Shown: in pieces, positions 1 to 64,000 of the stretch
Layout of the letters: the number at the start of each line of letters is the position of its first letter
Numbering within the stretch: position 1 is the stretch's first letter
DNA from: Planotetraspora mira
GTDB taxonomy: Bacteria; Actinomycetota; Actinomycetes; Streptosporangiales; Streptosporangiaceae
DNA length: 64,000 bases
Direction of reading: 5' to 3'
Assembly: GCF_016863275.1 (NCBI RefSeq)
Contig: NZ_BOOO01000033.1
Coordinates: 62,001-126,000, forward strand
Made by a program: the position numbers and the translations under genes
Notes under the pieces: model-generated
What the model was told of the DNA's origin: nothing
Seen by the model: the letters and a program-made list of their open reading frames with translations, nothing else
Databases searched by the model: none

Positions 1-215
1 AGTGGGTCCGCTGTACTGCCGTTCGGCAGCCCCTCGGTCGGCCGTGAGGCACCTGAGCAGCGAGGCCTCCGGGTGGCGGGACAGGGAGGGCTTTCGGCCC
101 CAGTTCCTGGACCACCGGTCTCCCCGACTACAGTGATTGCTCAACTGCCGGGTGCTGCCCGGAGATCCGCTCTAATCAGAGGTTACGCGTTGACCCCGCA
201 TGTGTTGGAAGCGCC
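1..215. other. Upstream region of ctaB
   Basis: No convincing coding frame is seen. The stretch precedes ctaB and should hold its promoter. A short hairpin can form from CCGGG and CCCGG around 150-165, but no clear -35/-10 pair stands out. Confidence 0.3.
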
Positions 216-1178
216 TTGACGCTGCTGACGAACAAGCAAACGATGGCCCCGCCGGGAACCGCCGAGACGGCCGCCGCCGCCACGACCCCCCGTACCCTCG
301 GGGCGGTCATCAAGGCGTACGTGGCGCTGACCAAGCCCCGGATCATCGAGCTGCTCCTGATCACGACCCTGCCGGTGATGTTCCTCGCGGCGCGGGGTCT
401 TCCTCCGCTGTGGACGGCCACGGCGACGATGATCTTCGGCACCCTCTCGGCGGGCAGCGCTAACGTCCTGAACTGCTACATCGACAGGGACATCGACAAG
501 ACCATGCGGCGCACGCGCCGCAGGCCGCTCGCCAAGGCCGACGTCACCCCGCAGGGCGCGCTGGTCTTCGGCATCGTCCTCGGCGTCCTGTCCACCCTCG
601 GCCTCGGCCTCACGGTGAACTGGGTGGCCGCGGGGCTCTCGCTGGCGGCGATCCTGTTCTACGTCTTCGTCTATTCGATGATCCTCAAGCGGCGGACGTC
701 ACAGAACATCGTGTGGGGCGGCATCGCGGGCTGCATGCCGGTGCTGATCGGCTGGGCCGGGATCACCGGCGGCCTGTCCTGGGCGCCCCTCGTGCTGTTC
801 GGCGTCGTCTTCTTCTGGACGCCCCCGCACACGTGGACCCTCGCCATGCGTTACCGCGAGGACTACGCCGCGGCCCATGTGCCGATGTTGCCCGTCGTGG
901 CCACCGAACGCCAGGTCGTGCGGCAGACCATCGCCTACACCTGGGCGACCGTGCTGTGCTCGCTGCTGCTGTGGCCTGTGGCGAAGACCACCCTGATCTA
1001 TCCGGCGGTGGCCCTCGTCCTCGGCGCCGGGTGCCTGTGGGAGGTCTACCGCCTGCTCGGCCGGCTGAACGCCGGCAAGACGGGCGTCGACCTGCGGCCG
1101 ATGCGGTTCTTCCACTGGTCGAACGTCTACCTGGCACTGCTCTTCCTCGCGGTCGCGGTCGACGCGCTCTTCGTCTGA
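216..1178 (+). CDS. ctaB: Protoheme IX farnesyltransferase (heme O synthase)
   Basis: A UbiA-family integral membrane prenyltransferase that adds a farnesyl group to heme B to give heme O, the first step of heme A synthesis for cytochrome aa3 oxidase. The 320-aa product has the Asp-rich prenyl-diphosphate motif [12 protein letters not shown] followed by a basic stretch (RRTRRRPL), a second acidic loop (YREDY) and about eight hydrophobic segments, the usual size for CtaB. The frame opens at a TTG with GGAA a few bases upstream; an ATG nine codons later (243) is a credible alternative. The next pathway enzyme, ctaA, lies about 4 kb away on the other strand, a familiar actinobacterial arrangement. 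Confidence 0.93.
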
Positions 1179-1202
1179 CCGTCCGCCCCCGCTCCGTACG
1201 GC

Positions 1203-2774
1203 TCAGCCGTACAGGTCGGTGACGTTGTCCCTCGGGGCCGGTTCGAGCTCTCCGGCGGGGCCGCGCGCGAAGGAACGCAGCAGGTTCTCCGTCACCGTCG
1301 TGACGAAACACCGGGTCCGCCCGTCGATTCCGTGGGCCACCGGGCTGTCGCGCGTGCCGGCCATCAGCGCCTCGGCCCACCGCATCGTGCCCGAGGCGAA
1401 CACCCCGGCCCCGCTCGGCGCCGTGTAATAGGCCGAGTCGGCGTGGCTCGGCCTCCTGCCGCACATCAGGGGCGAGTGGGCGAGGATCTCCAGCGGCCGC
1501 GGGGTCGGCACGCTCGGGTTCACCCGGTCGTACTCCACCCCCACCAGGTGGGGGAAGGAGTCGCCGTACGCGACTCCCGTGCCCGCGAAGACCCAGTGAT
1601 GCGGCGCGGTGACCACATAGGGCGCGTCGGCCGGGAAGCCGTCGTAGTAGACGCCGACGAGCGACGACTCGGGATCGGGCATCGGCTCGGCCCGGAAGTC
1701 CGCCGTCACCAGGTCCGGGCGGGTGCCGTACACGGGATCGAGGCCCGCGTCGGTCTTGTAGCAGACCACCCGGCGATCGTTCCCCTCCAGCCGGACGCGG
1801 CGGTAGCAGGTGTTGGCCCCGAGGAACGCGAGGTTCGTGCCGGCGTCCCTGGCGGCGGTGACGCGACGGCGCGCCTCGGGCGTCCAGTACTCGTCGTGGC
1901 CGAGGAAGAAGACCGCCCTGGCGCCGTCGAGGGCCCCGTCACGGCCGAGGTCGAGTCCGGTGGTGTAGGCGAGGTCGACGCCGAGCCGCTCGGCCAGCGC
2001 CACGACCGCCCGCTCGTGGATGAGGAACTTCTCCATGCCCGTGACGTCGTACGGCCGGTCGAAGCTGACGGCCAGCGAACGGGTGTCGTACCGGCCGCCC
2101 GCACCGAGATAGAGGCTGTAGCCGCCCCAGGCGTTGTAGGCCTGCCAGGTGGCGGCGGCATGGACCAGCACGGTCTTCCCCGCGGCGCTCGCTGATCGGA
2201 CGACCAGCGGGACGTATCGCTGGGACCCTCCGGCGGCGTCGAGGCGGAGCAGGTAGGCGCCCTCGGGCCAGCCGTCCGTGGGCACGGTGGCCGACCGCGG
2301 CCATCCGGTGGTGACGGTCCGGGTGGCCGGGTCCAGCCCGGCGGGAGCGTGGGCCCGCCCGCGAATCCATCCGGAACTCCAGATCTTCCGTGCGAGGGCT
2401 CCGCCGTACCAGCCCATGCGGTAGGCCGTGACGCGGAAGCCGTCGGTGACGGTCGACACATGCAGGCCGACCGGCTCTCCGGGGAGCACGCTGACCTTGT
2501 CGCAGTAGCCGTCGACGGCGCCCGCGAGGCCGTAGGAGGTCAGGCGCCAGCCGGGGTCGCCGGGGAGGAGCCGCTCGGGCAGGGGCGGCGGCGCGAGAGG
2601 CAGAGCGGGCGGTGAGGGGGGCGGGGGCGGGACCGCCGGGGACGGCTTGAGGGCGGCGGGCTCCCGTGATCCCGCACACCCGCCGATGGATCCCGCGACG
2701 GCCGCGGCGCCGGCCACGCGAAGGAAACGGCGCCGGCCGAGGCCGTCCTGAGATGCCTCGTCCATCATCCTCAC
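1203..2774 (-). CDS. Tat-exported lipoprotein, N,N-dimethylformamidase beta-subunit-like
   Basis: 523 aa. The N-terminus has a twin-arginine signal (GRRRFLRVAG) followed by a hydrophobic stretch and a lipobox-like GGCAG, so the mature protein should be a surface lipoprotein. A Pro-rich linker (about residues 42-68) leads into a globular domain with the block FLGHDEYWTPEARRRV and FLGANTCYRRVRLEG, which I associate with the C-terminal domain of N,N-dimethylformamidase large subunits (DUF6605-type proteins). Substrate is unknown; most such secreted homologues are uncharacterised. The longest start is GTG at 2774, with ATGs at 2768 and 2765 close to an AGGTGAGG. It is convergent with ctaB, 24 nt apart. 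Confidence 0.75.
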   Translation of the reverse strand: MRMMDEASQDGLGRRRFLRVAGAAAVAGSIGGCAGSREPAALKPSPAVPPPPPSPPALPLAPPPLPERLLPGDPGWRLTSYGLAGAVDGYCDKVSVLPGEPVGLHVSTVTDGFRVTAYRMGWYGGALARKIWSSGWIRGRAHAPAGLDPATRTVTTGWPRSATVPTDGWPEGAYLLRLDAAGGSQRYVPLVVRSASAAGKTVLVHAAATWQAYNAWGGYSLYLGAGGRYDTRSLAVSFDRPYDVTGMEKFLIHERAVVALAERLGVDLAYTTGLDLGRDGALDGARAVFFLGHDEYWTPEARRRVTAARDAGTNLAFLGANTCYRRVRLEGNDRRVVCYKTDAGLDPVYGTRPDLVTADFRAEPMPDPESSLVGVYYDGFPADAPYVVTAPHHWVFAGTGVAYGDSFPHLVGVEYDRVNPSVPTPRPLEILAHSPLMCGRRPSHADSAYYTAPSGAGVFASGTMRWAEALMAGTRDSPVAHGIDGRTRCFVTTVTENLLRSFARGPAGELEPAPRDNVTDLYG

Positions 2775-2966
2775 CTGCTCGAAGCCGACATCGCGCTGGC
2801 GAAAATATCGCGGGTCCCCGCGATGGAGGCCGAGCCTGAGGTCTGCTGTCCGCCTGTTTCGTGGAAAGGCCTGGCTTTCCGGTCCGAAGGACTGCGGGCC
2901 CGGCCGGCGCGGCGATCTGCCGGGGCCGGAGGGGACAGGACGTGCGTGTTCGGTTACAGTCGCGGA

Positions 2967-4376
2967 ATGGCGAGCCTTGATCCCCGCGCGGTGCTGAAGG
3001 ATCGCCCGTCGGCAGGCCTGATCATCGGCCTGGTCATCGCGGGGATCTGTGCCCTGGTGTCGTTCTCCTTCGACATCCTGAACGGCGATCCGGTCCAGTT
3101 CACCCTCGCGCTCGGGCTGGCTGTGGCGCCCGTTCCGCTGCTGCTCGCGGGCGTGCTCGCCCTCGACCGGATGGAGCCGGAGCCGCGCACCACTTTGATC
3201 TTCGCGTTCGCGTGGGGGGCGGGGATCGCCGTCCTGCTCGCCGGCATCCTCAACTCGCTCAACCTGCTCGCTTTAGAGCGGACGCTCGGGGACCCGAACA
3301 GCGCGCGGAACCTCGTCGCCACGTTCGGCGCGCCACCGGTCGAGGAGACGCTGAAAGGCCTGGTGCTGCTGGGGCTGCTGCGGTTCAGGCGGCAGGAGCT
3401 GGACGGCCCGACCGACGGCATCATCTACGCGAGCATGGTCGGCCTCGGCTTCGCGATGTCGGAGAACGTCAGCTACTACCTCGCCGCGCTGGACCAGAAC
3501 GGTCCCGAGGGGCTCGCCGCCACCGTGGTGCTGCGCGGGGTGCTCTCCCCGTTCGCGCATCCCCTGTTCACCTCGTTGATCGGCATCTCGGTGGCGTACG
3601 CGGCCAACCGCAGGGGAGCGCCCGCGACCATTATGATCATCGCGGGCTGGATCGGGGCCATGGCCCTGCACGGCATCTGGAACGGCTTCGCCTCCTTCGG
3701 CGGGTTCGGCGGGCTCGCGATCGCCTACCTGATCCTCATGGTCATCCTGGTGATCGAGATCACGGTGATCGTCAGGGACAGGAAGCGCATCGTCGGCCTG
3801 ATCCACCATTACCTGCCGCCGTACGAGCGCAACGGCCTGGTCAACCAGGCGGACATCTACATGTTGTCGTCGCTGCGGCGGCGCAGGCACGCCCGCACCT
3901 GGGCCAAGGCACTCGGCGGCAAGGCCGGCGCCCGGGCCATGAGCGACTACCAGCTCGCCGCCACCGAGTTAGGTCTGCTCCACGAGCGCGCCGCCCGCGG
4001 CGGCGTCGGCGAGGAGTCCTTCCGGGGCACCCAGCGCTCGCTCGCCGACCTGATGGCCTACGCCCGCCTGTCCTTCCCGATGCCCGAGCGGCACCAGGCC
4101 CGCGCGGCGAAGGGAATGCCGCCGCCCGGGTACGCACCCGGGGCCCCCAATGCGGGCCACCCGCGCATCCCCGGCTACGGACCAGGCGGCTTCCCTCCCG
4201 GCAGTCCCGGGCAGGGATACGGCCCTCCCGGTTACGGTCCGGGCGGCCACCCCTCGGGTCCGCACGGATACGACCCCGGCGGCTACCCAACGGGCTCCGG
4301 ATACGACCCCGGCGGCTATCCACCGGGCTCCGGATACGACTCCGGTGGTTATCCGCCGGGCTCCTCCGCCGGATAG
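2967..4376 (+). CDS. PrsW-family intramembrane metalloprotease with Pro/Gly/Tyr-rich tail
   Basis: 469 aa from the ATG at 2967. About nine hydrophobic segments carry the PrsW/CPBP-like catalytic signature: E126-E127 with K130 (VEETLKG), E166 in FAMSENVSYY, H198 in AHPLF and H235 in LHGIWN. PrsW of Bacillus performs site-1 cleavage of an anti-sigma factor; the substrate here is unknown. The C-terminal ~95 residues are low complexity, ending in three near-identical GYDPGGYPPGSG-type units, probably a cytoplasmic tail. A TACAGT -10-like hexamer at 2955-2960 sits 7 nt before the ATG, compatible with a leaderless mRNA. A longer frame back to 2823 lacks support. Confidence 0.88.
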   Translation: MASLDPRAVLKDRPSAGLIIGLVIAGICALVSFSFDILNGDPVQFTLALGLAVAPVPLLLAGVLALDRMEPEPRTTLIFAFAWGAGIAVLLAGILNSLNLLALERTLGDPNSARNLVATFGAPPVEETLKGLVLLGLLRFRRQELDGPTDGIIYASMVGLGFAMSENVSYYLAALDQNGPEGLAATVVLRGVLSPFAHPLFTSLIGISVAYAANRRGAPATIMIIAGWIGAMALHGIWNGFASFGGFGGLAIAYLILMVILVIEITVIVRDRKRIVGLIHHYLPPYERNGLVNQADIYMLSSLRRRRHARTWAKALGGKAGARAMSDYQLAATELGLLHERAARGGVGEESFRGTQRSLADLMAYARLSFPMPERHQARAAKGMPPPGYAPGAPNAGHPRIPGYGPGGFPPGSPGQGYGPPGYGPGGHPSGPHGYDPGGYPTGSGYDPGGYPPGSGYDSGGYPPGSSAG

Positions 4377-4400
4377 CCTCCGCGGCTCCCTTGGCCCGGG

Positions 4401-4421
4401 CCGCCCGCGATGGGCGGGCGG
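4401..4421. terminator. Hairpin between convergent genes
   Basis: CCGCCCGC at 4401-4408 pairs with GCGGGCGG at 4414-4421 across a 5-nt loop, in the 93-bp gap between two convergent genes. There is no T-tract, which is common for actinobacterial terminators. Confidence 0.5.
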
Positions 4422-4469
4422 AGGGGGATTCGCCTCATACCGCGGTGCGGATGCGGCCGCCCGTCACGG

Positions 4470-5168
4470 TCAGCCCGTGAGCGCGTCGTCCAGGGTGGTC
4501 TCGCGGGGACCGAGGAACCGGGGGGAGGAGTTCAGGACCAGGCTGTTCAGCAGCGCCTTGGCCGCCGCGGGGATCTCCCTGGCGGCGTACACGGCCGTCT
4601 CCAAGGGCCAGTCGTGGCTCGAGTCGTCGCCGACGCCGAACGTCTCCATCCCCGCCGTACGGCACAGCGCCACGGCCCGGGGGAGATGGAACTCCTGTGT
4701 CACCACGATGAGGCGGGTCGCACCGAAGACCTTGTTGGCCCGGACGCAGGAGTCCCAGGTGTCGAAACCGGCATAGTCGAGAGCGATCTTCGTGACCGGG
4801 ATTCCACGGCCGACGAGGTAATCGCGCATCACGGTCGGCTCGTCGTACCCGGCCCGGCTGTTGTCGCCTGACACGAGGATCGCCCTGATCTTGCCGGCCT
4901 GGTACAGCCGGGCCGCCAGGTCCAGCCGGGTCCGGAGCATCGGCGTGGGCCGGTCGCCGCCGATGCCCGCGCCGAGCACGAGCGCCGCGGGCATCACGGG
5001 CACCGAGTCGATCCAGTCGGTGTCAGGCCGTGCGACCACCCGATGGGGCGCGCTCTCCAGCCAGGCCCAGGTGATCGGCACCAGGGGGAGCAGGCTCAGC
5101 ACGACGAGGATCTGGAAGGCCGTTCGCTGTGTCGCGCGTGACCACGGGGGGCGCGGCAGGCGGATCAT
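4470..5168 (-). CDS. YdcF/SanA/ElyC-like DUF218 membrane-anchored protein
   Basis: 232 aa with one N-terminal transmembrane segment (about residues 17-37), followed by a DUF218 domain: ALVLGAGIGGDRP near the start, ILVSGDNSRAGYDEPTVM in the middle, and VVTQEFHLPRAVALC. This family includes E. coli SanA and ElyC, linked to envelope barrier function; the biochemical activity is unsettled. It lies 10 nt downstream of ctaA on the same strand and is probably co-transcribed with it. Confidence 0.85.
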   Translation of the reverse strand: MIRLPRPPWSRATQRTAFQILVVLSLLPLVPITWAWLESAPHRVVARPDTDWIDSVPVMPAALVLGAGIGGDRPTPMLRTRLDLAARLYQAGKIRAILVSGDNSRAGYDEPTVMRDYLVGRGIPVTKIALDYAGFDTWDSCVRANKVFGATRLIVVTQEFHLPRAVALCRTAGMETFGVGDDSSHDWPLETAVYAAREIPAAAKALLNSLVLNSSPRFLGPRETTLDDALTG

Positions 5169-5178
5169 GCGCGGCGGA

Positions 5179-6192
5179 TCAGGCGTTCGCGGTGTGGGGG
5201 AGGGCTCGGTCGGGTGCGGGCGTGCCCAGCGTGCCGCGTGATCGCATCAGGAACACCACGCGCAGGGTCGCGATCCACACCAGGGTCGCGCCGAGAACGT
5301 GCAGGCCCACGATGAAGGCGGGGACGGCGAGGAAGTACTGCACGTAGCCGATCACGCCCTGGGCCAGTTCCACGCCGAGCAGCACCAGCGCCCCGCGTCT
5401 CGCCCGGCCGGGCGAGTCGGTCACGTGGAGCGCGAACAGCAGCGCGAACGTCAGCCCGACCACGATCCAGACGACGTCGGTGTGCAGTCGCACCACGCTC
5501 TCGATGTCGAAGCCGAACCGCGAGGCCGCCTGGTCGCCGGAGTGCGGGCCGGTGCCCGTGACCACGACGCCCACGATGATCAGGACGAAGACCGCGGCGG
5601 TCAGGAAGAAGCCCAGCGTCCTGATGTCCCGGTGGACCAGCCGATGGGGCGGCGCGTCGCCCTCCCCGGACCGGGCGTACAGGGTGAAGGCCGCGGCGAT
5701 CATGCCGACCGACAGGAGGAAGTGCACGCTGACCGTCACCGGGTTGAGCAGGGTGCGGACCACCAGGCCGCCCCACAGCGCCTGCGCGACGACCCCGATC
5801 GGCTGGAGCGCGGCCAGCCGTACCAGGACGCGGCGGCCCTCCCCGTTGCCGGGCCGCGCGAGCCGTACGGCGGCGATCAGGCAGGCGATCGCGACGGCCA
5901 GGACCAGGAAGGTGAGCAGGCGGTTGCCGAACTCGATGGCCATGTTGACCGGGGAGTGCGAGTCGTGCGGAGCCGGGACGAAGCTGTCCGGGGTGCACCG
6001 CGGCCAGGTGGGGCAGCCGAGGCCGGATCCGGTCAGCCGCACGGCGGCCCCTGTGACGGTGATGCCCGCGTTGACCACGACCGCCGCCAGGGCCCAGAGC
6101 CGCATCGTGGCGGCGGTGGAGAACCAGAACGAGCGATAGAAGGCGATCGCATGGGGGCGAAGCCGGTCAACTAGGCGGGTCACGGCAATCAT
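5179..6192 (-). CDS. ctaA: Heme A synthase (COX15/CtaA family)
   Basis: 337 aa, eight predicted transmembrane segments. CtaA oxidises the C8 methyl of heme O to give heme A in the membrane. The first periplasmic loop contains GSGLGCPTWPRCTPDSFVP with its cysteines, and histidines follow in helices, including an FGNRLLTF segment after HSPVNMAIE, all typical of the family. It pairs functionally with ctaB at the left edge of the window. The ATG at 6192 has no strong ribosome-binding site. Confidence 0.92.
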   Translation of the reverse strand: MIAVTRLVDRLRPHAIAFYRSFWFSTAATMRLWALAAVVVNAGITVTGAAVRLTGSGLGCPTWPRCTPDSFVPAPHDSHSPVNMAIEFGNRLLTFLVLAVAIACLIAAVRLARPGNGEGRRVLVRLAALQPIGVVAQALWGGLVVRTLLNPVTVSVHFLLSVGMIAAAFTLYARSGEGDAPPHRLVHRDIRTLGFFLTAAVFVLIIVGVVVTGTGPHSGDQAASRFGFDIESVVRLHTDVVWIVVGLTFALLFALHVTDSPGRARRGALVLLGVELAQGVIGYVQYFLAVPAFIVGLHVLGATLVWIATLRVVFLMRSRGTLGTPAPDRALPHTANA

Positions 6193-6280
6193 CGTAGGCC
6201 GCGGCAGGGGTGGTGTCCCCTTCGACCCTGATCCTCCTATAGCAAGGTGATCTGAATCGCTTTCGTGTTACGTCAGCGGG

Positions 6281-7186
6281 TCAGGACCGGATCCGGGTGG
6301 CGCCGATGGACGCCACGACGACGCAGCCGATGGCGGCCCACTCGTGCAACTGAAGCACCTCGCCGAGGACGAAGAGCCCGACCAGTGCGGCGACGGCGGG
6401 CTCCAGGCTCATCAGGATCCCGAAGACCTGCTTGGGCATCCGCCGGAGCGCCTCGAGTTCCAGCGAATAGGGGATGACCGACGACAGCAGCCCGACGCCC
6501 GCGCCCACGAGAAGGATCTCGGGGTCGAGCAGGCCGCTGCCGCCCGAGACGATGCCGATGGGCGTGACGAGGACCGTGGACACGATCATGGCGAAGGAGA
6601 GCCCGCTGGCGCCGGGGAACCGGGCGCCGGTGGCGGCGGACAGCACGATGTAGGCGGCCCAGAACACGCCTGCGAGCGCGCCGAAGCCGATGCCGGCCCA
6701 GTTCGCCCCGCCTCCCTGGCTCCAGGGGGCGAGCAGGATCACGCCCGCGCCGGCCAGGACGACCCAGATCAGGTCGAGCCGGCGGCGGGAGGAGACCACG
6801 GCGAGGGTGAGGGGCCCGATGAACTCGATGGCCACCGCGATCCCGATGGGCAGGCGGGCCAGCGCCTCGTAGAACGAGAGGTTCATCAGGCCGAGACTGA
6901 GCCCGAAGGCGATCGCGACGGTGAGGTCGCGTCGTGTCATCCCGCGCACCTTGGGCCGGACCATGGCGACGAGGATGATCGCACCGGTGGCGATCCGGAG
7001 GAACACCACCGCGGAGGGGGGAAGCTGGGCGAACAGGTTCTTGGCCAGCCCGGCGCCGACCTGGACGGACAGGATCGCCAGGAGGACGAGCCCGGGTGGC
7101 GGGATCGCGTCGGACGTCGCCCGCAGCGCCTTTCCCGCCCTCATCCTGTACGGCTCAGCGGCCCCGGACAGGGATTCAGCGGTCAT
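6281..7186 (-). CDS. EamA/RhtA-like drug/metabolite exporter
   Basis: 301 aa from the ATG at 7186, which has GGGAG about nine bases upstream; a longer frame to 7255 lacks such a site and would run into array A. Ten hydrophobic segments form two EamA repeats, with SAVVFLRIATGAIIL in the first and RRMPKQVFGILMSLEPAVAAL in the second. The latter block resembles RhtA threonine/homoserine exporters, so an amino-acid or related metabolite is a reasonable guess. It is upstream of ctaA on the same strand with an 88-nt gap. Confidence 0.85.
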   Translation of the reverse strand: MTAESLSGAAEPYRMRAGKALRATSDAIPPPGLVLLAILSVQVGAGLAKNLFAQLPPSAVVFLRIATGAIILVAMVRPKVRGMTRRDLTVAIAFGLSLGLMNLSFYEALARLPIGIAVAIEFIGPLTLAVVSSRRRLDLIWVVLAGAGVILLAPWSQGGGANWAGIGFGALAGVFWAAYIVLSAATGARFPGASGLSFAMIVSTVLVTPIGIVSGGSGLLDPEILLVGAGVGLLSSVIPYSLELEALRRMPKQVFGILMSLEPAVAALVGLFVLGEVLQLHEWAAIGCVVVASIGATRIRS

Positions 7187-7280
7187 GCGGGCAACTCCCG
7201 GAGCCAGGAACGATCTAACGCCCAAAACTGGACAACCAGCACTATGCCAGACCACCGATCCGACACCCCGCCCACCCAGC

Positions 7281-7500
7281 CATGATCATCCACCACTCCA
7301 GGCGTGATCACCCACCACCCCAGGCGTGATCATGCACAGGTTCGGAAAGACCCGCCCTGACCTGCGCACCCACCCAGCGTGATCATGCACACTTTCGGCC
7401 GCATCATCCCTGACCTGCGTGTACGGCATGCGTGATCATGCACACCTTCGGGGAAACACACTCCGACCTGGGCGGAAACCCGGCGTGATCATGCGCGGGA
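7281..7500 (+). repeat. 53-bp repeat array A (forward cores only)
   Basis: Four copies of the core CGTGATCATGCACA start at 7325, 7378, 7431 and 7484, spaced exactly 53 bp; the last reads ATGCGCG. Each of the first three is followed by TTCGG and, about 30 nt on, by GACCTG. Two shorter 22-bp units starting at 7281 and 7303 (CATGATCATCCACC, CGTGATCACCCACC) precede them in register with the first full unit. The array fills the gap between the exporter start at 7186 and the 3' end of the ABC permease gene at 7505. Confidence 0.9.
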
Positions 7501-7504
7501 GGGG

Positions 7505-8269
7505 CTATTCCCAGCGGAACGTACGGGCGGCCAGCCCCAGGCCGGCCACGGTCCAGCAGGCCAGGACGATGACAGGTCCCGTGGGGAAGCCCGCGCCGTT
7601 CTCCAGCACCGAGCGCATGCCGTCCGTGAGCGCCGTGATCGGGAGCAGTTCCAGCACCGGCCGCACACCGTCAGGGAACTTGGTCAGCGGGAACACGACG
7701 CCCCCGAGCCCGAGCAGCAGGAGGTACACCAGGTTCGCCCCCGCCAGAGTCGCCTCGGCCCGCAGCGTCCCCGCCATGAGCAGGCCGAGCCCGCTGAAGG
7801 CGGCCGTCCCGAGCAGGACCAGCAGCACCACCCACAGCGGGTCCCCCTGAGGCGACCATCCCAGAGCCAGGGCGACGGCCCCGATCACCACGACCTGCAC
7901 GATCTCGACCGCGATGACCGCGCAGGTCTTGGCCAGCAGCAGTCCCGTCCTGGACAGGGGAGTCGCTCCGAGCCGCTTCAGCACGCCGTACCGCCGCTCG
8001 AAGCCCGTCGCGATGGCCTGCCCGGTGAACGCGGTGGACATCACGGCGAGCGACAGGATCCCGGGGGTGACGAAGCCGATCCGCGACCCGCTGACGTCGA
8101 TCAGCGCGGCCTGGGAGAACCCCACCAGAAGCAGGATGGGGATGATCATCGTGAGCAGCAACTGCTCGCCGTTGCGGAGCATGGCCCGGGCCTCGGCGCC
8201 CGCCTGGGCGAGGACCATCCGGGGCAGCGGAGCCGCCCCGGGCCGGGGGCTGAAGTCGAGCGTCGTCAT
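7505..8269 (-). CDS. ABC-2 type exporter, permease subunit
   Basis: 254 aa with six hydrophobic segments and a DrrB-like ABC-2 membrane domain (ERRYGVLKRLGATPLSRTGLLLAK is the conserved cytoplasmic block between helices 2 and 3). It works with the ATPase encoded just upstream on the same strand, probably as a homodimer exporting a hydrophobic compound; cargo unknown. This DrrAB-like pair next to ctaA and the suf operon is a gene order I recall from several actinomycetes. Confidence 0.88.
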   Translation of the reverse strand: MTTLDFSPRPGAAPLPRMVLAQAGAEARAMLRNGEQLLLTMIIPILLLVGFSQAALIDVSGSRIGFVTPGILSLAVMSTAFTGQAIATGFERRYGVLKRLGATPLSRTGLLLAKTCAVIAVEIVQVVVIGAVALALGWSPQGDPLWVVLLVLLGTAAFSGLGLLMAGTLRAEATLAGANLVYLLLLGLGGVVFPLTKFPDGVRPVLELLPITALTDGMRSVLENGAGFPTGPVIVLACWTVAGLGLAARTFRWE

Positions 8270-8335
8270 CAGGTCGTCCCACCAGTCATCAGGTCACTCC
8301 GCCGGCTCATCAGGCCCCTCTGCCGGCTCATCAGG
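8266..8335. repeat. Short tandem repeat with period 20-21 bp
   Basis: TCATCAGG occurs at 8266, 8286, 8307 and 8328. The last two copies sit in a longer repeat, GCCGGCTCATCAGGCC, at 8301-8316 and 8322-8337. On the minus strand each copy reads CCTGATGA, so the copy at 8266 contains the permease ATG and the others provide extra ATG/TGA pairs in the gap behind the ATPase gene. Confidence 0.7.
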
Positions 8336-8389
8336 CCGCTCCGTCAGTCGAAGGCGTCCGCGCCGGGCGGCGGGAGGGGCCGGGGCCCG

Positions 8390-9322
8390 TCATCGCAGCT
8401 CCCTGCCGGTCAGCTCGAGGAAGACGTCCTCCAGCGTGCGACGTTCGATGCTCAGGTCCTCGGCGGTGACGCCCTCCGTGGCGCACCAGGCCGTGACCGT
8501 CGCCAGCAGCTGCGGGCCGACCTGGCCCTCGATGATGTAGTGGCCCGCGGGCGACTCCTTGGCCGCGCTGCCGGGGGGCAGCGCGCTGAGCAGCTCGTCG
8601 AGGTTGAGGCCGGGACGCGCGCGGAAGCGGAGCTGGCGCTCGGCGCCGGTCAGCGTCTCGGGGCTCCCCTCGGCGACGACCCGCCCGTGGTCGATGACCA
8701 CCACGTGGTCGGAGAGCTTCTCCGCCTCGTCCATGTGATGGGTGGTCAGCACCACGGAGACGCCCGCGTCGCGAAGGCCCGTCACCACGTCCCAGCAGGC
8801 GTGCCGGGCCTGGGGGTCGAGTCCGGCCGTCGGCTCGTCGAGGAAGACCAGCTCCGGCCGCCCGATGACCGCCGCCGCGAGCGAGAGCCGCTGTTGCTGC
8901 CCGCCTGAGAGCCGCCGGTACGGCGTCCGCGCGTGCTCGGTGAGGCCCAGAAGATCGAGGAGTGCCCCGGGATCGAGAGGATGGGCGTAGAAACGGGACA
9001 CCACGCGAAGCCATTCGCCGGCCCGCGCGGCAGGGGGGACGCCTCCAGCCTGGGGCATCACGCCGAGACGCGGCCGGAGAGAGGCGTCGGCCGGATCGAG
9101 TCCCAGGACCCGCACGGTTCCCGCGTCGAGACGGCGGTAGCCCTCGCAGATCTCAATGGTGGAGGTCTTCCCCGCCCCGTTGGGGCCCAGGATCGCCGTC
9201 ACTTCGCCGCGTCCGCAGGCCATGGTCAGACCGTCCACGGCGGTCGTCCGCCCGTACCGCTTGATCAGCCCACTGATCTCGACGGCTGCTCCGGCGCCCG
9301 AGGCGCTGCCACCCGCCCGCAC
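8390..9322 (-). CDS. ABC-2 type exporter, ATP-binding subunit
   Basis: 310 aa. Walker A is GPNGAGKTST, the signature is LSGGQQQR, Walker B is LVFLDEPTAGLD and the H-loop is TTHHMDEAE; a C-terminal DrrA-like extension of about 85 residues follows. The GTG at 9322 has GGGGAGG eight bases upstream. It energises the permease encoded downstream; the 120-bp gap between them holds the short tandem repeat. Its 5' end faces sufR, so the two operons are divergent. Confidence 0.92.
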   Translation of the reverse strand: MRAGGSASGAGAAVEISGLIKRYGRTTAVDGLTMACGRGEVTAILGPNGAGKTSTIEICEGYRRLDAGTVRVLGLDPADASLRPRLGVMPQAGGVPPAARAGEWLRVVSRFYAHPLDPGALLDLLGLTEHARTPYRRLSGGQQQRLSLAAAVIGRPELVFLDEPTAGLDPQARHACWDVVTGLRDAGVSVVLTTHHMDEAEKLSDHVVVIDHGRVVAEGSPETLTGAERQLRFRARPGLNLDELLSALPPGSAAKESPAGHYIIEGQVGPQLLATVTAWCATEGVTAEDLSIERRTLEDVFLELTGRELR

Positions 9323-9597
9323 GTCACGGGCCTCCCCTCAGCGAGATGAACCATCGGGGCCGTCCGGGAACCGGTCCGCCCTCACTGGTCGTCGATTCGA
9401 ACCGGCCTGCCGATTCCCATCGAGTCTAGGGAGCAAGACGGTCGGTCCTGCCGGGGGATGGCCGTCCCGCGGCCGAAACACGGCCGAAGGCTGAGACGCC
9501 GCCGGTGAACATCCGCCCCATTATCATCGCGTACCGCCCCGCCTGATGATCTGCGGGCGGGCTGTCCGGCACGGGCTCCACGGTACGTCTTCGCAGG

Positions 9598-9616
9598 TTA
9601 GGTAAGCCTTACCTGC
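9598..9616. promoter_or_regulatory. Iron-box-like operator (DtxR/IdeR type)
   Basis: The site TTAGGTAAGCCTTACCTGC matches 14 of 19 positions of the DtxR/IdeR consensus as I know it. It contains a perfect 7-1-7 inverted repeat, AGGTAAG-C-CTTACCT, at 9600-9614. It lies 113 bp before the sufR start, in the 407-bp divergent gap 9323-9729. The stretch 9323-9590 of that gap shows nothing else that I can identify. Confidence 0.6.
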
Positions 9617-9676
9617 GTGAGAAATTGCATTCTTCTTGTCTTCCTCTTGGTTTGTCGTCCGGGAAGGAATTACGGC

Positions 9677-9691
9677 ACACTGATGTTGTGA
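9677..9691. promoter_or_regulatory. SufR-type operator ACACT-N5-TGTGA
   Basis: ACACT (9677-9681), five bases, then TGTGA (9687-9691) is an exact match to the motif I recall for mycobacterial SufR; the inner part is the inverted repeat CACA-N7-TGTG. It ends 38 bp before the sufR start, where an autorepressor site is expected. Its position also argues that translation starts downstream at 9730, not at 9625 or 9688. Confidence 0.7.
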
Positions 9692-9729
9692 AATACGTGC
9701 CCGCAAGGACGAACACCGAGGAGACCGCC

Positions 9730-10554
9730 GTGCCGCGGCCTTCTGTGGTGCCCTCAGCGCGTACGCAGCCCCATACTTCCACCCCCGACGTGCCGCAGGC
9801 CGACGTGGGGCAGGGAAACCCCGTGCATCTCGGGCCCGGCGTGTCCGCCCAGATCACGGCCGAGCGCGGCACGCGCGCCCGGGTCGCGAGGCTGATCCTG
9901 GAGCACGGTCCGGTGACCGCGGCGTCCCTGGGCGAGAGGCTCGGCCTCACGCCCGCGGCGGTCCGCCGCCACCTCGACGCGCTGCTCTGCGACGGCATGA
10001 TCGAGTCCCGTACGGCACGGCCGCGCGGCCAGCGGGGCCGCGGCAGGCCGGCCAAGCTGTTCGCGATCACCGACGACGGCCGCAGCGCGTTCGTGCACGC
10101 CTACGACGACCTGGCGGGGAGCGCCCTGCGGTTCCTGGCCGAGCGGCTGGGCGACGAGGCGGTGTCGGAGTTCGCGCAGGCGCAGATCTCCGGTCTGGTC
10201 AGCAGGCTCGAGCAGCTCATGCGTGAGGTCCCCGCCGACCAGCGGGTCCGCGTGCTGGCCGAGGCGCTGTCCGCCGAGGGCTACGCCGCGTCGTCCACGA
10301 AGACGGGGCAGGGCGGGGAACAGCTCTGCCAGCACCACTGCCCGGTGGCGCACGTCGCCGCCGCGTTCCCCCAGCTGTGCGAGGCCGAGACGGAGGCCTT
10401 CGGGCAACTGCTCGGCACGCCGGTGCAACGGCTGGCCACCATCGCGAACGGCGACGGGGTCTGCACCACCCATGTGAGTTCCCACGCGCTGGCCGCACGG
10501 CAGGCGCCAACCCAGATATCGAGCACATCGACGAGCAAGGAGTCCGGCAGGTGA
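9730..10554 (+). CDS. sufR: Fe-S cluster-sensing transcriptional regulator SufR
   Basis: 274 aa from the GTG at 9730, chosen because GAGGAG lies just upstream and the operator at 9677-9691 stays outside the gene; the open frame extends back to a TTG at 9625. A winged helix-turn-helix ([23 protein letters not shown], quoted as two joined helices) is followed by a wing [14 protein letters not shown]-terminal cysteines C200, C204, C217 and C245 are the likely [4Fe-4S] ligands. SufR represses the suf operon when clusters are plentiful. Its stop overlaps the sufB start (GTGA). Confidence 0.9.
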
Positions 10555-11963
10555 CTGTCACCGACCGCCCGGAGCTGGAAGGCCTCGGGAATTACAAGTT
10601 CGGCTGGGCCGACTCGGACGCGGCAGGCGCCGCGGCCCGGCGTGGCCTGTCCGAAGAGGTCGTCCGAGACATCTCCGCGCTCAAGAACGAGCCGGAGTGG
10701 ATGCTCGACCTGCGCCTCAAGGGCCTTCGGCTGTTCAGGAAGAAGCCCATGCCCACGTGGGGCTCTGACCTCACGGGCATCGACTTCGACAACATCAAGT
10801 ACTTCGTGCGCTCGACCGAGAAGCAGGCCGCTTCCTGGGACGAGCTGCCCGCCGACATCAAGAGCACCTACGACAAGCTCGGCATCCCGGAGGCGGAGAA
10901 GCAGCGCCTGATCGCCGGAGTCGCCGCGCAGTACGAGTCCGAGGTCGTCTATCACAAGATCCGTGAGGACCTCGAGGAGAAGGGTGTCATCTTCGTCGAC
11001 ACCGACACGGGCCTCAAGGAGCACGAGGAGCTCTTCAAGGAGTACTTCGGCTCGGTGATCCCGGTGGGCGACAACAAGTTCGCCTCGCTGAACACCGCCA
11101 CCTGGTCGGGCGGCTCGTTCATCTACGTGCCGCCGAACGTGAACGTCGAGATCCCGCTCCAGGCCTACTTCCGGATCAACACCGAGAACATGGGGCAGTT
11201 CGAGCGGACCCTGATCATCGTGGACGAGAACTCCTACGTCCACTACGTCGAGGGCTGCACCGCGCCGATCTACTCGTCCGACTCGCTGCACTCGGCGGTC
11301 GTCGAGATCATCGTGAAGAAGGGCGCCCGCTGCCGTTACACGACCATCCAGAACTGGTCGAACAACGTCTACAACCTGGTCACCAAGCGCGCCGTGGCGT
11401 ACGAGGGCGCGACCATGGAGTGGATCGACGGCAACATCGGCTCCAAGGTCACGATGAAGTACCCGGCGGTCTACCTCATGGGCGAGCACGCCAAGGGCGA
11501 GACCCTGTCGGTCGCCTTCGCCGGTGAGGGCCAGCACCAGGACGCGGGCGCCAAGATGGTGCACCTCGCGCCCAAGACCTCCTCGACGATCATCTCCAAG
11601 TCCGTCGCGCGCGGCGGCGGCCGGACGTCCTACCGCGGTCTCGTGCAGATCGAGGAGGGCGCGGCCGGCTCGGCGTCGACCGTCAAGTGCGACGCCCTGC
11701 TCGTCGACCAGATCAGCCGGTCCGACACCTACCCGTACGTCGACGTCCGTGAGGACGACGTGTCGATGGGCCACGAGGCCACGGTCTCGAAGGTGTCGGA
11801 GGACCAGCTGTTCTACCTGATGAGCCGCGGCATGAACGAGGACGAGGCGATGGCGATGATCGTCCGCGGGTTCGTCGAGCCGATCGCCCGCGAGCTCCCG
11901 ATGGAGTACGCGCTTGAGCTGAACCGCCTCATCGAGCTGCAGATGGAAGGAGCCGTCGGCTGA
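10551..11963 (+). CDS. sufB: Fe-S cluster assembly scaffold protein SufB
   Basis: 470 aa. The GTG start at 10551 overlaps the sufR stop and has AAGGAG eight bases upstream; a longer frame back to 10377 runs through sufR and is spurious. The beta-helical core of the SufBC2D scaffold is recognisable from [34 protein letters not shown] and the C-terminal [17 protein letters not shown] helix shared with SufD. SufB accepts sulfur from SufS/SufU and assembles the nascent cluster with SufD and SufC. Confidence 0.97.
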
Positions 11964-13084
11964 TGGGTCTCGAAACGAAGCCGCTGTCGACGCTGCACGA
12001 GCGTTCGTCGTACAACGTGGCCGACTTCGACGTGCCGACCGGCCGTGAGGAGGAGTGGCGGTTCACCCCGCTCTCCCGCCTCAAGGGCCTGCACAACGGC
12101 ACGGCGGCCGCCTCGGGCACCGTCGACGTCACCGTCGACGCCGCCCCCGAGGTGACCGTGGAGACCGTGGGCCGCGACGACGTCCGGATCGGCAAGGCGT
12201 ACGTGCCCGCCGACCGGATCAGCGCGCAGGCCTACGCGTCGTTCGAGAAGGCGACGGTCATCACCGTCCCGCGCGAGGCCGTGGCCTCGCGGCCGTCGGT
12301 GATCACCCTCCGCGGCTCCGGCGACGGTGCGGCGTACGGCCACATCGTGGTGAAGGTGGAGGCCATGGCGGAGGCCGTCGTGGTCCTCGACCACGGTGGC
12401 AGCGCGGTGTACGCCGACAACGTCGAGTTCGTCATCGGCGACGGCGCCACGCTGAAGGTCGTCAGCCTGCAGGACTGGGACGACGACGCCGTCCACGTCT
12501 CGCACCACCACGCCCAGCTCGCCAAGGACGCGACGTTCCGCTCGTTCGTGGTGACCCTCGGAGGCGACGTCGTACGGCTGTCGCCCTCGGTGTCGTACAC
12601 CGCTCCCGGCGGCGACGCCGACCTGACCGGTCTCTACTTCGTGGACGCCGGGCAGCACCTGGAGCACCGCCTCCTCGTGGAGCACACGGTGCCGAACTGC
12701 CGCAGCAACGTGACCTACAAGGGCGCGCTGCAGGGCGAGGACGCCCACGCGGTCTGGATCGGCGACGTGATCATCCGGGCGGAGGCCGAGGGCACCGACA
12801 CCTACGAGCTCAACCGGAACCTCATCCTCACCGACGGCGCCCGCGCCGACTCGGTGCCCAACCTGGAGATCCTCACCGGCGAGGTCGCCGGCGCCGGCCA
12901 CGCGTCGGCATCCGGCCGCCTCGACGATGAGCAGGTCTTCTACCTGCAGGCGCGGGGCATCCCGTTCGATGAGGCGCGCCGCCTGGTCATCCACGGATTC
13001 TTCGCCCAGCTTCTCGAGAAGATCGAGGTCGAGGAGATCCGCGAGCGCGTCCTCGCCGCCGTCGAGGCGGAGCTGGCGCGATGA
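11963..13084 (+). CDS. sufD: Fe-S cluster assembly protein SufD
   Basis: 373 aa. The ATG overlaps the sufB TGA by one base, with AAGGAG about a dozen bases before. The N-terminal REEEWRFTPLSRL block, the central VSHHHAQLAKDATF, the NVTYKGALQGEDAHAVW segment and the C-terminal FYLQARGIPFDEARRLVIHG are all SufD hallmarks. It forms the scaffold with SufB and SufC. Confidence 0.96.
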   Translation: MGLETKPLSTLHERSSYNVADFDVPTGREEEWRFTPLSRLKGLHNGTAAASGTVDVTVDAAPEVTVETVGRDDVRIGKAYVPADRISAQAYASFEKATVITVPREAVASRPSVITLRGSGDGAAYGHIVVKVEAMAEAVVVLDHGGSAVYADNVEFVIGDGATLKVVSLQDWDDDAVHVSHHHAQLAKDATFRSFVVTLGGDVVRLSPSVSYTAPGGDADLTGLYFVDAGQHLEHRLLVEHTVPNCRSNVTYKGALQGEDAHAVWIGDVIIRAEAEGTDTYELNRNLILTDGARADSVPNLEILTGEVAGAGHASASGRLDDEQVFYLQARGIPFDEARRLVIHGFFAQLLEKIEVEEIRERVLAAVEAELAR

Positions 13085-13434
13085 CCGGCGCACGAGCAGA
13101 CGCCGACGCCGTTCACGGCGAGCGCTGGGAGAAGGTCTGCCAGGCCGGCGACATCCCCGACGAGGGTGCCATCGGCGTGGAGGTCGACGGGGTCCCGGTC
13201 GCGCTCGCGCGCACCGGTGACGAGGTCTTCGCCCTGCACGACGTCTGCTCGCACGCCGAGGTCAAGCTGAGCGAGGGAGAGGTCTACGACCACACCCTCG
13301 AATGCTGGCTGCACGGCTCCTGCTTCGACCTGCGGACCGGCAAGCCCACCGGCCCTCCCGCCACCAAGCCCGTGAACGTCTACCGAGTCAAGATCGAAGG
13401 CGACGACGTGTACGTCTCGCTCTCGAAGGAGTAA
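13081..13434 (+). CDS. Rieske-type [2Fe-2S] ferredoxin of the suf operon
   Basis: 117 aa, starting in a 4-nt overlap (ATGA) with sufD. The Rieske ligands are in VCSHAEVKLSEG (Cys-x-His) and ECWLHGSCFDL (Cys-x2-His), about 18 residues apart. Homologues are usually labelled non-heme iron oxygenase ferredoxin subunits, but no oxygenase is nearby; its place between sufD and sufC is typical of actinobacterial suf operons. A role in delivering electrons during cluster assembly is inference. Confidence 0.92.
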   Translation: MTGARADADAVHGERWEKVCQAGDIPDEGAIGVEVDGVPVALARTGDEVFALHDVCSHAEVKLSEGEVYDHTLECWLHGSCFDLRTGKPTGPPATKPVNVYRVKIEGDDVYVSLSKE

Positions 13435-13438
13435 TCAA

Positions 13439-14215
13439 GTGCCCACCCTTGAGATTCGTGACCTGCATGTCGCCGTCGGCGACAAGGAGATCCTGCGCGG
13501 CGTCGACCTGACCGTCCGCTCGGGAGAGACCCACGCCATCATGGGGCCCAACGGCTCCGGCAAGTCGACCCTCGCCTACGCGCTCGCCGGTCATCCGAAA
13601 TACACCATCACGTCCGGAACGGTCCTGCTCGACGGTGAGGACCTGCTCGAGATGAAGGTCGACGAGCGTGCCCGGGCCGGCCTGTTCCTGGCCATGCAGT
13701 ACCCCGTCGAGGTGCCGGGCGTCAGCGTGTCGAACTTCCTGCGCTCCGCGATCACCGCGGTCCGCGGCGAGGCGCCCAAGCTGCGCGAGTTCGCCAAGGA
13801 CCTGAAGGCGGGCATGGACGCGCTGTCCATCGACCCCGCGTTCGCCCAGCGCAACACCAACGAGGGTTTCTCCGGCGGTGAGAAGAAGCGCCACGAGATC
13901 CTCCAGCTCGAGCTGCTCAAGCCGAAGATCGCCATCCTCGACGAGACCGACTCCGGCCTCGACGTCGACGCCCTGCGCGTCGTCTCCGAGGGCATCAACC
14001 GGTTCCGCGGTCTCGACGCGTCGGGTGCGGACACCGGCTCCGGCGTCGACACCGGCGTGCTGCTGATCACCCACTACACCCGCATCCTGCGCTACGTGAA
14101 GCCGGACTTCGTCCACGTCTTCGCCGCCGGCCGGATCGTCGAGGAGGGTGGTCCCGAGCTGGCCGAGAAGCTGGAGAACGAGGGCTACGAGGCGTACACG
14201 AAGGCGTCGGCCTGA
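13439..14215 (+). CDS. sufC: Fe-S cluster assembly ATPase SufC
   Basis: 258 aa, GTG start at 13439 behind GAAGGAG. An ABC-type ATPase without a membrane partner: Walker A GPNGSGKST, signature FSGGEKKRHEILQ, Walker B KIAILDETDSGLDVD, H-loop LLITHYTR. The ETDSGLD version of Walker B and D-loop is characteristic of SufC. ATP hydrolysis drives conformational change of the SufBC2D complex. Its stop overlaps the sufS start by one base. Confidence 0.97.
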   Translation: MPTLEIRDLHVAVGDKEILRGVDLTVRSGETHAIMGPNGSGKSTLAYALAGHPKYTITSGTVLLDGEDLLEMKVDERARAGLFLAMQYPVEVPGVSVSNFLRSAITAVRGEAPKLREFAKDLKAGMDALSIDPAFAQRNTNEGFSGGEKKRHEILQLELLKPKIAILDETDSGLDVDALRVVSEGINRFRGLDASGADTGSGVDTGVLLITHYTRILRYVKPDFVHVFAAGRIVEEGGPELAEKLENEGYEAYTKASA

Positions 14216-15480
14216 TGACCAGCGCGGCGCCTTTCGACGTGGAGAGGATCAGGAAGGACTTCCCGATCCTGTCCCGCGAGCTGCCCGGCGGCCGCCCGCT
14301 GGTCTATCTCGACTCCGGCAACTCCTCGCAGAAGCCCACGCTGGTGATCGAGACCATGCGTGAGCACCTGGCACAGCACTACGGCAACGTCGGCCGCGCC
14401 CTGCACGCCCTGGGCAGCGAGTCCACCGAGGCGTACGAAGGCGCCCGGGACAAGATCGCCGCCTTCATCGGAGCGCCGTCGCGCGACGAGGTGATCTTCA
14501 CCAAGAACGCCTCCGAGAGCATCAACCTCGTGGCGTACGCCTTCGGCAACCCGATCAACACCGACGAACGGTTCAAGGTCGGTCCCGGCGACGAGATCGT
14601 CATCAGCGAGATGGAGCACCACTCCAACATCGTGCCGTGGCAGCTGCTCGCGCAGCGCACCGGCGCGACGCTGCGCTGGTTCCCCGTCACCGACGAGGGC
14701 CGTCTGGACATCGAGGGTCTCAACGAGCTGGTCACCGAGCGGACGAAGATCGTCTCGATCGTGCACCAGTCGAACGTCCTGGGCACGGTCAACTCGGAGT
14801 CGCCGATCCTGGCCAGAGTCCGCGAGGTCGGCGCGCTGATGATGCTCGACGCCTCGCAGTCGGTGCCGCATCAGGCGGTCGACGTGGCCGAGCTCGGTGT
14901 CGACTTCGTGGCCTTCACCGGGCACAAGATGGTCGGCCCCTCGGGGATCGGCGTCCTGTGGGGGCGCCGGGAACTGCTCGACGCCATGCCGCCGTTCCTG
15001 GGCGGAGGCGAGATGATCGAGGCGGTCTGGATGGACCACTCGACCTACGCGCCCGTGCCGCACAAGTTCGAGGCCGGGACGCCGCCGATCGTGGAGGCCG
15101 TCGGCCTCGGCGCGGCGGTGGACTACCTCACCTCCGTCGGCATGGAGGAGATCAAGCAGCACGAGAAGGAGCTCACCGGCTACGCGCTCGACGCGTTGCA
15201 GGAGGTCAACGGGCTCAGGATCATCGGTCCTCGCACCGTGGTCGCCCGTGGCGGCACGGTCTCGTTCACGATGGAGGGGATCCACCCGCACGATGTCGGG
15301 CAGATCCTCGACGACGTGTACGGCATCGCGGTCCGGGTAGGCCATCACTGCGCCCGCCCGCTGCATCTCCGGTTCGGAATTCCAGCGACCACGCGGGCGT
15401 CTTTCTACCTGTACAACACGACGGCCGAGATCGACGCACTGGTCCGCGGCCTCCACCACGTGCAGAAGGTGTTCGGCTAG
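14215..15480 (+). CDS. sufS: Cysteine desulfurase SufS
   Basis: 421 aa PLP enzyme that takes sulfur from cysteine as a protein persulfide. The PLP lysine is K238 in FTGHKMVGPSG and the catalytic cysteine is C379 in GHHCARPLHLRFG, on the short group II-type loop. EMEHHSNIVPW and the Asp/Gln pair in LDASQSVPH are also conserved. It hands sulfur to SufU, encoded next. Confidence 0.97.
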   Translation: MTSAAPFDVERIRKDFPILSRELPGGRPLVYLDSGNSSQKPTLVIETMREHLAQHYGNVGRALHALGSESTEAYEGARDKIAAFIGAPSRDEVIFTKNASESINLVAYAFGNPINTDERFKVGPGDEIVISEMEHHSNIVPWQLLAQRTGATLRWFPVTDEGRLDIEGLNELVTERTKIVSIVHQSNVLGTVNSESPILARVREVGALMMLDASQSVPHQAVDVAELGVDFVAFTGHKMVGPSGIGVLWGRRELLDAMPPFLGGGEMIEAVWMDHSTYAPVPHKFEAGTPPIVEAVGLGAAVDYLTSVGMEEIKQHEKELTGYALDALQEVNGLRIIGPRTVVARGGTVSFTMEGIHPHDVGQILDDVYGIAVRVGHHCARPLHLRFGIPATTRASFYLYNTTAEIDALVRGLHHVQKVFG

Positions 15481-15484
15481 AACC

Positions 15485-15922
15485 ATGATCGCTGAATCCA
15501 TGTACCAGGAGCTGATCCTGGAGCACTATAAGCACCCTCAGGGCAGGGGGCTGCGTGAGCCGTACGACGCGGAAGTCCACCACGTGAACCCGACCTGTGG
15601 TGACGAGGTCACCATGCGGGTCAAGCTGGGCGACGGCGGCAAGGTGCTCGACGTGTCCTACGACGGCCAGGGCTGTTCGATCAGCCAGGCCGCGGCGTCG
15701 GTGCTCCACGAGCTGGCCACGGGGTCGACCGTGCACGAGTCCCTGTCCGTGGTCGACGAGTTCACCCGGCTGATGCAGGGCCGGGGCCAGGTCGAGGCCG
15801 ACGAGGACGTGCTCGGCGACGCGGTGGCCTTCGCCGGCGTGGCGAAGTTCCCCGCCCGGGTGAAGTGCGCCCTGCTGGCCTGGATGGCCTACAAGGACGC
15901 CCTGGTGAGGAGCCAGGCATGA
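15485..15922 (+). CDS. sufU: SufU-type sulfur transfer protein
   Basis: 145 aa with the conserved zinc/sulfur ligands C38 (PTCGDE, with D40), C64 (GQGCSIS) and C128 (RVKCALLAW). SufU accepts the persulfide from SufS in Gram-positive SUF systems. It starts four bases after the sufS stop, without an obvious separate ribosome-binding site, so translation is probably coupled. Confidence 0.95.
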   Translation: MIAESMYQELILEHYKHPQGRGLREPYDAEVHHVNPTCGDEVTMRVKLGDGGKVLDVSYDGQGCSISQAAASVLHELATGSTVHESLSVVDEFTRLMQGRGQVEADEDVLGDAVAFAGVAKFPARVKCALLAWMAYKDALVRSQA

Positions 15923-15978
15923 CCTGCCGTACCGGCGCCGACGGCGTCACCCGATCCGGGTGGCACGTGGGCGCGGGC

Positions 15979-16002
15979 GTTCCCCAAGGTGTTCCCCAAG
16001 GT
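15979..16002. repeat. Perfect 12-bp tandem duplication
   Basis: GTTCCCCAAGGT occurs twice in direct succession in the 136-bp gap between sufU and sufT. No reading frame there has coding support. A recent slippage event is the simplest reading. Confidence 0.7.
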
Positions 16003-16058
16003 AGTGAAGGCGGCGGCCCGGCACGGGGTGCGGGGGAGCCGCGAGGTGAGGAGACGAC

Positions 16059-16433
16059 GTGAGCAAGCCGACAGAGACGCCGACGAGCCCGGCTCCGGCG
16101 TACGACGGGGAGACCTCCCCTGACGACGTCATGGAGGCGCTGAGGGACGTCGTCGACCCCGAACTCGGGATCAACGTCGTCGACCTCGGCCTGATCTACG
16201 GGCTGAACCTCGACGCCGCGGGTGAGGGCCAGCGCCCGGTCGCGACGATCGACATGACGCTGACCAGCGCGGCCTGCCCGCTGACCGACGTCATCGAGGA
16301 CCAGGCCAACTCGGCCCTGGCCGACCTGGTCTCCGGCGTCGTGATCAACTGGGTGTGGCTGCCGCCGTGGGGCCCCGACAAGATCACCGACGACGGCCGT
16401 GACCAGCTTCGCATGCTGGGGTTCAACGTCTGA
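16059..16433 (+). CDS. sufT: SufT/MIP18-family Fe-S maturation protein
   Basis: 124 aa, GTG start at 16059 preceded by TGAGGAG. A DUF59 fold with the expected blocks DVMEALRDVVDPELGINVVD, IDMTLTSAACPLTDVIEDQ with the conserved Cys, and a C-terminal WLPPWGPDKITDDGR. SufT homologues help mature Fe-S proteins; it closes the suf operon. A second, more distant MIP18-like gene lies at 23089-23454. Confidence 0.93.
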   Translation: MSKPTETPTSPAPAYDGETSPDDVMEALRDVVDPELGINVVDLGLIYGLNLDAAGEGQRPVATIDMTLTSAACPLTDVIEDQANSALADLVSGVVINWVWLPPWGPDKITDDGRDQLRMLGFNV

Positions 16434-16442
16434 TGTCCGTCC

Positions 16443-16468
16443 GGCCGTCCGGTGAACGCCGGACGGCC
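16443..16468 (+). terminator. Terminator hairpin after sufT
   Basis: GGCCGTCCGG at 16443-16452 pairs perfectly with CCGGACGGCC at 16459-16468 over a 6-nt loop, starting 10 nt after the sufT stop. It probably ends the suf operon and separates it from the helicase leader. Confidence 0.7.
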
Positions 16469-16499
16469 CGGCGTGATCCCGGAAACCCGCGTGTCCCCA

Positions 16500-16953
16500 G
16501 AGGCTTCCGGGAATGATGTAAGCTAGCGAGCAGTTGATGCTTTTCTGATGGTTTCGTTACTTTCCTGGGCTGCTTGCCCGATGTGACGGAGCCCGGTGTC
16601 CGTGAAGTCCTTTCGTGAGGACCGATACATCTGCGGGGACACCGGCATCACTGATGATCGCGAGTCGGCCGTGTTCGGGTAGACTCGCGGAAAGATCAGC
16701 GTTGGATCACCAGACGCGACGACCGCGTGACGCTGCTGAACGGCACGAGACCCTACGTGCCAAGGACTGATGACCGGAAGAGCCGGACGTCAAGTCCGCC
16801 CGGGAGAAACTCCCGGAGTTCCGCCGAGTGGGAGTCGCTCCCTCACGTCCTGAACGAGGTACGGCGCCGCCGTACTTGCCCTGGCTCGTCCTTTCGCAGA
16901 AGTGACGCGCCCCCGTGTTCCGACACGTCACCTTCGATGAAAGGCACGATTTC
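16500..16953 (+). promoter_or_regulatory. Long structured 5' leader of the DEAD-box helicase gene
   Basis: No supported coding frame is present. Several hairpins can form: CCGGTGTCC (16593-16601) with GGACACCGG (16637-16645), enclosing GTCCT (16607-16611) with AGGAC (16618-16622); CCGGGAG-AAA-CTCCCGG at 16800-16816; and GTACGGC-GCC-GCCGTAC at 16859-16875. A TAGACT -10-like hexamer is at 16680-16685. The promoter position is uncertain, so the transcribed leader may be shorter. Confidence 0.5.
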
Positions 16954-18645
16954 GTGACCATGCTCGACCCCGGCCTGCCCGAGATCACCGACGCCGCGGA
17001 GGCGGAGGTCACCCGAGCCGACTTCGCTCAGCTCGGGTTGCCCAAGCCGCTCGTGGCGGGGCTGGCCCGTCAGGGCATCACCGCGCCGTTCCCCATCCAG
17101 AGCGCGGCCATCCCCGACATCCTCGATGGGCGCGACGTCCTCGGCCGTGGCCAGACCGGCTCCGGCAAGACGTTGGCCTTCGGGCTTCCCACCATGACCA
17201 GGATCGCCGGTGAGCGGGCGCTCCCGAGGCGCCCCCGCGCCATCGTCCTGGTCCCCACCCGCGAACTGGCCCTCCAGGTGGCCGACGCGCTCGAACCGCT
17301 GGCCCGCGGCCTGTCGCTGCGCGTCAAGACGGTCGTGGGCGGCATGTCCATGGGCAGGCAGATCGAGGCGCTGCGCCGCGGCGTCGAGATCGTCGTCGCC
17401 ACGCCCGGACGGCTGACCGACCTCATGGAGCAGGGAGAGTGCTCCCTGGAGGACATCGAGATCAGCGTCCTCGACGAGGCCGACCACATGTGCGACCTCG
17501 GCTTCTATCCCGTGGTGAGCTCGATCCTCGCCAAGACGCCCGCCAACGGCCAGCGGCTGCTGTTCTCCGCCACGCTGGACGGCGACGTCGACAAGCTCGT
17601 GCGGGCGTTCCTCACCGACCCGATCACGCACTCCCTCGACCCGGCGACCTCGTCGGTCGAGACCATGGAGCACCACCTCGTCCAGGTCCACCGTGACGAC
17701 AAGGTCGACGTGACGGCGGAGATCGCCAACCGCGACGGCCGGACGATCCTGTTCGTCCGCACCCAGCACGGCGTCGACCGGGTCGTGAAGCAACTGGCGC
17801 GCGTCGGCGTCCGGGCCGGCGGCCTGCACGGCGGCAAGCGGCAGAACCAGCGCACCCGGATCCTGGGCGAGTTCCGCGAGGGCAACATCAAGGTGCTCGT
17901 CTGCACCGACGTCGCCGCCCGCGGCATCCACGTGGACGACGTCAGCCTCGTCCTCCACGTCGACCCGCCGGCCGACCACAAGAGCTACCTGCACCGCGGC
18001 GGCCGTACGGCCCGTGCGGGCGAGCGGGGCAGCGTCCTGACCCTGGTCATGCCGAACGAGCGCCGTTCGACCGAGCAGATGGCCCGCCGGGCGGGCATCA
18101 ACGCTTCCCGGCACCGCGTCACGCCCGGCGACCCCGTGCTCGCCGACATCGCCGGCGCCCGCCGGCCCAGTGGCGAGTCGATCCCCGTGTGGGAGCCGGA
18201 CGTGCGCAAGCCCCTGCGGGCCAAGGCCGACCACGCGGGCGGCGAGCGTCGGCGTGGCCGATTCGGCGAGCGCCGAGACCGGGACGGCCGTCCCGGCGAG
18301 GCCAGGCCGGCCCGTCGGCGCGACGAGTCGGCCGGCAGCGTGGGCGAGACCCGCGGCCGGTTCCGCGACAGGCCGTCGGAGGGGCGCGGAGAGCGGCGCG
18401 ACGACCGGCCGGCCGAGCGTCGTGACGATTCCCGTGGCGGGAATGGCGGGTTCCGTGGAGACCGTCAGGGCGACAACCGTGGGCTCCAGGGAGACAGGCG
18501 CCGTGGCCCGGCCACCGGTGACTCCCGCGGTGACTCCCGCGGTGACTCCCGCGCCCGTTACCAGGGCGAGCGGCCCAGGTCGTCGGAGGGCCCCGCCCCC
18601 CGTTCCGACCGTCGTCCCCCTCGCCGTGACCACGCTTCGGCGTGA
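16954..18645 (+). CDS. DEAD-box ATP-dependent RNA helicase
   Basis: 563 aa. RecA domain 1 has a Q-motif (FPIQSAAIPDIL), GQTGSGKT, PTRELALQ, TPGRL, LDEADHMCDLG and FSATLDG; domain 2 has FVRTQHGVDR, CTDVAARGIHVDDV and HRGGRTARAG. The last ~150 residues are a basic Arg/Asp/Gly-rich tail, as in RNA chaperone helicases of cold-shock type. GTG at 16954 is preferred (GAAAGG about 11 nt upstream); ATG 16960 and GTG 16915 are alternatives. The stop codon TGA is part of the first core of repeat array B. Confidence 0.93.
   Translation: MTMLDPGLPEITDAAEAEVTRADFAQLGLPKPLVAGLARQGITAPFPIQSAAIPDILDGRDVLGRGQTGSGKTLAFGLPTMTRIAGERALPRRPRAIVLVPTRELALQVADALEPLARGLSLRVKTVVGGMSMGRQIEALRRGVEIVVATPGRLTDLMEQGECSLEDIEISVLDEADHMCDLGFYPVVSSILAKTPANGQRLLFSATLDGDVDKLVRAFLTDPITHSLDPATSSVETMEHHLVQVHRDDKVDVTAEIANRDGRTILFVRTQHGVDRVVKQLARVGVRAGGLHGGKRQNQRTRILGEFREGNIKVLVCTDVAARGIHVDDVSLVLHVDPPADHKSYLHRGGRTARAGERGSVLTLVMPNERRSTEQMARRAGINASRHRVTPGDPVLADIAGARRPSGESIPVWEPDVRKPLRAKADHAGGERRRGRFGERRDRDGRPGEARPARRRDESAGSVGETRGRFRDRPSEGRGERRDDRPAERRDDSRGGNGGFRGDRQGDNRGLQGDRRRGPATGDSRGDSRGDSRARYQGERPRSSEGPAPRSDRRPPRRDHASA
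18517..18552 (+). repeat. Three perfect 12-bp repeats inside the helicase tail
   Basis: GGTGACTCCCGC is repeated three times in frame, encoding a Gly-Asp-Ser-Arg tetrapeptide each time within the disordered basic tail. The copy number is likely to vary between strains. Confidence 0.85.
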
Positions 18646-18941
18646 TCATGCACAAGTTCGGAAATCGGGTCGCTGAGCTGGCCCGATTCCGATCGTGATC
18701 ATGCACAGGTTCGGAAGATGAGGGTCTGAGCTGGCCGTTCTTGATTCGTGATCATGCACGGATTCTTGTGGCTGGGTCCTGATCTGCGGTTTTGCCTAAC
18801 GTGATCATGCACGCAATAGCGCGTGCATGATCACGTTTTGCGTTTCCGCTGGTCGTACGGCGGATAGCCGAATGTGCGCATGATCACGCTTGGAGTTCGC
18901 CCTGCTGGGACCACGTTTTCACGAATGTGTGCATGATCACG
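18641..18941. repeat. 53-bp repeat array B (facing arms, central hairpin)
   Basis: Forward cores CGTGATCATGCAC start at 18641, 18694, 18747 and 18800; inverted cores end at 18835, 18888 and 18941. All intervals within an arm are 53 bp. The arms meet in a perfect inverted repeat: 15 bases at 18800-18814, loop AATAGC, 15 bases at 18821-18835. The first core supplies the helicase stop codon. The array takes up most of the 479-bp gap before hisE; the remaining ~180 bp up to 19124 holds only the likely hisE promoter region. Confidence 0.92.
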
Positions 18942-19124
18942 GGTGAGGTTGGGGGCCGCAAGGGGATCGCCCGCGAGCTCTTCGGCTGAGTCCCGGAACC
19001 GCCCACGCCGTACGGCACGGGCCCGCGGAGGCGGCGGGCGCGACGCGCCCCAGGCGTGACTGACCTCGATGCGTCCATGCGGCGGATACCCTGGACAGGC
19101 ACGCCCGACGATCCGAGAGAGATC

Positions 19125-19388
19125 ATGAAGACGTTCGAAGAGCTGTACGCCGAGCTGGCCGAGAAGGCGCGAACCCGGCCCCCGGGGTCGGGGACCGTCG
19201 CCGCCCTGGACGCCGGTGTCCATGCCATCGGGAAGAAGATCGTGGAGGAGGCCGCCGAGAGCTGGATGGCGGCCGAGCACGAGTCGGCCGACCGGGCTGC
19301 CGAGGAGATCTCGCAGCTGCTCTATCACGTCCAGGTCCTCATGCTGGCGCGTGGCATCGGGCTCGACCAGGTCTACAAGCATCTGTAG
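19125..19388 (+). CDS. hisE: Phosphoribosyl-ATP pyrophosphatase
   Basis: 87 aa, the normal length for stand-alone HisE, which hydrolyses phosphoribosyl-ATP in histidine synthesis step two. The MazG-like metal site is visible in [19 protein letters not shown] and [17 protein letters not shown] at 19125 follows GAGAGA; longer frames back to 19056 add an unconserved extension. hisG follows 67 nt downstream. Confidence 0.94.
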
Positions 19389-19455
19389 CCGCGTGATCGC
19401 GGCCATCTGCTTCTGACCTTGGTCCATCCCGATTCCGAAAGGTTCACCTCACGCC

Positions 19456-20301
19456 ATGCTGCGTCTAGCCGTACCGAACAAGGGCGCGCTCACCGATGCC
19501 GCCCAGACCATGCTGAAAGAGGCCGGATACCGGCCGCGCAGAGACTCCAAGGAACTCGTGGTCGTCGACCCCGAGAACTCCATCGAGCTGTTCTTCCTGC
19601 GCCCTCGTGACATCGCCGTCTACGTCGGCGAGGGCACCCTCGACGCCGGCATCACCGGCCGCGACATGTTGTTCGACTCCGGTGCCCCGGCCGAGGAGGT
19701 CGTGCCACTGGGCTTCGGCCGGTCGACGTTCCGTTTCGCCTCGACTCCCGCGACCTACAGCAGCGTCAACGACCTCTCCGGGCTGCGGATCGCCACGTCG
19801 TACGCCGGCCTGCTGGGCAAGTACCTCGCCGACCAGGGCATCGACGCCCGGGTGATCAAGCTGGACGGCGCCGTGGAGACCGCGATCCGGCTGGGCGTCG
19901 CCGACGCGGTCGCCGACGTGGTGGAGACGGGCACCACCCTGCGCAACGTCGGCCTGGAGGTCTTCGGCGAGCCGATCGCCCACTCCGAGGCCATCGTGAT
20001 CAAGCAGTCCGGCGCGGCGGAGACGAACGGCTTCCAGCAGCTGATCCGGCGTCTGCAGGGCGTGCTCGTGGCCCGGGACTACGTCATGATCGACTATGAC
20101 ATCCGGGCCGAGCGCATCGACGAGGCCATCGCGATCACTCCCGGAATGGAGGGGCCGACGGTCTCCCCGCTCCACCGCGAGGGCTGGGTCGCCGTCCGCG
20201 CCATGATCCCGCGCAAGGGCCACCAGCAGGTGATGGACCAGCTTTGGGAGATCGGCGCGAAGGCCATCCTGATCACCGCCATCTTCGCCGCGCGACTCTA
20301 G
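19456..20301 (+). CDS. hisG: ATP phosphoribosyltransferase (long form)
   Basis: 281 aa, the HisG_L form with a C-terminal ACT-like regulatory domain (about residues 205-281) for feedback inhibition by histidine. LRLAVPNKGAL begins the catalytic part, AGITGRDMLFDSG follows, and the PRPP-binding loop is DAVADVVETGTTLRN. It catalyses the first committed step of histidine synthesis and sits behind hisE. Confidence 0.96.
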   Translation: MLRLAVPNKGALTDAAQTMLKEAGYRPRRDSKELVVVDPENSIELFFLRPRDIAVYVGEGTLDAGITGRDMLFDSGAPAEEVVPLGFGRSTFRFASTPATYSSVNDLSGLRIATSYAGLLGKYLADQGIDARVIKLDGAVETAIRLGVADAVADVVETGTTLRNVGLEVFGEPIAHSEAIVIKQSGAAETNGFQQLIRRLQGVLVARDYVMIDYDIRAERIDEAIAITPGMEGPTVSPLHREGWVAVRAMIPRKGHQQVMDQLWEIGAKAILITAIFAARL

Positions 20302-20321
20302 CCCGCAGGCCGGAGGCACGG

Positions 20322-20624
20322 GTGTTACATCTGCTGCTCCTGAGCTATCGGGGGTCGGAACAGGACGCGGAACCGCACGTCGCCGCGCACGTGAGGTTCC
20401 TGGAGCGTCATCACCGGGAGGGCACGTTCCTGGTGTCCGGCCAGACGGTGCCGACGGCACAGGGCGGCGCGATCGTGGCTCACGGGATCGACCGGGCCTC
20501 GGCGGGGCGGATCGTCGCCGAGGACCCGTTCGTCCTGGCCGGGGTGGCGGAATACGCCATCGTCACGATCGATCCGGGCCGTGCGCATCCTGTCCTGGCC
20601 GGGCTCCTCGCCGGCGACGCCTGA
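20322..20624 (+). CDS. YciI-like protein
   Basis: 100 aa from the GTG at 20322, which has GGAGG about five bases upstream. The ferredoxin-like YCII fold is suggested by LHLLLLSYRG at the start, the central VRFLERHHREGTFLVSGQT and the C-terminal SAGRIVAEDPFVLAGVAEYAI with its conserved DPF. Family members are small, mostly uncharacterised enzymes or stress proteins. It starts 20 nt after hisG but need not be part of histidine synthesis. Confidence 0.85.
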   Translation: MLHLLLLSYRGSEQDAEPHVAAHVRFLERHHREGTFLVSGQTVPTAQGGAIVAHGIDRASAGRIVAEDPFVLAGVAEYAIVTIDPGRAHPVLAGLLAGDA

Positions 20625-20660
20625 CTCCAGCCCGAGTGGGACAGGGAAGCCTGAGTCGTT

Positions 20661-22064
20661 TCATCGGTGCGGCACGTCGGGTGGTGTCGACCGCAGAAGG
20701 CGCGGCACGTCGGGTGGTGCCGACCGCAGAAGGCGCAGCACCGCCGCGCCGGCGAGATACGCGATCAGGGCGGCCGTCGGCAGGCCGAACACGGTCGGAC
20801 TGGTGCTGGGCAGCAGGCTGTTGCCGAGAAGGGCGGAGACGACCCCGGCGAACCCCGCCAGGGCGAGCACCAGGCGGGCCACCGGGTGGTTCGCCGCCCG
20901 GGCGAGGCCGGCCGGAATCCAGGGCCGGCGCGTGGCGGGACGGCGGGCGCTGCGGACCTCGATCGGCCCGAAGATCGCGACCAGCGGCATGAGCCCGCAG
21001 GCGCACAGGATCAGCAGGGGGATCCGCCAGGCCAGCCAGCCTGCCGAGCCGACCTCGGGCGTGGGCAGGGCGCCGGCGGTGTGCAGGACGAAGGTGACCA
21101 GGATCGCGGCGGTGACGTGCCAGAGGAAGATCGTCAGGATCACCGTGTTGACGGCGACCACCGCCATCCACGGTCGCGGCCCCCGCAGCCACCGCTCCGC
21201 CCGGTCCCGCAGCAGCAGGATCGCCCCGAACTGGGAGGCGGCGACGGCGAGCAGGGCCAGGCTCGGAGGCGACATGTTGTGCAGCCGCTCACCCGGCACA
21301 TTGATCATGCTGATCGGGTAGGGGCCGGCCAGGGTGAGCAGCAGCAGCGCGCCGATTCCGCCGAGCAGCATCGGCACCCCCACTCGGGGACGGGCGGGCA
21401 GCAGCCCCTCCCGCCAGGCGAAGCCCATCTGGTGGATGGCCAGCCAGCCGAACAGGAAGTTGCCGACGCCCCAGGACGCCGCACCGAGGAGACGGGCGAC
21501 GTCGCCGAGGGCGACGAGGCCGACCAGCACCAGCGGGACCCGCAACCCGTAGCGGCGGTGCAGGGCGTACATCGGCGGGGTGAGGACGATGACGATCAGG
21601 TAGACCACCAGGAACCACAGCGGGATCGAGGCGAACCACACCACCAGGCGCACCCGGGCGGGATCGGCGCCGGTCAGGTGGGCGGCGAGCGCACCCCCGG
21701 CCATCACCAGGACCAGGGCGGTGGTCGGCCGGATCAGCCGGCCGCTCCGGTTGAGCAGCCACTCGGTCGTGTCCCCGCCTCGGCCGCGGTGCCTGCTCAG
21801 CGAGACCGCGTTGGCGTACCCGCCGACGAAGTAGAACACCGGCAAGACCTGGAAGACCCAGGTGAGCGGATGAGCCCACGGCAGGTCGGGCAGCGCCGAC
21901 CGCCCGACCAACTCCCGGTGCCGGTCGTAGCCGACCACCGTCACCAGCCAGTGGCCCAGGACCACGGCCAGGATCGACAGCCCTCGCAGCAGGTCGGCGA
22001 ACCGCTCCCGCGACGGCGGCGTCTGCTCCGCGAGCCGCCGAAGCTCTCGCAACGTGGCGCCCAT
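20661..22064 (-). CDS. Acyltransferase-3 family membrane protein
   Basis: 467 aa from the ATG at 22064, which has GGAGG about 11 nt upstream. Ten or more hydrophobic segments; the family block starts at FADLLRGLSILAVVLGHWL with a conserved Arg and His. FYFVGGYANA and RLIRP are also typical. Such enzymes O-acylate cell-surface polymers, antibiotics or lipids; the substrate here is unknown. The C-terminus ends with two 11-residue repeats of RLLRSxPPDVP. Convergent with the YciI-like gene. Confidence 0.87.
   Translation of the reverse strand: MGATLRELRRLAEQTPPSRERFADLLRGLSILAVVLGHWLVTVVGYDRHRELVGRSALPDLPWAHPLTWVFQVLPVFYFVGGYANAVSLSRHRGRGGDTTEWLLNRSGRLIRPTTALVLVMAGGALAAHLTGADPARVRLVVWFASIPLWFLVVYLIVIVLTPPMYALHRRYGLRVPLVLVGLVALGDVARLLGAASWGVGNFLFGWLAIHQMGFAWREGLLPARPRVGVPMLLGGIGALLLLTLAGPYPISMINVPGERLHNMSPPSLALLAVAASQFGAILLLRDRAERWLRGPRPWMAVVAVNTVILTIFLWHVTAAILVTFVLHTAGALPTPEVGSAGWLAWRIPLLILCACGLMPLVAIFGPIEVRSARRPATRRPWIPAGLARAANHPVARLVLALAGFAGVVSALLGNSLLPSTSPTVFGLPTAALIAYLAGAAVLRLLRSAPPDVPRLLRSTPPDVPHR
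20670..20735 (-). repeat. 33-bp tandem duplication in the acyltransferase 3' end
   Basis: Two adjacent 33-bp copies (from 20670 and from 20703) encode the repeated RLLRSxPPDVP at the protein C-terminus. They differ at only a few bases, so the duplication looks recent. Confidence 0.8.
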
Positions 22065-22225
22065 GTCGTCCGTGACCTCCAGGGCACCCTCGGATCGATG
22101 GGTGACGATCGGATCCCTACCCCATGGAGCCCGCCCGCGTTCATCGGCCTGGGCGTCCGCATCGGGGCAGGCCGTCCGCTCGGGCCCCCGGCCGTCCACT
22201 CGGGCCCGTGACCTGCCCGGGCGGC

Positions 22226-22984
22226 TCAGTCTGTGTCGGCCATCCGGAGGTCGGCGGCGGCCTGGCGGAGGTGCGACACCGCGAGATCGGGAAGATCGAG
22301 GCCGCGGGTGGAGATGCCCACGGCCAGGCAGGTGCCTCTGTCGCCGTCAGGGACGGCGACGCCGGCGCACGCCACGGTGTCGCGGAACTGCCCGTGCTCC
22401 TCCACGAGCTCACCCGGGTGGAGACCGGACAACTCGGCCTCCAGATCTTCGAGGCTGGTCGGCGTGGTGGAGGTGAACGGGCGCATGCCGTACTCGGCCA
22501 GGATGCTCCGCCGCGTGCCGGGCGAGAGCGTGAGGAGCAGCGCCTTGCCGAGCGCCGTCGCGTGGGGAGCGGTCTCGAGCCCGGCCTGCAGGTCCTCCAG
22601 CCAGGGGGATCTGGGCCCCTCGGCCACGTCGAGGATGAAGAGTCGTCCGTGGGAGAGCCGGGCGAGGTAGGCCGTGTGCCCGGTGGCCGAGGCCAGATGA
22701 TGCAGCACGGCCGAGGCGCGGGGCGGCCGGTGGAAGGCTCCGATCAGCTCGTGGAAGCGCTCGGCGATCTGCGGTCCGATGGTGTACTCGCCGCTCGGGC
22801 ACCGGGTGAGGTAACCCTCGTAGGAGAGCGTCCTGACGAGGTGGTAGGTCGTGGACAGGTTGAGCCCGCAACGCCGGGCCAGCGCCTTCACCGTCAGCGG
22901 GCGTTCCGACCGAGTGACCTGCTCCAGCACACGCAGAGCGCGGGAGACGCTGCGGATCAGGTCGCTGGGCGCGGTGTCGGCCAT
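22226..22984 (-). CDS. IclR-family transcriptional regulator
   Basis: 252 aa from the ATG at 22984. The N-terminal winged helix is LTVKALARRCGLNLSTTYH and the C-terminal ligand domain has TALGKALLLTLSPGTRRS and CAGVAVPDGDRG. It is divergent from the MIP18-like/amidohydrolase pair and likely controls it through the inverted repeat at 23013-23027. The inducer is unknown; IclR proteins usually sense aromatic or small organic acids. Confidence 0.9.
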   Translation of the reverse strand: MADTAPSDLIRSVSRALRVLEQVTRSERPLTVKALARRCGLNLSTTYHLVRTLSYEGYLTRCPSGEYTIGPQIAERFHELIGAFHRPPRASAVLHHLASATGHTAYLARLSHGRLFILDVAEGPRSPWLEDLQAGLETAPHATALGKALLLTLSPGTRRSILAEYGMRPFTSTTPTSLEDLEAELSGLHPGELVEEHGQFRDTVACAGVAVPDGDRGTCLAVGISTRGLDLPDLAVSHLRQAAADLRMADTD

Positions 22985-23012
22985 CCTCACAGCATGTCCC
23001 GGCCCGGTAGCG

Positions 23013-23027
23013 CACGGAATACCCGTG
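23013..23027. promoter_or_regulatory. Candidate IclR operator
   Basis: CACGG-N5-CCGTG is a perfect inverted repeat, nested in the looser GCGCAC-N14-GTGCGC at 23010-23035. It lies between the divergent IclR gene (start 22984) and the MIP18-like gene (start 23089), where a regulator that acts on both would bind. Confidence 0.5.
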
Positions 23028-23088
23028 GTGTGCGCCATCTGAAATTCCGCGGCTACCGCCCGCCGCGCCTCCGTCACACGATGGGGCC

Positions 23089-23454
23089 ATGTCACAGATA
23101 CCGCCGTGGGCGAGTGAGGCGCTCGCCGAGGTGTTCGACCCGTGCTGCAAGGAGAAGGGCATCTCGGTGGTGGAGATGGGCCTGGTCAGGTCCGTCGAGG
23201 TCGCCGATGGCCGGGCCCGGGTCGAACTGCTGCTGACCTCGGGCTGGTGTCCCTTCGCCGCCCGGGTCCTCACCGAGGTGCGCGAGAAGATCGCCGCCCA
23301 GCCCGGCATCGAGGACGCCGATGTCGAGGTCGTCTGGGACGAGGCCTGGACCGTCGACCGGCTCTCCCCGCGCGCCGCTCGAATCCTGCGTTTCCTGCCG
23401 CCCCCCTCGAAGGTCCAGGACCGGGAGGCCTACATCCTGGAGGAGCTGTCATGA
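23089..23454 (+). CDS. MIP18/DUF59-family metal-sulfur assembly protein
   Basis: 121 aa, related to SufT and PaaD-like proteins: ISVVEMGLVRSVEV, then LLLTSGWCPFAARVLTEV with the conserved Cys, and a VEVVWDEAWTVDRLSP end. It carries an extra CC pair (DPCCKE). It overlaps the following amidohydrolase gene by four bases (ATGA). As I recall, similar DUF59/amidohydrolase pairs occur among the accessory genes of propane-monooxygenase (prm/mim) operons; no monooxygenase gene is in this window. Confidence 0.82.
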   Translation: MSQIPPWASEALAEVFDPCCKEKGISVVEMGLVRSVEVADGRARVELLLTSGWCPFAARVLTEVREKIAAQPGIEDADVEVVWDEAWTVDRLSPRAARILRFLPPPSKVQDREAYILEELS

Positions 23455-24449
23455 TCGACGACGCGTTCGTGTTCGACAGTGTCGCGCACGTGTTCAACTT
23501 CGAGGCCAAGAACGCGTTCGGCAAGCCGGGCGAGATGTTCTCCAACCATCTCTACGCCTTTCACAACGCCCTCACCCCGGAGGGCGAGACCAAGCTGCCG
23601 CCGGAGGAGTTCCTGCGCCAGTGGACGATCGAGGACATCCGGCGGATGGTCTACGAGGAGTCCGACACCGACATGCTCGTCGCGATGCCCCTGCCGCTCA
23701 CCGACCTCTACCACGACGGGCTGTCGCCGTGGACGGAGTGCGCCGAGCTCGCCGCGCGGGACCCCGACCGGACCGTCTTCTGGGGCACGATCAACCCCCT
23801 CGAGGGCCGCAAGGCGCTCGACCTGATGGAACGCCAGGTGGGCGAGTTCGGCGCCCGCGCGTTCAAGCTCTACAACGTCCGCTACGACTACGGCTCGCCG
23901 TACCCGTGGCGGATGGACGACCCGCGCATCGCCTTCCCGATCTTCGAGAAGGCGCAGGAGCTCGGGATCAACCTCATCGGCGTGCACAAGGGTGTCCCGC
24001 TCGGCCCGCAGCCGATCGAGCACACCCAGACCTGGGACATGGACGGCGCGGCGGCCAACTTCCCCGACATCAACTTCGTCATCTTCCACGTCGGGCTGCC
24101 GTTCCTGGACGAGACCTGCTGGCAGCTCATCCGCTACCCCAACCTGTACGCGTCGCTGGCGGCGACGATCAACTTCGTCGTCCGCGCGCCCAGGATGTTC
24201 GCCGAGATCATGGGCAAGCTGCTCTTCTGGTGCGGGGAAGACAAGATCATCTATGGGTCGGAGGCCCCGATCTTCCATCCGCAGTGGGCGCTTCGCGCCT
24301 TCAAGGACTTCCAGATCCCCCAGGACCTCTGCGACGGGTACGGCTACCCGCAGCTCACCGAGCAGGCCAAGCGCAAGATCCTCGGGGAGAACCTGCTCAG
24401 GCTCCACGGCATGGACGTCGAGGACGCCAGGGCGCGTCTCGGCCGCTGA
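23451..24449 (+). CDS. Amidohydrolase-2 family protein
   Basis: 332 aa with a TIM-barrel metal-dependent hydrolase/decarboxylase pattern: DSVAHVFNFE at the start, GARAFKLYNVRYDYG, LIGVHKGVPLG, FVIFHVGLPFLDE and a final YGSEAPIFHPQ with the active-site acid region. The first motif has one His, not the HxH seen in many members, so metal binding may differ. GGAGGAGC precedes the ATG. Its substrate is unknown. Coupling to the DUF59 gene suggests a joint role, perhaps in maturing or supporting a metalloenzyme encoded elsewhere. Confidence 0.83.
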   Translation: MIDDAFVFDSVAHVFNFEAKNAFGKPGEMFSNHLYAFHNALTPEGETKLPPEEFLRQWTIEDIRRMVYEESDTDMLVAMPLPLTDLYHDGLSPWTECAELAARDPDRTVFWGTINPLEGRKALDLMERQVGEFGARAFKLYNVRYDYGSPYPWRMDDPRIAFPIFEKAQELGINLIGVHKGVPLGPQPIEHTQTWDMDGAAANFPDINFVIFHVGLPFLDETCWQLIRYPNLYASLAATINFVVRAPRMFAEIMGKLLFWCGEDKIIYGSEAPIFHPQWALRAFKDFQIPQDLCDGYGYPQLTEQAKRKILGENLLRLHGMDVEDARARLGR

Positions 24450-24465
24450 GATCCGCCTCCGGATC
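24450..24465. terminator. Small hairpin after the amidohydrolase gene
   Basis: GATCCG (24450-24455) pairs with CGGATC (24460-24465) over a 4-nt loop directly after the stop codon, in the 74-bp gap between convergent genes. The stem is short, so confidence is low. Confidence 0.35.
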
Positions 24466-24523
24466 GATGACGCCGAGCGGGAGTGTCAGGTACTCCGCCA
24501 GGCGTCGTCGCCGTCGGACGGGG

Positions 24524-25165
24524 CTAGATGGAGGCCGGGTGGCGGAGGGTCTCCAGGAAGATGCGGATGTCACCGGGATCGGCCCGGACGAGTTCGCCGC
24601 CCATGCCGACGGCGACGGCTCCGGCGCCGATCCATCCTGGGGCGGACGTCATGGTGACGCCGCCGGTCGGGACGAGCGGGGCGTACGGCAGCGCCTGAAG
24701 GACATCGCGCAGAGTACTCGGGGAGCTCTGCGAGGCGGGGAACAGCTTCACCAGGTCGGCTCCCGCCTCGAGCGCCGAGACGATCTCGGTCGGGGTCGCG
24801 GCTCCGGCCACGACGGGTACGCCATGGCGGTGTCCCGCCCTGATCACCTTGGTGCTCAGGGCGGGGCACACAAGAAACCTCGCGCCGGCCTCGATGGCGA
24901 GCACCGCCTGATGCCCGTCGAGCACCGTGCCGGCGCCGATCATCGGGGCGGACCCCTCGGTCTCTCGCCCGGGCGCGAGGGCCGTCAGCCGCCGGATCGC
25001 GGCGAGCGCGCCCGGCGTCACGAGCGAGACCTCGACCGAGCCGAGCCCCGCCGCCAGGAGGCGAGAGCCGTACGAGATCGCGTCCTCTGGCGAGGGGGCG
25101 CGGACGATGCCGATCACCCGGTCCGCCACCACGCGCGCCGCCAGTCGCCAGCGGACGTCAGCCAT
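24524..25165 (-). CDS. eda: KDPG/KHG-type aldolase
   Basis: 213 aa from the ATG at 25165 with GGAGG ten bases upstream. A class I aldolase of the Eda family that would split 2-keto-3-deoxy-6-phosphogluconate (or a related sugar acid) to pyruvate and an aldehyde. The Schiff-base lysine is in GADLVKLFPAS and the catalytic glutamate in GLGSVEVSLVTPG; PTGGV is the phosphate loop. It fits downstream of the kinase at 34403 in a sugar-acid route. Confidence 0.88.
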   Translation of the reverse strand: MADVRWRLAARVVADRVIGIVRAPSPEDAISYGSRLLAAGLGSVEVSLVTPGALAAIRRLTALAPGRETEGSAPMIGAGTVLDGHQAVLAIEAGARFLVCPALSTKVIRAGHRHGVPVVAGAATPTEIVSALEAGADLVKLFPASQSSPSTLRDVLQALPYAPLVPTGGVTMTSAPGWIGAGAVAVGMGGELVRADPGDIRIFLETLRHPASI

Positions 25166-25228
25166 GAGTGTGAGCCTCCGTTTCGTCGATGTGTGGTCGG
25201 GTCGTGCGGTCAATGTGAAAACGAACCG

Positions 25229-27562
25229 TCAGCGTGCGGGAGTGACGTGGAGCGTGGTGGTGGCGGCGAAGGCGTCGAGGCCGTAGGAGACGGTCACGGT
25301 GTCGCCGGGCCTGAGTTGCAGCACGCCGTCGCCTTCCCGCGTTTCCCCGGGGAGGGCGCTGATCTGGCCGGTGAAGTCCAGGGCGCTGGGCCCGGTCTCA
25401 GTGACCCGCACATCCTCCTCGTCGCCGCCAGAGGTGCGGATCGTCACCGTGCCGTGTTCGGGTGCGGACGCGTCGAGGTTGAGTGGTGCGCGGAGCCGTA
25501 CGTCGATCGTGTCGGCGGGGGCGACCACGTCGGGGGCGAGTCCGGAGACGGAGCCGGAGGCGCTCACCGCCGTCTGGTCGACGGACAATTGGGCGAGGCT
25601 AGAGTTCCAGGCGGTGTTGAAGGCCACCCAGCCTTCGGCGTAGCCGAGGTCGGCCTCCGGGTTGTACGGGTAGGACGCCTCCTTGGGTGACCCGTCCAGC
25701 ACTCCCTGGACCTCCTCGAGTTCGCCGGCTCCGCTGCCGGGCGGGTACTCCTTGGGCCAGCCGCGCTCAACTCCCTCGAACCCTCCAGCGGTGGCGGCGT
25801 CGTGCGAGAAATGGGCGTCGGCGGGATTGCGGCCGAAGACGTGGTCGATCTGCCCGGCTGCGATGCGGCGCAGAGCCGCCTGCTTCGCCGGATCCTCGAT
25901 CACCCGGGCCGCCGCGAGGGCCGCGGCGGGCAGGCCCGCGACATTCCCCGGCTCGTTGTACTCCGGGATGATCCACAACGTGTCTGAATATTTCCGGAAA
26001 TCCCACATGTTCTGGGAGCGGGCGATGGCCACATCCGCCCACTGCCCGATCTTGGCCGCCAGCGCGGGGGAGGGGAACCGCTCGGCATAGTAGGCCAGCG
26101 ACTCCATGGTGACGTGCTCGTTCATCCGCTGGCCCTTGGTCGTGGCAGGGTCGTCCCAGTCCAGGTTCGCCACCAGCCAGTCCACCTGGGCGCGGGCGGC
26201 GTCGAGATACCGCTGCGCGCCGGCCAGCCCGTCACGCTCGGCCACCTCGTACATCATGAGGTTCGGCACGATCGAGTGGCCCGGCGGCAACTGGCCCTTG
26301 CCCGTGCCGATGACGGTGTAGGTCTGGAACAGGTCGGCGCTGTGGGGGATGTCGTACCAGTTCCACCGGTCACGCGCGGCATCCGACCAGGTCGCCACGA
26401 GGTGGTCGCGGGCCTTGAGGTACTGCTCGCGGGGGATCCATCTCGACAGGTGCGGATAGGCGTACACGAACCAGGCCAGCTGTTCCTTGAGCAGGGTGTG
26501 GTTCACCTTCCCCTGCAGGTAGAGGTCCACGCCCCAGTTGATCAGCTTGACGATCTCCGGCGCGTCCGGCGTCGTGGAGATCGCCAGCCCGTCGTAGCGA
26601 CCGGTGCCCGGCGCTCGGGTGAACGCGTCGGGGTTGGACAGGTAGAGCTCGATGAGGCCCTGGAGGGTGAAGGAGAACTGGTGGTCGTCCCGCCATGCGA
26701 CTCCGGTGTTGCCGCGGTTGCAGTGGTCACCCGCCGGATCGGTGAAGACCAGCTTGGTGGCGTCGCCGTTCGCGCAGCGCGACTGCACCATGAAGTCCAC
26801 CGCGCGCTGGATTGCCACCCGGTATGTCCAGTAGGGCCCGATGCCGAACGGATGCGAGGTGCCCGCGCCGATGACGCCCGTGACGCTGACTACGTACGGC
26901 CCGGCGCTCGCCGGCTGGAAGGCGGTGAAGTCGCCCACTCCGCCCTGCACCGTGCCGTGGAACAGGACCTCGGCGGAGCCCTCGCGAGTGACGGTGAAGG
27001 TGTCGCCGTCGGCGGCGCGCGGGGCGGTGAACCGCTTCGGCCCGGTCAGGTCGTAGCCGCTCTGGTTGACCAGCACGTCCTGGGTCGGCCGGCTGGAGTG
27101 TAGCCGTACGGCATCCGCGCGGGTCACCTTGCCGGCCGTCTTGGCGGTCACCGTGAGAGTGAGCGAGGCGCCCTGGCTCAGCCGGACGGTGCCGAGAGTG
27201 TGCCACTCGTCACCGAAGGCGGCCTGATTCGCCTTCACCGAGGTCGCACCCCACGTGTAGGTGACGGCCGGATCGTTGACGTCGGAGGAGGCGGGGATCC
27301 AGACGTCGAGCGTGTACTCGTCGTCGGCGGGGGCCGTGACGATCCACGCCGCGGTGGCGCCGACCTGCCTGGTGAAGCGGGTCGTGCCGCCGAGGAGGCC
27401 GGTGCGCTGAGCCTGAGTCCAGACGCCCGTCTCCCGGTAGCCGGGATCGCGGGTCGTGGAGACGATCTCGACGGGACCGGAGGCGGCCGCCACGGGGGGA
27501 GCGAACGAGACGATGAGCAGGAGGGCGAGGATGCCGCCGAGGACGCGTGGGAGCATGGGCAT
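25229..27562 (-). CDS. Secreted GH9-like glycoside hydrolase, multidomain
   Basis: 777 aa from the ATG at 27562 (AGAGG five bases upstream). A signal peptide (ILALLLIVSFAPPVAAA) is followed by a golvesin/xanthan-lyase-like beta domain (about 30-155), a cellulase N-terminal Ig-like domain starting VLVNQSGYDLTGPKRF, an (alpha/alpha)6-type domain, and a C-terminal beta domain. Near the end of the catalytic part, GYAEGWVAFNTAWNSS resembles the GH9 proton-donor region. The usual GH9 DAGD motif is not seen; AWRDDHQF is the nearest candidate. Substrate is unknown, but a plant or microbial polysaccharide feeding the adjacent uptake system is plausible. Confidence 0.72.
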   Translation of the reverse strand: MPMLPRVLGGILALLLIVSFAPPVAAASGPVEIVSTTRDPGYRETGVWTQAQRTGLLGGTTRFTRQVGATAAWIVTAPADDEYTLDVWIPASSDVNDPAVTYTWGATSVKANQAAFGDEWHTLGTVRLSQGASLTLTVTAKTAGKVTRADAVRLHSSRPTQDVLVNQSGYDLTGPKRFTAPRAADGDTFTVTREGSAEVLFHGTVQGGVGDFTAFQPASAGPYVVSVTGVIGAGTSHPFGIGPYWTYRVAIQRAVDFMVQSRCANGDATKLVFTDPAGDHCNRGNTGVAWRDDHQFSFTLQGLIELYLSNPDAFTRAPGTGRYDGLAISTTPDAPEIVKLINWGVDLYLQGKVNHTLLKEQLAWFVYAYPHLSRWIPREQYLKARDHLVATWSDAARDRWNWYDIPHSADLFQTYTVIGTGKGQLPPGHSIVPNLMMYEVAERDGLAGAQRYLDAARAQVDWLVANLDWDDPATTKGQRMNEHVTMESLAYYAERFPSPALAAKIGQWADVAIARSQNMWDFRKYSDTLWIIPEYNEPGNVAGLPAAALAAARVIEDPAKQAALRRIAAGQIDHVFGRNPADAHFSHDAATAGGFEGVERGWPKEYPPGSGAGELEEVQGVLDGSPKEASYPYNPEADLGYAEGWVAFNTAWNSSLAQLSVDQTAVSASGSVSGLAPDVVAPADTIDVRLRAPLNLDASAPEHGTVTIRTSGGDEEDVRVTETGPSALDFTGQISALPGETREGDGVLQLRPGDTVTVSYGLDAFAATTTLHVTPAR

Positions 27563-27671
27563 GAACACCTCTGTCGGGATGGGCAGGGGATGTCAGGGAG
27601 CCGCCCGGCCGGACACGGCCCTCCGCGGAATGGCCGTTCCGCGGAGACGTACGACCTGCTGGGCGGCCTTC

Positions 27672-28952
27672 CTACTTCTGCAGGCCCTCGACGGCCTCGG
27701 CCGCCTTGGCCAGGGCGTCCTTGGCGGAGGAGTTGCCCACCAGGACCGCCTGCACCTGCTCGGCGACCGCCGACTCGATCTGGGCGTCGGCGGCGTAGCG
27801 CCAGAAGGGGTTCGCGGTCGCGGTCTTCGTGATCTTCTCGGTCCACTCCGTGGTGAAGGAGTCTCCCGCGACCTTGGGGTCGGCCAGGCCGGCGGTGGTG
27901 GTCGGCGGTAGCTGGACCTTCTGGAAGAAGTCCGCCACGGTCGCGGTGTCGGAGGTGGCGAAACGGGCGAACTCGGCGGCGGCGTCCGCGCCCTCGCCCT
28001 CCACCACGGCGATCACGTGACCCCACAGGAGCGCCTGTGGCGTGTCTCCCGCCTTCAACACCGGCCGGGACAGGGGAGCCATCTTCTGGACGAGTGCCTT
28101 GTCGGGCGACTGGCTCGCGACGACGCCGCGAGCGATGATCGCGTCGTCGTAGAAGGCCGCCTTGCCCTGCGAGAACAGGGCGCGGGCGTCGAAACGGTCG
28201 ACGTCCGGCGCGATGAGCTTCGCGTCGTACAACTTCTTGTACCACTCGACGGCCGCCACAGAGGGCTCGTCGCCGATCGTGACCTGGTCGCCGGACAGCA
28301 GCGGGCTGCCGAACGTCTGCATCCAGGGGAAGATGTCCTTGAGCTGCGCGGCCTTGGTCGCCGCGGCGTAGGGCACGACGCCCCCGCCGAGCTTGGCCAC
28401 CTTGCCCAGTGCCGCCTCGAACTCGTCGATCGTCGTGGGCATGCCGTCCACGCCCGCCTTGGTGAGCAACTCGGTGTTGGCGATCAGGCCGATCGAGCCG
28501 GTGGTCCATGGCAGACCGAGTTGCCTGCCGTCGAACTTGCCGCTGGACAGGGCCACGTCGGTGTAACCGCCCGCGGACGCCTGTGCGCCGAGGTCTCTGA
28601 GCTTGCCCATCGCGGCGAGCGCGCCCAGCCACGCGACGTCGACCTGCACGGCGCCGGTCAGCTGGTTGCCGCGCAGCTTGAGCACCACCTGGTTCAGGTA
28701 CTCGTTGTACGGGAACGAGGCGGTGGCGATCTTGACTTTGTTCGTGGCCGCGTAGGCGTCGACGATCGCCTGCACCGCCGCCTTCTGGGCAGCCTCGTTC
28801 AGTGACCACGAGGTGAAGCCGAAGGTCTTGGCGGCGGCGTCGCCCGTGGCGGCGCCGCCTGTGGCGTCGGGAGCACAGGCCGCGAGCGCCGCGACACCGA
28901 AGGTGGACAGCCCGAGCAGCCGCAGGGCGTCCCGCCGGTTCATGGTCGTCAT
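27672..28952 (-). CDS. ABC sugar-binding lipoprotein
   Basis: 426 aa from the ATG at 28952, with GGAGAAAG just upstream. NRRDALRLLGLSTFGVAALA is a Tat-like signal with a lipobox (LAAC). The mature part is a family 1 solute-binding protein with FDGRQLGLPWTTGSIGLIAN and IDEFEAALGKVAK. It should capture an oligosaccharide or sugar acid for the two permeases encoded upstream in the same operon. Confidence 0.92.
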   Translation of the reverse strand: MTTMNRRDALRLLGLSTFGVAALAACAPDATGGAATGDAAAKTFGFTSWSLNEAAQKAAVQAIVDAYAATNKVKIATASFPYNEYLNQVVLKLRGNQLTGAVQVDVAWLGALAAMGKLRDLGAQASAGGYTDVALSSGKFDGRQLGLPWTTGSIGLIANTELLTKAGVDGMPTTIDEFEAALGKVAKLGGGVVPYAAATKAAQLKDIFPWMQTFGSPLLSGDQVTIGDEPSVAAVEWYKKLYDAKLIAPDVDRFDARALFSQGKAAFYDDAIIARGVVASQSPDKALVQKMAPLSRPVLKAGDTPQALLWGHVIAVVEGEGADAAAEFARFATSDTATVADFFQKVQLPPTTTAGLADPKVAGDSFTTEWTEKITKTATANPFWRYAADAQIESAVAEQVQAVLVGNSSAKDALAKAAEAVEGLQK

Positions 28953-28986
28953 GACTTTCTCCATGTTCAGGATGAGGGGTGGGGGC

Positions 28987-29877
28987 TCAGCCCTTGACCG
29001 CGCCCGCCGTCAGGCCGCCGACCAGGTATCGCTGCAGGAACATGAAGGCGGCGATGACCGGAAGCGAGACGACGAACGACGCGGCCATGAGGTCTGGCCA
29101 GGCGGTTTGGAACTCCCCGAGATAGGTGTGCACCAGGCCCGGCGGCAGCGTCTGCCGTTCGGGGCTGCTGAGGGTGAGGGCGAAGATGAAGTCGTTCCAC
29201 GCCCGCACGAAGGCGAAGAGCCCTGCGGCCACCAGCCCGGGCGCGGCCAGCGGAAGGACGATCGTGTGCAGCGTCCGCCAGCGCGAGGCCCCGTCGATCG
29301 CGGCCGCCTCCATCAGCGAGCCGGGGACCGTGTCGAAGATGCCCTTCAGCATCCACACGCACAGCGGCAGCGTGAAGGTCGTGAACGAAAGGATCATCGC
29401 GGTGTAGCTTCCGAGCAGCCCGACGGCGCTGAAGACGGCGTACAGCGTGACGAGCAGCAGGGCCTGCGGGAACATCTGCGAGGCCAGCACGAGGTGCATC
29501 AGCGACTTGCGGCCGCGGTAGCGGAACTTCGAGAAGGCGTAGGCCATGTACGCCGACACCACGACGCTCAGCACCGCCGTGATCACCGACACGATCACGC
29601 TGTTCACGAGGTAGCCGAAGAGCTGCTCGTTCTTCGCGAGGTCGGCGAAGTGATCCAGGGTGATCCGGGAGGGGAACAGGGACGGCGGGAAACTGAACAC
29701 CCGGTCGTCGGGGGTGAATGCGGTCACGATCAGCCAGTACACCGGGAACATGCCGAACAGGCCGATGACGGCGACGGCGATCCACGCGGCCACGCGGGAA
29801 CGGGCCTGGTCGGGCCTGAGCCTCCGGCGTACCCGTTCCCTGGGGAGGGTGGCGGGCCTCGGCAGTGTGACGGTCAT
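28987..29877 (-). CDS. Carbohydrate ABC permease (MalG-like)
   Basis: 296 aa, six membrane segments. The EAA loop reads EAAAIDGASRWRTLHTIVLPL and the MalG-type QRYLVGGLTAGAVKG ending is intact. The ATG overlaps the stop of the MalF-like gene (ATGA). No ATPase gene is present in the cluster, so a shared MsiK-like ATPase encoded elsewhere is the likely energiser. Confidence 0.94.
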   Translation of the reverse strand: MTVTLPRPATLPRERVRRRLRPDQARSRVAAWIAVAVIGLFGMFPVYWLIVTAFTPDDRVFSFPPSLFPSRITLDHFADLAKNEQLFGYLVNSVIVSVITAVLSVVVSAYMAYAFSKFRYRGRKSLMHLVLASQMFPQALLLVTLYAVFSAVGLLGSYTAMILSFTTFTLPLCVWMLKGIFDTVPGSLMEAAAIDGASRWRTLHTIVLPLAAPGLVAAGLFAFVRAWNDFIFALTLSSPERQTLPPGLVHTYLGEFQTAWPDLMAASFVVSLPVIAAFMFLQRYLVGGLTAGAVKG

Positions 29878-30752
29878 GAGCGTTCCTTCGTCTCGTGCCG
29901 CAGGTAGAAGGCGACGAGGACGAGCAGCAGCAACATCCACAGGCCGCCGAGCGCGGTCGCGTGGCCCAGATCGAAGCCTTTGAAGGCGGTGTCGTAGACC
30001 GCGACCGCGAAGGTCTCGGTCGCACCCGCCGGCCCTCCGCCGGTGAGCACGTAGATCGTGTCGAAGTGCTGGAAGTTCCAGATGAACTCGAGCAGCACGA
30101 CGATGCTCGCGATGCCCTTCATGTGCGGGAGCGTGACCGAGATGAAGCGGCGGATCGCCCCGGCTCCGTCGACCGAGGCCGCTTCGTGCAGTTCCTTCGG
30201 CATCGTCTGCAGGCCGGCGAGCAACATCACCATGATCCAGGGGAAGCTTGCCCAGCTCTTGGTGACGATGACGGCGATCATGGCGGTGGCCGGCTCGCCC
30301 AGCCAGCTCACCGGTGCGTCGAGGATCCCGAGCCGGAGCAGGATCCCATTGAGGACGCCATAGTTCGCGTTGAAGATCCACAACCACAGGAAGGACACGA
30401 CGACGCCGGGGATCACCCACGGGAACAGGAACAGCCCGCGCATCAGGCCGCTGCCTCTGATCCCGGCGTTGAGTGCCAGGGCCAGGGCGTATCCGATCAG
30501 GAAGGGCACGATCGTGGCCCCGGCGGTGAATACCAGGGTGTTGCGCAGGACCGGCCAGAAGTCGCCGCCGAGCACGTCGGCGAAGTTGGCCAGGCCGGTG
30601 AACGCGCGGCCGGGCCGGACCAGGCTCTGTTCGAAGAAGCCCGTCACCACCGACGAGATGAGCGGGTAGGCGATGATCGCGAGGAAGAGGGCCAGGGCCG
30701 GGAGCATGAGCAGCCAGGCGAACTGGCCGTTGGTCAGCCTTCCGGCCCTCAT
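29874..30752 (-). CDS. Carbohydrate ABC permease (MalF-like)
   Basis: 292 aa, six membrane segments, EAA loop EAASVDGAGAIRRFISVTLPH. It forms the membrane channel with the MalG-like subunit. Its ATG overlaps the stop of the IclR gene (ATGA), so regulator and transporter are one transcription unit. A longer frame to 31568 is antisense-frame noise through the regulator gene. Confidence 0.94.
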   Translation of the reverse strand: MRAGRLTNGQFAWLLMLPALALFLAIIAYPLISSVVTGFFEQSLVRPGRAFTGLANFADVLGGDFWPVLRNTLVFTAGATIVPFLIGYALALALNAGIRGSGLMRGLFLFPWVIPGVVVSFLWLWIFNANYGVLNGILLRLGILDAPVSWLGEPATAMIAVIVTKSWASFPWIMVMLLAGLQTMPKELHEAASVDGAGAIRRFISVTLPHMKGIASIVVLLEFIWNFQHFDTIYVLTGGGPAGATETFAVAVYDTAFKGFDLGHATALGGLWMLLLLVLVAFYLRHETKERS

Positions 30753-31552
30753 GTCGGGCTCACGGCGAAGGCGCGCACGGGACCGACGTAGCCGAGGCCG
30801 ATGCTGACGGAGTCGGCGGTCTCGATGATGGTGCGGGCCAGTTCGTCCTCCTTGGACGGCAGGTCGATGGCCGACAGCGGCCCGGAGATCGAGATGGCGG
30901 CGACGATGTCGCCCGCCTGGCCGCGGATCGGGGCGGCGACGCACGCGCGGCCGAAGGCCAGTTCCTCCGTCTCGGTGGCGTAACCGCGGCCGCCCACTGT
31001 GGCCAGCTCCTGGTCCAACCTCGCGTGCGTGGTGATCGTGTGAGGGGTGAACGGCTGCATCTCCGCCTCCGGGAGCAGCTCCCTGCGCTCGTCCGCTCCG
31101 AGGCCCAGGAGGAGGCACTTGCCGATGCCCGTGGCATACAGCGGTTTGCGCTGCCCGGTGAGCACGAACGAGCGGGGGGCAAGCCGTCCCTCGAAGTTCA
31201 GCAGGTAGAACATGGAGTCCGCGCGCCGGATCGCCACGTTCACGCCCAGCCCGAGCGTCGCGGCCAGATCCTGGGCCACCTGGCGGGCCTCCCGGTGCAC
31301 CGCATTCTGATTGAGCGCGACGCCGCCCAGCGTGATCGGCGCGGTGCCCAGCCGATAGAGGCCGCTCACCTCGTCCCGCTCGACGAACTCCAGGGTTTCG
31401 AGCGTCGCAAGCAGCCGAGACGCGGTCGAGACGCCGAGGCCGGTGGCCCTGGCGACATCCGACACGCGCAGCTCGGACCGGCCGCTCAGGAACGCCCGCA
31501 GAACGGAGATCGCCCGTTCTACGCTCTGGTTGTTGCTCTGTTCGGAAGCCAC
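30749..31552 (-). CDS. IclR-family regulator of the sugar-acid cluster
   Basis: 267 aa. The N-terminal helix-turn-helix is RVSDVARATGLGVSTASRLL and the effector domain holds YATGIGKCLLLGLGADERRE and CVAAPIRGQAGDIVAAISIS. It heads the transporter operon and is divergent from the enolase-family gene, so it likely controls both sides; KdgR-like sensing of a keto-deoxy sugar acid is a natural hypothesis given the neighbours. Confidence 0.92.
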   Translation of the reverse strand: MASEQSNNQSVERAISVLRAFLSGRSELRVSDVARATGLGVSTASRLLATLETLEFVERDEVSGLYRLGTAPITLGGVALNQNAVHREARQVAQDLAATLGLGVNVAIRRADSMFYLLNFEGRLAPRSFVLTGQRKPLYATGIGKCLLLGLGADERRELLPEAEMQPFTPHTITTHARLDQELATVGGRGYATETEELAFGRACVAAPIRGQAGDIVAAISISGPLSAIDLPSKEDELARTIIETADSVSIGLGYVGPVRAFAVSPT

Positions 31553-31573
31553 TCTGTCTCCATTGCACGTCGC

Positions 31574-31608
31574 TTGCGCTATGTGGGATGGTTACGCATA
31601 TGTTGCAA
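31574..31608. promoter_or_regulatory. Imperfect inverted repeat in the IclR/enolase divergent gap
   Basis: TTGCGCTATG at 31574-31583 and CATATGTTGCAA ending at 31608 form an imperfect inverted repeat between the divergent genes. It is a candidate operator and favours the later start of the enolase-family gene. Confidence 0.3.
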
Positions 31609-31650
31609 GGCCGTCAACCCCAACGGATCAGAGAGGTGCGCTGTCATCCG

Positions 31651-32763
31651 GTGAAGATCCGGCACAGCGACGCGTACCTCGGGACCCCCGTCCAGGAGGA
31701 CACCTACTTCGTCCGGCCGCCGTGGCGCAGCCTCTACTCGGCCCGGTTCGAGACGCTCCTCGTCAGCATCACGTGCGACGACGGGACCACCGGCTGGGGC
31801 GAGGCCCTCGCCCCCGTCGCGCCCGAGGTGCCCGCCGCGATCGTCGAGCGGTTGCTCGCTCCCGCCCTGATCGGCGAGGATCCGACCCGCGTCCGGCCCC
31901 TGTGGGACCGCCTGTCCGGACTCATGCGCGAACGCGGCCACCTGACCGGCCACCAGGCCGACGCCCTGGCGGCCGTCGACATCGCGTTGTGGGACCTGAC
32001 CGGGCGGCTCACCGGGCGTCCGGTGGCCGAACTGCTCGGCGGGGCATTCGTCGACGACGTCCCGGTGTACGTGAGCGGCCTGCCCAGGCAGACCGACGCG
32101 GAGCGGGCGGAGCTGGCCGCCGAATGGGTCGCGCGCGGCGCGACGACGGTGAAACTGCATCTCGGTCATGGCGTCGCGGAAGACCTCGCCACCGTGGACG
32201 CCGTGGCCGCGTCGGGGCTCAAGGTCGCGGTCGACGCGCACTGGGTCTACGAACTCCCCCAGGCCGTACGGCTCGCGCGTGGCCTGGCGGAACGGGGAGC
32301 GCTCTTCCTGGAGGCCCCACTCGCCCCGGAGGACGTCGAGGGCCACCGTGAGCTCGCCGCCCGGGCGGAGCTGCCGATCGCCGTGGGCGAGTCGCTGCGC
32401 AACCGCTACGAGTTCGCCGACTGGCTGGGGAGGCGGGCCCTGCACCTGGCCCAGCCCGACGTGGCCCGCACCGGCATCACCGAGCTGATCTCCATCGCCG
32501 AGCTGGCGGCGGCCCGCCACGTCCGCGTCGCGCCGCACCACTCGACCGGCCTCGGCGTCGCGATGGCGGCCGGGCTGCACGTCAGCGCGGCCCTGCCGAA
32601 CCTGGCGTTCTTCGAGTACCAGCCGACCAGCTTCGAGGTGGCTCAGACGATCCTCCGGGCTCCGCTACGTGGCGGAGCCGGAAGCCTTCCCCTGCCCGAA
32701 GGGCCGGGCCTCGGCGTGGACGTCGATCTCGACGTCGTCACCGCACTAGCAAAGGAGTCGTAA
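31651..32763 (+). CDS. Mandelate racemase/enolase-superfamily sugar-acid dehydratase
   Basis: 370 aa from the GTG at 31651, where conserved sequence (KIRHSDAYLGTP) begins; ATGs at 31588 and 31600 would extend it by about 20 unconserved residues. Superfamily residues are visible: TTVKLHLG (base Lys), AVDAHWVY (metal Asp), FLEAPLAPED (metal Glu), VGESLRNR (metal Glu), and the Asp/His pair in AQPDVARTGI and APHHSTGLG. The His-Asp dyad and neighbours suggest dehydration of an aldonate or uronate to a 2-keto-3-deoxy acid. Exact substrate cannot be read. Confidence 0.9.
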   Translation: MKIRHSDAYLGTPVQEDTYFVRPPWRSLYSARFETLLVSITCDDGTTGWGEALAPVAPEVPAAIVERLLAPALIGEDPTRVRPLWDRLSGLMRERGHLTGHQADALAAVDIALWDLTGRLTGRPVAELLGGAFVDDVPVYVSGLPRQTDAERAELAAEWVARGATTVKLHLGHGVAEDLATVDAVAASGLKVAVDAHWVYELPQAVRLARGLAERGALFLEAPLAPEDVEGHRELAARAELPIAVGESLRNRYEFADWLGRRALHLAQPDVARTGITELISIAELAAARHVRVAPHHSTGLGVAMAAGLHVSAALPNLAFFEYQPTSFEVAQTILRAPLRGGAGSLPLPEGPGLGVDVDLDVVTALAKES

Positions 32764-33657
32764 GTGCCCCTGTCCGGACTGATCCCGATCCTTGCCACCC
32801 CCTTCACCGAGCGCGGCACCCTCGACCTGTCCGGCCTGCGCAGGCTGACGGAGTGGCAGCTCGCCTCGGGCGCCGACGGAGTCGCGTTGTTCGGCATGGC
32901 CAGCGAGGGCTTCGCGCTGACCGCCGCCGAGCGCGGGGTGATCCTGCGTGAGGTCCGTGACGTCGTGGCGGGGGCCGTGCCCATCGTCGCGGGGGTGGGC
33001 GCCACGAGTACGGCCACGGCGCTGGAGCAGGCGTTGAGCGCGTCCGAAGGCGGGGCGGACGCGCTGATGGTGCTCCCGCCGTACCTGGTGAAGGCGTCAG
33101 CCGGCCAGCTCGTCGACTTCTACGGGGAGATCGCGGCGCGGTCCGGAGCCGGCGTCATGGTCCAGGACGCGCCCGGCGCCACCGGGGTCAGCATGCCGGA
33201 GAGCCTCATCGTGGAGCTGAGCGGGCTCGAAGGCGTCACGTCGGTCAAGGTCGAGGCGCCGCCGACCGCTCCGAAGATCGGTGCGGTGTCCGCTCGCGTC
33301 CCCGGGGACTTCGCGGTGTTCGGCGGTCAGAACGCGCTGTTCTGCCTGGAGGAGTACGCGCGGGGCGCGACGGGGACCATGCCCGCCTGCGAGTTCACCG
33401 ACCTGCTCGCTCCGGTGCTCGCCGAGTGGCGCGACGGGCGGACCGCCGAGGCGGCCGCCGCTTTCACGAAGCTGCTGCCGTTGATCCGCTTCGGCATGCA
33501 GCCGGGAATCGCCTGGGCGGTGCACAAGGAGGTCCTGGTGCGGCGCGGACTCATCGCGTCGGCCACGGTGCGGCTGCCGGCCAGGGCCCTCGACGCCGGA
33601 AGCCGGGCCGCTCTCACCGAGGTGCTCGCCGTCCTTCCGGAGGTGGCCGTCCGATGA
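32764..33657 (+). CDS. DHDPS/NAL-family lyase (KDG aldolase-like)
   Basis: 297 aa, GTG start directly after the preceding TAA with AAAGGAG about ten bases upstream. A class I aldolase fold of the DapA family: IPILATPFTERG, GVALFGMASEGFALT with an Ala-Ser where DapA has Gly-Thr, and Schiff-base Lys in VTSVKVEAPPT. Members act on keto-deoxy sugar acids, 5-keto-4-deoxyglucarate or N-acetylneuraminate. Here, a 2-keto-3-deoxy-aldonate from the neighbouring dehydratase is the best guess. Confidence 0.87.
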   Translation: MPLSGLIPILATPFTERGTLDLSGLRRLTEWQLASGADGVALFGMASEGFALTAAERGVILREVRDVVAGAVPIVAGVGATSTATALEQALSASEGGADALMVLPPYLVKASAGQLVDFYGEIAARSGAGVMVQDAPGATGVSMPESLIVELSGLEGVTSVKVEAPPTAPKIGAVSARVPGDFAVFGGQNALFCLEEYARGATGTMPACEFTDLLAPVLAEWRDGRTAEAAAAFTKLLPLIRFGMQPGIAWAVHKEVLVRRGLIASATVRLPARALDAGSRAALTEVLAVLPEVAVR

Positions 33658-34406
33658 GCGGGGACCACGTGGACGCTGCTGGGCCGATGAGCCGCGGCGT
33701 GCTGCTGGCAGGGGGCAACTCGCCGATCGGACTGGCCATCGCGGCGCTGTTCGCCTCCCGCGGCGACCGGGTGGTGGGCGCCGGGCTCGAACCGTGTGGT
33801 GCCGGCTCCTACGAGTCCTTCGTGGTGGCCGACTGCTCCGACCCGGGTCAGGCGGGCCTGCTCGTCGAGTCCGCGGTCGAGACGCTGGGCCGTCTCGACG
33901 TGCTCGTGCTCGCCACCGCGGCCATGCCCGTGGCGCCGGTCATCCGGACCACCGACGCGCAGTGGCGCTCGGCCATCGGGGCGACCCTCGACGCGGCGTT
34001 CCACCTGTGCCGTACGGCCCTGCCGCACCTTCCGGAAGGAGGAGCCGTGGTCGCGGTGGGATCGGTGAACTCCTTCCTCGCCGCGCCGGGTGTGCCCGCC
34101 TACGCAGCCGCCAAGGGCGGCCTCGACGCGCTGATCCGCCAGGTGGCGCTCGAGTACGGCCCGGCCGGGATCAGGGCGAATGTCGTGGCGCCCGGTCTGA
34201 TCGGCGGTGAGGGGATGGAGCGGGCGGCCGATGGTTATCCCCTCGGCCGTACGGGACTGCCCGGTGAGGTGGCCGAGGCAGTGGCATTCCTGGCGTCGCC
34301 GGCCGCCTCCTTCATCACCGGCGCCACGTTGCCGGTCGACGGTGGGCTGAGCGTCGCCTCTCCCGCGGCCTTCCTCCGCCCCGACCTCCGGGCGAGGTTC
34401 CTGTGA
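33654..34406 (+). CDS. Short-chain dehydrogenase/reductase
   Basis: 250 aa, ATGA overlap with the preceding gene and GGAGG ten bases upstream. The cofactor loop is AGGNSPIGLAIA, the catalytic Ser is in VAVGSVNSFLA, and Tyr/Lys are in YAAAKGG; VAPGLIGGEG and the C-terminal FITGATLPVDGG are typical. It probably oxidises or reduces a sugar-acid intermediate of the pathway. A start at the ATG at 33687 is possible. Confidence 0.9.
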   Translation: MSGDHVDAAGPMSRGVLLAGGNSPIGLAIAALFASRGDRVVGAGLEPCGAGSYESFVVADCSDPGQAGLLVESAVETLGRLDVLVLATAAMPVAPVIRTTDAQWRSAIGATLDAAFHLCRTALPHLPEGGAVVAVGSVNSFLAAPGVPAYAAAKGGLDALIRQVALEYGPAGIRANVVAPGLIGGEGMERAADGYPLGRTGLPGEVAEAVAFLASPAASFITGATLPVDGGLSVASPAAFLRPDLRARFL

Positions 34407-35362
34407 GTGCGGTCGCGGGCCGCCCGGACGTGGTCGGCGTCGGAGAGGCCATGGTGCTGCTCCAGCCCGAGCCAGGTGGTGATCTGGCATCGGCCGACCG
34501 GCTCGGCGTCCACGTCGCGGGCGCCGAGCTGAATGTCTGCGCGGCGATCGCCCGGCTGGGCCTGAGCGCGTCGTTCGCCTCACGTGTGGGGGACGACCCG
34601 TTCGGCGACCGGGTGATCGCGGCGGTCCGGACGCTGGGCGTCGGCACGGGACTGATGAAGCGTGATGGGGGATTCCCGACCGGCGTGTTCTTCAAGGACA
34701 TGCGTCCCGACGGGCGGCGCAGGGTGCATTACTACCGGTCGGGGTCGGCCGCCTCGGTCATGGATGAGACCGACGCGAAGGGGATCATCGAGAGCCGTCC
34801 GCGGGCGCTGGTGGTGAGCGGAGTCACGGTCGCGCTGGGGGAGGGGCCCGAACAACTGGTCAGAACCCTCGGCACGACGGCGGCCGAGGCGGGGGCGCTG
34901 CTCGTCGTCGATCCCAACCTGCGTCCCACGCTCGGCCGCCAGGATCAGGTGATCGTCGCGGTGAGGGACCTGCTCGAGGTGACCGACCTGCTGGTCCTCG
35001 GCCAGGACGAGGCGGGCCCGCTGTTCGGAGAAACGGCGCCAGAGGCCGTGTTCGCCTCGGTGCCTCAGCGAACCGAGGTGGTGCTGAAGGCGGGGCCGGA
35101 GGGCGTCTGGTGCCGGGACGGCGACGCCCGCCCGGTACATGTGCCGAGCACGGCCCGCCATGTGCGCGATCCGGTCGGCGCCGGCGACGCCCTCCTCGGC
35201 GGATACCTGGCCGCCAGACTGTCCGGGGCGAGCGCCGAGCGGGCCGCCCGCATCGGCAGCCTCCTCGCAGGGCGGGTCGTGGAGACGCTGGGGGATCTTG
35301 AAGGGCTGCCCGCTCCTGACGAGGCCGCCGGGCTCATGGCGGGCCTCGGACGACCGCGGTGA
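34403..35362 (+). CDS. PfkB-family kinase, likely 2-keto-3-deoxygluconate kinase
   Basis: 319 aa, GTGA overlap with the SDR gene. Ribokinase fold: VGVGEAMVLLQP at the start, HVAGAELNVCAAIARLG, and the catalytic anion hole and base DPVGAGDALLGGYLAA. Together with the KDPG-type aldolase at 24524 it would complete an Entner-Doudoroff-like branch ending in pyruvate and a triose phosphate. Confidence 0.87.
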   Translation: MSAVAGRPDVVGVGEAMVLLQPEPGGDLASADRLGVHVAGAELNVCAAIARLGLSASFASRVGDDPFGDRVIAAVRTLGVGTGLMKRDGGFPTGVFFKDMRPDGRRRVHYYRSGSAASVMDETDAKGIIESRPRALVVSGVTVALGEGPEQLVRTLGTTAAEAGALLVVDPNLRPTLGRQDQVIVAVRDLLEVTDLLVLGQDEAGPLFGETAPEAVFASVPQRTEVVLKAGPEGVWCRDGDARPVHVPSTARHVRDPVGAGDALLGGYLAARLSGASAERAARIGSLLAGRVVETLGDLEGLPAPDEAAGLMAGLGRPR

Positions 35363-35576
35363 TCTCGCCGCGGCACTAGGCCGGCAGCCAGTCCATCCAT
35401 TCGCCGTGCGGACCGCCCATGGCCACGGGTTCGCCGTCCAGCGCGGTGAGGAACGTCTCTCGTCGGGAACCCTATGCTCCGGCACGGACGGCGAACCGGG
35501 CGCCTGACAAATGTCACCGTGAAGCCCGGAGGCGTGGCACTGATGATCTACCGGGCGTTTGCCTAGCGTTGACGTC

Positions 35577-36461
35577 ATGAACGCCATCGCCTTCACCGGC
35601 GTCACCAAGAAGTACGGCGACGTCGTCGCCGTGGACGGCCTGACGCTGGACATCCCGATAGGAAGCACCGTCGCCCTCCTCGGGCCGAACGGCGCGGGCA
35701 AGTCGACCTCCATCAACATGCTGCTGGGGCTGCTCCGCCCGACCAGCGGTGACATCAAGGTCTTCGGGAACGGCCCGGACCAGGCGGTCACCCGCGGGGA
35801 CATCGGCGCGATGCTGCAGGAGGGCTCGCTGATCCCCGAGCTGACCGTCAGGGAGTCCGTCGACTTCATCCGCCGGCTCTATCCCGACCCGCTGCCCCTC
35901 GACGAGGTGCTGCGGATGGCGGACCTGACCGATCTCGCGGGGCGGAGGGCGGACAAGCTGTCCGGCGGCCAGACGCAGCGGGTGCGGTTCGCCCTGGCCA
36001 TCGCCGGCGGACCCAAGCTCCTCCTGCTGGACGAGCCGACGGCCGCGATGGACGTCGAGTCGCGCCGGTCCTTCTGGGACAACATGCGGGCCTACGCGGC
36101 CCAGGGCAGGACGATCGTGTTCGCCACCCACTACCTGGAGGAGGCGGACGAGAACTCCGACCGGGTCGTGGTCATCGCCCGCGGCCAGGTCGTCGCGGAC
36201 GGCACCGCCGCGGAGATCAAGTCGGGCGTCGCCGGGCACGCGGTGAGCTTCCGCCTCGGCAGTCAGTCGGCCGCCGGGCTCGACGCGCTCTCTGGAGTCT
36301 CCGCCGTGGAGATCCAGGCGGACCGCGTCACGCTCAGGACGGGCGACCCGGACGCCACCGTCGAGGCCCTCTACCGAAAGACCACCCTCGACGTCCGCGA
36401 CCTCCAGATCCACGGGGCCGATCTGGAAGACGCCTTCCTCGCTCTCACCAAGGAGTCCTGA
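35577..36461 (+). CDS. ABC-2 exporter, ATP-binding subunit
   Basis: 294 aa from the ATG at 35577. Walker A GPNGAGKSTSIN, signature LSGGQTQRVR, Walker B LLLLDEPTAAMD, H-loop FATHYLEEAD. A TAGCGT hexamer lies about eight bases before the ATG and no ribosome-binding site is visible, so the mRNA may be leaderless; a TTG at 35559 is the alternative. The following permease, kinase and regulator genes run in the same direction. Confidence 0.9.
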   Translation: MNAIAFTGVTKKYGDVVAVDGLTLDIPIGSTVALLGPNGAGKSTSINMLLGLLRPTSGDIKVFGNGPDQAVTRGDIGAMLQEGSLIPELTVRESVDFIRRLYPDPLPLDEVLRMADLTDLAGRRADKLSGGQTQRVRFALAIAGGPKLLLLDEPTAAMDVESRRSFWDNMRAYAAQGRTIVFATHYLEEADENSDRVVVIARGQVVADGTAAEIKSGVAGHAVSFRLGSQSAAGLDALSGVSAVEIQADRVTLRTGDPDATVEALYRKTTLDVRDLQIHGADLEDAFLALTKES

Positions 36462-36463
36462 CC

Positions 36464-37201
36464 ATGCCGCACTACCTGAAGATCGAACTGCTGCGCATGT
36501 TCCGTAACAAGCGGTACGTCATCTTCGTGGTCGTCTTCCCCGTCGTCTTCTACCTCCTCTACTCCAACCTGTGGGGGTCGGAGGTCGACCAGGCGACGGG
36601 CGTCAAGGCCAGCGTGATCCTCATGGTCTCCATGGCCGCGTACGGCGCGCTCGCCGCGTCGATCATGTCCAGCGCGGTGCCGTGGGCCCAGGAGCGGCAG
36701 AGCGGCTGGCTGCGCCAGCTTCAGATCACCCCGCTGCCGGGCTGGGCGATCATCACCACCAAGCTCATCGCGTCCATGGTGCTGGTGTTGCCGTCCCTGC
36801 TGCTCGTGGGGCTGGCGGCGGTGCTGACCCAGCACGTGTCGCTTCCCGTGGGCGAGTGGTTCGGGCTCATCGGCGCCCTGTGGATCGGCGTGATCCCCTT
36901 CGTGGCCCTCGGCCTGACGATCGGCTCGCTCCTGCCTCCGGACACCGCGCAGCCCGTCGCCATGATCGGGATGTTCGGGCTGGCCCTGCTCGGAGGGCTG
37001 TGGTTCCCTGTTGACATCATGCCGTCCGCCATGAAGTCGATCGCCCACGTTCTGCCGTCCTACGATTACGCGAGCATCGGATGGAACATCGTGGCGGGCG
37101 ACGCCCCGGAGACCTCCGCCGTCCTCGGGATCGCCGGCTGGGCGGTCGCGCTCGGCGCCCTCGCCGTCCTCGCCTATCGCCGGGCGACGGTCCGCGCCTG
37201 A
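36464..37201 (+). CDS. ABC-2 exporter, permease subunit
   Basis: 245 aa with six hydrophobic segments. VPWAQERQSGWLRQLQITPL is the cytoplasmic block after helix 2, and FPVDIMPSAMKSIAHVLPSY precedes the last helix. It starts two bases after the ATPase stop. With the downstream two-component system it resembles DesK/LiaRS-type envelope-stress or lipid-export modules; cargo is unknown. Confidence 0.9.
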   Translation: MPHYLKIELLRMFRNKRYVIFVVVFPVVFYLLYSNLWGSEVDQATGVKASVILMVSMAAYGALAASIMSSAVPWAQERQSGWLRQLQITPLPGWAIITTKLIASMVLVLPSLLLVGLAAVLTQHVSLPVGEWFGLIGALWIGVIPFVALGLTIGSLLPPDTAQPVAMIGMFGLALLGGLWFPVDIMPSAMKSIAHVLPSYDYASIGWNIVAGDAPETSAVLGIAGWAVALGALAVLAYRRATVRA

Positions 37202-37298
37202 CGGCTGGGCGGCCGGTACGTACGGCGAAGCCGGGCGAGGCGGAGACCATGGACGGCGGCAGACGGCGTCGGCGAGGTCACGGACAGGAGGCGGAAGG

Positions 37299-38462
37299 AT
37301 GAGCTGGTTCAGCCGCACCTTCACGTTCGGTGCGATGGACGCCAGGTCGTCCCGGTGGCGACGGTTGATCGGCATCATGTTCGGCCTCGTCTACCTGTTT
37401 TATCCGGTGGTCGACATCGTCAAGGGGAAGGTGCCGTTCGCCGAGGCCGTCTGGCAGGTCGTGGCGCTGGTCGCCTTCGTGGGCACGTACGTGACGACGG
37501 TGCTGACCGCGTCCGACGACCACGACGAGCGCAACCCGCTGACCGTGCCGCTGCTCAGCGTTCTCACGGCCATGGCGGTGGGATATCCGCTGGTCTTCGG
37601 CGCCGGCTGGCTCGCGTTGCCCATCTACGTGACCATCATCTACTCGATGGGGTTGCCCCCGCGCGCCGCGCTGCCCGCCGTCGGGGGCATGGTGCTGGTC
37701 GTGGTCGTCGTAGGCCTGGTCGAGGGGGCGGACAAGGGCACGTTGGCCCTGCTCGTGATGGAGGTTCTGACACTCGGCCTGCTGTTCATGGGAGTGCGCA
37801 ACACCCGGCTGCTCGTCTTCCAGGTGCGGCAGGCGCAGAAGGAGGTCGGCCGGCTGGCGGTCAACGAGGAACGCCTGCGGATCGCCCGTGACCTGCACGA
37901 CCTGCTCGGGCACAGCCTGTCCCTCATCGTGCTGAAGAGCGAACTCGCCCGCAGGCTGGCCGAGCAGGGCTCCGAGCGCGCGATCCAGGAAGTGGCCGAC
38001 ATCGAGTCCGTGGCCAGGCAGGCGCTGGTCGAGGTCCGCGAGGCCGTCACCGGGTACCGCCGGCGCTGTTTCTCCGAGGAGATCGACGGCGCCAGGTCGG
38101 CGCTGGCCGCCGCGGGGGTCGAGCTCACCGTGCGCACGTCGGGGACCCCGCTGCCTGACACGCTCGACGGGTTGCTCGGCTGGGCCGTGCGTGAGTCGGT
38201 GACGAACGTCGTACGGCACGCCCGGGCGACGCGCTGCGAGATCACCCTGACGTACGGCAAGGCCGGCGCGCTGCTGGAGGTCGCCGACAACGGCGTCTCC
38301 GGGCCGTACCAGCCGGGCAGCGGCCTGACGGGCCTGATGGAGCGGGTGGGCGCGGCCGGCGGCTCCGTCGAGGCGGAACCGGCGGCCGCCGGGTTCCGCC
38401 TGCGGGTCGTCGTCCCGCGCCAGCCCGCCGAGCCGGAGGCCGGGCAGCCCGTCCCGGTCTGA
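37299..38462 (+). CDS. Sensor histidine kinase (NarL-type, HisKA_3)
   Basis: 387 aa: five or six membrane segments (about 20-165) without a large external domain, a coiled linker, then RIARDLHDLLGHSLSLI with the phosphorylated H200, and an ATP-binding HATPase with NVVRHARAT (N-box), VADNGVSG and a GSGLTGLMERV lid. GGAGGCGGAAGG sits before the ATG. Cognate regulator is the next gene. The intramembrane sensing layout is typical of kinases that monitor membrane state or ABC cargo. Confidence 0.94.
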   Translation: MSWFSRTFTFGAMDARSSRWRRLIGIMFGLVYLFYPVVDIVKGKVPFAEAVWQVVALVAFVGTYVTTVLTASDDHDERNPLTVPLLSVLTAMAVGYPLVFGAGWLALPIYVTIIYSMGLPPRAALPAVGGMVLVVVVVGLVEGADKGTLALLVMEVLTLGLLFMGVRNTRLLVFQVRQAQKEVGRLAVNEERLRIARDLHDLLGHSLSLIVLKSELARRLAEQGSERAIQEVADIESVARQALVEVREAVTGYRRRCFSEEIDGARSALAAAGVELTVRTSGTPLPDTLDGLLGWAVRESVTNVVRHARATRCEITLTYGKAGALLEVADNGVSGPYQPGSGLTGLMERVGAAGGSVEAEPAAAGFRLRVVVPRQPAEPEAGQPVPV

Positions 38463-38479
38463 GCGGTAGGTTGGGGCCC

Positions 38480-39085
38480 GTGATCCGCGTGATACTGGCG
38501 GAGGACCAGAGCATGATCCGGGGAGCCCTCGCCTCTCTGCTGAGCCTCGAGCCCGACATCGAAGTGGTGGGAGAGGCCGCGACCGGCGACGAGGCCGTCG
38601 TCGTGGCCACGGCCACGAGGCCCGACGTGGCGCTGCTGGACATCGAGATGCCCGGCAGCGACGGCATCACCGCCGCGGGGGAGATCCGCCGCGAGGTCCC
38701 CGGGTGCCACGTGATGATCCTCACCACGTTCGCGCGGCCCGGCTACCTGCGCCGGGCCATGGAGGCCGGAGCGTCGGCGTTCCTCGTCAAGGACAGCCCC
38801 GCGCGCGAGCTGGCCGCCGCCATCAGGCGGGTCCTGGCCGGTGAGCGCGTCATCGACCCCGGTCTGGCCGCCGCCGCGCTCAGCGCCGGGCCCAATCCGC
38901 TGTCCCCGCGGGAGCGCGAGGTCCTGAGCGCCGCCGTGGACGGCTCGACGATCAACGACATCGCCGCGCGGCTGCACCTGTCGGAGGGGACCGTCCGCAA
39001 CTACCTGTCGTCGGCGATCCAGAAGACGGGAGCCCGCAACCGGATCGAGGCGGTGCAGAAGGCTCAGGCCCAGGGCTGGCTCTGA
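38480..39085 (+). CDS. NarL/FixJ-type response regulator
   Basis: 201 aa from the GTG at 38480. Receiver: LAEDQSMIRG, phospho-acceptor D54 in LLDIEMPG, T/K in ILTTFARPG and FLVKDS. Output: LSPREREVLSAAVDGSTINDIA and a GTVRNYLSSAIQKTG recognition helix. It partners with the upstream kinase and likely controls the ABC exporter genes. Its sequence is clearly similar to the orphan regulator at 56944. Confidence 0.94.
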   Translation: MIRVILAEDQSMIRGALASLLSLEPDIEVVGEAATGDEAVVVATATRPDVALLDIEMPGSDGITAAGEIRREVPGCHVMILTTFARPGYLRRAMEAGASAFLVKDSPARELAAAIRRVLAGERVIDPGLAAAALSAGPNPLSPREREVLSAAVDGSTINDIAARLHLSEGTVRNYLSSAIQKTGARNRIEAVQKAQAQGWL

Positions 39086-39109
39086 CCTCGCGCTCCCGCC
39101 CCGGCGAGG
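39086..39109. terminator. Bidirectional hairpin between convergent genes
   Basis: CCTCGC (39086-39091) pairs with GCGAGG (39104-39109) over a 12-nt loop in the 28-bp gap between the response regulator and the convergent EAL/CBS gene. Confidence 0.4.
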
Positions 39110-39113
39110 GGCC

Positions 39114-40445
39114 TCAGTGGCTCGCCTGCATGTCGGCGACGTGGCGGATCAGATCGCCGACCCTGACGATCCCCATGCACCTGCCGACCTCGTCCACGAC
39201 CACGAGGTCGTCGTAGACCCGGGCGTTGTCACGACCGGCCACCTGCATCGCGGCTATCGCGGGGGTGGTCTTCGGCACCACCTTGGCGGTGTCGGCGAGA
39301 CGGTGGGCCGGTTTCCTGGCGTGCAGGGCGTGGCCGTACGCGCCGGCCATGAACAGCAGGAAGCGGCTGCGGTCGATGCTGCCCTGCGGCCGCTGGTATT
39401 CGTCCACGAGGATGATGCTCGTGATGGACGGTTCCGAGCTGAGTGCGGACATCACGTCCTCGGCCGAGGCCTCCATGGGAAGGGTCACGGCCGGAAGCAG
39501 GAACTCCTGGACCCGCGGGCCCAGCATCGCGTTGGCCGGAGTCGTCTCGGCGAGCGGCAGCGGCACGTGGACGCGACTGTGGCCGAGGGACGGCCGCCAG
39601 TCGGCGGGGGCGAGCAGCGGGCCCTGCGCGAGCCTGATGCCCCAGCCGCGCACCGCGCCCAACTGGGTCTCGTCGCGGACGCCGGGCGCCAGGACGTGCG
39701 CCCCGATGCCCTTGGCGAGCGTCACCAGCGACTCGGCCAGCCCGCTCCTGCGGGGGTCGCGCGGCCCGCGCTCGACCACGTCCTGGGAGATGAGGATCAC
39801 GTACGGCGAGGCGTCGGCGACCAGTTCGAGCGGGACGTAGGAGGAACCGAGACCCCCGAACGCGATCAGGTAGCCGACGGCCCGCAGGCCCTCTATCCCG
39901 GACAGGAGATACCGCCGGTCGCCGGGGGAGACGTCTCCCTCGATGACCAGGATCACCTCGCGGGGCCGCCGGTTGGTCGCGCGCAGTGCCTCGTGGAGCG
40001 GCGCGAGCCCCGCGGACCCGCCGAGCACGGCGGAGACGGGGATGGGCAGCAGAAGGGGCAGAAGCGCCTCCTCCTGGGCGGCCGCGAGCACGCCGTTGAC
40101 GGTCCCGGCGACGCCGGCGACCGGCCCGCCGATGGTGGACGCGATCACCTCGACCGCGATGACGCCCCCGGTGTCGAGATCGATGATCGGGATGAACTGC
40201 GGTCGGCCGGGGGTGCCGGGAATGTCGAATCCCGGCATCTCGAACCCGGGCTGGACCGCTCCGGAGTGACGACCGGCCGGAGGTGCGTCCGTACCCGGCA
40301 CGGCCGCGCCGTACGGGCGGGACGCCGACGGCTCCGGTGCGGGAGCGGTCGCGCCGTAGGGTCGGCTGGGCGCCGGCGCGTCCAGGCCGGGCGCGCGGTG
40401 ACTTCCGGACGTTGAGGCGTCCGGGGCGGTCTGGGCCTGTGACAT
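39114..40445 (-). CDS. Degenerate EAL-like protein with C-terminal CBS pair
   Basis: 443 aa from the ATG at 40445; GTG 40481 and TTG 40496 are in-frame alternatives. A disordered Pro/Ala/Gly-rich N-terminus (about 85 residues) precedes an EAL-like barrel: QFIPIIDLDTGGVIAVEVIA stands where active enzymes have an EAL/ExLxR block, so c-di-GMP hydrolysis is unlikely. The last ~130 residues (LPAVTLPMEASAEDVM and DDLVVVDEVGRCMGIVRVGDL) look like two CBS motifs. It may sense a nucleotide and act by protein contact. Confidence 0.7.
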   Translation of the reverse strand: MSQAQTAPDASTSGSHRAPGLDAPAPSRPYGATAPAPEPSASRPYGAAVPGTDAPPAGRHSGAVQPGFEMPGFDIPGTPGRPQFIPIIDLDTGGVIAVEVIASTIGGPVAGVAGTVNGVLAAAQEEALLPLLLPIPVSAVLGGSAGLAPLHEALRATNRRPREVILVIEGDVSPGDRRYLLSGIEGLRAVGYLIAFGGLGSSYVPLELVADASPYVILISQDVVERGPRDPRRSGLAESLVTLAKGIGAHVLAPGVRDETQLGAVRGWGIRLAQGPLLAPADWRPSLGHSRVHVPLPLAETTPANAMLGPRVQEFLLPAVTLPMEASAEDVMSALSSEPSITSIILVDEYQRPQGSIDRSRFLLFMAGAYGHALHARKPAHRLADTAKVVPKTTPAIAAMQVAGRDNARVYDDLVVVDEVGRCMGIVRVGDLIRHVADMQASH

Positions 40446-40644
40446 GGCAGGCGGAGCCGCCGAAGGTGAGGGGACCGACACGTATTGAATTCTCAACCTT
40501 ACTGATCGGTCACATCAGCCCCGGGAAGCAGAATTCACCCATATTTCCCCATATGTTGAGATGGCTCCCGCGGGGCTTGACTGAAGGTCGTCATGCCTGG
40601 TGAGGGCCGACAGAGCCTACGGATGACGGGTAATCTCTGCTGTC

Positions 40645-41319
40645 ATGACGGCACGGCCGGCCGCGGGCGGCGGACGATGGGTGACGGTCGCGCCTGAGCG
40701 GCTCGCGGGGTGGATCCGGGGTTTCGCGGAGCGGCACGGCGCCGTCGAGGCGACCGCCGGTCCCGGCCTGGTACGGCTCGACGCCGCCGACGGCTCGGCG
40801 GCCGAGTGTCACGTCCCCTTCCCGCCTCTCGGCCGCGACGATTCTCCCGGCGTGGGAGAGGGGCCGGCCGGCGCGCTCGTCGCACATGCCCAGAGGAAGC
40901 GCACGGTCGGTGTCCTGCTCGTCCGCCTCGGGGGCTACGCGGCCGGGGTGTTCGAGGGGGAGCGGCTGGTGACCTCGAAGGTGGGATCGCGGCTCGTCCA
41001 CGGGCGCAGCGCCGCCGGAGGCTGGTCGCAGCAGCGTTTCGCCAGGCGCAGGGAGAAGCAGTCGTCCGAGGCGCTGGCGGCGGCCGCCGACGTGGCGGCC
41101 CGGGTGCTCGCCCCCCGTGCGGAGGGACTCGACGCCGTCGTGCTCGGCGGCGACCGGCGGGCGATCGACGAGTTGCGCGGGGACAGGCGCCTCGCACCGG
41201 TCTTCGCGCTCGAGTCCGGCGTCTTCCTGCCCGTGCCCGACCCGAAACTGGCCGTCCTGGAGGGCACTCCCGCGTTGTTCCGCGCGGTGCGGATCCGGGT
41301 GCTCGACCCCGAGGGCTGA
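40645..41319 (+). CDS. acVLRF1-family peptidyl-tRNA hydrolase (Vms1/eRF1-like)
   Basis: 224 aa. The central VHGRSAAGGWSQQRFARRREKQ stretch (about residues 122-143) has the GG-x-SQQRF loop with the catalytic-type glutamine of Vms1/ANKZF1 and bacterial VLRF1 proteins, followed by a basic helix; DAVVLGGDRRAIDELR matches the next eRF1-like strand-helix. VLRF1 proteins are thought to release stalled peptidyl-tRNA. Its neighbour is an ABC-F ATPase, also ribosome-acting, on the same strand after 148 bp. Confidence 0.85.
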   Translation: MTARPAAGGGRWVTVAPERLAGWIRGFAERHGAVEATAGPGLVRLDAADGSAAECHVPFPPLGRDDSPGVGEGPAGALVAHAQRKRTVGVLLVRLGGYAAGVFEGERLVTSKVGSRLVHGRSAAGGWSQQRFARRREKQSSEALAAAADVAARVLAPRAEGLDAVVLGGDRRAIDELRGDRRLAPVFALESGVFLPVPDPKLAVLEGTPALFRAVRIRVLDPEG

Positions 41320-41385
41320 GATCTCCACGATCGGGGCGGGAGGTCAGGCGGACGGCGGGACAGGTGCCTCGGGTGCAGCTGCCCC

Positions 41386-41391
41386 TACAAT
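41386..41391 (+). promoter_or_regulatory. Candidate -10 element before the ABC-F gene
   Basis: TACAAT is a good -10 hexamer about 77 bp before the ABC-F start, in the 148-bp gap behind acVLRF1. No matching -35 is evident. Confidence 0.35.
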
Positions 41392-41467
41392 GACGTGTAT
41401 GCGCGCTCCCGACTGATCGACATCCCGCCGATCCTGACCCCATCTTCCCGGGAGTGTTCCCCAAATC

Positions 41468-43066
41468 ATGATTATCGCGACTGATGTTGAACTGCGCGCC
41501 GGATCCCGGCTGCTCATCGAGAGTGCCTCGTTCCGGGTGAACCCCGGAGACAAGATCGGCCTCGTCGGCCGCAACGGCGCGGGAAAGACCACCCTCACCA
41601 AGGTCCTCGCCGGCGAGGGCATGCCCGCCGAGGGCACGGTGACGATCACCGGCAACGTCGGTTACCTGCCGCAGGACCCCCGCGCCGGTGACATCCAGGT
41701 GCTCGCCCGCGATCGCATCCTGTCCGCCCGGGGGCTCGACGAGGTGCTCCGCGAGCTCCGCGAGGCCGAGAAGGGGATGGCGGCCGACGACACCCGCGTC
41801 CGGGACAAGGCGGTGCGCGCCTACGGGCGTCTGGAGGACCGCCTCCACGTCCTCGGAGGCTATGCGGCGGAGGCGGAGGCGGCGTCGATCGCGTCGAGTC
41901 TCGGCCTGCCCGACCGGGTGCTCGGACAGCCTCTGGCGACCCTGTCCGGAGGGCAGCGCAGGAGGGTCGAACTGGCCCGCATTCTTTTCAGCGGGGCGGA
42001 GACTCTCCTTCTGGACGAGCCCACAAACCACCTCGATGCGGACTCGATCACGTGGCTTCGTGATTTTTTGCGTTCGCACCAGGGCGGCTTGGTCGTCATC
42101 AGCCACGATGTCAACCTTCTTGAAGCGACGGTAAACCGCGTCCTGCACCTCGACGCCAACCGCTGCGTCATCGACACCTACAACGTCGGGTGGAAGGCCT
42201 ACCTGGCCCAGCGGGAGACCGACGAGAAGCGCCGCAAGCGGGAGCGCGCCAACGCGGAGAAGCAGGCGTCCGTGCTGCTCTCGCAGGCCGACCGCATGCG
42301 GGCCAAGGCCACCAAGGCCAAGGCGGCGCAGGACATGGAGCGCAGGGCCAGGCGCATGCTGGCGGGCGTCGAGACCGTGCGGCGCACCGACCGGGTGGCC
42401 AAGCTGCGCTTCCCCGAGCCGGCCCCCTGCGGCAAGACCCCGCTGACCGCGCAGGGCCTGTCCAAGTCGTACGGCTCGCTCGAGGTGTTCACCGACGTCG
42501 ACGCCGCGGTGGACCGGGGCTCGCGGGTCGTCATCCTGGGCCTCAACGGAGCAGGGAAGACCACGCTGCTGCGCATCCTGGGGGGCATCGAGAAGCCGGA
42601 CACGGGCGAGGTGCGGCCTGGTCACGGCCTCAGGGTCGGCTACTACGCCCAGGAGCACGAGACGCTCGACGGGGATCGGACGGTCCTGGAGAACATGCGG
42701 TCGGCGGGCCCGGATCTGGCCGACGTCGACCTGCGCAAGGTGCTCGGCTCATTCCTGTTCACCGGTGACGACGTGGACAAGCCCGCCGGAGTCCTGTCCG
42801 GAGGCGAGAAGACCCGTCTGGCGCTGGCGACGCTGGTGTTGTCGAGCGCCAACGTGCTGCTCCTCGACGAGCCCACCAACAACCTCGACCCGGCCTCCCG
42901 GGAGCAGGTGCTGTCGGCGCTCAGCTCCTTCGTGGGCGCGATCGTGCTGGTCACGCACGACGAGGGCGCTGTGGAGGCGTTGCGCCCGGATCGGGTGATC
43001 CTGCTCCCCGACGGGGTGGAAGACGCGTGGAGCGACGAATTTTCCGATCTTGTGGCACTTGCCTGA
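41468..43066 (+). CDS. ABC-F family ATPase
   Basis: 532 aa with two ABC modules and no membrane part. Module 1: GRNGAGKTTLTK, LSGGQRRRVELARIL, LLLDEPTNHLD. Module 2: GLNGAGKTTLLR, LSGGEKTRLALATLV, LLLDEPTNNLD. Between them is a basic P-site tRNA-interaction-type linker (about 235-320, rich in Arg/Lys/Ala). ABC-F proteins act on the ribosome, either as antibiotic-resistance factors or as translation factors. A housekeeping role is more likely here than resistance, as no antibiotic genes are adjacent. Confidence 0.93.
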   Translation: MIIATDVELRAGSRLLIESASFRVNPGDKIGLVGRNGAGKTTLTKVLAGEGMPAEGTVTITGNVGYLPQDPRAGDIQVLARDRILSARGLDEVLRELREAEKGMAADDTRVRDKAVRAYGRLEDRLHVLGGYAAEAEAASIASSLGLPDRVLGQPLATLSGGQRRRVELARILFSGAETLLLDEPTNHLDADSITWLRDFLRSHQGGLVVISHDVNLLEATVNRVLHLDANRCVIDTYNVGWKAYLAQRETDEKRRKRERANAEKQASVLLSQADRMRAKATKAKAAQDMERRARRMLAGVETVRRTDRVAKLRFPEPAPCGKTPLTAQGLSKSYGSLEVFTDVDAAVDRGSRVVILGLNGAGKTTLLRILGGIEKPDTGEVRPGHGLRVGYYAQEHETLDGDRTVLENMRSAGPDLADVDLRKVLGSFLFTGDDVDKPAGVLSGGEKTRLALATLVLSSANVLLLDEPTNNLDPASREQVLSALSSFVGAIVLVTHDEGAVEALRPDRVILLPDGVEDAWSDEFSDLVALA

Positions 43067-43180
43067 TCTTAATTTGAGCGGGTAGGGATCTTTTCCCATG
43101 GAGTAGGTAGCCGATCGCGCCGAAATGACTGATCATGGCCTAAGTAACGCTGCGGAAGTCTGGCACTACAGGAGGTACTC

Positions 43181-43396
43181 GTGGCTGAGACTCTGAAGAA
43201 AGGCACCCGGGTGACCGGAGCCGACCGCGAAAAGCTGGCCGGTGATCTCAAGAAGCGCTATTCCGCGGGTGAGAGCATCCGCGCCCTGGCCGCTTCGACC
43301 GGTCGGTCGTACGGGTTCATCCACCGCATCCTCAGCGAGTCCGGCGTGACTCTGCGCGGACGCGGCGGGGCCACCCGAGGCAAGTCCAAGCGCTAG
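43181..43396 (+). CDS. Small helix-turn-helix protein
   Basis: 71 aa, GTG start behind a strong CAGGAGG seven bases upstream. Basic throughout; ESIRALAASTGRSYGFIHRIL is a compact Hin/resolvase-like helix-turn-helix and the C-terminus (GRGGATRGKSKR) is a basic tail. I recall close relatives of this size being widespread in actinomycetes, with little known of their targets. It stands alone between the ABC-F gene and the enoyl-CoA hydratase gene. Confidence 0.88.
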   Translation: MAETLKKGTRVTGADREKLAGDLKKRYSAGESIRALAASTGRSYGFIHRILSESGVTLRGRGGATRGKSKR

Positions 43397-43585
43397 AGAT
43401 CCGCCTCACAACGCGCGACCGCAGCCGCTCGTTCCCGCAGCCGAAGCGGTCGCGTCCGCTGACCGAATGATGTTCGGTAGGCTCGACGCGACCGTGGGAG
43501 AAGAGGGCGAGCCACGCACGGACGGGACGCCGCACCGGACCGACCGTGCGAGGCGAGGCCCACTCGAGGGGAGCAGGGGCAGGCG

Positions 43586-44488
43586 ATGGCGGAAGCGGAT
43601 CTTGGGGGGAACAGGGAGTCGGCTCAGACGGTGGACGGCCACGGGGACACGGTCCTCGATGCCGGTGACATCGTCGGGGGGAACGACTCGCCTGGCACGG
43701 AGACGATCTCGGCGGCTGAGCTGGCTGAGATCGGGCTGCGCTTCGAGGTGGACGGCGAGATCGCGACGATCATTCTGGACCGGCCTGGCAAGCGGAACGC
43801 TCAGACGTCCGCGACATGGTCGGCACTGGCCCGGATCGGGGAGAACCTGCCGGGAGAGGTGAGAGTCGTCGTGGTCCGAGGTGAGGGGCCGTCCTTCTCG
43901 GCGGGGCTCGACCTGGGCATGTTCACGTCCGGAGGAACTCCCGGGCAGCATTCGCTCGCGACCGTCGCCACACTCGACGACGACGCGTTCCAGCGGCAGG
44001 TCGCGGAATATCAGCGCGGCTTTCTCTGGCTGCGCCGTCCCGACATCGTGTCCATCGCCGCGGTTCAGGGCCACGCCATCGGTGCGGGGTTCCAGCTGGC
44101 CCTGTCGTGCGATCTCCGGATCGTCGCCGACGACGTGAAGTTCTGCATGAAGGAGCCCGCCCTCGGGCTGGTTCCCGACCTGACGGGCACCAAGCCGCTC
44201 GTGGAGCTCGTCGGTGTTCCGCGGGCGATCGAGATCTGCCTGACCGCGCGCACCGTCGGCGCGGCCGAGGCCCTGCAGCTCGGCCTGGCGGAGATGGCCG
44301 TGCCGCGGGACGAACTGGCGCAGGCCGTACAGGATCTGGCGACGGCGTTGCTGGCCACCGACCGTGCGGCCGCGACGGCGACCAAGCGGCTCCTGCAGGG
44401 GGCGCCCGCACGGACGCTGGAGGAGCAGTCGGCCGCCGAGCGCACCGAGCAGGCGGCGCGCATCAGGGCACTGTTCGCCTCCAGCTGA
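43586..44488 (+). CDS. Enoyl-CoA hydratase/isomerase family protein
   Basis: 300 aa. A ~47-residue acidic, probably disordered N-terminal extension precedes the crotonase core: TIILDRPGKRNAQT, oxyanion-hole block GPSFSAGLDLG and AVQGHAIGAGFQLALSCD. FCMKEPALGLVPDLTGTK contains one acidic residue (E) near the usual catalytic position. Substrate is probably a fatty or branched acyl-CoA but cannot be read from sequence. Confidence 0.9.
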   Translation: MAEADLGGNRESAQTVDGHGDTVLDAGDIVGGNDSPGTETISAAELAEIGLRFEVDGEIATIILDRPGKRNAQTSATWSALARIGENLPGEVRVVVVRGEGPSFSAGLDLGMFTSGGTPGQHSLATVATLDDDAFQRQVAEYQRGFLWLRRPDIVSIAAVQGHAIGAGFQLALSCDLRIVADDVKFCMKEPALGLVPDLTGTKPLVELVGVPRAIEICLTARTVGAAEALQLGLAEMAVPRDELAQAVQDLATALLATDRAAATATKRLLQGAPARTLEEQSAAERTEQAARIRALFASS

Positions 44489-44542
44489 CGCGGGAATCGG
44501 GGGTATCCTCCGCATGCTTCAGCAGCGGGAGGAACAACATAT

Positions 44543-46438
44543 ATGGCGATGAGTGGTGGCTACGGCCCACAGGTGATGCGATCTCTCCGGCGTGACAGTT
44601 CGGTCGTCAAGGAGCGGATCGCGCCTGGGACGGTTCGCCGGATCGCGCGCTACGCCAGTCCGTTCAAGAAGCAGATCGTCGGCTTCCTCGCGCTCGTCGT
44701 GGTCGACGCCGTGATCGTGATCGCCAACCCGCTTCTGATGAAGGCGATCATCGACGACGGCATCGTCCCCAAGCGGGCCGACGTGGTGCTCTGGCTGGCC
44801 GGCGCCATCGGCGCGCTCGCCGTCCTCGACGCCGGGCTCGGCCTGGTCCAGCGGTGGTTCTCCGCGCGGATCGGCGAGGGCCTGATCTACAACCTGCGCA
44901 CCGAGGTCTTCGACCACGTGCAGCGCATGCCGGTGGCGTTCTTCATGCGCGCCCAGACCGGCGCTCTGGTCTCCCGGCTGAACAGCGACGTCATCGGGGC
45001 CCAGCGGGCGCTCACCACCACGCTGTCGTCCGTGGTCTCCAACGTGGTGAGCCTGGTCATGGTGCTCGGCGCCATGCTCGTGCTCTCGTGGCAGATCACG
45101 GTGGTCGCGCTCGTCCTGCTGCCGATCTTCATCTTCCCCGCGAAGTGGGTCGGCCGCCGGATGTCGAAGCTCACCCGTGAGCAGATGCAGCTCGACGCGG
45201 AGATGAGCTCGGTGATGACTGAGCGCTTCAACGTCGCCGGCGCCATGGTCGCCAAGCTGTACGGCAGGCCGGAGGACGAGGCGCTCCACTTCGGCCAGCG
45301 GGCCGGACGGGTCCGCGACGTGGGGATCATCGTCGCGATGTACGGCGCGGTGTTCCGGATCGCGCTCGGCCTGGTCGCCGCCCTCGCAACCGCGCTCGTC
45401 TACGGTCTCGGCGGCCAGCTGGCCGTCTCGGGCTTCTTCGCGCTCGGCACGCTGGTGGCCATGTCGTCCCTGCTCATGCGGCTCTACGGTCCGCTGACGA
45501 GCCTGTCCAACGTCCACGTGGACGTGATGACCGCGCTGGTGAGCTTCGACCGGGTCTTCGAGGTCCTCGACCTCAAGCCGATGGTCGCCGAGCGTCCCGG
45601 CGCCGCGCCGATCCCGGACGGGCCGGTGACGATCGAGTTCGACGACGTCCGGTTCCGCTACCCGGCGGCCTCGGAGGTGTCGCTGGCGTCCCTGGAGTCG
45701 GTGGCCCGGCCTGACACGGGGCCGTCGCAGGAAGTGCTCAAGGGTGTGACGTTCACGGCGCGGCCAGGTGAGCTCGTGGCCCTCGTGGGTCACTCGGGAG
45801 CGGGCAAGACCACGCTCACCTCACTCGTGTCCCGGCTCTACGACGTCGACGAGGGCGCCGTCCGGATCAACGGCACGGACGTCCGCGACGCCACGCTGGC
45901 GAGCATCCGGGACACCGTCGGCGTCGTCATGCAGGACGCCCACCTGTTCCACGACACGATCGGCAGCAACCTCCGCTATGCCCGGCCGGAGGCGACCGAC
46001 GAGGAGATCTGGGAGGCGCTGCGCGCGGCGCAGATCTCCGACCTGGTCGGCGGCCTGCCCGAGGGGCTCGACACGGTCGTGGGCGACCGGGGGTACCGGT
46101 TGTCGGGCGGGGAGAAGCAGCGGATCGCCCTGGCCCGGCTCCTGCTGAAGGCGCCCCGGGTCGTGGTCCTCGACGAGGCCACCGCCCATCTCGACTCCGA
46201 GTCCGAGGCTGCGGTGCAGAAGGCGCTGAAGTCGGCCCTCCATGGGCGGACCTCCCTGGTGATCGCCCACCGGCTGTCCACGATCCGCGAGGCCGACACG
46301 ATCCTGGTGATCGAGGACGGGAAGGTCGTGGAGCGCGGAGACCACGACTCGCTGCTCGAGCGGGACGGCGTCTACGCGGAGCTGTACCGCACCCAGTTCA
46401 CCGGCAGCCCGGACCTCACAGGTAGCCCAGGCGGGTGA
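44543..46438 (+). CDS. ABC exporter (fused membrane and ATPase domains)
   Basis: 631 aa: six-helix exporter domain (about 45-345) and nucleotide-binding domain with Walker A GHSGAGKTTL, Q-loop VVMQDAHLF, signature LSGGEKQRIAL, Walker B VVVLDEATAHLD and H-loop IAHRLS. One half-transporter, probably a homodimer. A ~25-residue insert (SEVSLASLESVARPDTGPSQ region) lies before the ATPase core. Its 3' end overlaps the convergent sulfotransferase gene by 23 bp. Confidence 0.93.
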   Translation: MAMSGGYGPQVMRSLRRDSSVVKERIAPGTVRRIARYASPFKKQIVGFLALVVVDAVIVIANPLLMKAIIDDGIVPKRADVVLWLAGAIGALAVLDAGLGLVQRWFSARIGEGLIYNLRTEVFDHVQRMPVAFFMRAQTGALVSRLNSDVIGAQRALTTTLSSVVSNVVSLVMVLGAMLVLSWQITVVALVLLPIFIFPAKWVGRRMSKLTREQMQLDAEMSSVMTERFNVAGAMVAKLYGRPEDEALHFGQRAGRVRDVGIIVAMYGAVFRIALGLVAALATALVYGLGGQLAVSGFFALGTLVAMSSLLMRLYGPLTSLSNVHVDVMTALVSFDRVFEVLDLKPMVAERPGAAPIPDGPVTIEFDDVRFRYPAASEVSLASLESVARPDTGPSQEVLKGVTFTARPGELVALVGHSGAGKTTLTSLVSRLYDVDEGAVRINGTDVRDATLASIRDTVGVVMQDAHLFHDTIGSNLRYARPEATDEEIWEALRAAQISDLVGGLPEGLDTVVGDRGYRLSGGEKQRIALARLLLKAPRVVVLDEATAHLDSESEAAVQKALKSALHGRTSLVIAHRLSTIREADTILVIEDGKVVERGDHDSLLERDGVYAELYRTQFTGSPDLTGSPGG

Positions 46439-47294
46439 GCTCCTCGCGGGCGACCTTCTCGACGAGTTCGGCGTCCGCGGGCGCCAGGGCCTTGCGCCAC
46501 CTGCCGGGCTTGGGGGCGGCCGTGCCGTACAGGGCGATGGTGGAGACCCTGGTCTCCAGGAACTCCGACACGGCCTTGCTCGTCTCGGCGGGGGAGTCGA
46601 GCATCTCCTCATAGCGCAGGGTGAGCAACTGTTCCTTGGGCACCTCCCTGCGCAGTGTCGCGCTGAGCCGTACGGCGCTGCGCCAGCGCAGGGCGCACTT
46701 GCCCGCCGGGGCCATGGCGTTCCACCGGTCGCGGTGCTCGGCGGACTTGACGCCGAGGAACGGGTTGGGGAACTCCGCGTCCTCGCTGAGCATGTGGGGT
46801 TTGAACCAGGTCATCGAGGCGGGGTCGTCGAGCATGTCGGTGACGACGTCGCGGCCGTCCCTGATGATCTGGATGATCCGGGCGTCGGTGAAGGCCTGGA
46901 GCAGCACGGGCGAGCTGTAGAGGAGATCGGGGCTGGCGTCCCCGAACCTGGTGATGTTCGCCGTTCCCACGCAGGGCCCGGCACCGATGACGCCGCCCGC
47001 CTCCCGGCAGGTCGCGGTGCACTCCGTGCAGGCTCCGGGCACGACCTGCCAGGCCTCGGCCAGCACGTCGCGGATCACGGTCGGCGCCCCGCCGCTGCGC
47101 GCGATCGACGGCCTCCGGGCGAAGGCGTAGACCACCCGCGCGACAGGCCCGCGGCCCATCGTCAGGTGGAAGCCAGGTGATCGTTTCAAGGCACGGCCCA
47201 AGAGGCCCGCTCCGGAGTGCGGGGCGGCGACCACGAACACCGGCTGGCGGACCTTCACGCCGTTGACCACGAGAATGTGCGTCGGAGGTCGCAT
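46416..47294 (-). CDS. Sulfotransferase-family protein
   Basis: 292 aa from the ATG at 47294; a longer start at 47339 is possible. The 5'-phosphosulfate loop region is VFVVAAPHSGAGLLGRALKR and the 3'-phosphate region IIQIIRDGRDVVTDML, matching the PAPS-binding pattern. An unusual cysteine cluster, ACTECTATCREAGG, lies in the middle and could bind metal or form disulfides. Acceptor is unknown; actinobacterial relatives modify glycans, lipids or natural products. Confidence 0.83.
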   Translation of the reverse strand: MRPPTHILVVNGVKVRQPVFVVAAPHSGAGLLGRALKRSPGFHLTMGRGPVARVVYAFARRPSIARSGGAPTVIRDVLAEAWQVVPGACTECTATCREAGGVIGAGPCVGTANITRFGDASPDLLYSSPVLLQAFTDARIIQIIRDGRDVVTDMLDDPASMTWFKPHMLSEDAEFPNPFLGVKSAEHRDRWNAMAPAGKCALRWRSAVRLSATLRREVPKEQLLTLRYEEMLDSPAETSKAVSEFLETRVSTIALYGTAAPKPGRWRKALAPADAELVEKVAREELTRLGYL

Positions 47295-47431
47295 AGGTAC
47301 GGCTAAGTCTGACACCCTTTGGGGGGTGAAAGGACGCATCCCGGCCAGGGCGGACGATGAAGCCTCGATAACGGTCTGGCACCTGCCTCTGCCTGCGCGA
47401 ACGCACCGATCTTCGGTCGTCCTCCCTTCGG

Positions 47432-48364
47432 GTGACGGGCGTGCCCGTGGTTAGCCCGCCCCGGCGGCTGCGGCGGGGGGACCGCGTCGTCCTGGTGGCG
47501 CCCTCCGGCCCCGTCGATCCCGTACGGCTGGCCCGGGGGAAGCAGGTCCTCCTGGATCTCGGCCTCGAGGTGGGGGCGTCGCATCGCCTGCTGGACAGGC
47601 AGGGGTACCTGGCCGGATCGGACTCCGCGCGGGCGGCCGAACTCCAGGAGGCGTGGTGCGACCCGGGGGTGGCGGCGGTGATCTGCGCACGGGGCGGCTA
47701 CGGCGCGACCCGGCTGCTCGACCTGCTCGACTGGGACGCGATGGGGGAGGCGGAACCCAAGATCCTCCTCGGCTCCAGTGACATCACCGCGTTGCATCGG
47801 GCCTTCGCCCACAGGCTCGGCGTCTCGACGCTCTTCGGCCCGATGCCGGCCTCCGCGACCATGGCGGACGAGGCGGGCCCCGAGCCGATGACCCTCGCCC
47901 ACCTCAAGGGCACCCTGTTCGAAGGCGGGACGTCCGGGCCGGTGACCGGCACCGCGTCGATCGGGACCGAGGGCTCGGTGACGGCCCCTGTCACCGGGGG
48001 CAACCTCACCTTGCTCGCCGCCCTGGCGGGCACGCCGTACGCCATGCGCGCGGAGGGCCGCATCGTCCTGCTCGAGGACGTGAGCGAGGAGCCCTACCGG
48101 ATCGACCGAATGCTGACGCAGTTGCTCCAGGCAGGTTGTCTCGACGGCGCGCTGGGCTTCGTGCTCGGGTCGTGGGTGGACTGCGGAGATCCGCTGCCGG
48201 TGCTGACCGAACGGCTCGCATCCCTTGGTGTGCCCATCATCGCGGGCCTTCCCATCGGACATGGATCACCACAGTTCGGTGTGTGGCTGGAGACAGATGG
48301 GGTTATTGATACCAAATCGTGCTCTCTGACTGGCATGTTCCGCTATCCGGACAGGGCACCCTGA
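47432..48364 (+). CDS. LD-carboxypeptidase (peptidase S66 family)
   Basis: 310 aa. RGDRVVLVAPSGPV opens the family fold; the nucleophile Ser is in LLGSSDITALH, the Glu in VLLEDVSEEPYRIDRML and the His in GLPIGHGSPQ, giving the Ser-Glu-His triad. LdcA members trim tetrapeptides during murein recycling; MccF-type members cleave microcin-like compounds, which cannot be excluded. The GTG at 47432 or in-frame GTGs shortly after may be the start. Confidence 0.9.
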   Translation: MTGVPVVSPPRRLRRGDRVVLVAPSGPVDPVRLARGKQVLLDLGLEVGASHRLLDRQGYLAGSDSARAAELQEAWCDPGVAAVICARGGYGATRLLDLLDWDAMGEAEPKILLGSSDITALHRAFAHRLGVSTLFGPMPASATMADEAGPEPMTLAHLKGTLFEGGTSGPVTGTASIGTEGSVTAPVTGGNLTLLAALAGTPYAMRAEGRIVLLEDVSEEPYRIDRMLTQLLQAGCLDGALGFVLGSWVDCGDPLPVLTERLASLGVPIIAGLPIGHGSPQFGVWLETDGVIDTKSCSLTGMFRYPDRAP

Positions 48365-48407
48365 AAGCCGCCTGGAATTATCCGGGCAGCGGTGGAGGGA
48401 TGGTGCA

Positions 48408-49328
48408 TTGCGACTCTTGCGGCGACTGCTCGGCCGGACGCAACCTGATCTCCCCGCATCGAGATCGGCGGAGGACGCCGACCTTGACTCCCTGCTCGCG
48501 CTGGTCGCCGAGACGATGGGGTTCACCTGCGGCTTCGCCGAGGACGGGACCTCGCTCACGCTCGGTTCGGCCGACGAGACCCCGGAGAGCGGGCGCGTGG
48601 TCAACCTCGTGGGACTGCGCAGGGAGGCCGCGCGACGTGTCCGTGAGGACTGGCCGATGCTGGTCTCGGAGCACCTCGCCCACGCCGTGTCGGGTGAGCC
48701 GTTCGACGCCTGCAACCTCGCGCCCATCCGGCCGTTGTTGCGCACGAGGGTTCACGCCGCGGACGACCCGGCCATTCCCGACCCCTCCCGGATCATCGGC
48801 CGGCACCTGAGCGCCGACCTGATCGAGGTGCTCACCATCGGCGCGCGGCCGGTCCGCCCCGAGGAGGCGTTCTGCTGGCCGATCCCCCCGGGTGAGGCCC
48901 TCGACCTCGCGCTGGACAACGCGCTGGCGGACGAGCGGCCGATGACCGAGTGGCTCGACCTCGGCGGCACGCGCGTGTCGCTCCTGACCGCGCCGAGCGC
49001 CGCTGCGCACCTGCGCCGCCTGGCCGACCATGTGCTCGTGCCGTCCGACGGTGCGCTCACCGTGCTCCCGCACCGGGGTGCGGTGGCCGTCCACCCCGTC
49101 GCGGGCATCGGCGTCGTGCGGGCCATCGAGCGGCTCCGGCTGTTCGCCCAGCGGGAGTTCGACTCCAGGGACGACGGGATCAGCCCCCACGTCTACTGGT
49201 GGCATCGCGGCAGGCTGACCCGCATCCAGGCCGATCTGATCACCCATGACGGGCAGACCCGCCTGGTCGTGGCGCCGCCGCCGGAGTTCGCCCGTCTGCT
49301 CGCCCGAATCGCCGGAACGTCCCGCTGA
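48408..49328 (+). CDS. Conserved protein of unknown function
   Basis: 306 aa, TTG start with GGAGGG eight bases upstream. No catalytic motif or membrane segment was recognised. The protein is a mixed alpha/beta cytoplasmic type: an N-terminal basic stretch (LLRRLLGRTQ), a region LADHVLVPSDGALTVLPHRG, and a C-terminal VYWWHRGRLTRIQADLITHD. It resembles DUF1444-like proteins only vaguely. It follows the LD-carboxypeptidase gene by 43 nt on the same strand and may be co-transcribed. Confidence 0.75.
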   Translation: MRLLRRLLGRTQPDLPASRSAEDADLDSLLALVAETMGFTCGFAEDGTSLTLGSADETPESGRVVNLVGLRREAARRVREDWPMLVSEHLAHAVSGEPFDACNLAPIRPLLRTRVHAADDPAIPDPSRIIGRHLSADLIEVLTIGARPVRPEEAFCWPIPPGEALDLALDNALADERPMTEWLDLGGTRVSLLTAPSAAAHLRRLADHVLVPSDGALTVLPHRGAVAVHPVAGIGVVRAIERLRLFAQREFDSRDDGISPHVYWWHRGRLTRIQADLITHDGQTRLVVAPPPEFARLLARIAGTSR

Positions 49329-49331
49329 GCC

Positions 49332-49353
49332 CCGGCCCAGGCTCGCGGGCCGG
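49332..49353. terminator. Bidirectional hairpin between convergent genes
   Basis: CCGGCCC (49332-49338) pairs with GGGCCGG (49347-49353) over an 8-nt loop, in the 51-bp gap between the unknown gene and the GH15 gene. Confidence 0.5.
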
Positions 49354-49379
49354 CGGCGCCGGTAGCGGCGCGGTCCGGG

Positions 49380-51134
49380 CTAGCTGAGCGCCTGGGCCGT
49401 GCGGATCAGGTGGATGTGGGTGAATGCCTGCGGGAAGTTGCCGAGCTGGCGTCCCTCGACCGGGTCGTACTCCTCGGCGAGCAGGCCCACGTCGTTGCGC
49501 AGTGCCAGCAGTCGCTCGAACAACTCCAGGGCCTCGTCCTTGCGGCCGACCAGGGCGAGGGCCTCGGCCAGCCAGAAGCTGCAGGCGAGGAAGGCGCCCT
49601 CGGCTCCGGGGAGGCCGTCGACGTCGTTGCTCTCGGCTATCGGGTAGCGCAACACGAAGCCGTCCGTCATCAGCTCGCGCTCGATCGCGTCGATCGTGCC
49701 GGCGACCCGGGGGTCCTCCGGCGGGAGGAAGCCGACGATCGGGATCAGGAGGAGCGCCGCGTCCAGCTCGCGTGAGCCGTACGACTGGGTGAAGGTGCCG
49801 CGCTCGGCGTCGAAGCCCTTGTCGCAGACCTCGGCGTGGATGCGGTCGCGCATGGCCCGCCAGCGTTCGACCGGACCCGTACGGCCGAGCTCCTCGACGA
49901 TGCGCACCATGCGGTCGGCCGCCACCCACGCCATGACCTTGGAGTGGACGAAGTGCCGCCGCGGGCCGCGGACCTCCCACAGCCCCTCATCGGGCTGGTC
50001 CCAGCTGCGCTCCAGGAAGTCCATGAGCCTGCGGACGATGGACCAGGCGTGGTCGTCCGGGGGCAGGCCCTTCTTGCGGGCCTGGTAGAGGCAGTTGACG
50101 ACCTCGCCGTAGACGTCGAGCTGGAGCTGGTCGGCCGCGCCGTTCCCGATCCGCACGGGCGTGGAGTCCTCGTATCCGGAAAGCCAGTCGAGCGTGAGCT
50201 CGGGAAGCCGCCTCTCGCCCGCCACGCCGTACATGACCTGGAGGTCCTCCGGGCGGCCCGCGACGGCGCGCAGCAGCCAGTCGCGCCAGGCGCCGGCCTC
50301 GTCGATGTAGCCGGAGTCGGTCAGCGCGTCGAGCGTCATCGCGGCGTCGCGGAGCCAGCAGAAGCGGTAGTCCCAGTTGCGGACCCCGCCGATGTGCTCG
50401 GGCAGCGAGGTGGTGGGCGCGGCGACGATGCCGCCTGTCGGGCGGTACGTGAGCGCCTTGAGGGTGATGAGTGAACGCACGACCTCGTCGCGCCAGGGGC
50501 CGGTGTAGCCGCACTGGGAGACCCATTCCTCCCAGATCAGCTTGGTCTCCGCGAGCTCCTCGACGGGGTCGATGCGGTCCGGCTGCGGCTGATGGGACGG
50601 ATGCCAGGTGAACACGAAGGGCCGGCGTTCGCCGGCGGAGACCGTGAAGGTCCCGGTGTGCCGGTAGCCGCTGCCCTTCAGCTGGACGGGGGTGTGGATC
50701 CAGACCGAGTCGGGCCCGCCGATGGCGTGGAGGGCGCCGTCGAAGCGGCGGACCCACGGGATGATCCGCCCGTAGTCGAACCGGATGCGGATCTCGGCGG
50801 TCATCTCCACCGTCCCCGAGACGCCCTCCACGATCCGGACCAGATCGGGGTTGGCGTGGCGGGGCGGCATGAAGTCGATGACCTTGACGGTCCCCGTGGG
50901 GGTCTCCCAGACGGTCTCGAGGACCAGCGTGTCCTTGACGTACTGCCGCCGGGTCGCCGTCTCCTGCCCGGTGGGGGCCAGCCGCCAGAAGCCGTTGGAC
51001 TCGTCGCCGACGAGTTTCGCGAAACAGGCGGGGGAGTCGAACCGGGGGAGGCAGAGCCAGTCGATCGAGCCGTCGCGGCCGATGAGGGCGGCCGATTGCA
51101 TGTCCCCGATGAGGGCGTAGTCCTCGATCAGCAT
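49380..51134 (-). CDS. GH15-family glycoside hydrolase (glucoamylase/trehalase-like)
   Basis: 584 aa without a signal peptide, so cytoplasmic. It starts MLIEDYALIGDMQSAALIG, as in the actinobacterial GH15 group that includes mycobacterial trehalase. NWDYRFCWLRDAAMTLDAL is the substrate-pocket block; a catalytic Glu lies in DEGLWEVRGP and the second in LLAEEYDPVEGRQLGNFPQA. Trehalose or a glucan is the likely substrate. It lies 10 nt downstream of the YczE-like gene on the same strand. Confidence 0.9.
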   Translation of the reverse strand: MLIEDYALIGDMQSAALIGRDGSIDWLCLPRFDSPACFAKLVGDESNGFWRLAPTGQETATRRQYVKDTLVLETVWETPTGTVKVIDFMPPRHANPDLVRIVEGVSGTVEMTAEIRIRFDYGRIIPWVRRFDGALHAIGGPDSVWIHTPVQLKGSGYRHTGTFTVSAGERRPFVFTWHPSHQPQPDRIDPVEELAETKLIWEEWVSQCGYTGPWRDEVVRSLITLKALTYRPTGGIVAAPTTSLPEHIGGVRNWDYRFCWLRDAAMTLDALTDSGYIDEAGAWRDWLLRAVAGRPEDLQVMYGVAGERRLPELTLDWLSGYEDSTPVRIGNGAADQLQLDVYGEVVNCLYQARKKGLPPDDHAWSIVRRLMDFLERSWDQPDEGLWEVRGPRRHFVHSKVMAWVAADRMVRIVEELGRTGPVERWRAMRDRIHAEVCDKGFDAERGTFTQSYGSRELDAALLLIPIVGFLPPEDPRVAGTIDAIERELMTDGFVLRYPIAESNDVDGLPGAEGAFLACSFWLAEALALVGRKDEALELFERLLALRNDVGLLAEEYDPVEGRQLGNFPQAFTHIHLIRTAQALS

Positions 51135-51144
51135 GCGGGCCAGG

Positions 51145-51750
51145 CTACCCGGCGGGCCGCCACATCTTCATGAACACCTGGGTGAGAGGGCCGATGGTGA
51201 CGGCGAAGACGATCGTCCCGATGCCGACCGTCCCGCCGAGAATCCAGCCCGCCGCGAGCACCGTGAGCTCGACCAGGGTGCGGCCCACCCGGACCGACAG
51301 GCCGAGCCGGGCGAGCCCCGTCATCAGGCCGTCGCGCGGACCCGGGCCGAAGCCCGCGTTGATGTAGAGGCCGCCCGCCGCGGCGACCAGGACGATGCCG
51401 CCCAGCAGGAAGGCCCATTCGGCGACGAGGTGGGAGGGCGGGGCCACCCGCCACATCACGAGGTCGGCGCAGCTGCCCACGATCAGGACGTTGCTGATCG
51501 TGCCCAGGCCGGGCCGCTGCCGCAGCGGGATCCACAGGAGCAGCACGAGGGCGCCGACCAGGTTGATGCAGAACCCCATCGACCAGCCGGTCCTGAAGGA
51601 CAGGCCCTGGTGGAAGACCTCCCAGGGGTCGAGGCCGAGGCCGGACTGGACGAGCAGTCCGATGCCGGCGCCGTAGACGACGAGCCCGGCGTACAGGCGG
51701 ACGAGCCTGGACGAGAGGGAACCAAACCGGGGTAGCGAGATCTCAGTCAT
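51145..51750 (-). CDS. yczE: YczE-family membrane protein
   Basis: 201 aa, five or six transmembrane segments, with the family blocks VQSGLGLDPWEVFHQGL and INAGFGPGPRDGLMTGL. YczE proteins are often encoded next to a MocR regulator; function is unknown. The ATG at 51750 has GGAAA five bases upstream; 51762 is an alternative. It is divergent from the regulator gene, 63 bp apart. Confidence 0.88.
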   Translation of the reverse strand: MTEISLPRFGSLSSRLVRLYAGLVVYGAGIGLLVQSGLGLDPWEVFHQGLSFRTGWSMGFCINLVGALVLLLWIPLRQRPGLGTISNVLIVGSCADLVMWRVAPPSHLVAEWAFLLGGIVLVAAAGGLYINAGFGPGPRDGLMTGLARLGLSVRVGRTLVELTVLAAGWILGGTVGIGTIVFAVTIGPLTQVFMKMWRPAG

Positions 51751-51768
51751 AGTGGTTTCCATCTTTCG

Positions 51769-51797
51769 GGCCAATTGGTTGCAAATAAAGAGCCAAT
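51769..51797. promoter_or_regulatory. Candidate MocR operator: direct repeat GCCAAT
   Basis: GGCCAAT at 51769-51775 and AGCCAAT at 51791-51797 are direct repeats 22 bp apart, about two helical turns, inside the 63-bp gap between the divergent yczE and MocR genes. MocR proteins commonly bind direct repeats. Confidence 0.5.
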
Positions 51798-51813
51798 CAG
51801 GAAAAGTGGCCTT

Positions 51814-53230
51814 ATGGACCGGTATCTTAGTGCGTCCCAGCTGGCGAGACTCGTGGAGGTCCCGGCCGACGCCCGGCCGTACTACAAGGCTCTGGCGGGA
51901 GCCGTACGCGGCCTGATCCTGGACGGGCGGCTGCCGGTGAAGGTGCGCGTCCCCGCCGAGCGGCACCTCGCCGAGGCGCTCGGAGTCAGCCGGACCACCG
52001 TGACGACCGCGTACGACCGGCTGCGCGAGGAGGGCTACCTGGACAGCCGCCAGGGATCGGGCACCTGGACCACGCTTCCGGGGCCGGGCGCGCTCGGGTC
52101 CGACAATCCGTGGATCGCGCCGGACGACGACGGCCTGCTCCCGCTGCACAGCGCGGCGCCATCGGCGACCGGCTTCCTCGGTGAGGCGATCGCCGAGGCG
52201 GGGCAGGCCTACCATCGCCACGCCCTCGGGATCGGTTACGACCCGGTCGGCCTCGCCACGTTGAGGGAGGCAATCGCCGACAGGTACTGCCGGCGGGGGG
52301 TCGCCACGCGGCCCGACCAGATCATCGTCACCACGGGCGCGCAGCAGGCCATCCACCTGCTCATGACGCTGCTGTCCGGGCCGGGGGACCCGGTGCTGGT
52401 CGAGTCGCCCACCTACCCGCACATCCTCGATGTCGCGCGGATGCGCGGCGCGCGACTCGTGCCCGTGGGCATCCCCGAGGACGGCTGGCACATGGACCTG
52501 GTCACCAGCGCGATGCGGCAGTCGGCGGCCAGGCTCGCCTACGTCATTCCGGACTTCCACAATCCGACCGGCCACCTGATGGCGGACGGCGACCGCGCCG
52601 AACTGGTGGCGGCCGCCCGGCGGTACGACACGACCCTGCTCGTCGACGAGACGTGGGTGGAACTCGCCATCGACGACGTGGGCACGCGGGCCCCGCTCGC
52701 GTCGTTCGACACCGACGGCCGGGTGATCAGCATCGGCTCCGCGTCCAAACTGTGGTGGGGCGGCCTGCGGATCGGCTGGATCCGGGGGACGGCCGCGCTG
52801 GTGCGCCGCCTGGCAGTGCTGAGAGCCGCGGTGGACATCGCGAGCGCGGTCTTCGAGCAACTCGTCGTCACGGGGCTGTTCGGCCGCATCGAGGACAGCC
52901 GCGCCGAGCGCCGCCGTACCCTGGGGGCCTCCCGCTCGGCGCTCGTGGCGGTCTTGCGCGAGGAGTTACCCGCGTGGAGCTTCACCGTGCCGGGAGGGGG
53001 CGGCTCGTTGTGGGTGCGGCTCGACTCGCCGGTCGCGACGTCCGTGGTGGAGGCCGCGGCCTCCACCGGCGTACGGCTCGCGCCCGGTTCGTGGTTCGGC
53101 GTGGAGGGCGCGCTGGAGCGCTATCTGCGGCTGCCGTTCACCCAGCCGCCCCAGGTGCTGGAGGATGCGATCCGCCGCATCGCCGCCTCGCCGGTCCCGA
53201 ACGGCTACCGCCCGCCGGCGTCGCTCACCC

Positions 53231-53241
<11 letters not shown>
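51814..53241 (+). CDS. yczR: MocR/GntR regulator with aminotransferase-like domain (YczR type)
   Basis: 475 aa. An N-terminal GntR helix-turn-helix (VPAERHLAEALGVSRTTVTT) is fused to a fold-type I aminotransferase domain: VTTGAQQAIHL, DFHNPTGHLM, LVDETWVEL and the PLP-lysine block SIGSASKLWWGGLRIGW. MocR proteins respond to PLP or amino compounds. Pairing with YczE is a recognised group. The ATG at 51814 is the start that fits the domain. Its end overlaps the convergent POT gene by 11 bp. Confidence 0.92.
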
Positions 53242-54724
<1,483 letters not shown>

Positions 54725-54908
54725 GCGCTCTCCCCCGATTCACGCAGTGCCCACAGCACGTTACCCCCAAAGTAGATGTTCTTTGCGTTTTAGTTAGTTC
54801 CTATGCCAAATCATCACTTAAGTGAGTAATTCCGGCACACAATAGAGACGTAAGCCCACCAATGTGCCCAAAGTGACAACCCTTCCCCCCCGCCGAGCTC
54901 CCCTCTCG
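54725..54908. other. AT-richer gap upstream of the POT gene
   Basis: The stretch is unusually AT-rich for this genome around 54765-54850 (TTTGCGTTTTAGTTAG, CACTTAAGTGAG). CACTTAAGTG is a perfect 10-bp palindrome at about 54813-54822. The POT promoter should be here; no gene is seen. Confidence 0.4.
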
Positions 54909-55405
54909 CGTGATCATGCACAGGTTCGGAGAAGGTGCCGCTGACCTGCGGGTCCACAATTCGTGATCATGTAGGGATTCGTGGATTCCCCCCCGACCAG
55001 CCCTTTCCTCCGTCGTGATCATGCACACATTCGGGGAAAGCGGTGCTGACCTGCGGACTCGGTATTCGTGATCATGCGCAGGTTCGGAAAAGGTAGCGAT
55101 GGCCTGCGGATACGGCATCCGTGATCATGCAGGGCCGTACGGGTCCGTCATGTGAGTCGACCGGGAGGCATGGTTGCGGGCCTTCAAGCGGCGCCGGCCG
55201 CTGGAAGAGCGTTGATGGGGTATGCCGCGGGTCGCGCATGATCAGGCCATGGGAACAGGCTGGTCAAGGGTCGGATGCACGAAGGTGTGCATGATCACGG
55301 ATGTAGTATCCGCAGCTCAGCGCCGCTTTCCCCGAATCTGCGCATGATCACGTGCGGAGTTGGGGCTGGTCATCGGCCATAACCCCGAATGTGTGCATGA
55401 TCACG
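54909..55405. repeat. 53-bp repeat array C (facing arms)
   Basis: Forward cores start at 54909, 54962, 55014, 55067 and 55120 (intervals 53, 52, 53, 53). Inverted cores end at about 55246 (degenerate), 55299, 55352 and 55405, all 53 bp apart. TTCGG and TGACCTGC/TGACCAGC blocks recur inside units. The centre (about 55134-55232) is unrelated sequence, not a hairpin. The array fills most of the 762-bp gap between the POT gene and the secreted-protein gene, which are divergent. The last ~80 bp carry the promoter region of the latter. Confidence 0.9.
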
Positions 55406-55486
55406 TTGGGGGCGGGGGTGGTTTTGCTCATTGGGGTGTGTGTCAGGGGCGGGGGGATTACCTCCGGCTGCGTACGGTCACTGGCC

Positions 55487-56665
55487 ATGATGAGACGTTT
55501 GATTGCGACGCCTATCCTCGGACTGGCGGTTACGTTGGCGGCCGGTTCGGCCCCGGCGACGGCCGCCGATGAACTGGCCATCCGATCCATCACGGTGAAG
55601 CCGGGAACCCCTGTGGTGGGGCCGTCGGGTTCGGTCAAGGTCGTGATCGAGGTAATGGCGCGGGGTGCGACCGCCGTCTCCGTTCTCCTCGAACCCGGCC
55701 GTACCGGCCCGGTGACTCCAGATGGCCCCAAGACTCCACCGGCGCCTGACGTCCCGCAGTCGCCCGGCAACCCCGGCAATGGCGTACCGGGAGTCCCTGC
55801 TCAGCCCCCAGCGCCGGCTCAGGTGCCGATCCCGCTTCAGGCTCCCGCCCAGGCTCCTGCGCAGGTTTCCTCGCAGGCCCCGGCCCAGGTCCCCGCGCCG
55901 CAGGTCGTTCCGTCTAAGCCGCCTGCTCCGGTCCAGGCCCCGGCGCCTGCGCAGGCCGCCCAGGCGAAGGCTCCCGCGCCTGCTCCTGCGCAAGCCCCCG
56001 CCCAGGCGAAGGTGCCTGCTCCGGTTCGGCCCCCGGCTCAGGCGCCGCCTCCCGCGCAGGCCAAGGTTCCCGCCCAGGCGCCGGCGCAGATCCCGGCGCA
56101 GACCGGGAGCGCTCGTCCGACCACGCCCGCGTCCACTACGCCCGCCGCCGTCCCGAGTGCGCACACCATCCCGCGTGGCCCCATGCGGGCCGCTGCCACG
56201 GCGGTCCCGAGCACCAGTAGCAGCGGCGAATGGGAGACCTGGCTGTTCCTGCCGGAGAAGCCGTTGTCGCGGTGGTACCCCAGCGGCCAGTGGACGGTGA
56301 CGGCCACCGCAAGGAACGCGGCAGGCACCGTCGTCACCTCTCGGACGATCTTCTTCCTCAAGAGGGAGACCGCGATCGAAGGTGTGAACGTCGTCCGCAA
56401 CGACAACCAGGTTCGCATCACCGGAACGCTGTTGCGTGTCGACCCGCTCGGGCGGGTGGACTACCGGCCGTTCGCCGGTCAGTCGGTGGCCCTGTGCTTC
56501 CGGCCCGCCGGCACGGGGACCTGGCGCACGATGGGCACGGCCGTCACCGACAAGAACGGCTGGTTCAGCGGCCGCCTTCGCGGAATGGGCGATGGCGTCT
56601 GGCGTGCGGAATATGAGGGCACCGGTCACTATGCCGGTGACATCAGTGCCGATAAGAACCCATAA
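55487..56665 (+). CDS. Secreted Pro/Ala-rich protein
   Basis: 392 aa from the ATG at 55487, where a signal peptide begins (RRLIATPILGLAVTLAAG, cleavage near ATAAD); the open frame extends back to 55352 through the repeat array. Domains: a short N-terminal beta domain (about 28-70), a ~150-residue Pro/Ala/Gln/Val linker with many PAQAPAQ units, and a C-terminal Ig-like domain with LGRVDYRPFAGQSVALCF and GTGHYAGD. A TACGGT hexamer lies nine bases before the ATG, so the mRNA may be leaderless. Likely cell-wall spanning; function unknown. Confidence 0.8.
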   Translation: MMRRLIATPILGLAVTLAAGSAPATAADELAIRSITVKPGTPVVGPSGSVKVVIEVMARGATAVSVLLEPGRTGPVTPDGPKTPPAPDVPQSPGNPGNGVPGVPAQPPAPAQVPIPLQAPAQAPAQVSSQAPAQVPAPQVVPSKPPAPVQAPAPAQAAQAKAPAPAPAQAPAQAKVPAPVRPPAQAPPPAQAKVPAQAPAQIPAQTGSARPTTPASTTPAAVPSAHTIPRGPMRAAATAVPSTSSSGEWETWLFLPEKPLSRWYPSGQWTVTATARNAAGTVVTSRTIFFLKRETAIEGVNVVRNDNQVRITGTLLRVDPLGRVDYRPFAGQSVALCFRPAGTGTWRTMGTAVTDKNGWFSGRLRGMGDGVWRAEYEGTGHYAGDISADKNP

Positions 56666-56943
56666 ATCGTAATAAATTCCCTCTTTGCCTTGAAAATCGC
56701 ATAATCGCCCAGGCTGGGGTGTTCTCGCTGCTCGTTCCTGCCCGGCTCCCTCGCGGAGCCGGGAATTTTTCTGCTATTCGCGCAATTTCCAGACCTGTAC
56801 GGCTTTCGCCGACAAGACTCGCGATTAAAAGTAATAGATGGGGTAGAGAGGGCAACCGAAAACGATGTCCGGCGTCCATAGTGAGTGAGCCCGGACCGTC
56901 ACGGTCCGGGCGTCGGGGACAAGGAAGCGCGAGGGAACCGCTT
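56666..56943. other. AT-rich gap upstream of the RamR-like gene
   Basis: Two AT-rich patches (about 56650-56710 and 56765-56845) stand out from the GC-rich surroundings and probably hold the terminator of the secreted-protein gene and the promoter of the regulator gene. No coding frame is supported. Confidence 0.35.
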
Positions 56944-57600
56944 GTGATTCGTCTGCTGCTCGCCGAGGACATGCACCTGATCCGTAAGGCTCTGATCGCG
57001 CTTCTGTCCTGCGAGGGCGACCTGGAGGTGGTCGCCGAGACCGCGAGAGGCGAGGAGATCGTCAGGCTCGCCTGTCTCCGCCGGCCGGACGTCGCCCTCC
57101 TCGACATCGGGATGCCCGGGATCGACGGGCTGACTGCGGCCTCCGAACTGCACCGGCGATTACCCACCTGCAAGACGGTGATCCTCACCGGCCTAGGCAC
57201 GCCCCTGGCCCTGCGCCGGGCGCTGGACGCCAATGTGCGGGGTTTCATCGTGAAGGACGCCGAGCCCGGCCATCTCGTCGACTGCATCCGCCGTGTGTAC
57301 GCCGGTGAGCGAGTGGTCGACCCCGAACTCGCGGCGGCCGCGCTCGACACGGACGGCAACCCGCTCACAGCCCGCGAACTGGACATCCTGGAGACCGCCG
57401 CCGCGGGGGCCACCGTCAGCGAGATAGCCGAGCGGCTTTCGCTCTCGCATGGAACGGTCCGGAACTACTTATCCCGCATCCTCACCAAGCTCGGCGCCCG
57501 GTCACGCGTGGAGGCGATTCAGATCGCCTCCGAGTCGGGCTGGTTGTGGCCGGCCAACGGGCGCGAGATCGGCATCCTCCGCCAGCGCCCCCGGCGCTGA
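56944..57600 (+). CDS. RamR-like orphan response regulator
   Basis: 218 aa from the GTG at 56944, with GAGGGA upstream; the frame extends back to 56719 without conservation. Receiver: LAEDMHLIRKAL, phospho-acceptor D54 in LLDIGMPG, and FIVKDAEPG; output: LTARELDILETAAAGATVSEIA and GTVRNYLSRILTKLG. All receiver residues are intact. No kinase gene is adjacent. In SapB clusters an orphan NarL-type regulator, RamR, activates ramCSAB. Position beside the lanthipeptide genes, convergent across array D, supports that role. Confidence 0.85.
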   Translation: MIRLLLAEDMHLIRKALIALLSCEGDLEVVAETARGEEIVRLACLRRPDVALLDIGMPGIDGLTAASELHRRLPTCKTVILTGLGTPLALRRALDANVRGFIVKDAEPGHLVDCIRRVYAGERVVDPELAAAALDTDGNPLTARELDILETAAAGATVSEIAERLSLSHGTVRNYLSRILTKLGARSRVEAIQIASESGWLWPANGREIGILRQRPRR

Positions 57601-57640
57601 CCGAGGGGAGCAGTTCGCGCGGGTGGCGCAGACGACGGGT

Positions 57641-57900
57641 GGTGATCATGCACCGGCCCGGCCAACGCTGGGATCGTGCATGATCATGAACGGTGTTCCG
57701 GCAGGTCAGGCTTGCCGTACGCGAATGGCCGCATGATCACGCCAACGGAAGGTGCTGGTCACGCAGGTTGATCGCGAACTTGTGCATGATCACGGCGGGG
57801 AAAGGGGCTGGTAGGCAGGCATGATCACGAATCTGTGCATGATCACGCATGGGAAGTGGGCAGGTGGGAGCGGGTGATCACGAACCTGTGCATGATCACG
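57641..57900. repeat. 53-bp repeat array D (mostly inverted arm)
   Basis: One forward core at 57641 faces inverted cores ending at 57688, 57741, 57794, 57847 and 57900, all 53 bp apart. Two shorter secondary copies end at 57829 and 57882, each 18 bp before a full core. The forward core and the first inverted core can pair as a 12-bp stem with a 22-nt loop. The last core supplies the stop codon of the ABC gene at 57896. The array separates the convergent RamR-like and ABC genes. Confidence 0.9.
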
Positions 57901-59593
57901 CCAAAGAATGGGGGAGGCGGTGATCCGCCCACAGGCCGACGAGGTCGGCGTACAGCGGTGAGGCGCCGACCAGTTCCTCATGCGTCCCGAGCAGGACGCG
58001 GGTGCCGTCCATGACCAGGACCCGCCGGGCGCGGAGCGCTGAGGAGATCCGATGGGCGACGACGATCAGCGTCCCCCCTCGCGCGGCGAACGCGGCCTCG
58101 GCCCTGGCCTCTGCGGCGGGGTCGAGATGGCAGGTCGCCTCGTCGAGCACGACCAGCCGCGCGGGCGACAGATAGGTCCTGGCCAGCGCGATCAACTGCC
58201 GCTCTCCCGCAGACAGTTCGGCGGGGTCGATCTCGGCGTGGTAGCCGTCGAACCGCTGGGCCAGGTCGGCCAGGCCGAAGGCGGCCACCGCCTCGTCGAC
58301 CGCCCCGGCGGGCGCCTCAGGGGCGAGGTAGGTGAGGTTGTCGGCGAGGCTTCCGTGGAAGACGTAGGCCTCCTGCGGGATCAGCGCCCGCGCCGCCTCG
58401 TGCGCCTTACTCGCGGGGACGCCGCCGATCAGCACGGAGCCCTCGGCCGGCCGCAGCACTCCGGCCACGAGGCCGGCGAGGGTGGACTTGCCGATCCCGC
58501 TCGGCCCGACCACCGCCAGGTGGTCGCCTTCGGGCACGACCAGGTCGAGACCGTCGATCACCGGCTCCGCCTCGGGGCCGTACGCGAAGACGACTCCGCT
58601 CAGCTTCAGCCCCGTGCCCTCGGGGCGCGTCCGCGGCTCAGTGACCTCCGGCGTGGCCGCACTGCCGAGGATCCGCTCCAACGTGACGGCCAGCCGTACG
58701 CCGCTGACGCCCAGCCCCTGGACGAGCCCGGACAGCGCGGGCGTGAGCGACTGCATGACGTAGGTGAGCGCGCCGAGGACCACCCCCGCCGTCAGCCCCT
58801 GGCCGATCAGCCACGGTGTGCCCGCGAGCAGCAGGAGGATGGGCAGCCAGCCGCCCACGGCGAGCGACAACGTGCGGGTGGCCGTGACCCGGGCCAGCGC
58901 GCGGGCGGCCCGGGCCTGGTCGCCGATCTCGCGGCCCACGGTGGCGGCGACGCGGACCTCGGCTCCGCAGGCCGCGACGTCGCGCAGACCGCCGGCCATG
59001 ACGGCGACCGCCGAGGCCGTCCGCTCGTCGGCCAGGATGAAGTCCCGCTGCCGCCGGGCCAGAGCGGGCAGGGACACGAGGAACAGCACCAGGCCGAGCA
59101 GCACGGGAGGAAGCACGAGCGGCACGACGGCCGGCGCGAGCGTCATCATGCCGAGCGCCACGCTGACCAGCGTGAACACGAACGACCTCACCACTGTGAT
59201 GATCGCTCCGAATGCGTCCCTGGCGAGCTCGACCTGATGGTTCATCCGGGCCACCGCCGCGGCGTCGCCGTCACGCCCCGCCCGCAACGCTGCGGAGACC
59301 ACGTGGGTCAGCAGGTCGTCGCGGAAGGGCTCGACCACCGCGGCGATGTTCAGCAGGATCTGCCGGGCCGCGACGGCCGCCAGCAGCCAGGAGGCGGCGA
59401 GCAGGGCCAGCCAGGCGAGCCCGGTCCCCGGACGCCCCGCCGCGAACCCGTCGTCGACCGCCCGCGCCACCGCGTGGCCTCCCGCGAACGCGGGCACCAC
59501 CTCGGCCAGCGACCAGGCGCCCAGACGGGCGATCCGGTACGGCTCCCGCGACAACGACCGGCGCAGGAAGATCCGCACGAGCCCGCCCCTCAT
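57896..59593 (-). CDS. Lanthipeptide-cluster ABC half-transporter (RamB-like)
   Basis: 565 aa, start in an ATGA overlap with the RamA-like gene. Membrane domain with six segments, then an ATPase with Walker A GPSGIGKSTLAG, Q-loop ALIPQEAYVF, signature LSAGERQLIAL, Walker B LVVLDEATCHLD and H-loop VAHR. All catalytic residues are present. It probably forms a heterodimer with the RamA-like protein to export the mature peptide. Its stop codon TGA is part of the last core of array D. Confidence 0.9.
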   Translation of the reverse strand: MRGGLVRIFLRRSLSREPYRIARLGAWSLAEVVPAFAGGHAVARAVDDGFAAGRPGTGLAWLALLAASWLLAAVAARQILLNIAAVVEPFRDDLLTHVVSAALRAGRDGDAAAVARMNHQVELARDAFGAIITVVRSFVFTLVSVALGMMTLAPAVVPLVLPPVLLGLVLFLVSLPALARRQRDFILADERTASAVAVMAGGLRDVAACGAEVRVAATVGREIGDQARAARALARVTATRTLSLAVGGWLPILLLLAGTPWLIGQGLTAGVVLGALTYVMQSLTPALSGLVQGLGVSGVRLAVTLERILGSAATPEVTEPRTRPEGTGLKLSGVVFAYGPEAEPVIDGLDLVVPEGDHLAVVGPSGIGKSTLAGLVAGVLRPAEGSVLIGGVPASKAHEAARALIPQEAYVFHGSLADNLTYLAPEAPAGAVDEAVAAFGLADLAQRFDGYHAEIDPAELSAGERQLIALARTYLSPARLVVLDEATCHLDPAAEARAEAAFAARGGTLIVVAHRISSALRARRVLVMDGTRVLLGTHEELVGASPLYADLVGLWADHRLPHSLA

Positions 59594-61281
59594 GAGGCCC
59601 CCTGGAAGACCGCCCGGTAGTCCGGGTCGTCCCACAGCGACTCGTGCGTGCCATGCGCGCGGACGCGGCCGTTCTCCAGCCAGACGACCTGGTCGGCCCG
59701 GGCGGCCGTGGTGACCCGATGGGCCACGACCAGGCGGGTGCGGTCGGCCAGCCGGCCGGTGAGCGCGCGGCTGACCTGGCGCTCGGTGAGGGTGTCGAGG
59801 CTCGACATGGCGTCGTCGAGGATCAGCAGCCGCTCGGCCTGGGCGAACGCCCGGGCGAGGCCGACGCGCTGGGCCTGGCCGCCCGACATCGGCGCCTCCG
59901 CCATCGGGGTGGCGTATCCCCGGGGCAGGCGGCGGATGAACGCGTCGGCGCAGGCATCCTGCGACGCGGCGTGGATGCGGCCGGCGTCCGGCCACCGCTG
60001 CCCGAAGCCGACGGCGTCGCCGACGGTGGCGCCGAGCAGGACCGGGCGCTCGAACGCGTACCCGACCGCGCGGCGCAGATGGTCACGCCCGATCTCCGGC
60101 AGCGGGACGCCGTCGAGCATCACCGACCCCCAGTCCGGGTCGACCAGCCTCCCCGCCACCGCCGCGAGCGACGACTTGCCCGAGCCCGATCGGCCGACGA
60201 CCGCCACGCAGCACCCGCCGGGGACCACCAGATCGATGTCGCTCAGCAGCGGCGTGCCGTTCGCCCGCACGGTGACCCGGCGGAACTCCAGCCGCCCGCG
60301 CCCGCCGGCCGGTGGGCGGGAGCCGTACGAGAGGGGCCGCTCCGTCAGCAGCCGTTCGAGGCGGTGAGCGGCCGACCGCGCGCGGGCGAGCCTGCCCGCG
60401 TAGCCGATCGCCGAGCCGAGGCCCGCGCCCAGGACGGCGTAGCGGGCTCCGGCGAGCAGTTCGCCGACGGTGAGGTCGCCGCTCGCGAGCCTGAGCCCGC
60501 CCACGGCGAGCACGGCCGTCTCCAGCAGCGGGATCACCACGGCGGCCTGCACGCCCGCGCGCGCGTGGAGCCGCCACAACGCCAGCCCGTGCGCACGGAG
60601 ACGGGGGAGAGGCGTGAGGACGCGGCCCACCTCCTGGTCCTGGGTGCCCGCCGCGGTGATGGTGCTCGCGCCCGCGAGGGCGCCGACGAGCCGGGCCGCG
60701 ATCTCCCCCTGGGCCTGCTGGTAACCCGCGGCGGCGGCGGTGGTCTTGCGCATGAACGCCCGGACGACGCCGACGATGGCCAGGAGTCCGGTGACGAGCG
60801 TCGCCGCCAGCCACGGATCGATGAGGGCGAGGGCGACCACGCTTCCGGCGGAGGGGATGACCAGCGAGGCGGCGGTGACGACGGCCTCGGGCGCGCGTGC
60901 GGCCTCCTCCACGTTCACCCCCGCCCGGGTCACCAGGTCACCGGTCGTGAACCGCCTGGTCATGGCCGCCCCGACGGCGAGGATGTGGCCGACCACGCGG
61001 CGGCGCAACCACAGGGCCGCGTGTGCCCCGCTCGCTCCGGACGACAGGACGCCGAGCGCGTCGCAGACCACGACGAAGATCACAAGGAGTACGGTCGCGG
61101 GCAGCCATCCATGGCCGCCCGGTGCGGTCCCGGCCAGGGCGTCGAGAGTACGGCCGAGCGCCATCGGGAGGAACAACTCCGCGACGGAACCGGCGAGCGC
61201 GGTGACGGCGAGGAGCCAGAGCCACCGTCCGCTGTGCCGCGCGGCCGCGCTGATCAGCTGGTCCGCCGCTCGTGAGGACAT
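59590..61281 (-). CDS. Lanthipeptide-cluster ABC half-transporter (RamA-like)
   Basis: 563 aa from the ATG at 61281 with AAGGGG five bases upstream; a longer frame to 61773 overlaps the precursor gene. Walker A GRSGSGKSSLAA, signature MSGGQAQRVGL and H-loop VAHR are normal, but Walker B is LLILDDAMSSLD (Asp in place of the catalytic Glu) and the Q-loop reads GYAFERPVLL (Glu for Gln). This suggests the degenerate site of a heterodimeric exporter, with RamB-like as the active partner. Confidence 0.9.
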   Translation of the reverse strand: MSSRAADQLISAAARHSGRWLWLLAVTALAGSVAELFLPMALGRTLDALAGTAPGGHGWLPATVLLVIFVVVCDALGVLSSGASGAHAALWLRRRVVGHILAVGAAMTRRFTTGDLVTRAGVNVEEAARAPEAVVTAASLVIPSAGSVVALALIDPWLAATLVTGLLAIVGVVRAFMRKTTAAAAGYQQAQGEIAARLVGALAGASTITAAGTQDQEVGRVLTPLPRLRAHGLALWRLHARAGVQAAVVIPLLETAVLAVGGLRLASGDLTVGELLAGARYAVLGAGLGSAIGYAGRLARARSAAHRLERLLTERPLSYGSRPPAGGRGRLEFRRVTVRANGTPLLSDIDLVVPGGCCVAVVGRSGSGKSSLAAVAGRLVDPDWGSVMLDGVPLPEIGRDHLRRAVGYAFERPVLLGATVGDAVGFGQRWPDAGRIHAASQDACADAFIRRLPRGYATPMAEAPMSGGQAQRVGLARAFAQAERLLILDDAMSSLDTLTERQVSRALTGRLADRTRLVVAHRVTTAARADQVVWLENGRVRAHGTHESLWDDPDYRAVFQGAS

Positions 61282-61355
61282 CGGCCCCTTCCCTGAACCT
61301 GTCCGAACCGGCCGCTCGCCGGGGCCTCGGCTGGAGCACCCCGGAGAGACGAGAG

Positions 61356-61382
61356 CCTGGGCGGCCACGAGGCCCGCCCAGG
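61356..61382 (-). terminator. Hairpin between precursor and transporter genes
   Basis: CCTGGGCGG (61356-61364) pairs perfectly with CCGCCCAGG (61374-61382) over a 9-nt loop, about 20 nt after the precursor stop. It may act as a partial terminator or mRNA-stabilising stem that leaves more precursor than transporter message. Confidence 0.6.
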
Positions 61383-61402
61383 TCTGTCGTGCTAAATCGT
61401 CA

Positions 61403-61540
61403 TCAGCCGCAGAGCAGGCTGAGGCTGCTGTTCTCGTGCGGAGTGCAGGCCAGCAGGCTGAGGTTGCTGCCGCCGCCGCCACCGTGACCGTGACCGTGAC
61501 CACCGGGGGTCTCGAGGGTCTGCAGGTCGAGAAGTGCCAT
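61403..61540 (-). CDS. Class III lanthipeptide precursor (SapB/AmfS-like)
   Basis: 45 aa. The leader MALLDLQTLETP is almost identical to that of AmfS/RamS peptides and holds the LLDLQ recognition motif. A hinge of Gly and His (residues 13-24, with HGHGH) follows. The core has two ring motifs: S25-x2-S28-x3-C32, matching the labionin pattern, and S38-x2-S41-x2-C44, one residue shorter than usual. AAGGAGG lies nine bases before the ATG, inside the end of the synthetase gene, whose TAA abuts this ATG. The product should be a SapB-like morphogenetic surfactant peptide. Confidence 0.93.
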   Translation of the reverse strand: MALLDLQTLETPGGHGHGHGGGGGSNLSLLACTPHENSSLSLLCG

Positions 61541-64000
61541 TTACGAACACCTCCTTCCACTACTTGTCGGGATGGTGGACCCGGCGGGCTTACGCAGGGG
61601 CCCCTGCGCCTGACGCCATCCGGGGGGCTCGAAGAAGGGGAGGCGCACCGGCTCGTCGTGCAGCACGGTGCCGAGTGCGAGCAGCACTCCGGCGCTCCCC
61701 GTGGAAAGGTCCATCGACAACCGGAGCAGTTGAGCTCCGGGGAAGGCCAGGCCGTCCCTGAAGGGCAGCTCATGCCAGGCGAGGCGGGAGATCTGCCGGG
61801 CGGCCGCCTCCGGCCGCCCCTCCATCCCGAGGCAGGCGATCATCCCCGCGCGTCCGGCGAACAGGCCCGGCTGGATGAAGTAGGACAGCGTGGTGACGGG
61901 ACGGATGACCTCCAGTGCCTCGGCGAACGTCTCGTCCCGCCGGTGCGCGAGGTACCGGGCGAGGACCAGCCCGATTCCGGCCGACCCCTCGTCGAGGTAG
62001 GGGTTGGTCCGCCAGCCCTGCTGAACGTGGAGTTGGCCGTCGTCCCTCCGCACGCAGCGCCGCAGATCCTGCCGCAGGGCGGTCGCGGCCAGGTCGAGCA
62101 GGCGGCCGTCGCCCGTCCGCTCGTAGGCGTGCAGGAACATGAGAGCCGGTCCTGACGAGCCGTACATCAGGCCTGCGTGCGGGTGGACGCCCCCGCTGAT
62201 CTCGGGCACGTCGTCCGGCCCGCCGAGCCGGTCGGCCACCGCCTCGGCCATCTGGAGGGCCCGCTCGCGGAACGCCGCCTCGCCGGTCACGTCGTGGAAG
62301 TGGAGCAGGTTCAGCGCGATGCCGGCGATGCCGCGGTAGAGGCTCAGGTCGAGGCGCTCCCAGTCCTCCCCGGCGCAGACCTCGGCCACGTCGAGCGCGT
62401 CCTCGCGGCGGCCGAGCGCCTCCAGCGTGTAGGCCACGCCGTGCAGCCCGCTGTAGAACCCGATGCCGGCCGCGGGGTCCTTGGCCCGTTCGGCCAGCCA
62501 GTCCTCATGGTCGGGGAAGCGCCCGGCTCCCGTGACCGCCAGGGCGTGCAGCACGCCGGCCGCGCCGTTGGCGAGGCTGACGCCTCCGCCCGGCTCGAAC
62601 TGCACGATGTCGCCGGGGAACAGCCGGTCGTCACGGCCGGGGGTCGCGCTCGCGAGGATCGCCCGGGTGATCGACTCCCTGATCGCCGGCCAGCTCTCCG
62701 CCAGCATGCTCGCGGGCGGCCGGGGCGGCTCGTGGCCCACGATCGTCCGTACGGCTCCCGCGACCAGATCGGGAGACACCGGGAAGGTCTCGGTGACCAG
62801 ACGGCCCAGATGGACGGCCTTCGGCCGGTGGAGGGGCAACATCATCGTGGCCATCGGGGCGAACATGCCGAGGTGCAGGCAGGCCAGCGCGTACTCGTCC
62901 GCCTCCACACCCGCCCGCCCGGGCGGCGGGACGAAACCGGGGTTCGCCAGTGTGGGCCGTTTGCGATCGGCGGCCAGTGAGGAGACCTCGAAGTCGATGA
63001 GCACCACGCGCTCTCCGGCGACGAGGACGTTGAACGGGTGGAGGTCGCCGAACACCACACCCCGCTCGTGCAGGGCGGCCAGCGCCCGCCCCACCTCGCC
63101 GAGCATGCCGACCGCCCACGTGGTGTAGCCGGCGAGGACGTCGTCCCCGGTGTCCGCGCTGGTGAGGGGATGCTTCTGCGCGATGAGGCGGCTCAGGGTC
63201 GTCCCGTCCACATGCTCCTGGACGAGGAAGTGGTGCTCCCCGAGCGTGAAGTAGTCCCGCAGGGCGGGCACCTGCTCCAGCCCGGCCAGCCGTTCCATGA
63301 TCTCGGCCTCGTGGCGCAGGCGGGTGACCGCGTCCCGGCCGGCGGCGTCCAGCCCCGCGTGGGGACGCGCCTCCTTGAGCACCACCCGCTCGCCCGTGCG
63401 GACGTCGGTCCCGAGGTAGACCCCGCCGCCGTTGGAGAAGTGCAGCACGCTGTCCACCCGGTACGGCAGGCCCTCCATGGTGACGGAGTTCCTGGCTTCC
63501 AGATGCGGTTCGAGGAACCCGGGAAGGGTCACCCACGGGGGGAGGACGAAGGCGGGCCCGCGGACGTCGGGGACCAGCTCACCCTCGGGGGTCTCGATCG
63601 CGAGCACCCGCTCGCCGTTCTCCGTCACGCAGTACCGCTCCGCGAACCCGCCGTACCGCACGAACAGCGGGCCTGGGCCGTACCGCAGGTCGCTCAGGAT
63701 GTACGGCCCCGCCACGCCCTCGAGGATCCCCGCGAGCTCCTTGAGGACGAGCTCCAACTGGACCTCGTCGACCGGGTAGATCGTTACGAGCTTGCCGCTC
63801 GACTCGCGGCCGGCGTACTTCGAGTTCCGCATCATCATGACGCGCCGGCCGCGCAGGAACTTGAACGCCAGCCGATGGGTGACGCAGTAGTCCCACACCG
63901 CCGCGAGCACCTGCTCGGCCTGATCAAGACAAGAGGAGACGTGGATCTTCCACCCCTGCTGCGGCAGCCGGCCGCCGGCCGGTGCGTAGTGCGACCACGT
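61541..64000 (-). CDS. Class III lanthionine synthetase LanKC (RamC-like), 5' end cut by window
   Basis: 819 residues are visible; the start lies beyond 64000. The visible N-terminus (WSHYAPAGGRLPQQGWKIHV) is the lyase-domain opening of LanKC proteins, so perhaps 40-60 residues are missing. A kinase domain follows: SNGGGVYLG, VVLKEARP, GVVFGDLHPFNVLV and VLIDFEVSS, which phosphorylates Ser in the precursor. The C-terminal cyclase domain (GIGFYSGLHGVAYTLE, LYRGIAGIALNLL, GLMYGSSGPAL, DEGSAGIGLVL) lacks LanC zinc ligands, as in class III enzymes. It makes lanthionine/labionin rings on the 45-aa peptide encoded next. Confidence 0.95.
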   Translation of the reverse strand, partial: TWSHYAPAGGRLPQQGWKIHVSSCLDQAEQVLAAVWDYCVTHRLAFKFLRGRRVMMMRNSKYAGRESSGKLVTIYPVDEVQLELVLKELAGILEGVAGPYILSDLRYGPGPLFVRYGGFAERYCVTENGERVLAIETPEGELVPDVRGPAFVLPPWVTLPGFLEPHLEARNSVTMEGLPYRVDSVLHFSNGGGVYLGTDVRTGERVVLKEARPHAGLDAAGRDAVTRLRHEAEIMERLAGLEQVPALRDYFTLGEHHFLVQEHVDGTTLSRLIAQKHPLTSADTGDDVLAGYTTWAVGMLGEVGRALAALHERGVVFGDLHPFNVLVAGERVVLIDFEVSSLAADRKRPTLANPGFVPPPGRAGVEADEYALACLHLGMFAPMATMMLPLHRPKAVHLGRLVTETFPVSPDLVAGAVRTIVGHEPPRPPASMLAESWPAIRESITRAILASATPGRDDRLFPGDIVQFEPGGGVSLANGAAGVLHALAVTGAGRFPDHEDWLAERAKDPAAGIGFYSGLHGVAYTLEALGRREDALDVAEVCAGEDWERLDLSLYRGIAGIALNLLHFHDVTGEAAFRERALQMAEAVADRLGGPDDVPEISGGVHPHAGLMYGSSGPALMFLHAYERTGDGRLLDLAATALRQDLRRCVRRDDGQLHVQQGWRTNPYLDEGSAGIGLVLARYLAHRRDETFAEALEVIRPVTTLSYFIQPGLFAGRAGMIACLGMEGRPEAAARQISRLAWHELPFRDGLAFPGAQLLRLSMDLSTGSAGVLLALGTVLHDEPVRLPFFEPPGWRQAQGPLRKPAGSTIPTSSGRRCS

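Follow-up and report, generated by a model that had tools for sequence, protein, structure and literature searches.

Phased intergenic repeat arrays with inward-facing arms in Planotetraspora: candidate docking elements for a DNA-binding protein

Introduction

MIRU are dispersed tandem intergenic units of 40-100 bp, similar over the whole unit and present in direct orientation only, and are not known to have facing arms; in CRISPR arrays, repeats of about 23-50 bp alternate with spacers that are unrelated to one another. The ends of Mu, Tn7 and IS21 carry several inward-facing transposase sites, and the known signals of the Chi type each consist of one short word and form no phased arrays. REP/BIME/REPIN sequences are short dispersed intergenic repeats with RAYT-linked hairpin units, which form inverted pairs and occupy fixed inherited places. 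Repeats of this class and RAYT are the subject of PMC3116915 and PMC3733652.

Here we analyse repeats in a 64-kb window, that is, the whole stretch of 64,000 nucleotides from Planotetraspora mira, together with the genomes of its relatives. The repeat system that they form is genuine, abundant and sharply delimited, and it obeys a clear rule of polarity. It is dispersed, intergenic, paired in inverted orientation and fixed in inherited places, as the REP/BIME/REPIN sequences are, and differs from them in its 13-bp core, its exact 53-bp register, its arms of one polarity with at most six units, and a unit that is no hairpin. A search of the open PubMed Central literature returned no description of this system; a 12-mer of the core occurs in two papers there, one of which has it in a table of Streptomyces ArgR sites. 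The reading that we prefer, and to which we give about an even chance, is that the arrays are helically phased docking elements for a putative sequence-specific DNA-binding protein, whose role would be architectural or that of a boundary.

Results

The arrays of the window

Array B contains CGTGATCATGCAC four times in forward and three times in inverted orientation, in a register of exactly 53 bp within each arm. The plus-strand cores, all of them exact, are at 18641..18653, 18694..18706, 18747..18759 and 18800..18812; the minus-strand cores are at 18823..18835 (exact), 18876..18888 (one mismatch, CGTGATCATGCGC) and 18929..18941 (exact). At the centre of the array (18800..18835) the innermost cores stand head to head and make up an inverted repeat (18800-18814 / 18821-18835) that is perfect over 15 bp and encloses a loop of 6 nt, and for which a second count gives 17 pairs; the innermost plus core has no TTCG box behind it. 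The TGA of the outermost plus core doubles as the stop codon of the upstream DEAD-box helicase gene (16915..18645, plus strand), and the downstream phosphoribosyl-ATP pyrophosphohydrolase (PRA-PH) ORF (19056..19388, with an alternative start at 19125 from approximate gene calling) is on the plus strand as well. These positions agree with the sequence-only reading of the locus, which had described four forward and three inverted units meeting at a 15-bp hairpin between co-directional genes.

The same reading had ascribed facing arms to arrays C and D. For array C (54909..55405), with five plus cores (54909, 54962, 55014, 55067, 55120) and four minus cores (55234, 55287, 55340, 55393), this is correct. 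Array D (57641..57900) is also facing, but five minus cores in the 53-bp register (57676, 57729, 57782, 57835, 57888) stand opposite a single plus core at 57641 with one mismatch, hence its plus arm is vestigial; the P. silvatica orthologue of this array has five plus and five minus cores. Array A (7281..7496, plus strand) is one-armed, and begins with two degenerate cores at 7281 and 7303 (22-bp spacing), followed by cores at 7325, 7378, 7431 and 7484. Altogether, there are 35 core matches with at most two mismatches in the window, compared to the mean of 1.78 and the maximum of 5 in 100 shuffles. No Rfam family matched the window at gathering scores. Identity with a ParB-parS system was rejected, as GTTTCACGTGAAAC, which we take to be the parS consensus, has no match in the window with up to three mismatches allowed.

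Repeat unit, spacing and abundance

The P. mira genome contains 583 exact copies of CGTGATCATGCAC and none of the reversed control, which favours docking. In the repeating unit the core CGTGATCATGCA[C/G] is separated by 3 nt from a TTCG box, which is followed after about 12 nt by a C[C/T]GACC[T/A]GC box and, after about 12 nt more, by the next core, so that, counting from the core, TTCG is at +16, the GACC[T/A]GC box at about +34, and the next core at +53; the TTCG box is absent after the innermost core of an arm. In 1.22 Mb of this genome (the window and contigs C1, C2 and C4; the relatives were represented by parts of four Planotetraspora genomes) we observed 38 arrays with the mean of 6.7 cores and the longest arm of six, which scales to about 150 arrays per genome if the density is even. 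The exact 12-mer GTGATCATGCAC, with 623 copies in the whole genome, is confined to arrays in all 158 of its 158 occurrences in the 1.22 Mb, whatever base precedes it, and the 10-mer GTGATCATGC is within arrays in 236 of 241 cases and outside in five. This confinement also argues for docking.

Same-strand neighbours (A-T 1434 included) are spaced by 53 bp in 353 cases and by 52 bp in 26. Minor spacings of 20-21 and 30-31 bp, approximately two and three helical turns, recur in six cases each, in line with docking on a helical register. On the other hand, the spacings of 18-19 bp (17 cases) and 34-35 bp (18 cases) are not whole turns and do not fit the docking reading; in the examples inspected, the TTCG box there continues as a second core.

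The centre gaps of facing arrays vary from 3 to 139 bp. Hence, the hairpin of array B arises incidentally from its narrow centre, where two innermost cores meet. Folding of whole arrays yields long stems, as complementary facing cores must, while the core itself is only partly palindromic. Over 131 units there was no run of covarying pairs of the kind expected for an RNA helix, again in favour of docking on DNA, although some isolated Watson-Crick excess within the unit (positions 26-52, 81 against 59.8 expected; positions 42-51, 68 against 51.6) counts against it.

Polarity of the arms

If the units faced inward by rule, as the sequence-only reading had it, arms pointing away from each other should be absent, whereas random orientation in relatives would refute the rule. 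Among 71 arrays from five species (orthologues from different species counted separately; detection required an exact GATCAT or ATGATC) 34 were facing, 36 were one-armed (13 plus, 23 minus), none was diverging, and one was facing with a stray outer hit. A looser detection rule gave stray hits on the other strand in 7 of 84 arrays, which were not scored as diverging. At the B locus the arms face each other in all four other Planotetraspora species. Constant inward polarity is thereby borne out. The suggestion that arrays grow from the centre or from the ends is not supported, since orthologous spacers are equally similar when aligned from either end; loading onto the arms may occur.

Facing arms may also enclose a single gene instead of meeting. 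This was observed for a UbiA-family gene in P. kaengkrachanensis (L163:5037-6394), for a gene of the same size in P. silvatica (L158:17838-19504), and for a cytochrome P450 gene in P. mira (L206:3482-5254, corresponding to C4:463482-465254).

Conservation of positions within the genus

The 12-mer is present in 165-698 copies in the five Planotetraspora genomes and in 0-6 copies in the other 55 of the 60 genomes searched. At the B locus the four other species have 4+/4-, 3+/2-, 4+/2- and 6+/4- cores, some with two mismatches; the unit numbers differ and the facing layout is retained. The hairpin, however, is no general feature: both innermost cores are present in these relatives, and the additional 2 bp of the stem in some of them; in P. 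silvatica the helicase gene ends on TAA ahead of the array. No core pair 53 bp apart was found at 71 further helicase loci (A-T 1434 and 70 others, some of them ending at the helicase).

P. kaengkrachanensis has an array in the same place for 16 of the 17 arrays of the window and contig C1. More generally, when species were compared in each direction, so that one pair can count twice, an array was present in 92 of the 95 comparisons for which both flanks could be aligned, and this is in favour of docking. The 48 orthologous array pairs comprise 32 of the same arm type, seven with facing versus one-armed arrays, two with opposite single arms, and seven that include stray-hit arrays, and only nine pairs have equal unit numbers in both arms. 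At the array A locus a plus arm in P. mira corresponds to a minus arm in P. thailandica, an exchange that also agrees with docking. Units are gained and lost, while the place and the inward polarity persist.

P. phitsanulokensis stands somewhat apart. It has 231 copies of the 12-mer, fewer than the relatives sharing the C-ending core; its arms comprise only 2-4 units in 0.4 Mb (L153-L157, L207-L221; counted with no exact hexamer required), and the cores at its array A locus are partly degenerate. Possibly, this lineage is losing the array system. Its fewer and shorter arms indicate that the full complement is not essential, which weakens the docking reading.

Constraint on the core and its species-specific variants

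We considered 104 middle units selected by their neighbours alone, again with no exact hexamer required. None of them has more than two mismatches in the 13-bp core, and GTGATCATGC is invariant at eight of its ten positions. At the same time, the spacer identity is 0.42 within the same array and 0.39 between different arrays, that is, near random; thus, recent copying does not explain the constant cores, and the preservation of cores while spacers diverge speaks for docking. Between the window and P. silvatica, 13 reciprocal best unit pairs, some of them possibly wrong (non-homologous controls gave five and eight pairs at the equal threshold), show a divergence of 0.8% of sites in GTGATCATGC and of 11.5-14.2% in the free parts of the spacers.

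The core differs between species in a coherent way. P. thailandica uses a shifted core and favours CAGAAGTTCG where P. mira favours CACAGGTTCG; CGTGATCATGCAG has 730 copies in P. thailandica compared to 26-48 in the other four Planotetraspora. Among the P. thailandica units inspected, 33 of 36 have G at the variant position and 26 of 36 have AAG behind it, while the same positions in P. mira are occupied by C in 177 of 187 units, with AGG following in 68. Similarly, the box is TTCC in 28 of 32 units of A-T 1434 and TTCG in 168 of 187 units of P. mira. Such variants of the core and of the box are as expected if one putative reader shifted its specificity at many sites, and would support docking; however, the core variants could also stem from renewal of the arrays; the unit orthology with P. 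thailandica could not be established.

Distribution outside the genus

Thirteen of 341 genomes of the family contain a pair pattern in which TGATCATG recurs at a distance of 53 bp. These are the Planotetraspora genomes, all five of them, A-T 1434 (G105) with 415 pairs, four Microbispora with 1-10 pairs, and G074, G251 and G259 with a single pair each. A looser core pattern reaches at least 56 matches in 16 of 338 genomes, the next highest having 20. These motif-rich genomes are the five Planotetraspora, A-T 1434, G074, G075, G242, G243, G078, NEAU-GS5 (G130), and four of 15 Microbispora species (M. bryophytorum, G111; G115; M. rosea, G117; G120); for the genera g56, g58, g72 and g80 motif richness means counts, with facing places also listed for g56. 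In 118 sampled genomes of the class P. mira alone was motif-rich, and the next, G371, had 19 matches, mostly in a 22-bp tandem repeat. In this genome of another family of the class an array of CGTGATCATGCA with the 22-bp spacing was observed at C9:47884-48254. Loci of Nonomuraea and Microtetraspora show short tandem repeats with periods of 62, 46 and 35 bp (L065:8387-8500, L057:8280-8400, L081:13231 onward).

A-T 1434 has 20 arrays in 240 kb, with spacings mostly of 51-54 bp. At a comparable site an array is present in A-T 1434 and absent from P. thailandica, and a nearby P. thailandica array has no counterpart in A-T 1434, where 4.7 kb of other DNA stands. Array positions are not common to these two genomes at comparable sites, which is a point against docking.

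In all four motif-rich Microbispora the arms have at most three cores with the 53-bp spacing, and the outermost core is CGTGATCTTGTAGTTTGTCGCA or near to it. G120 has 25 facing pairs of the exact outer core at distances below 400 bp, and in 15 of these pairs the two starts are 216-219 bp apart. Facing outer cores also occur at distances of 1.3-5.2 kb; those approximately 2.77 kb apart were seen in M. bryophytorum (C60:434059-436835), M. rosea (C33:288377-291153) and G120 (C1:647397-650158).

These observations bear on the main rival reading for the origin of the arrays, namely descent from a fold-back or MITE-like element whose ends comprised several inward-facing transposase sites, and of which the arrays would be old copies, either domesticated or in decay. 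We consider this origin doubtful, though worth serious attention. The Microbispora elements with CGTGATCTTGTAGTTTGTCGCA, or nearly so, at both sides, the recurring 216-219 bp distance, the facing outer cores several kilobases apart, the patchy enrichment of the motif in four of 15 Microbispora species, and the A-T 1434 array at a site empty in P. thailandica all speak for it. In Planotetraspora, however, positions are almost frozen, spacers are near random and point to no recent common master, and cores are preserved in copies that stay in place; at the site empty in P. thailandica no clean target duplication was readable, the sequences being too diverged to judge. The mobile-element reading thus accounts for the patchiness and the fixed outer ends in Microbispora, but leaves unexplained why positions in Planotetraspora are frozen and why cores are retained there.

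No transposase tracking the arrays was found with the profiles searched. The Mu-transpos_C profile (PF09299) is absent from P. kaengkrachanensis and P. silvatica and has one match each in P. mira, P. thailandica and P. phitsanulokensis, and the rve profile (PF00665) has no match between the facing outer cores that stand 2.8 kb apart in M. bryophytorum and M. rosea. Array B had no match in plasmids, the Microbispora element none in plasmids or phages, and the Microbispora outer core none in viral contigs; the looser core pattern matched 18 viral contigs once each.

Gene context and the direction of transcription

As gene calls were made by purpose-written scripts, they are approximate, with starts less certain than stops. 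We placed 36 of the 38 P. mira arrays, the other two being at the ends of stretches: 22 are situated between co-directional, 11 between convergent, and three between divergent genes, compared to 695, 204 and 201, respectively, in the baseline of 1100 gene pairs (a cruder earlier gene calling gave 24, 9 and 3). The region from -5 to +30 bp of an array end contains 31 of 44 neighbouring stop codons and 4 of 28 neighbouring starts, and in seven of the 44 cases the TGA of the outermost core is itself the stop codon of the neighbouring gene (offset -5). Neighbours for which Pfam gave a match (7 of 10 proteins and 2 of 3) are ordinary genes.

Where the flanking genes are co-directional, one-armed arrays are directed with transcription in five cases and against it in five. 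As they ignore the direction of transcription, recognition most likely occurs at the DNA level, in agreement with docking.

Recognition at the DNA level could also mean that a DNA translocase or nuclease is halted or diverted at the arrays (as Chi-like signals, or as replication or SMC barriers), the moving machine reading their polarity. Facing arms show the same polarity to a machine arriving from either side, and the arrays are spread over intergenic regions with no orientation rule relative to genes, both of which suit such a barrier. Nevertheless, we hold it to be unlikely. The one-armed arrays of contig C1 include three on the plus and four on the minus strand, which opposes a replication-fork rule if C1 lies within one replichore, and phased arrays are unlike the single words of Chi type.

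A further reading takes the arrays for bidirectional transcription terminators or RNA processing signals. Behind the helicase gene, the plus strand of array B does show a stem of 17 pairs followed by a T-rich tail, the stop codons crowd near array ends far more than the starts do, and convergent gene pairs are preferred over divergent ones relative to the baseline. But the terminator-like appearance is limited to the plus strand of array B: TTTT follows the centre on only one of the 38 sides of 19 facing arrays, so that the arrays do not belong to the class of intrinsic bidirectional terminators, which have, in most members, a G+C-rich hairpin and a T-run on both strands. Besides, 36 of the 71 arrays are one-armed and have no central hairpin, their orientation is indifferent to transcription, and a hairpin would not need a constant 53-bp period. 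We therefore regard this explanation as quite improbable, and the bidirectional transcription barrier proposed in the sequence-only reading is not supported as a general function.

Maintenance of the arrays as a REP/BIME/REPIN population by a RAYT transposase is extremely improbable despite the dispersed intergenic positions, inverted pairs and vertical inheritance, since the RAYT-type Y1_Tnp profile (PF01797) has no match in P. mira, P. phitsanulokensis, P. kaengkrachanensis and P. silvatica and only four partial or broken matches in P. thailandica, and the 53-bp unit has a core that is not a hairpin palindrome.

Discussion

Taken together, the constant 53-bp spacing, the scarcity of changes in the core, the disregard of transcription direction, and the coherence of the core variants suggest that a single protein, bound along one helix face, recognises the arrays as double-stranded DNA. 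According to the docking reading, each array would be bound at the DNA level by a putative sequence-specific protein. Since a period of 53 bp corresponds to five turns of the helix, all cores within one arm would lie on the same helix face, where subunits could align head to tail, and two facing arms would offer identical polarity to the DNA on both sides. The bound array, in an intergenic gap and mostly just behind a stop codon, could then be a polar boundary, an anchor or a roadblock on the chromosome, an architectural role being the most likely.

We also put forward, tentatively and as less probable than docking in itself, a chromosome-organising system seen so far in Streptosporangiaceae only, in which the putative reader would coat about 150 phased arrays (about 1000 sites) per genome, facing arms would form a two-sided boundary, and the reader and its sites would drift together, yielding uniform core variants in each species or genus. 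As to the reader, an ArgR site listed for SCO5864 of Streptomyces coelicolor contains the 12-mer GTGATCATGCAC (PMC5839063). An ArgR-like protein could be the reader, although this is a weak lead from a single word.

Should all arrays dock one and the same protein, about 150 intergenic gaps (by scaling) of a compact genome would be given over to it, and the core variants would be a natural record of a protein and its sites changing together. The putative reader gene might then be found by comparison of the four motif-rich Microbispora genomes with the 11 others. If, on the contrary, the arrays are domesticated mobile elements, they would illustrate how such ends become frozen and are kept.

Among the known systems, MIRU resemble the arrays in being tandem intergenic units of about 53 bp in actinobacteria, which may supply the stop codon of a neighbouring gene, and the 53-bp units in 38 arrays over 1.22 Mb are within the range of dispersed tandem intergenic units of this kind. 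The arrays are not MIRU, however, as conservation is limited to the core and two short boxes, the spacers being near random, and the arms face each other instead of having direct orientation only. Nor are they CRISPR, since the core is 13 bp and the spacers share two common boxes, at variance with longer repeats and unrelated spacers.

The multi-site ends of Mu, Tn7 and IS21 likewise have several inward-facing sites per end, but no association of the arrays with a matching transposase was found (judged by PF09299, and by rve in two intervals), and the arms of most arrays enclose nothing. Fold-back elements of Drosophila also consist of inverted arms of tandem repeats; these are eukaryotic mobile elements, whereas the present arrays hardly change place within the genus and retain their cores. 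Operator-type arrays such as parS and iterons provide several sites for one protein in the helix register, as the arrays would, but here there are, by scaling, about 150 chromosomal arrays per genome, and the window has no parS-like word. Finally, convergent CTCF sites of animals bear a loose likeness to two inward-facing arms, if these indeed form a two-sided boundary.
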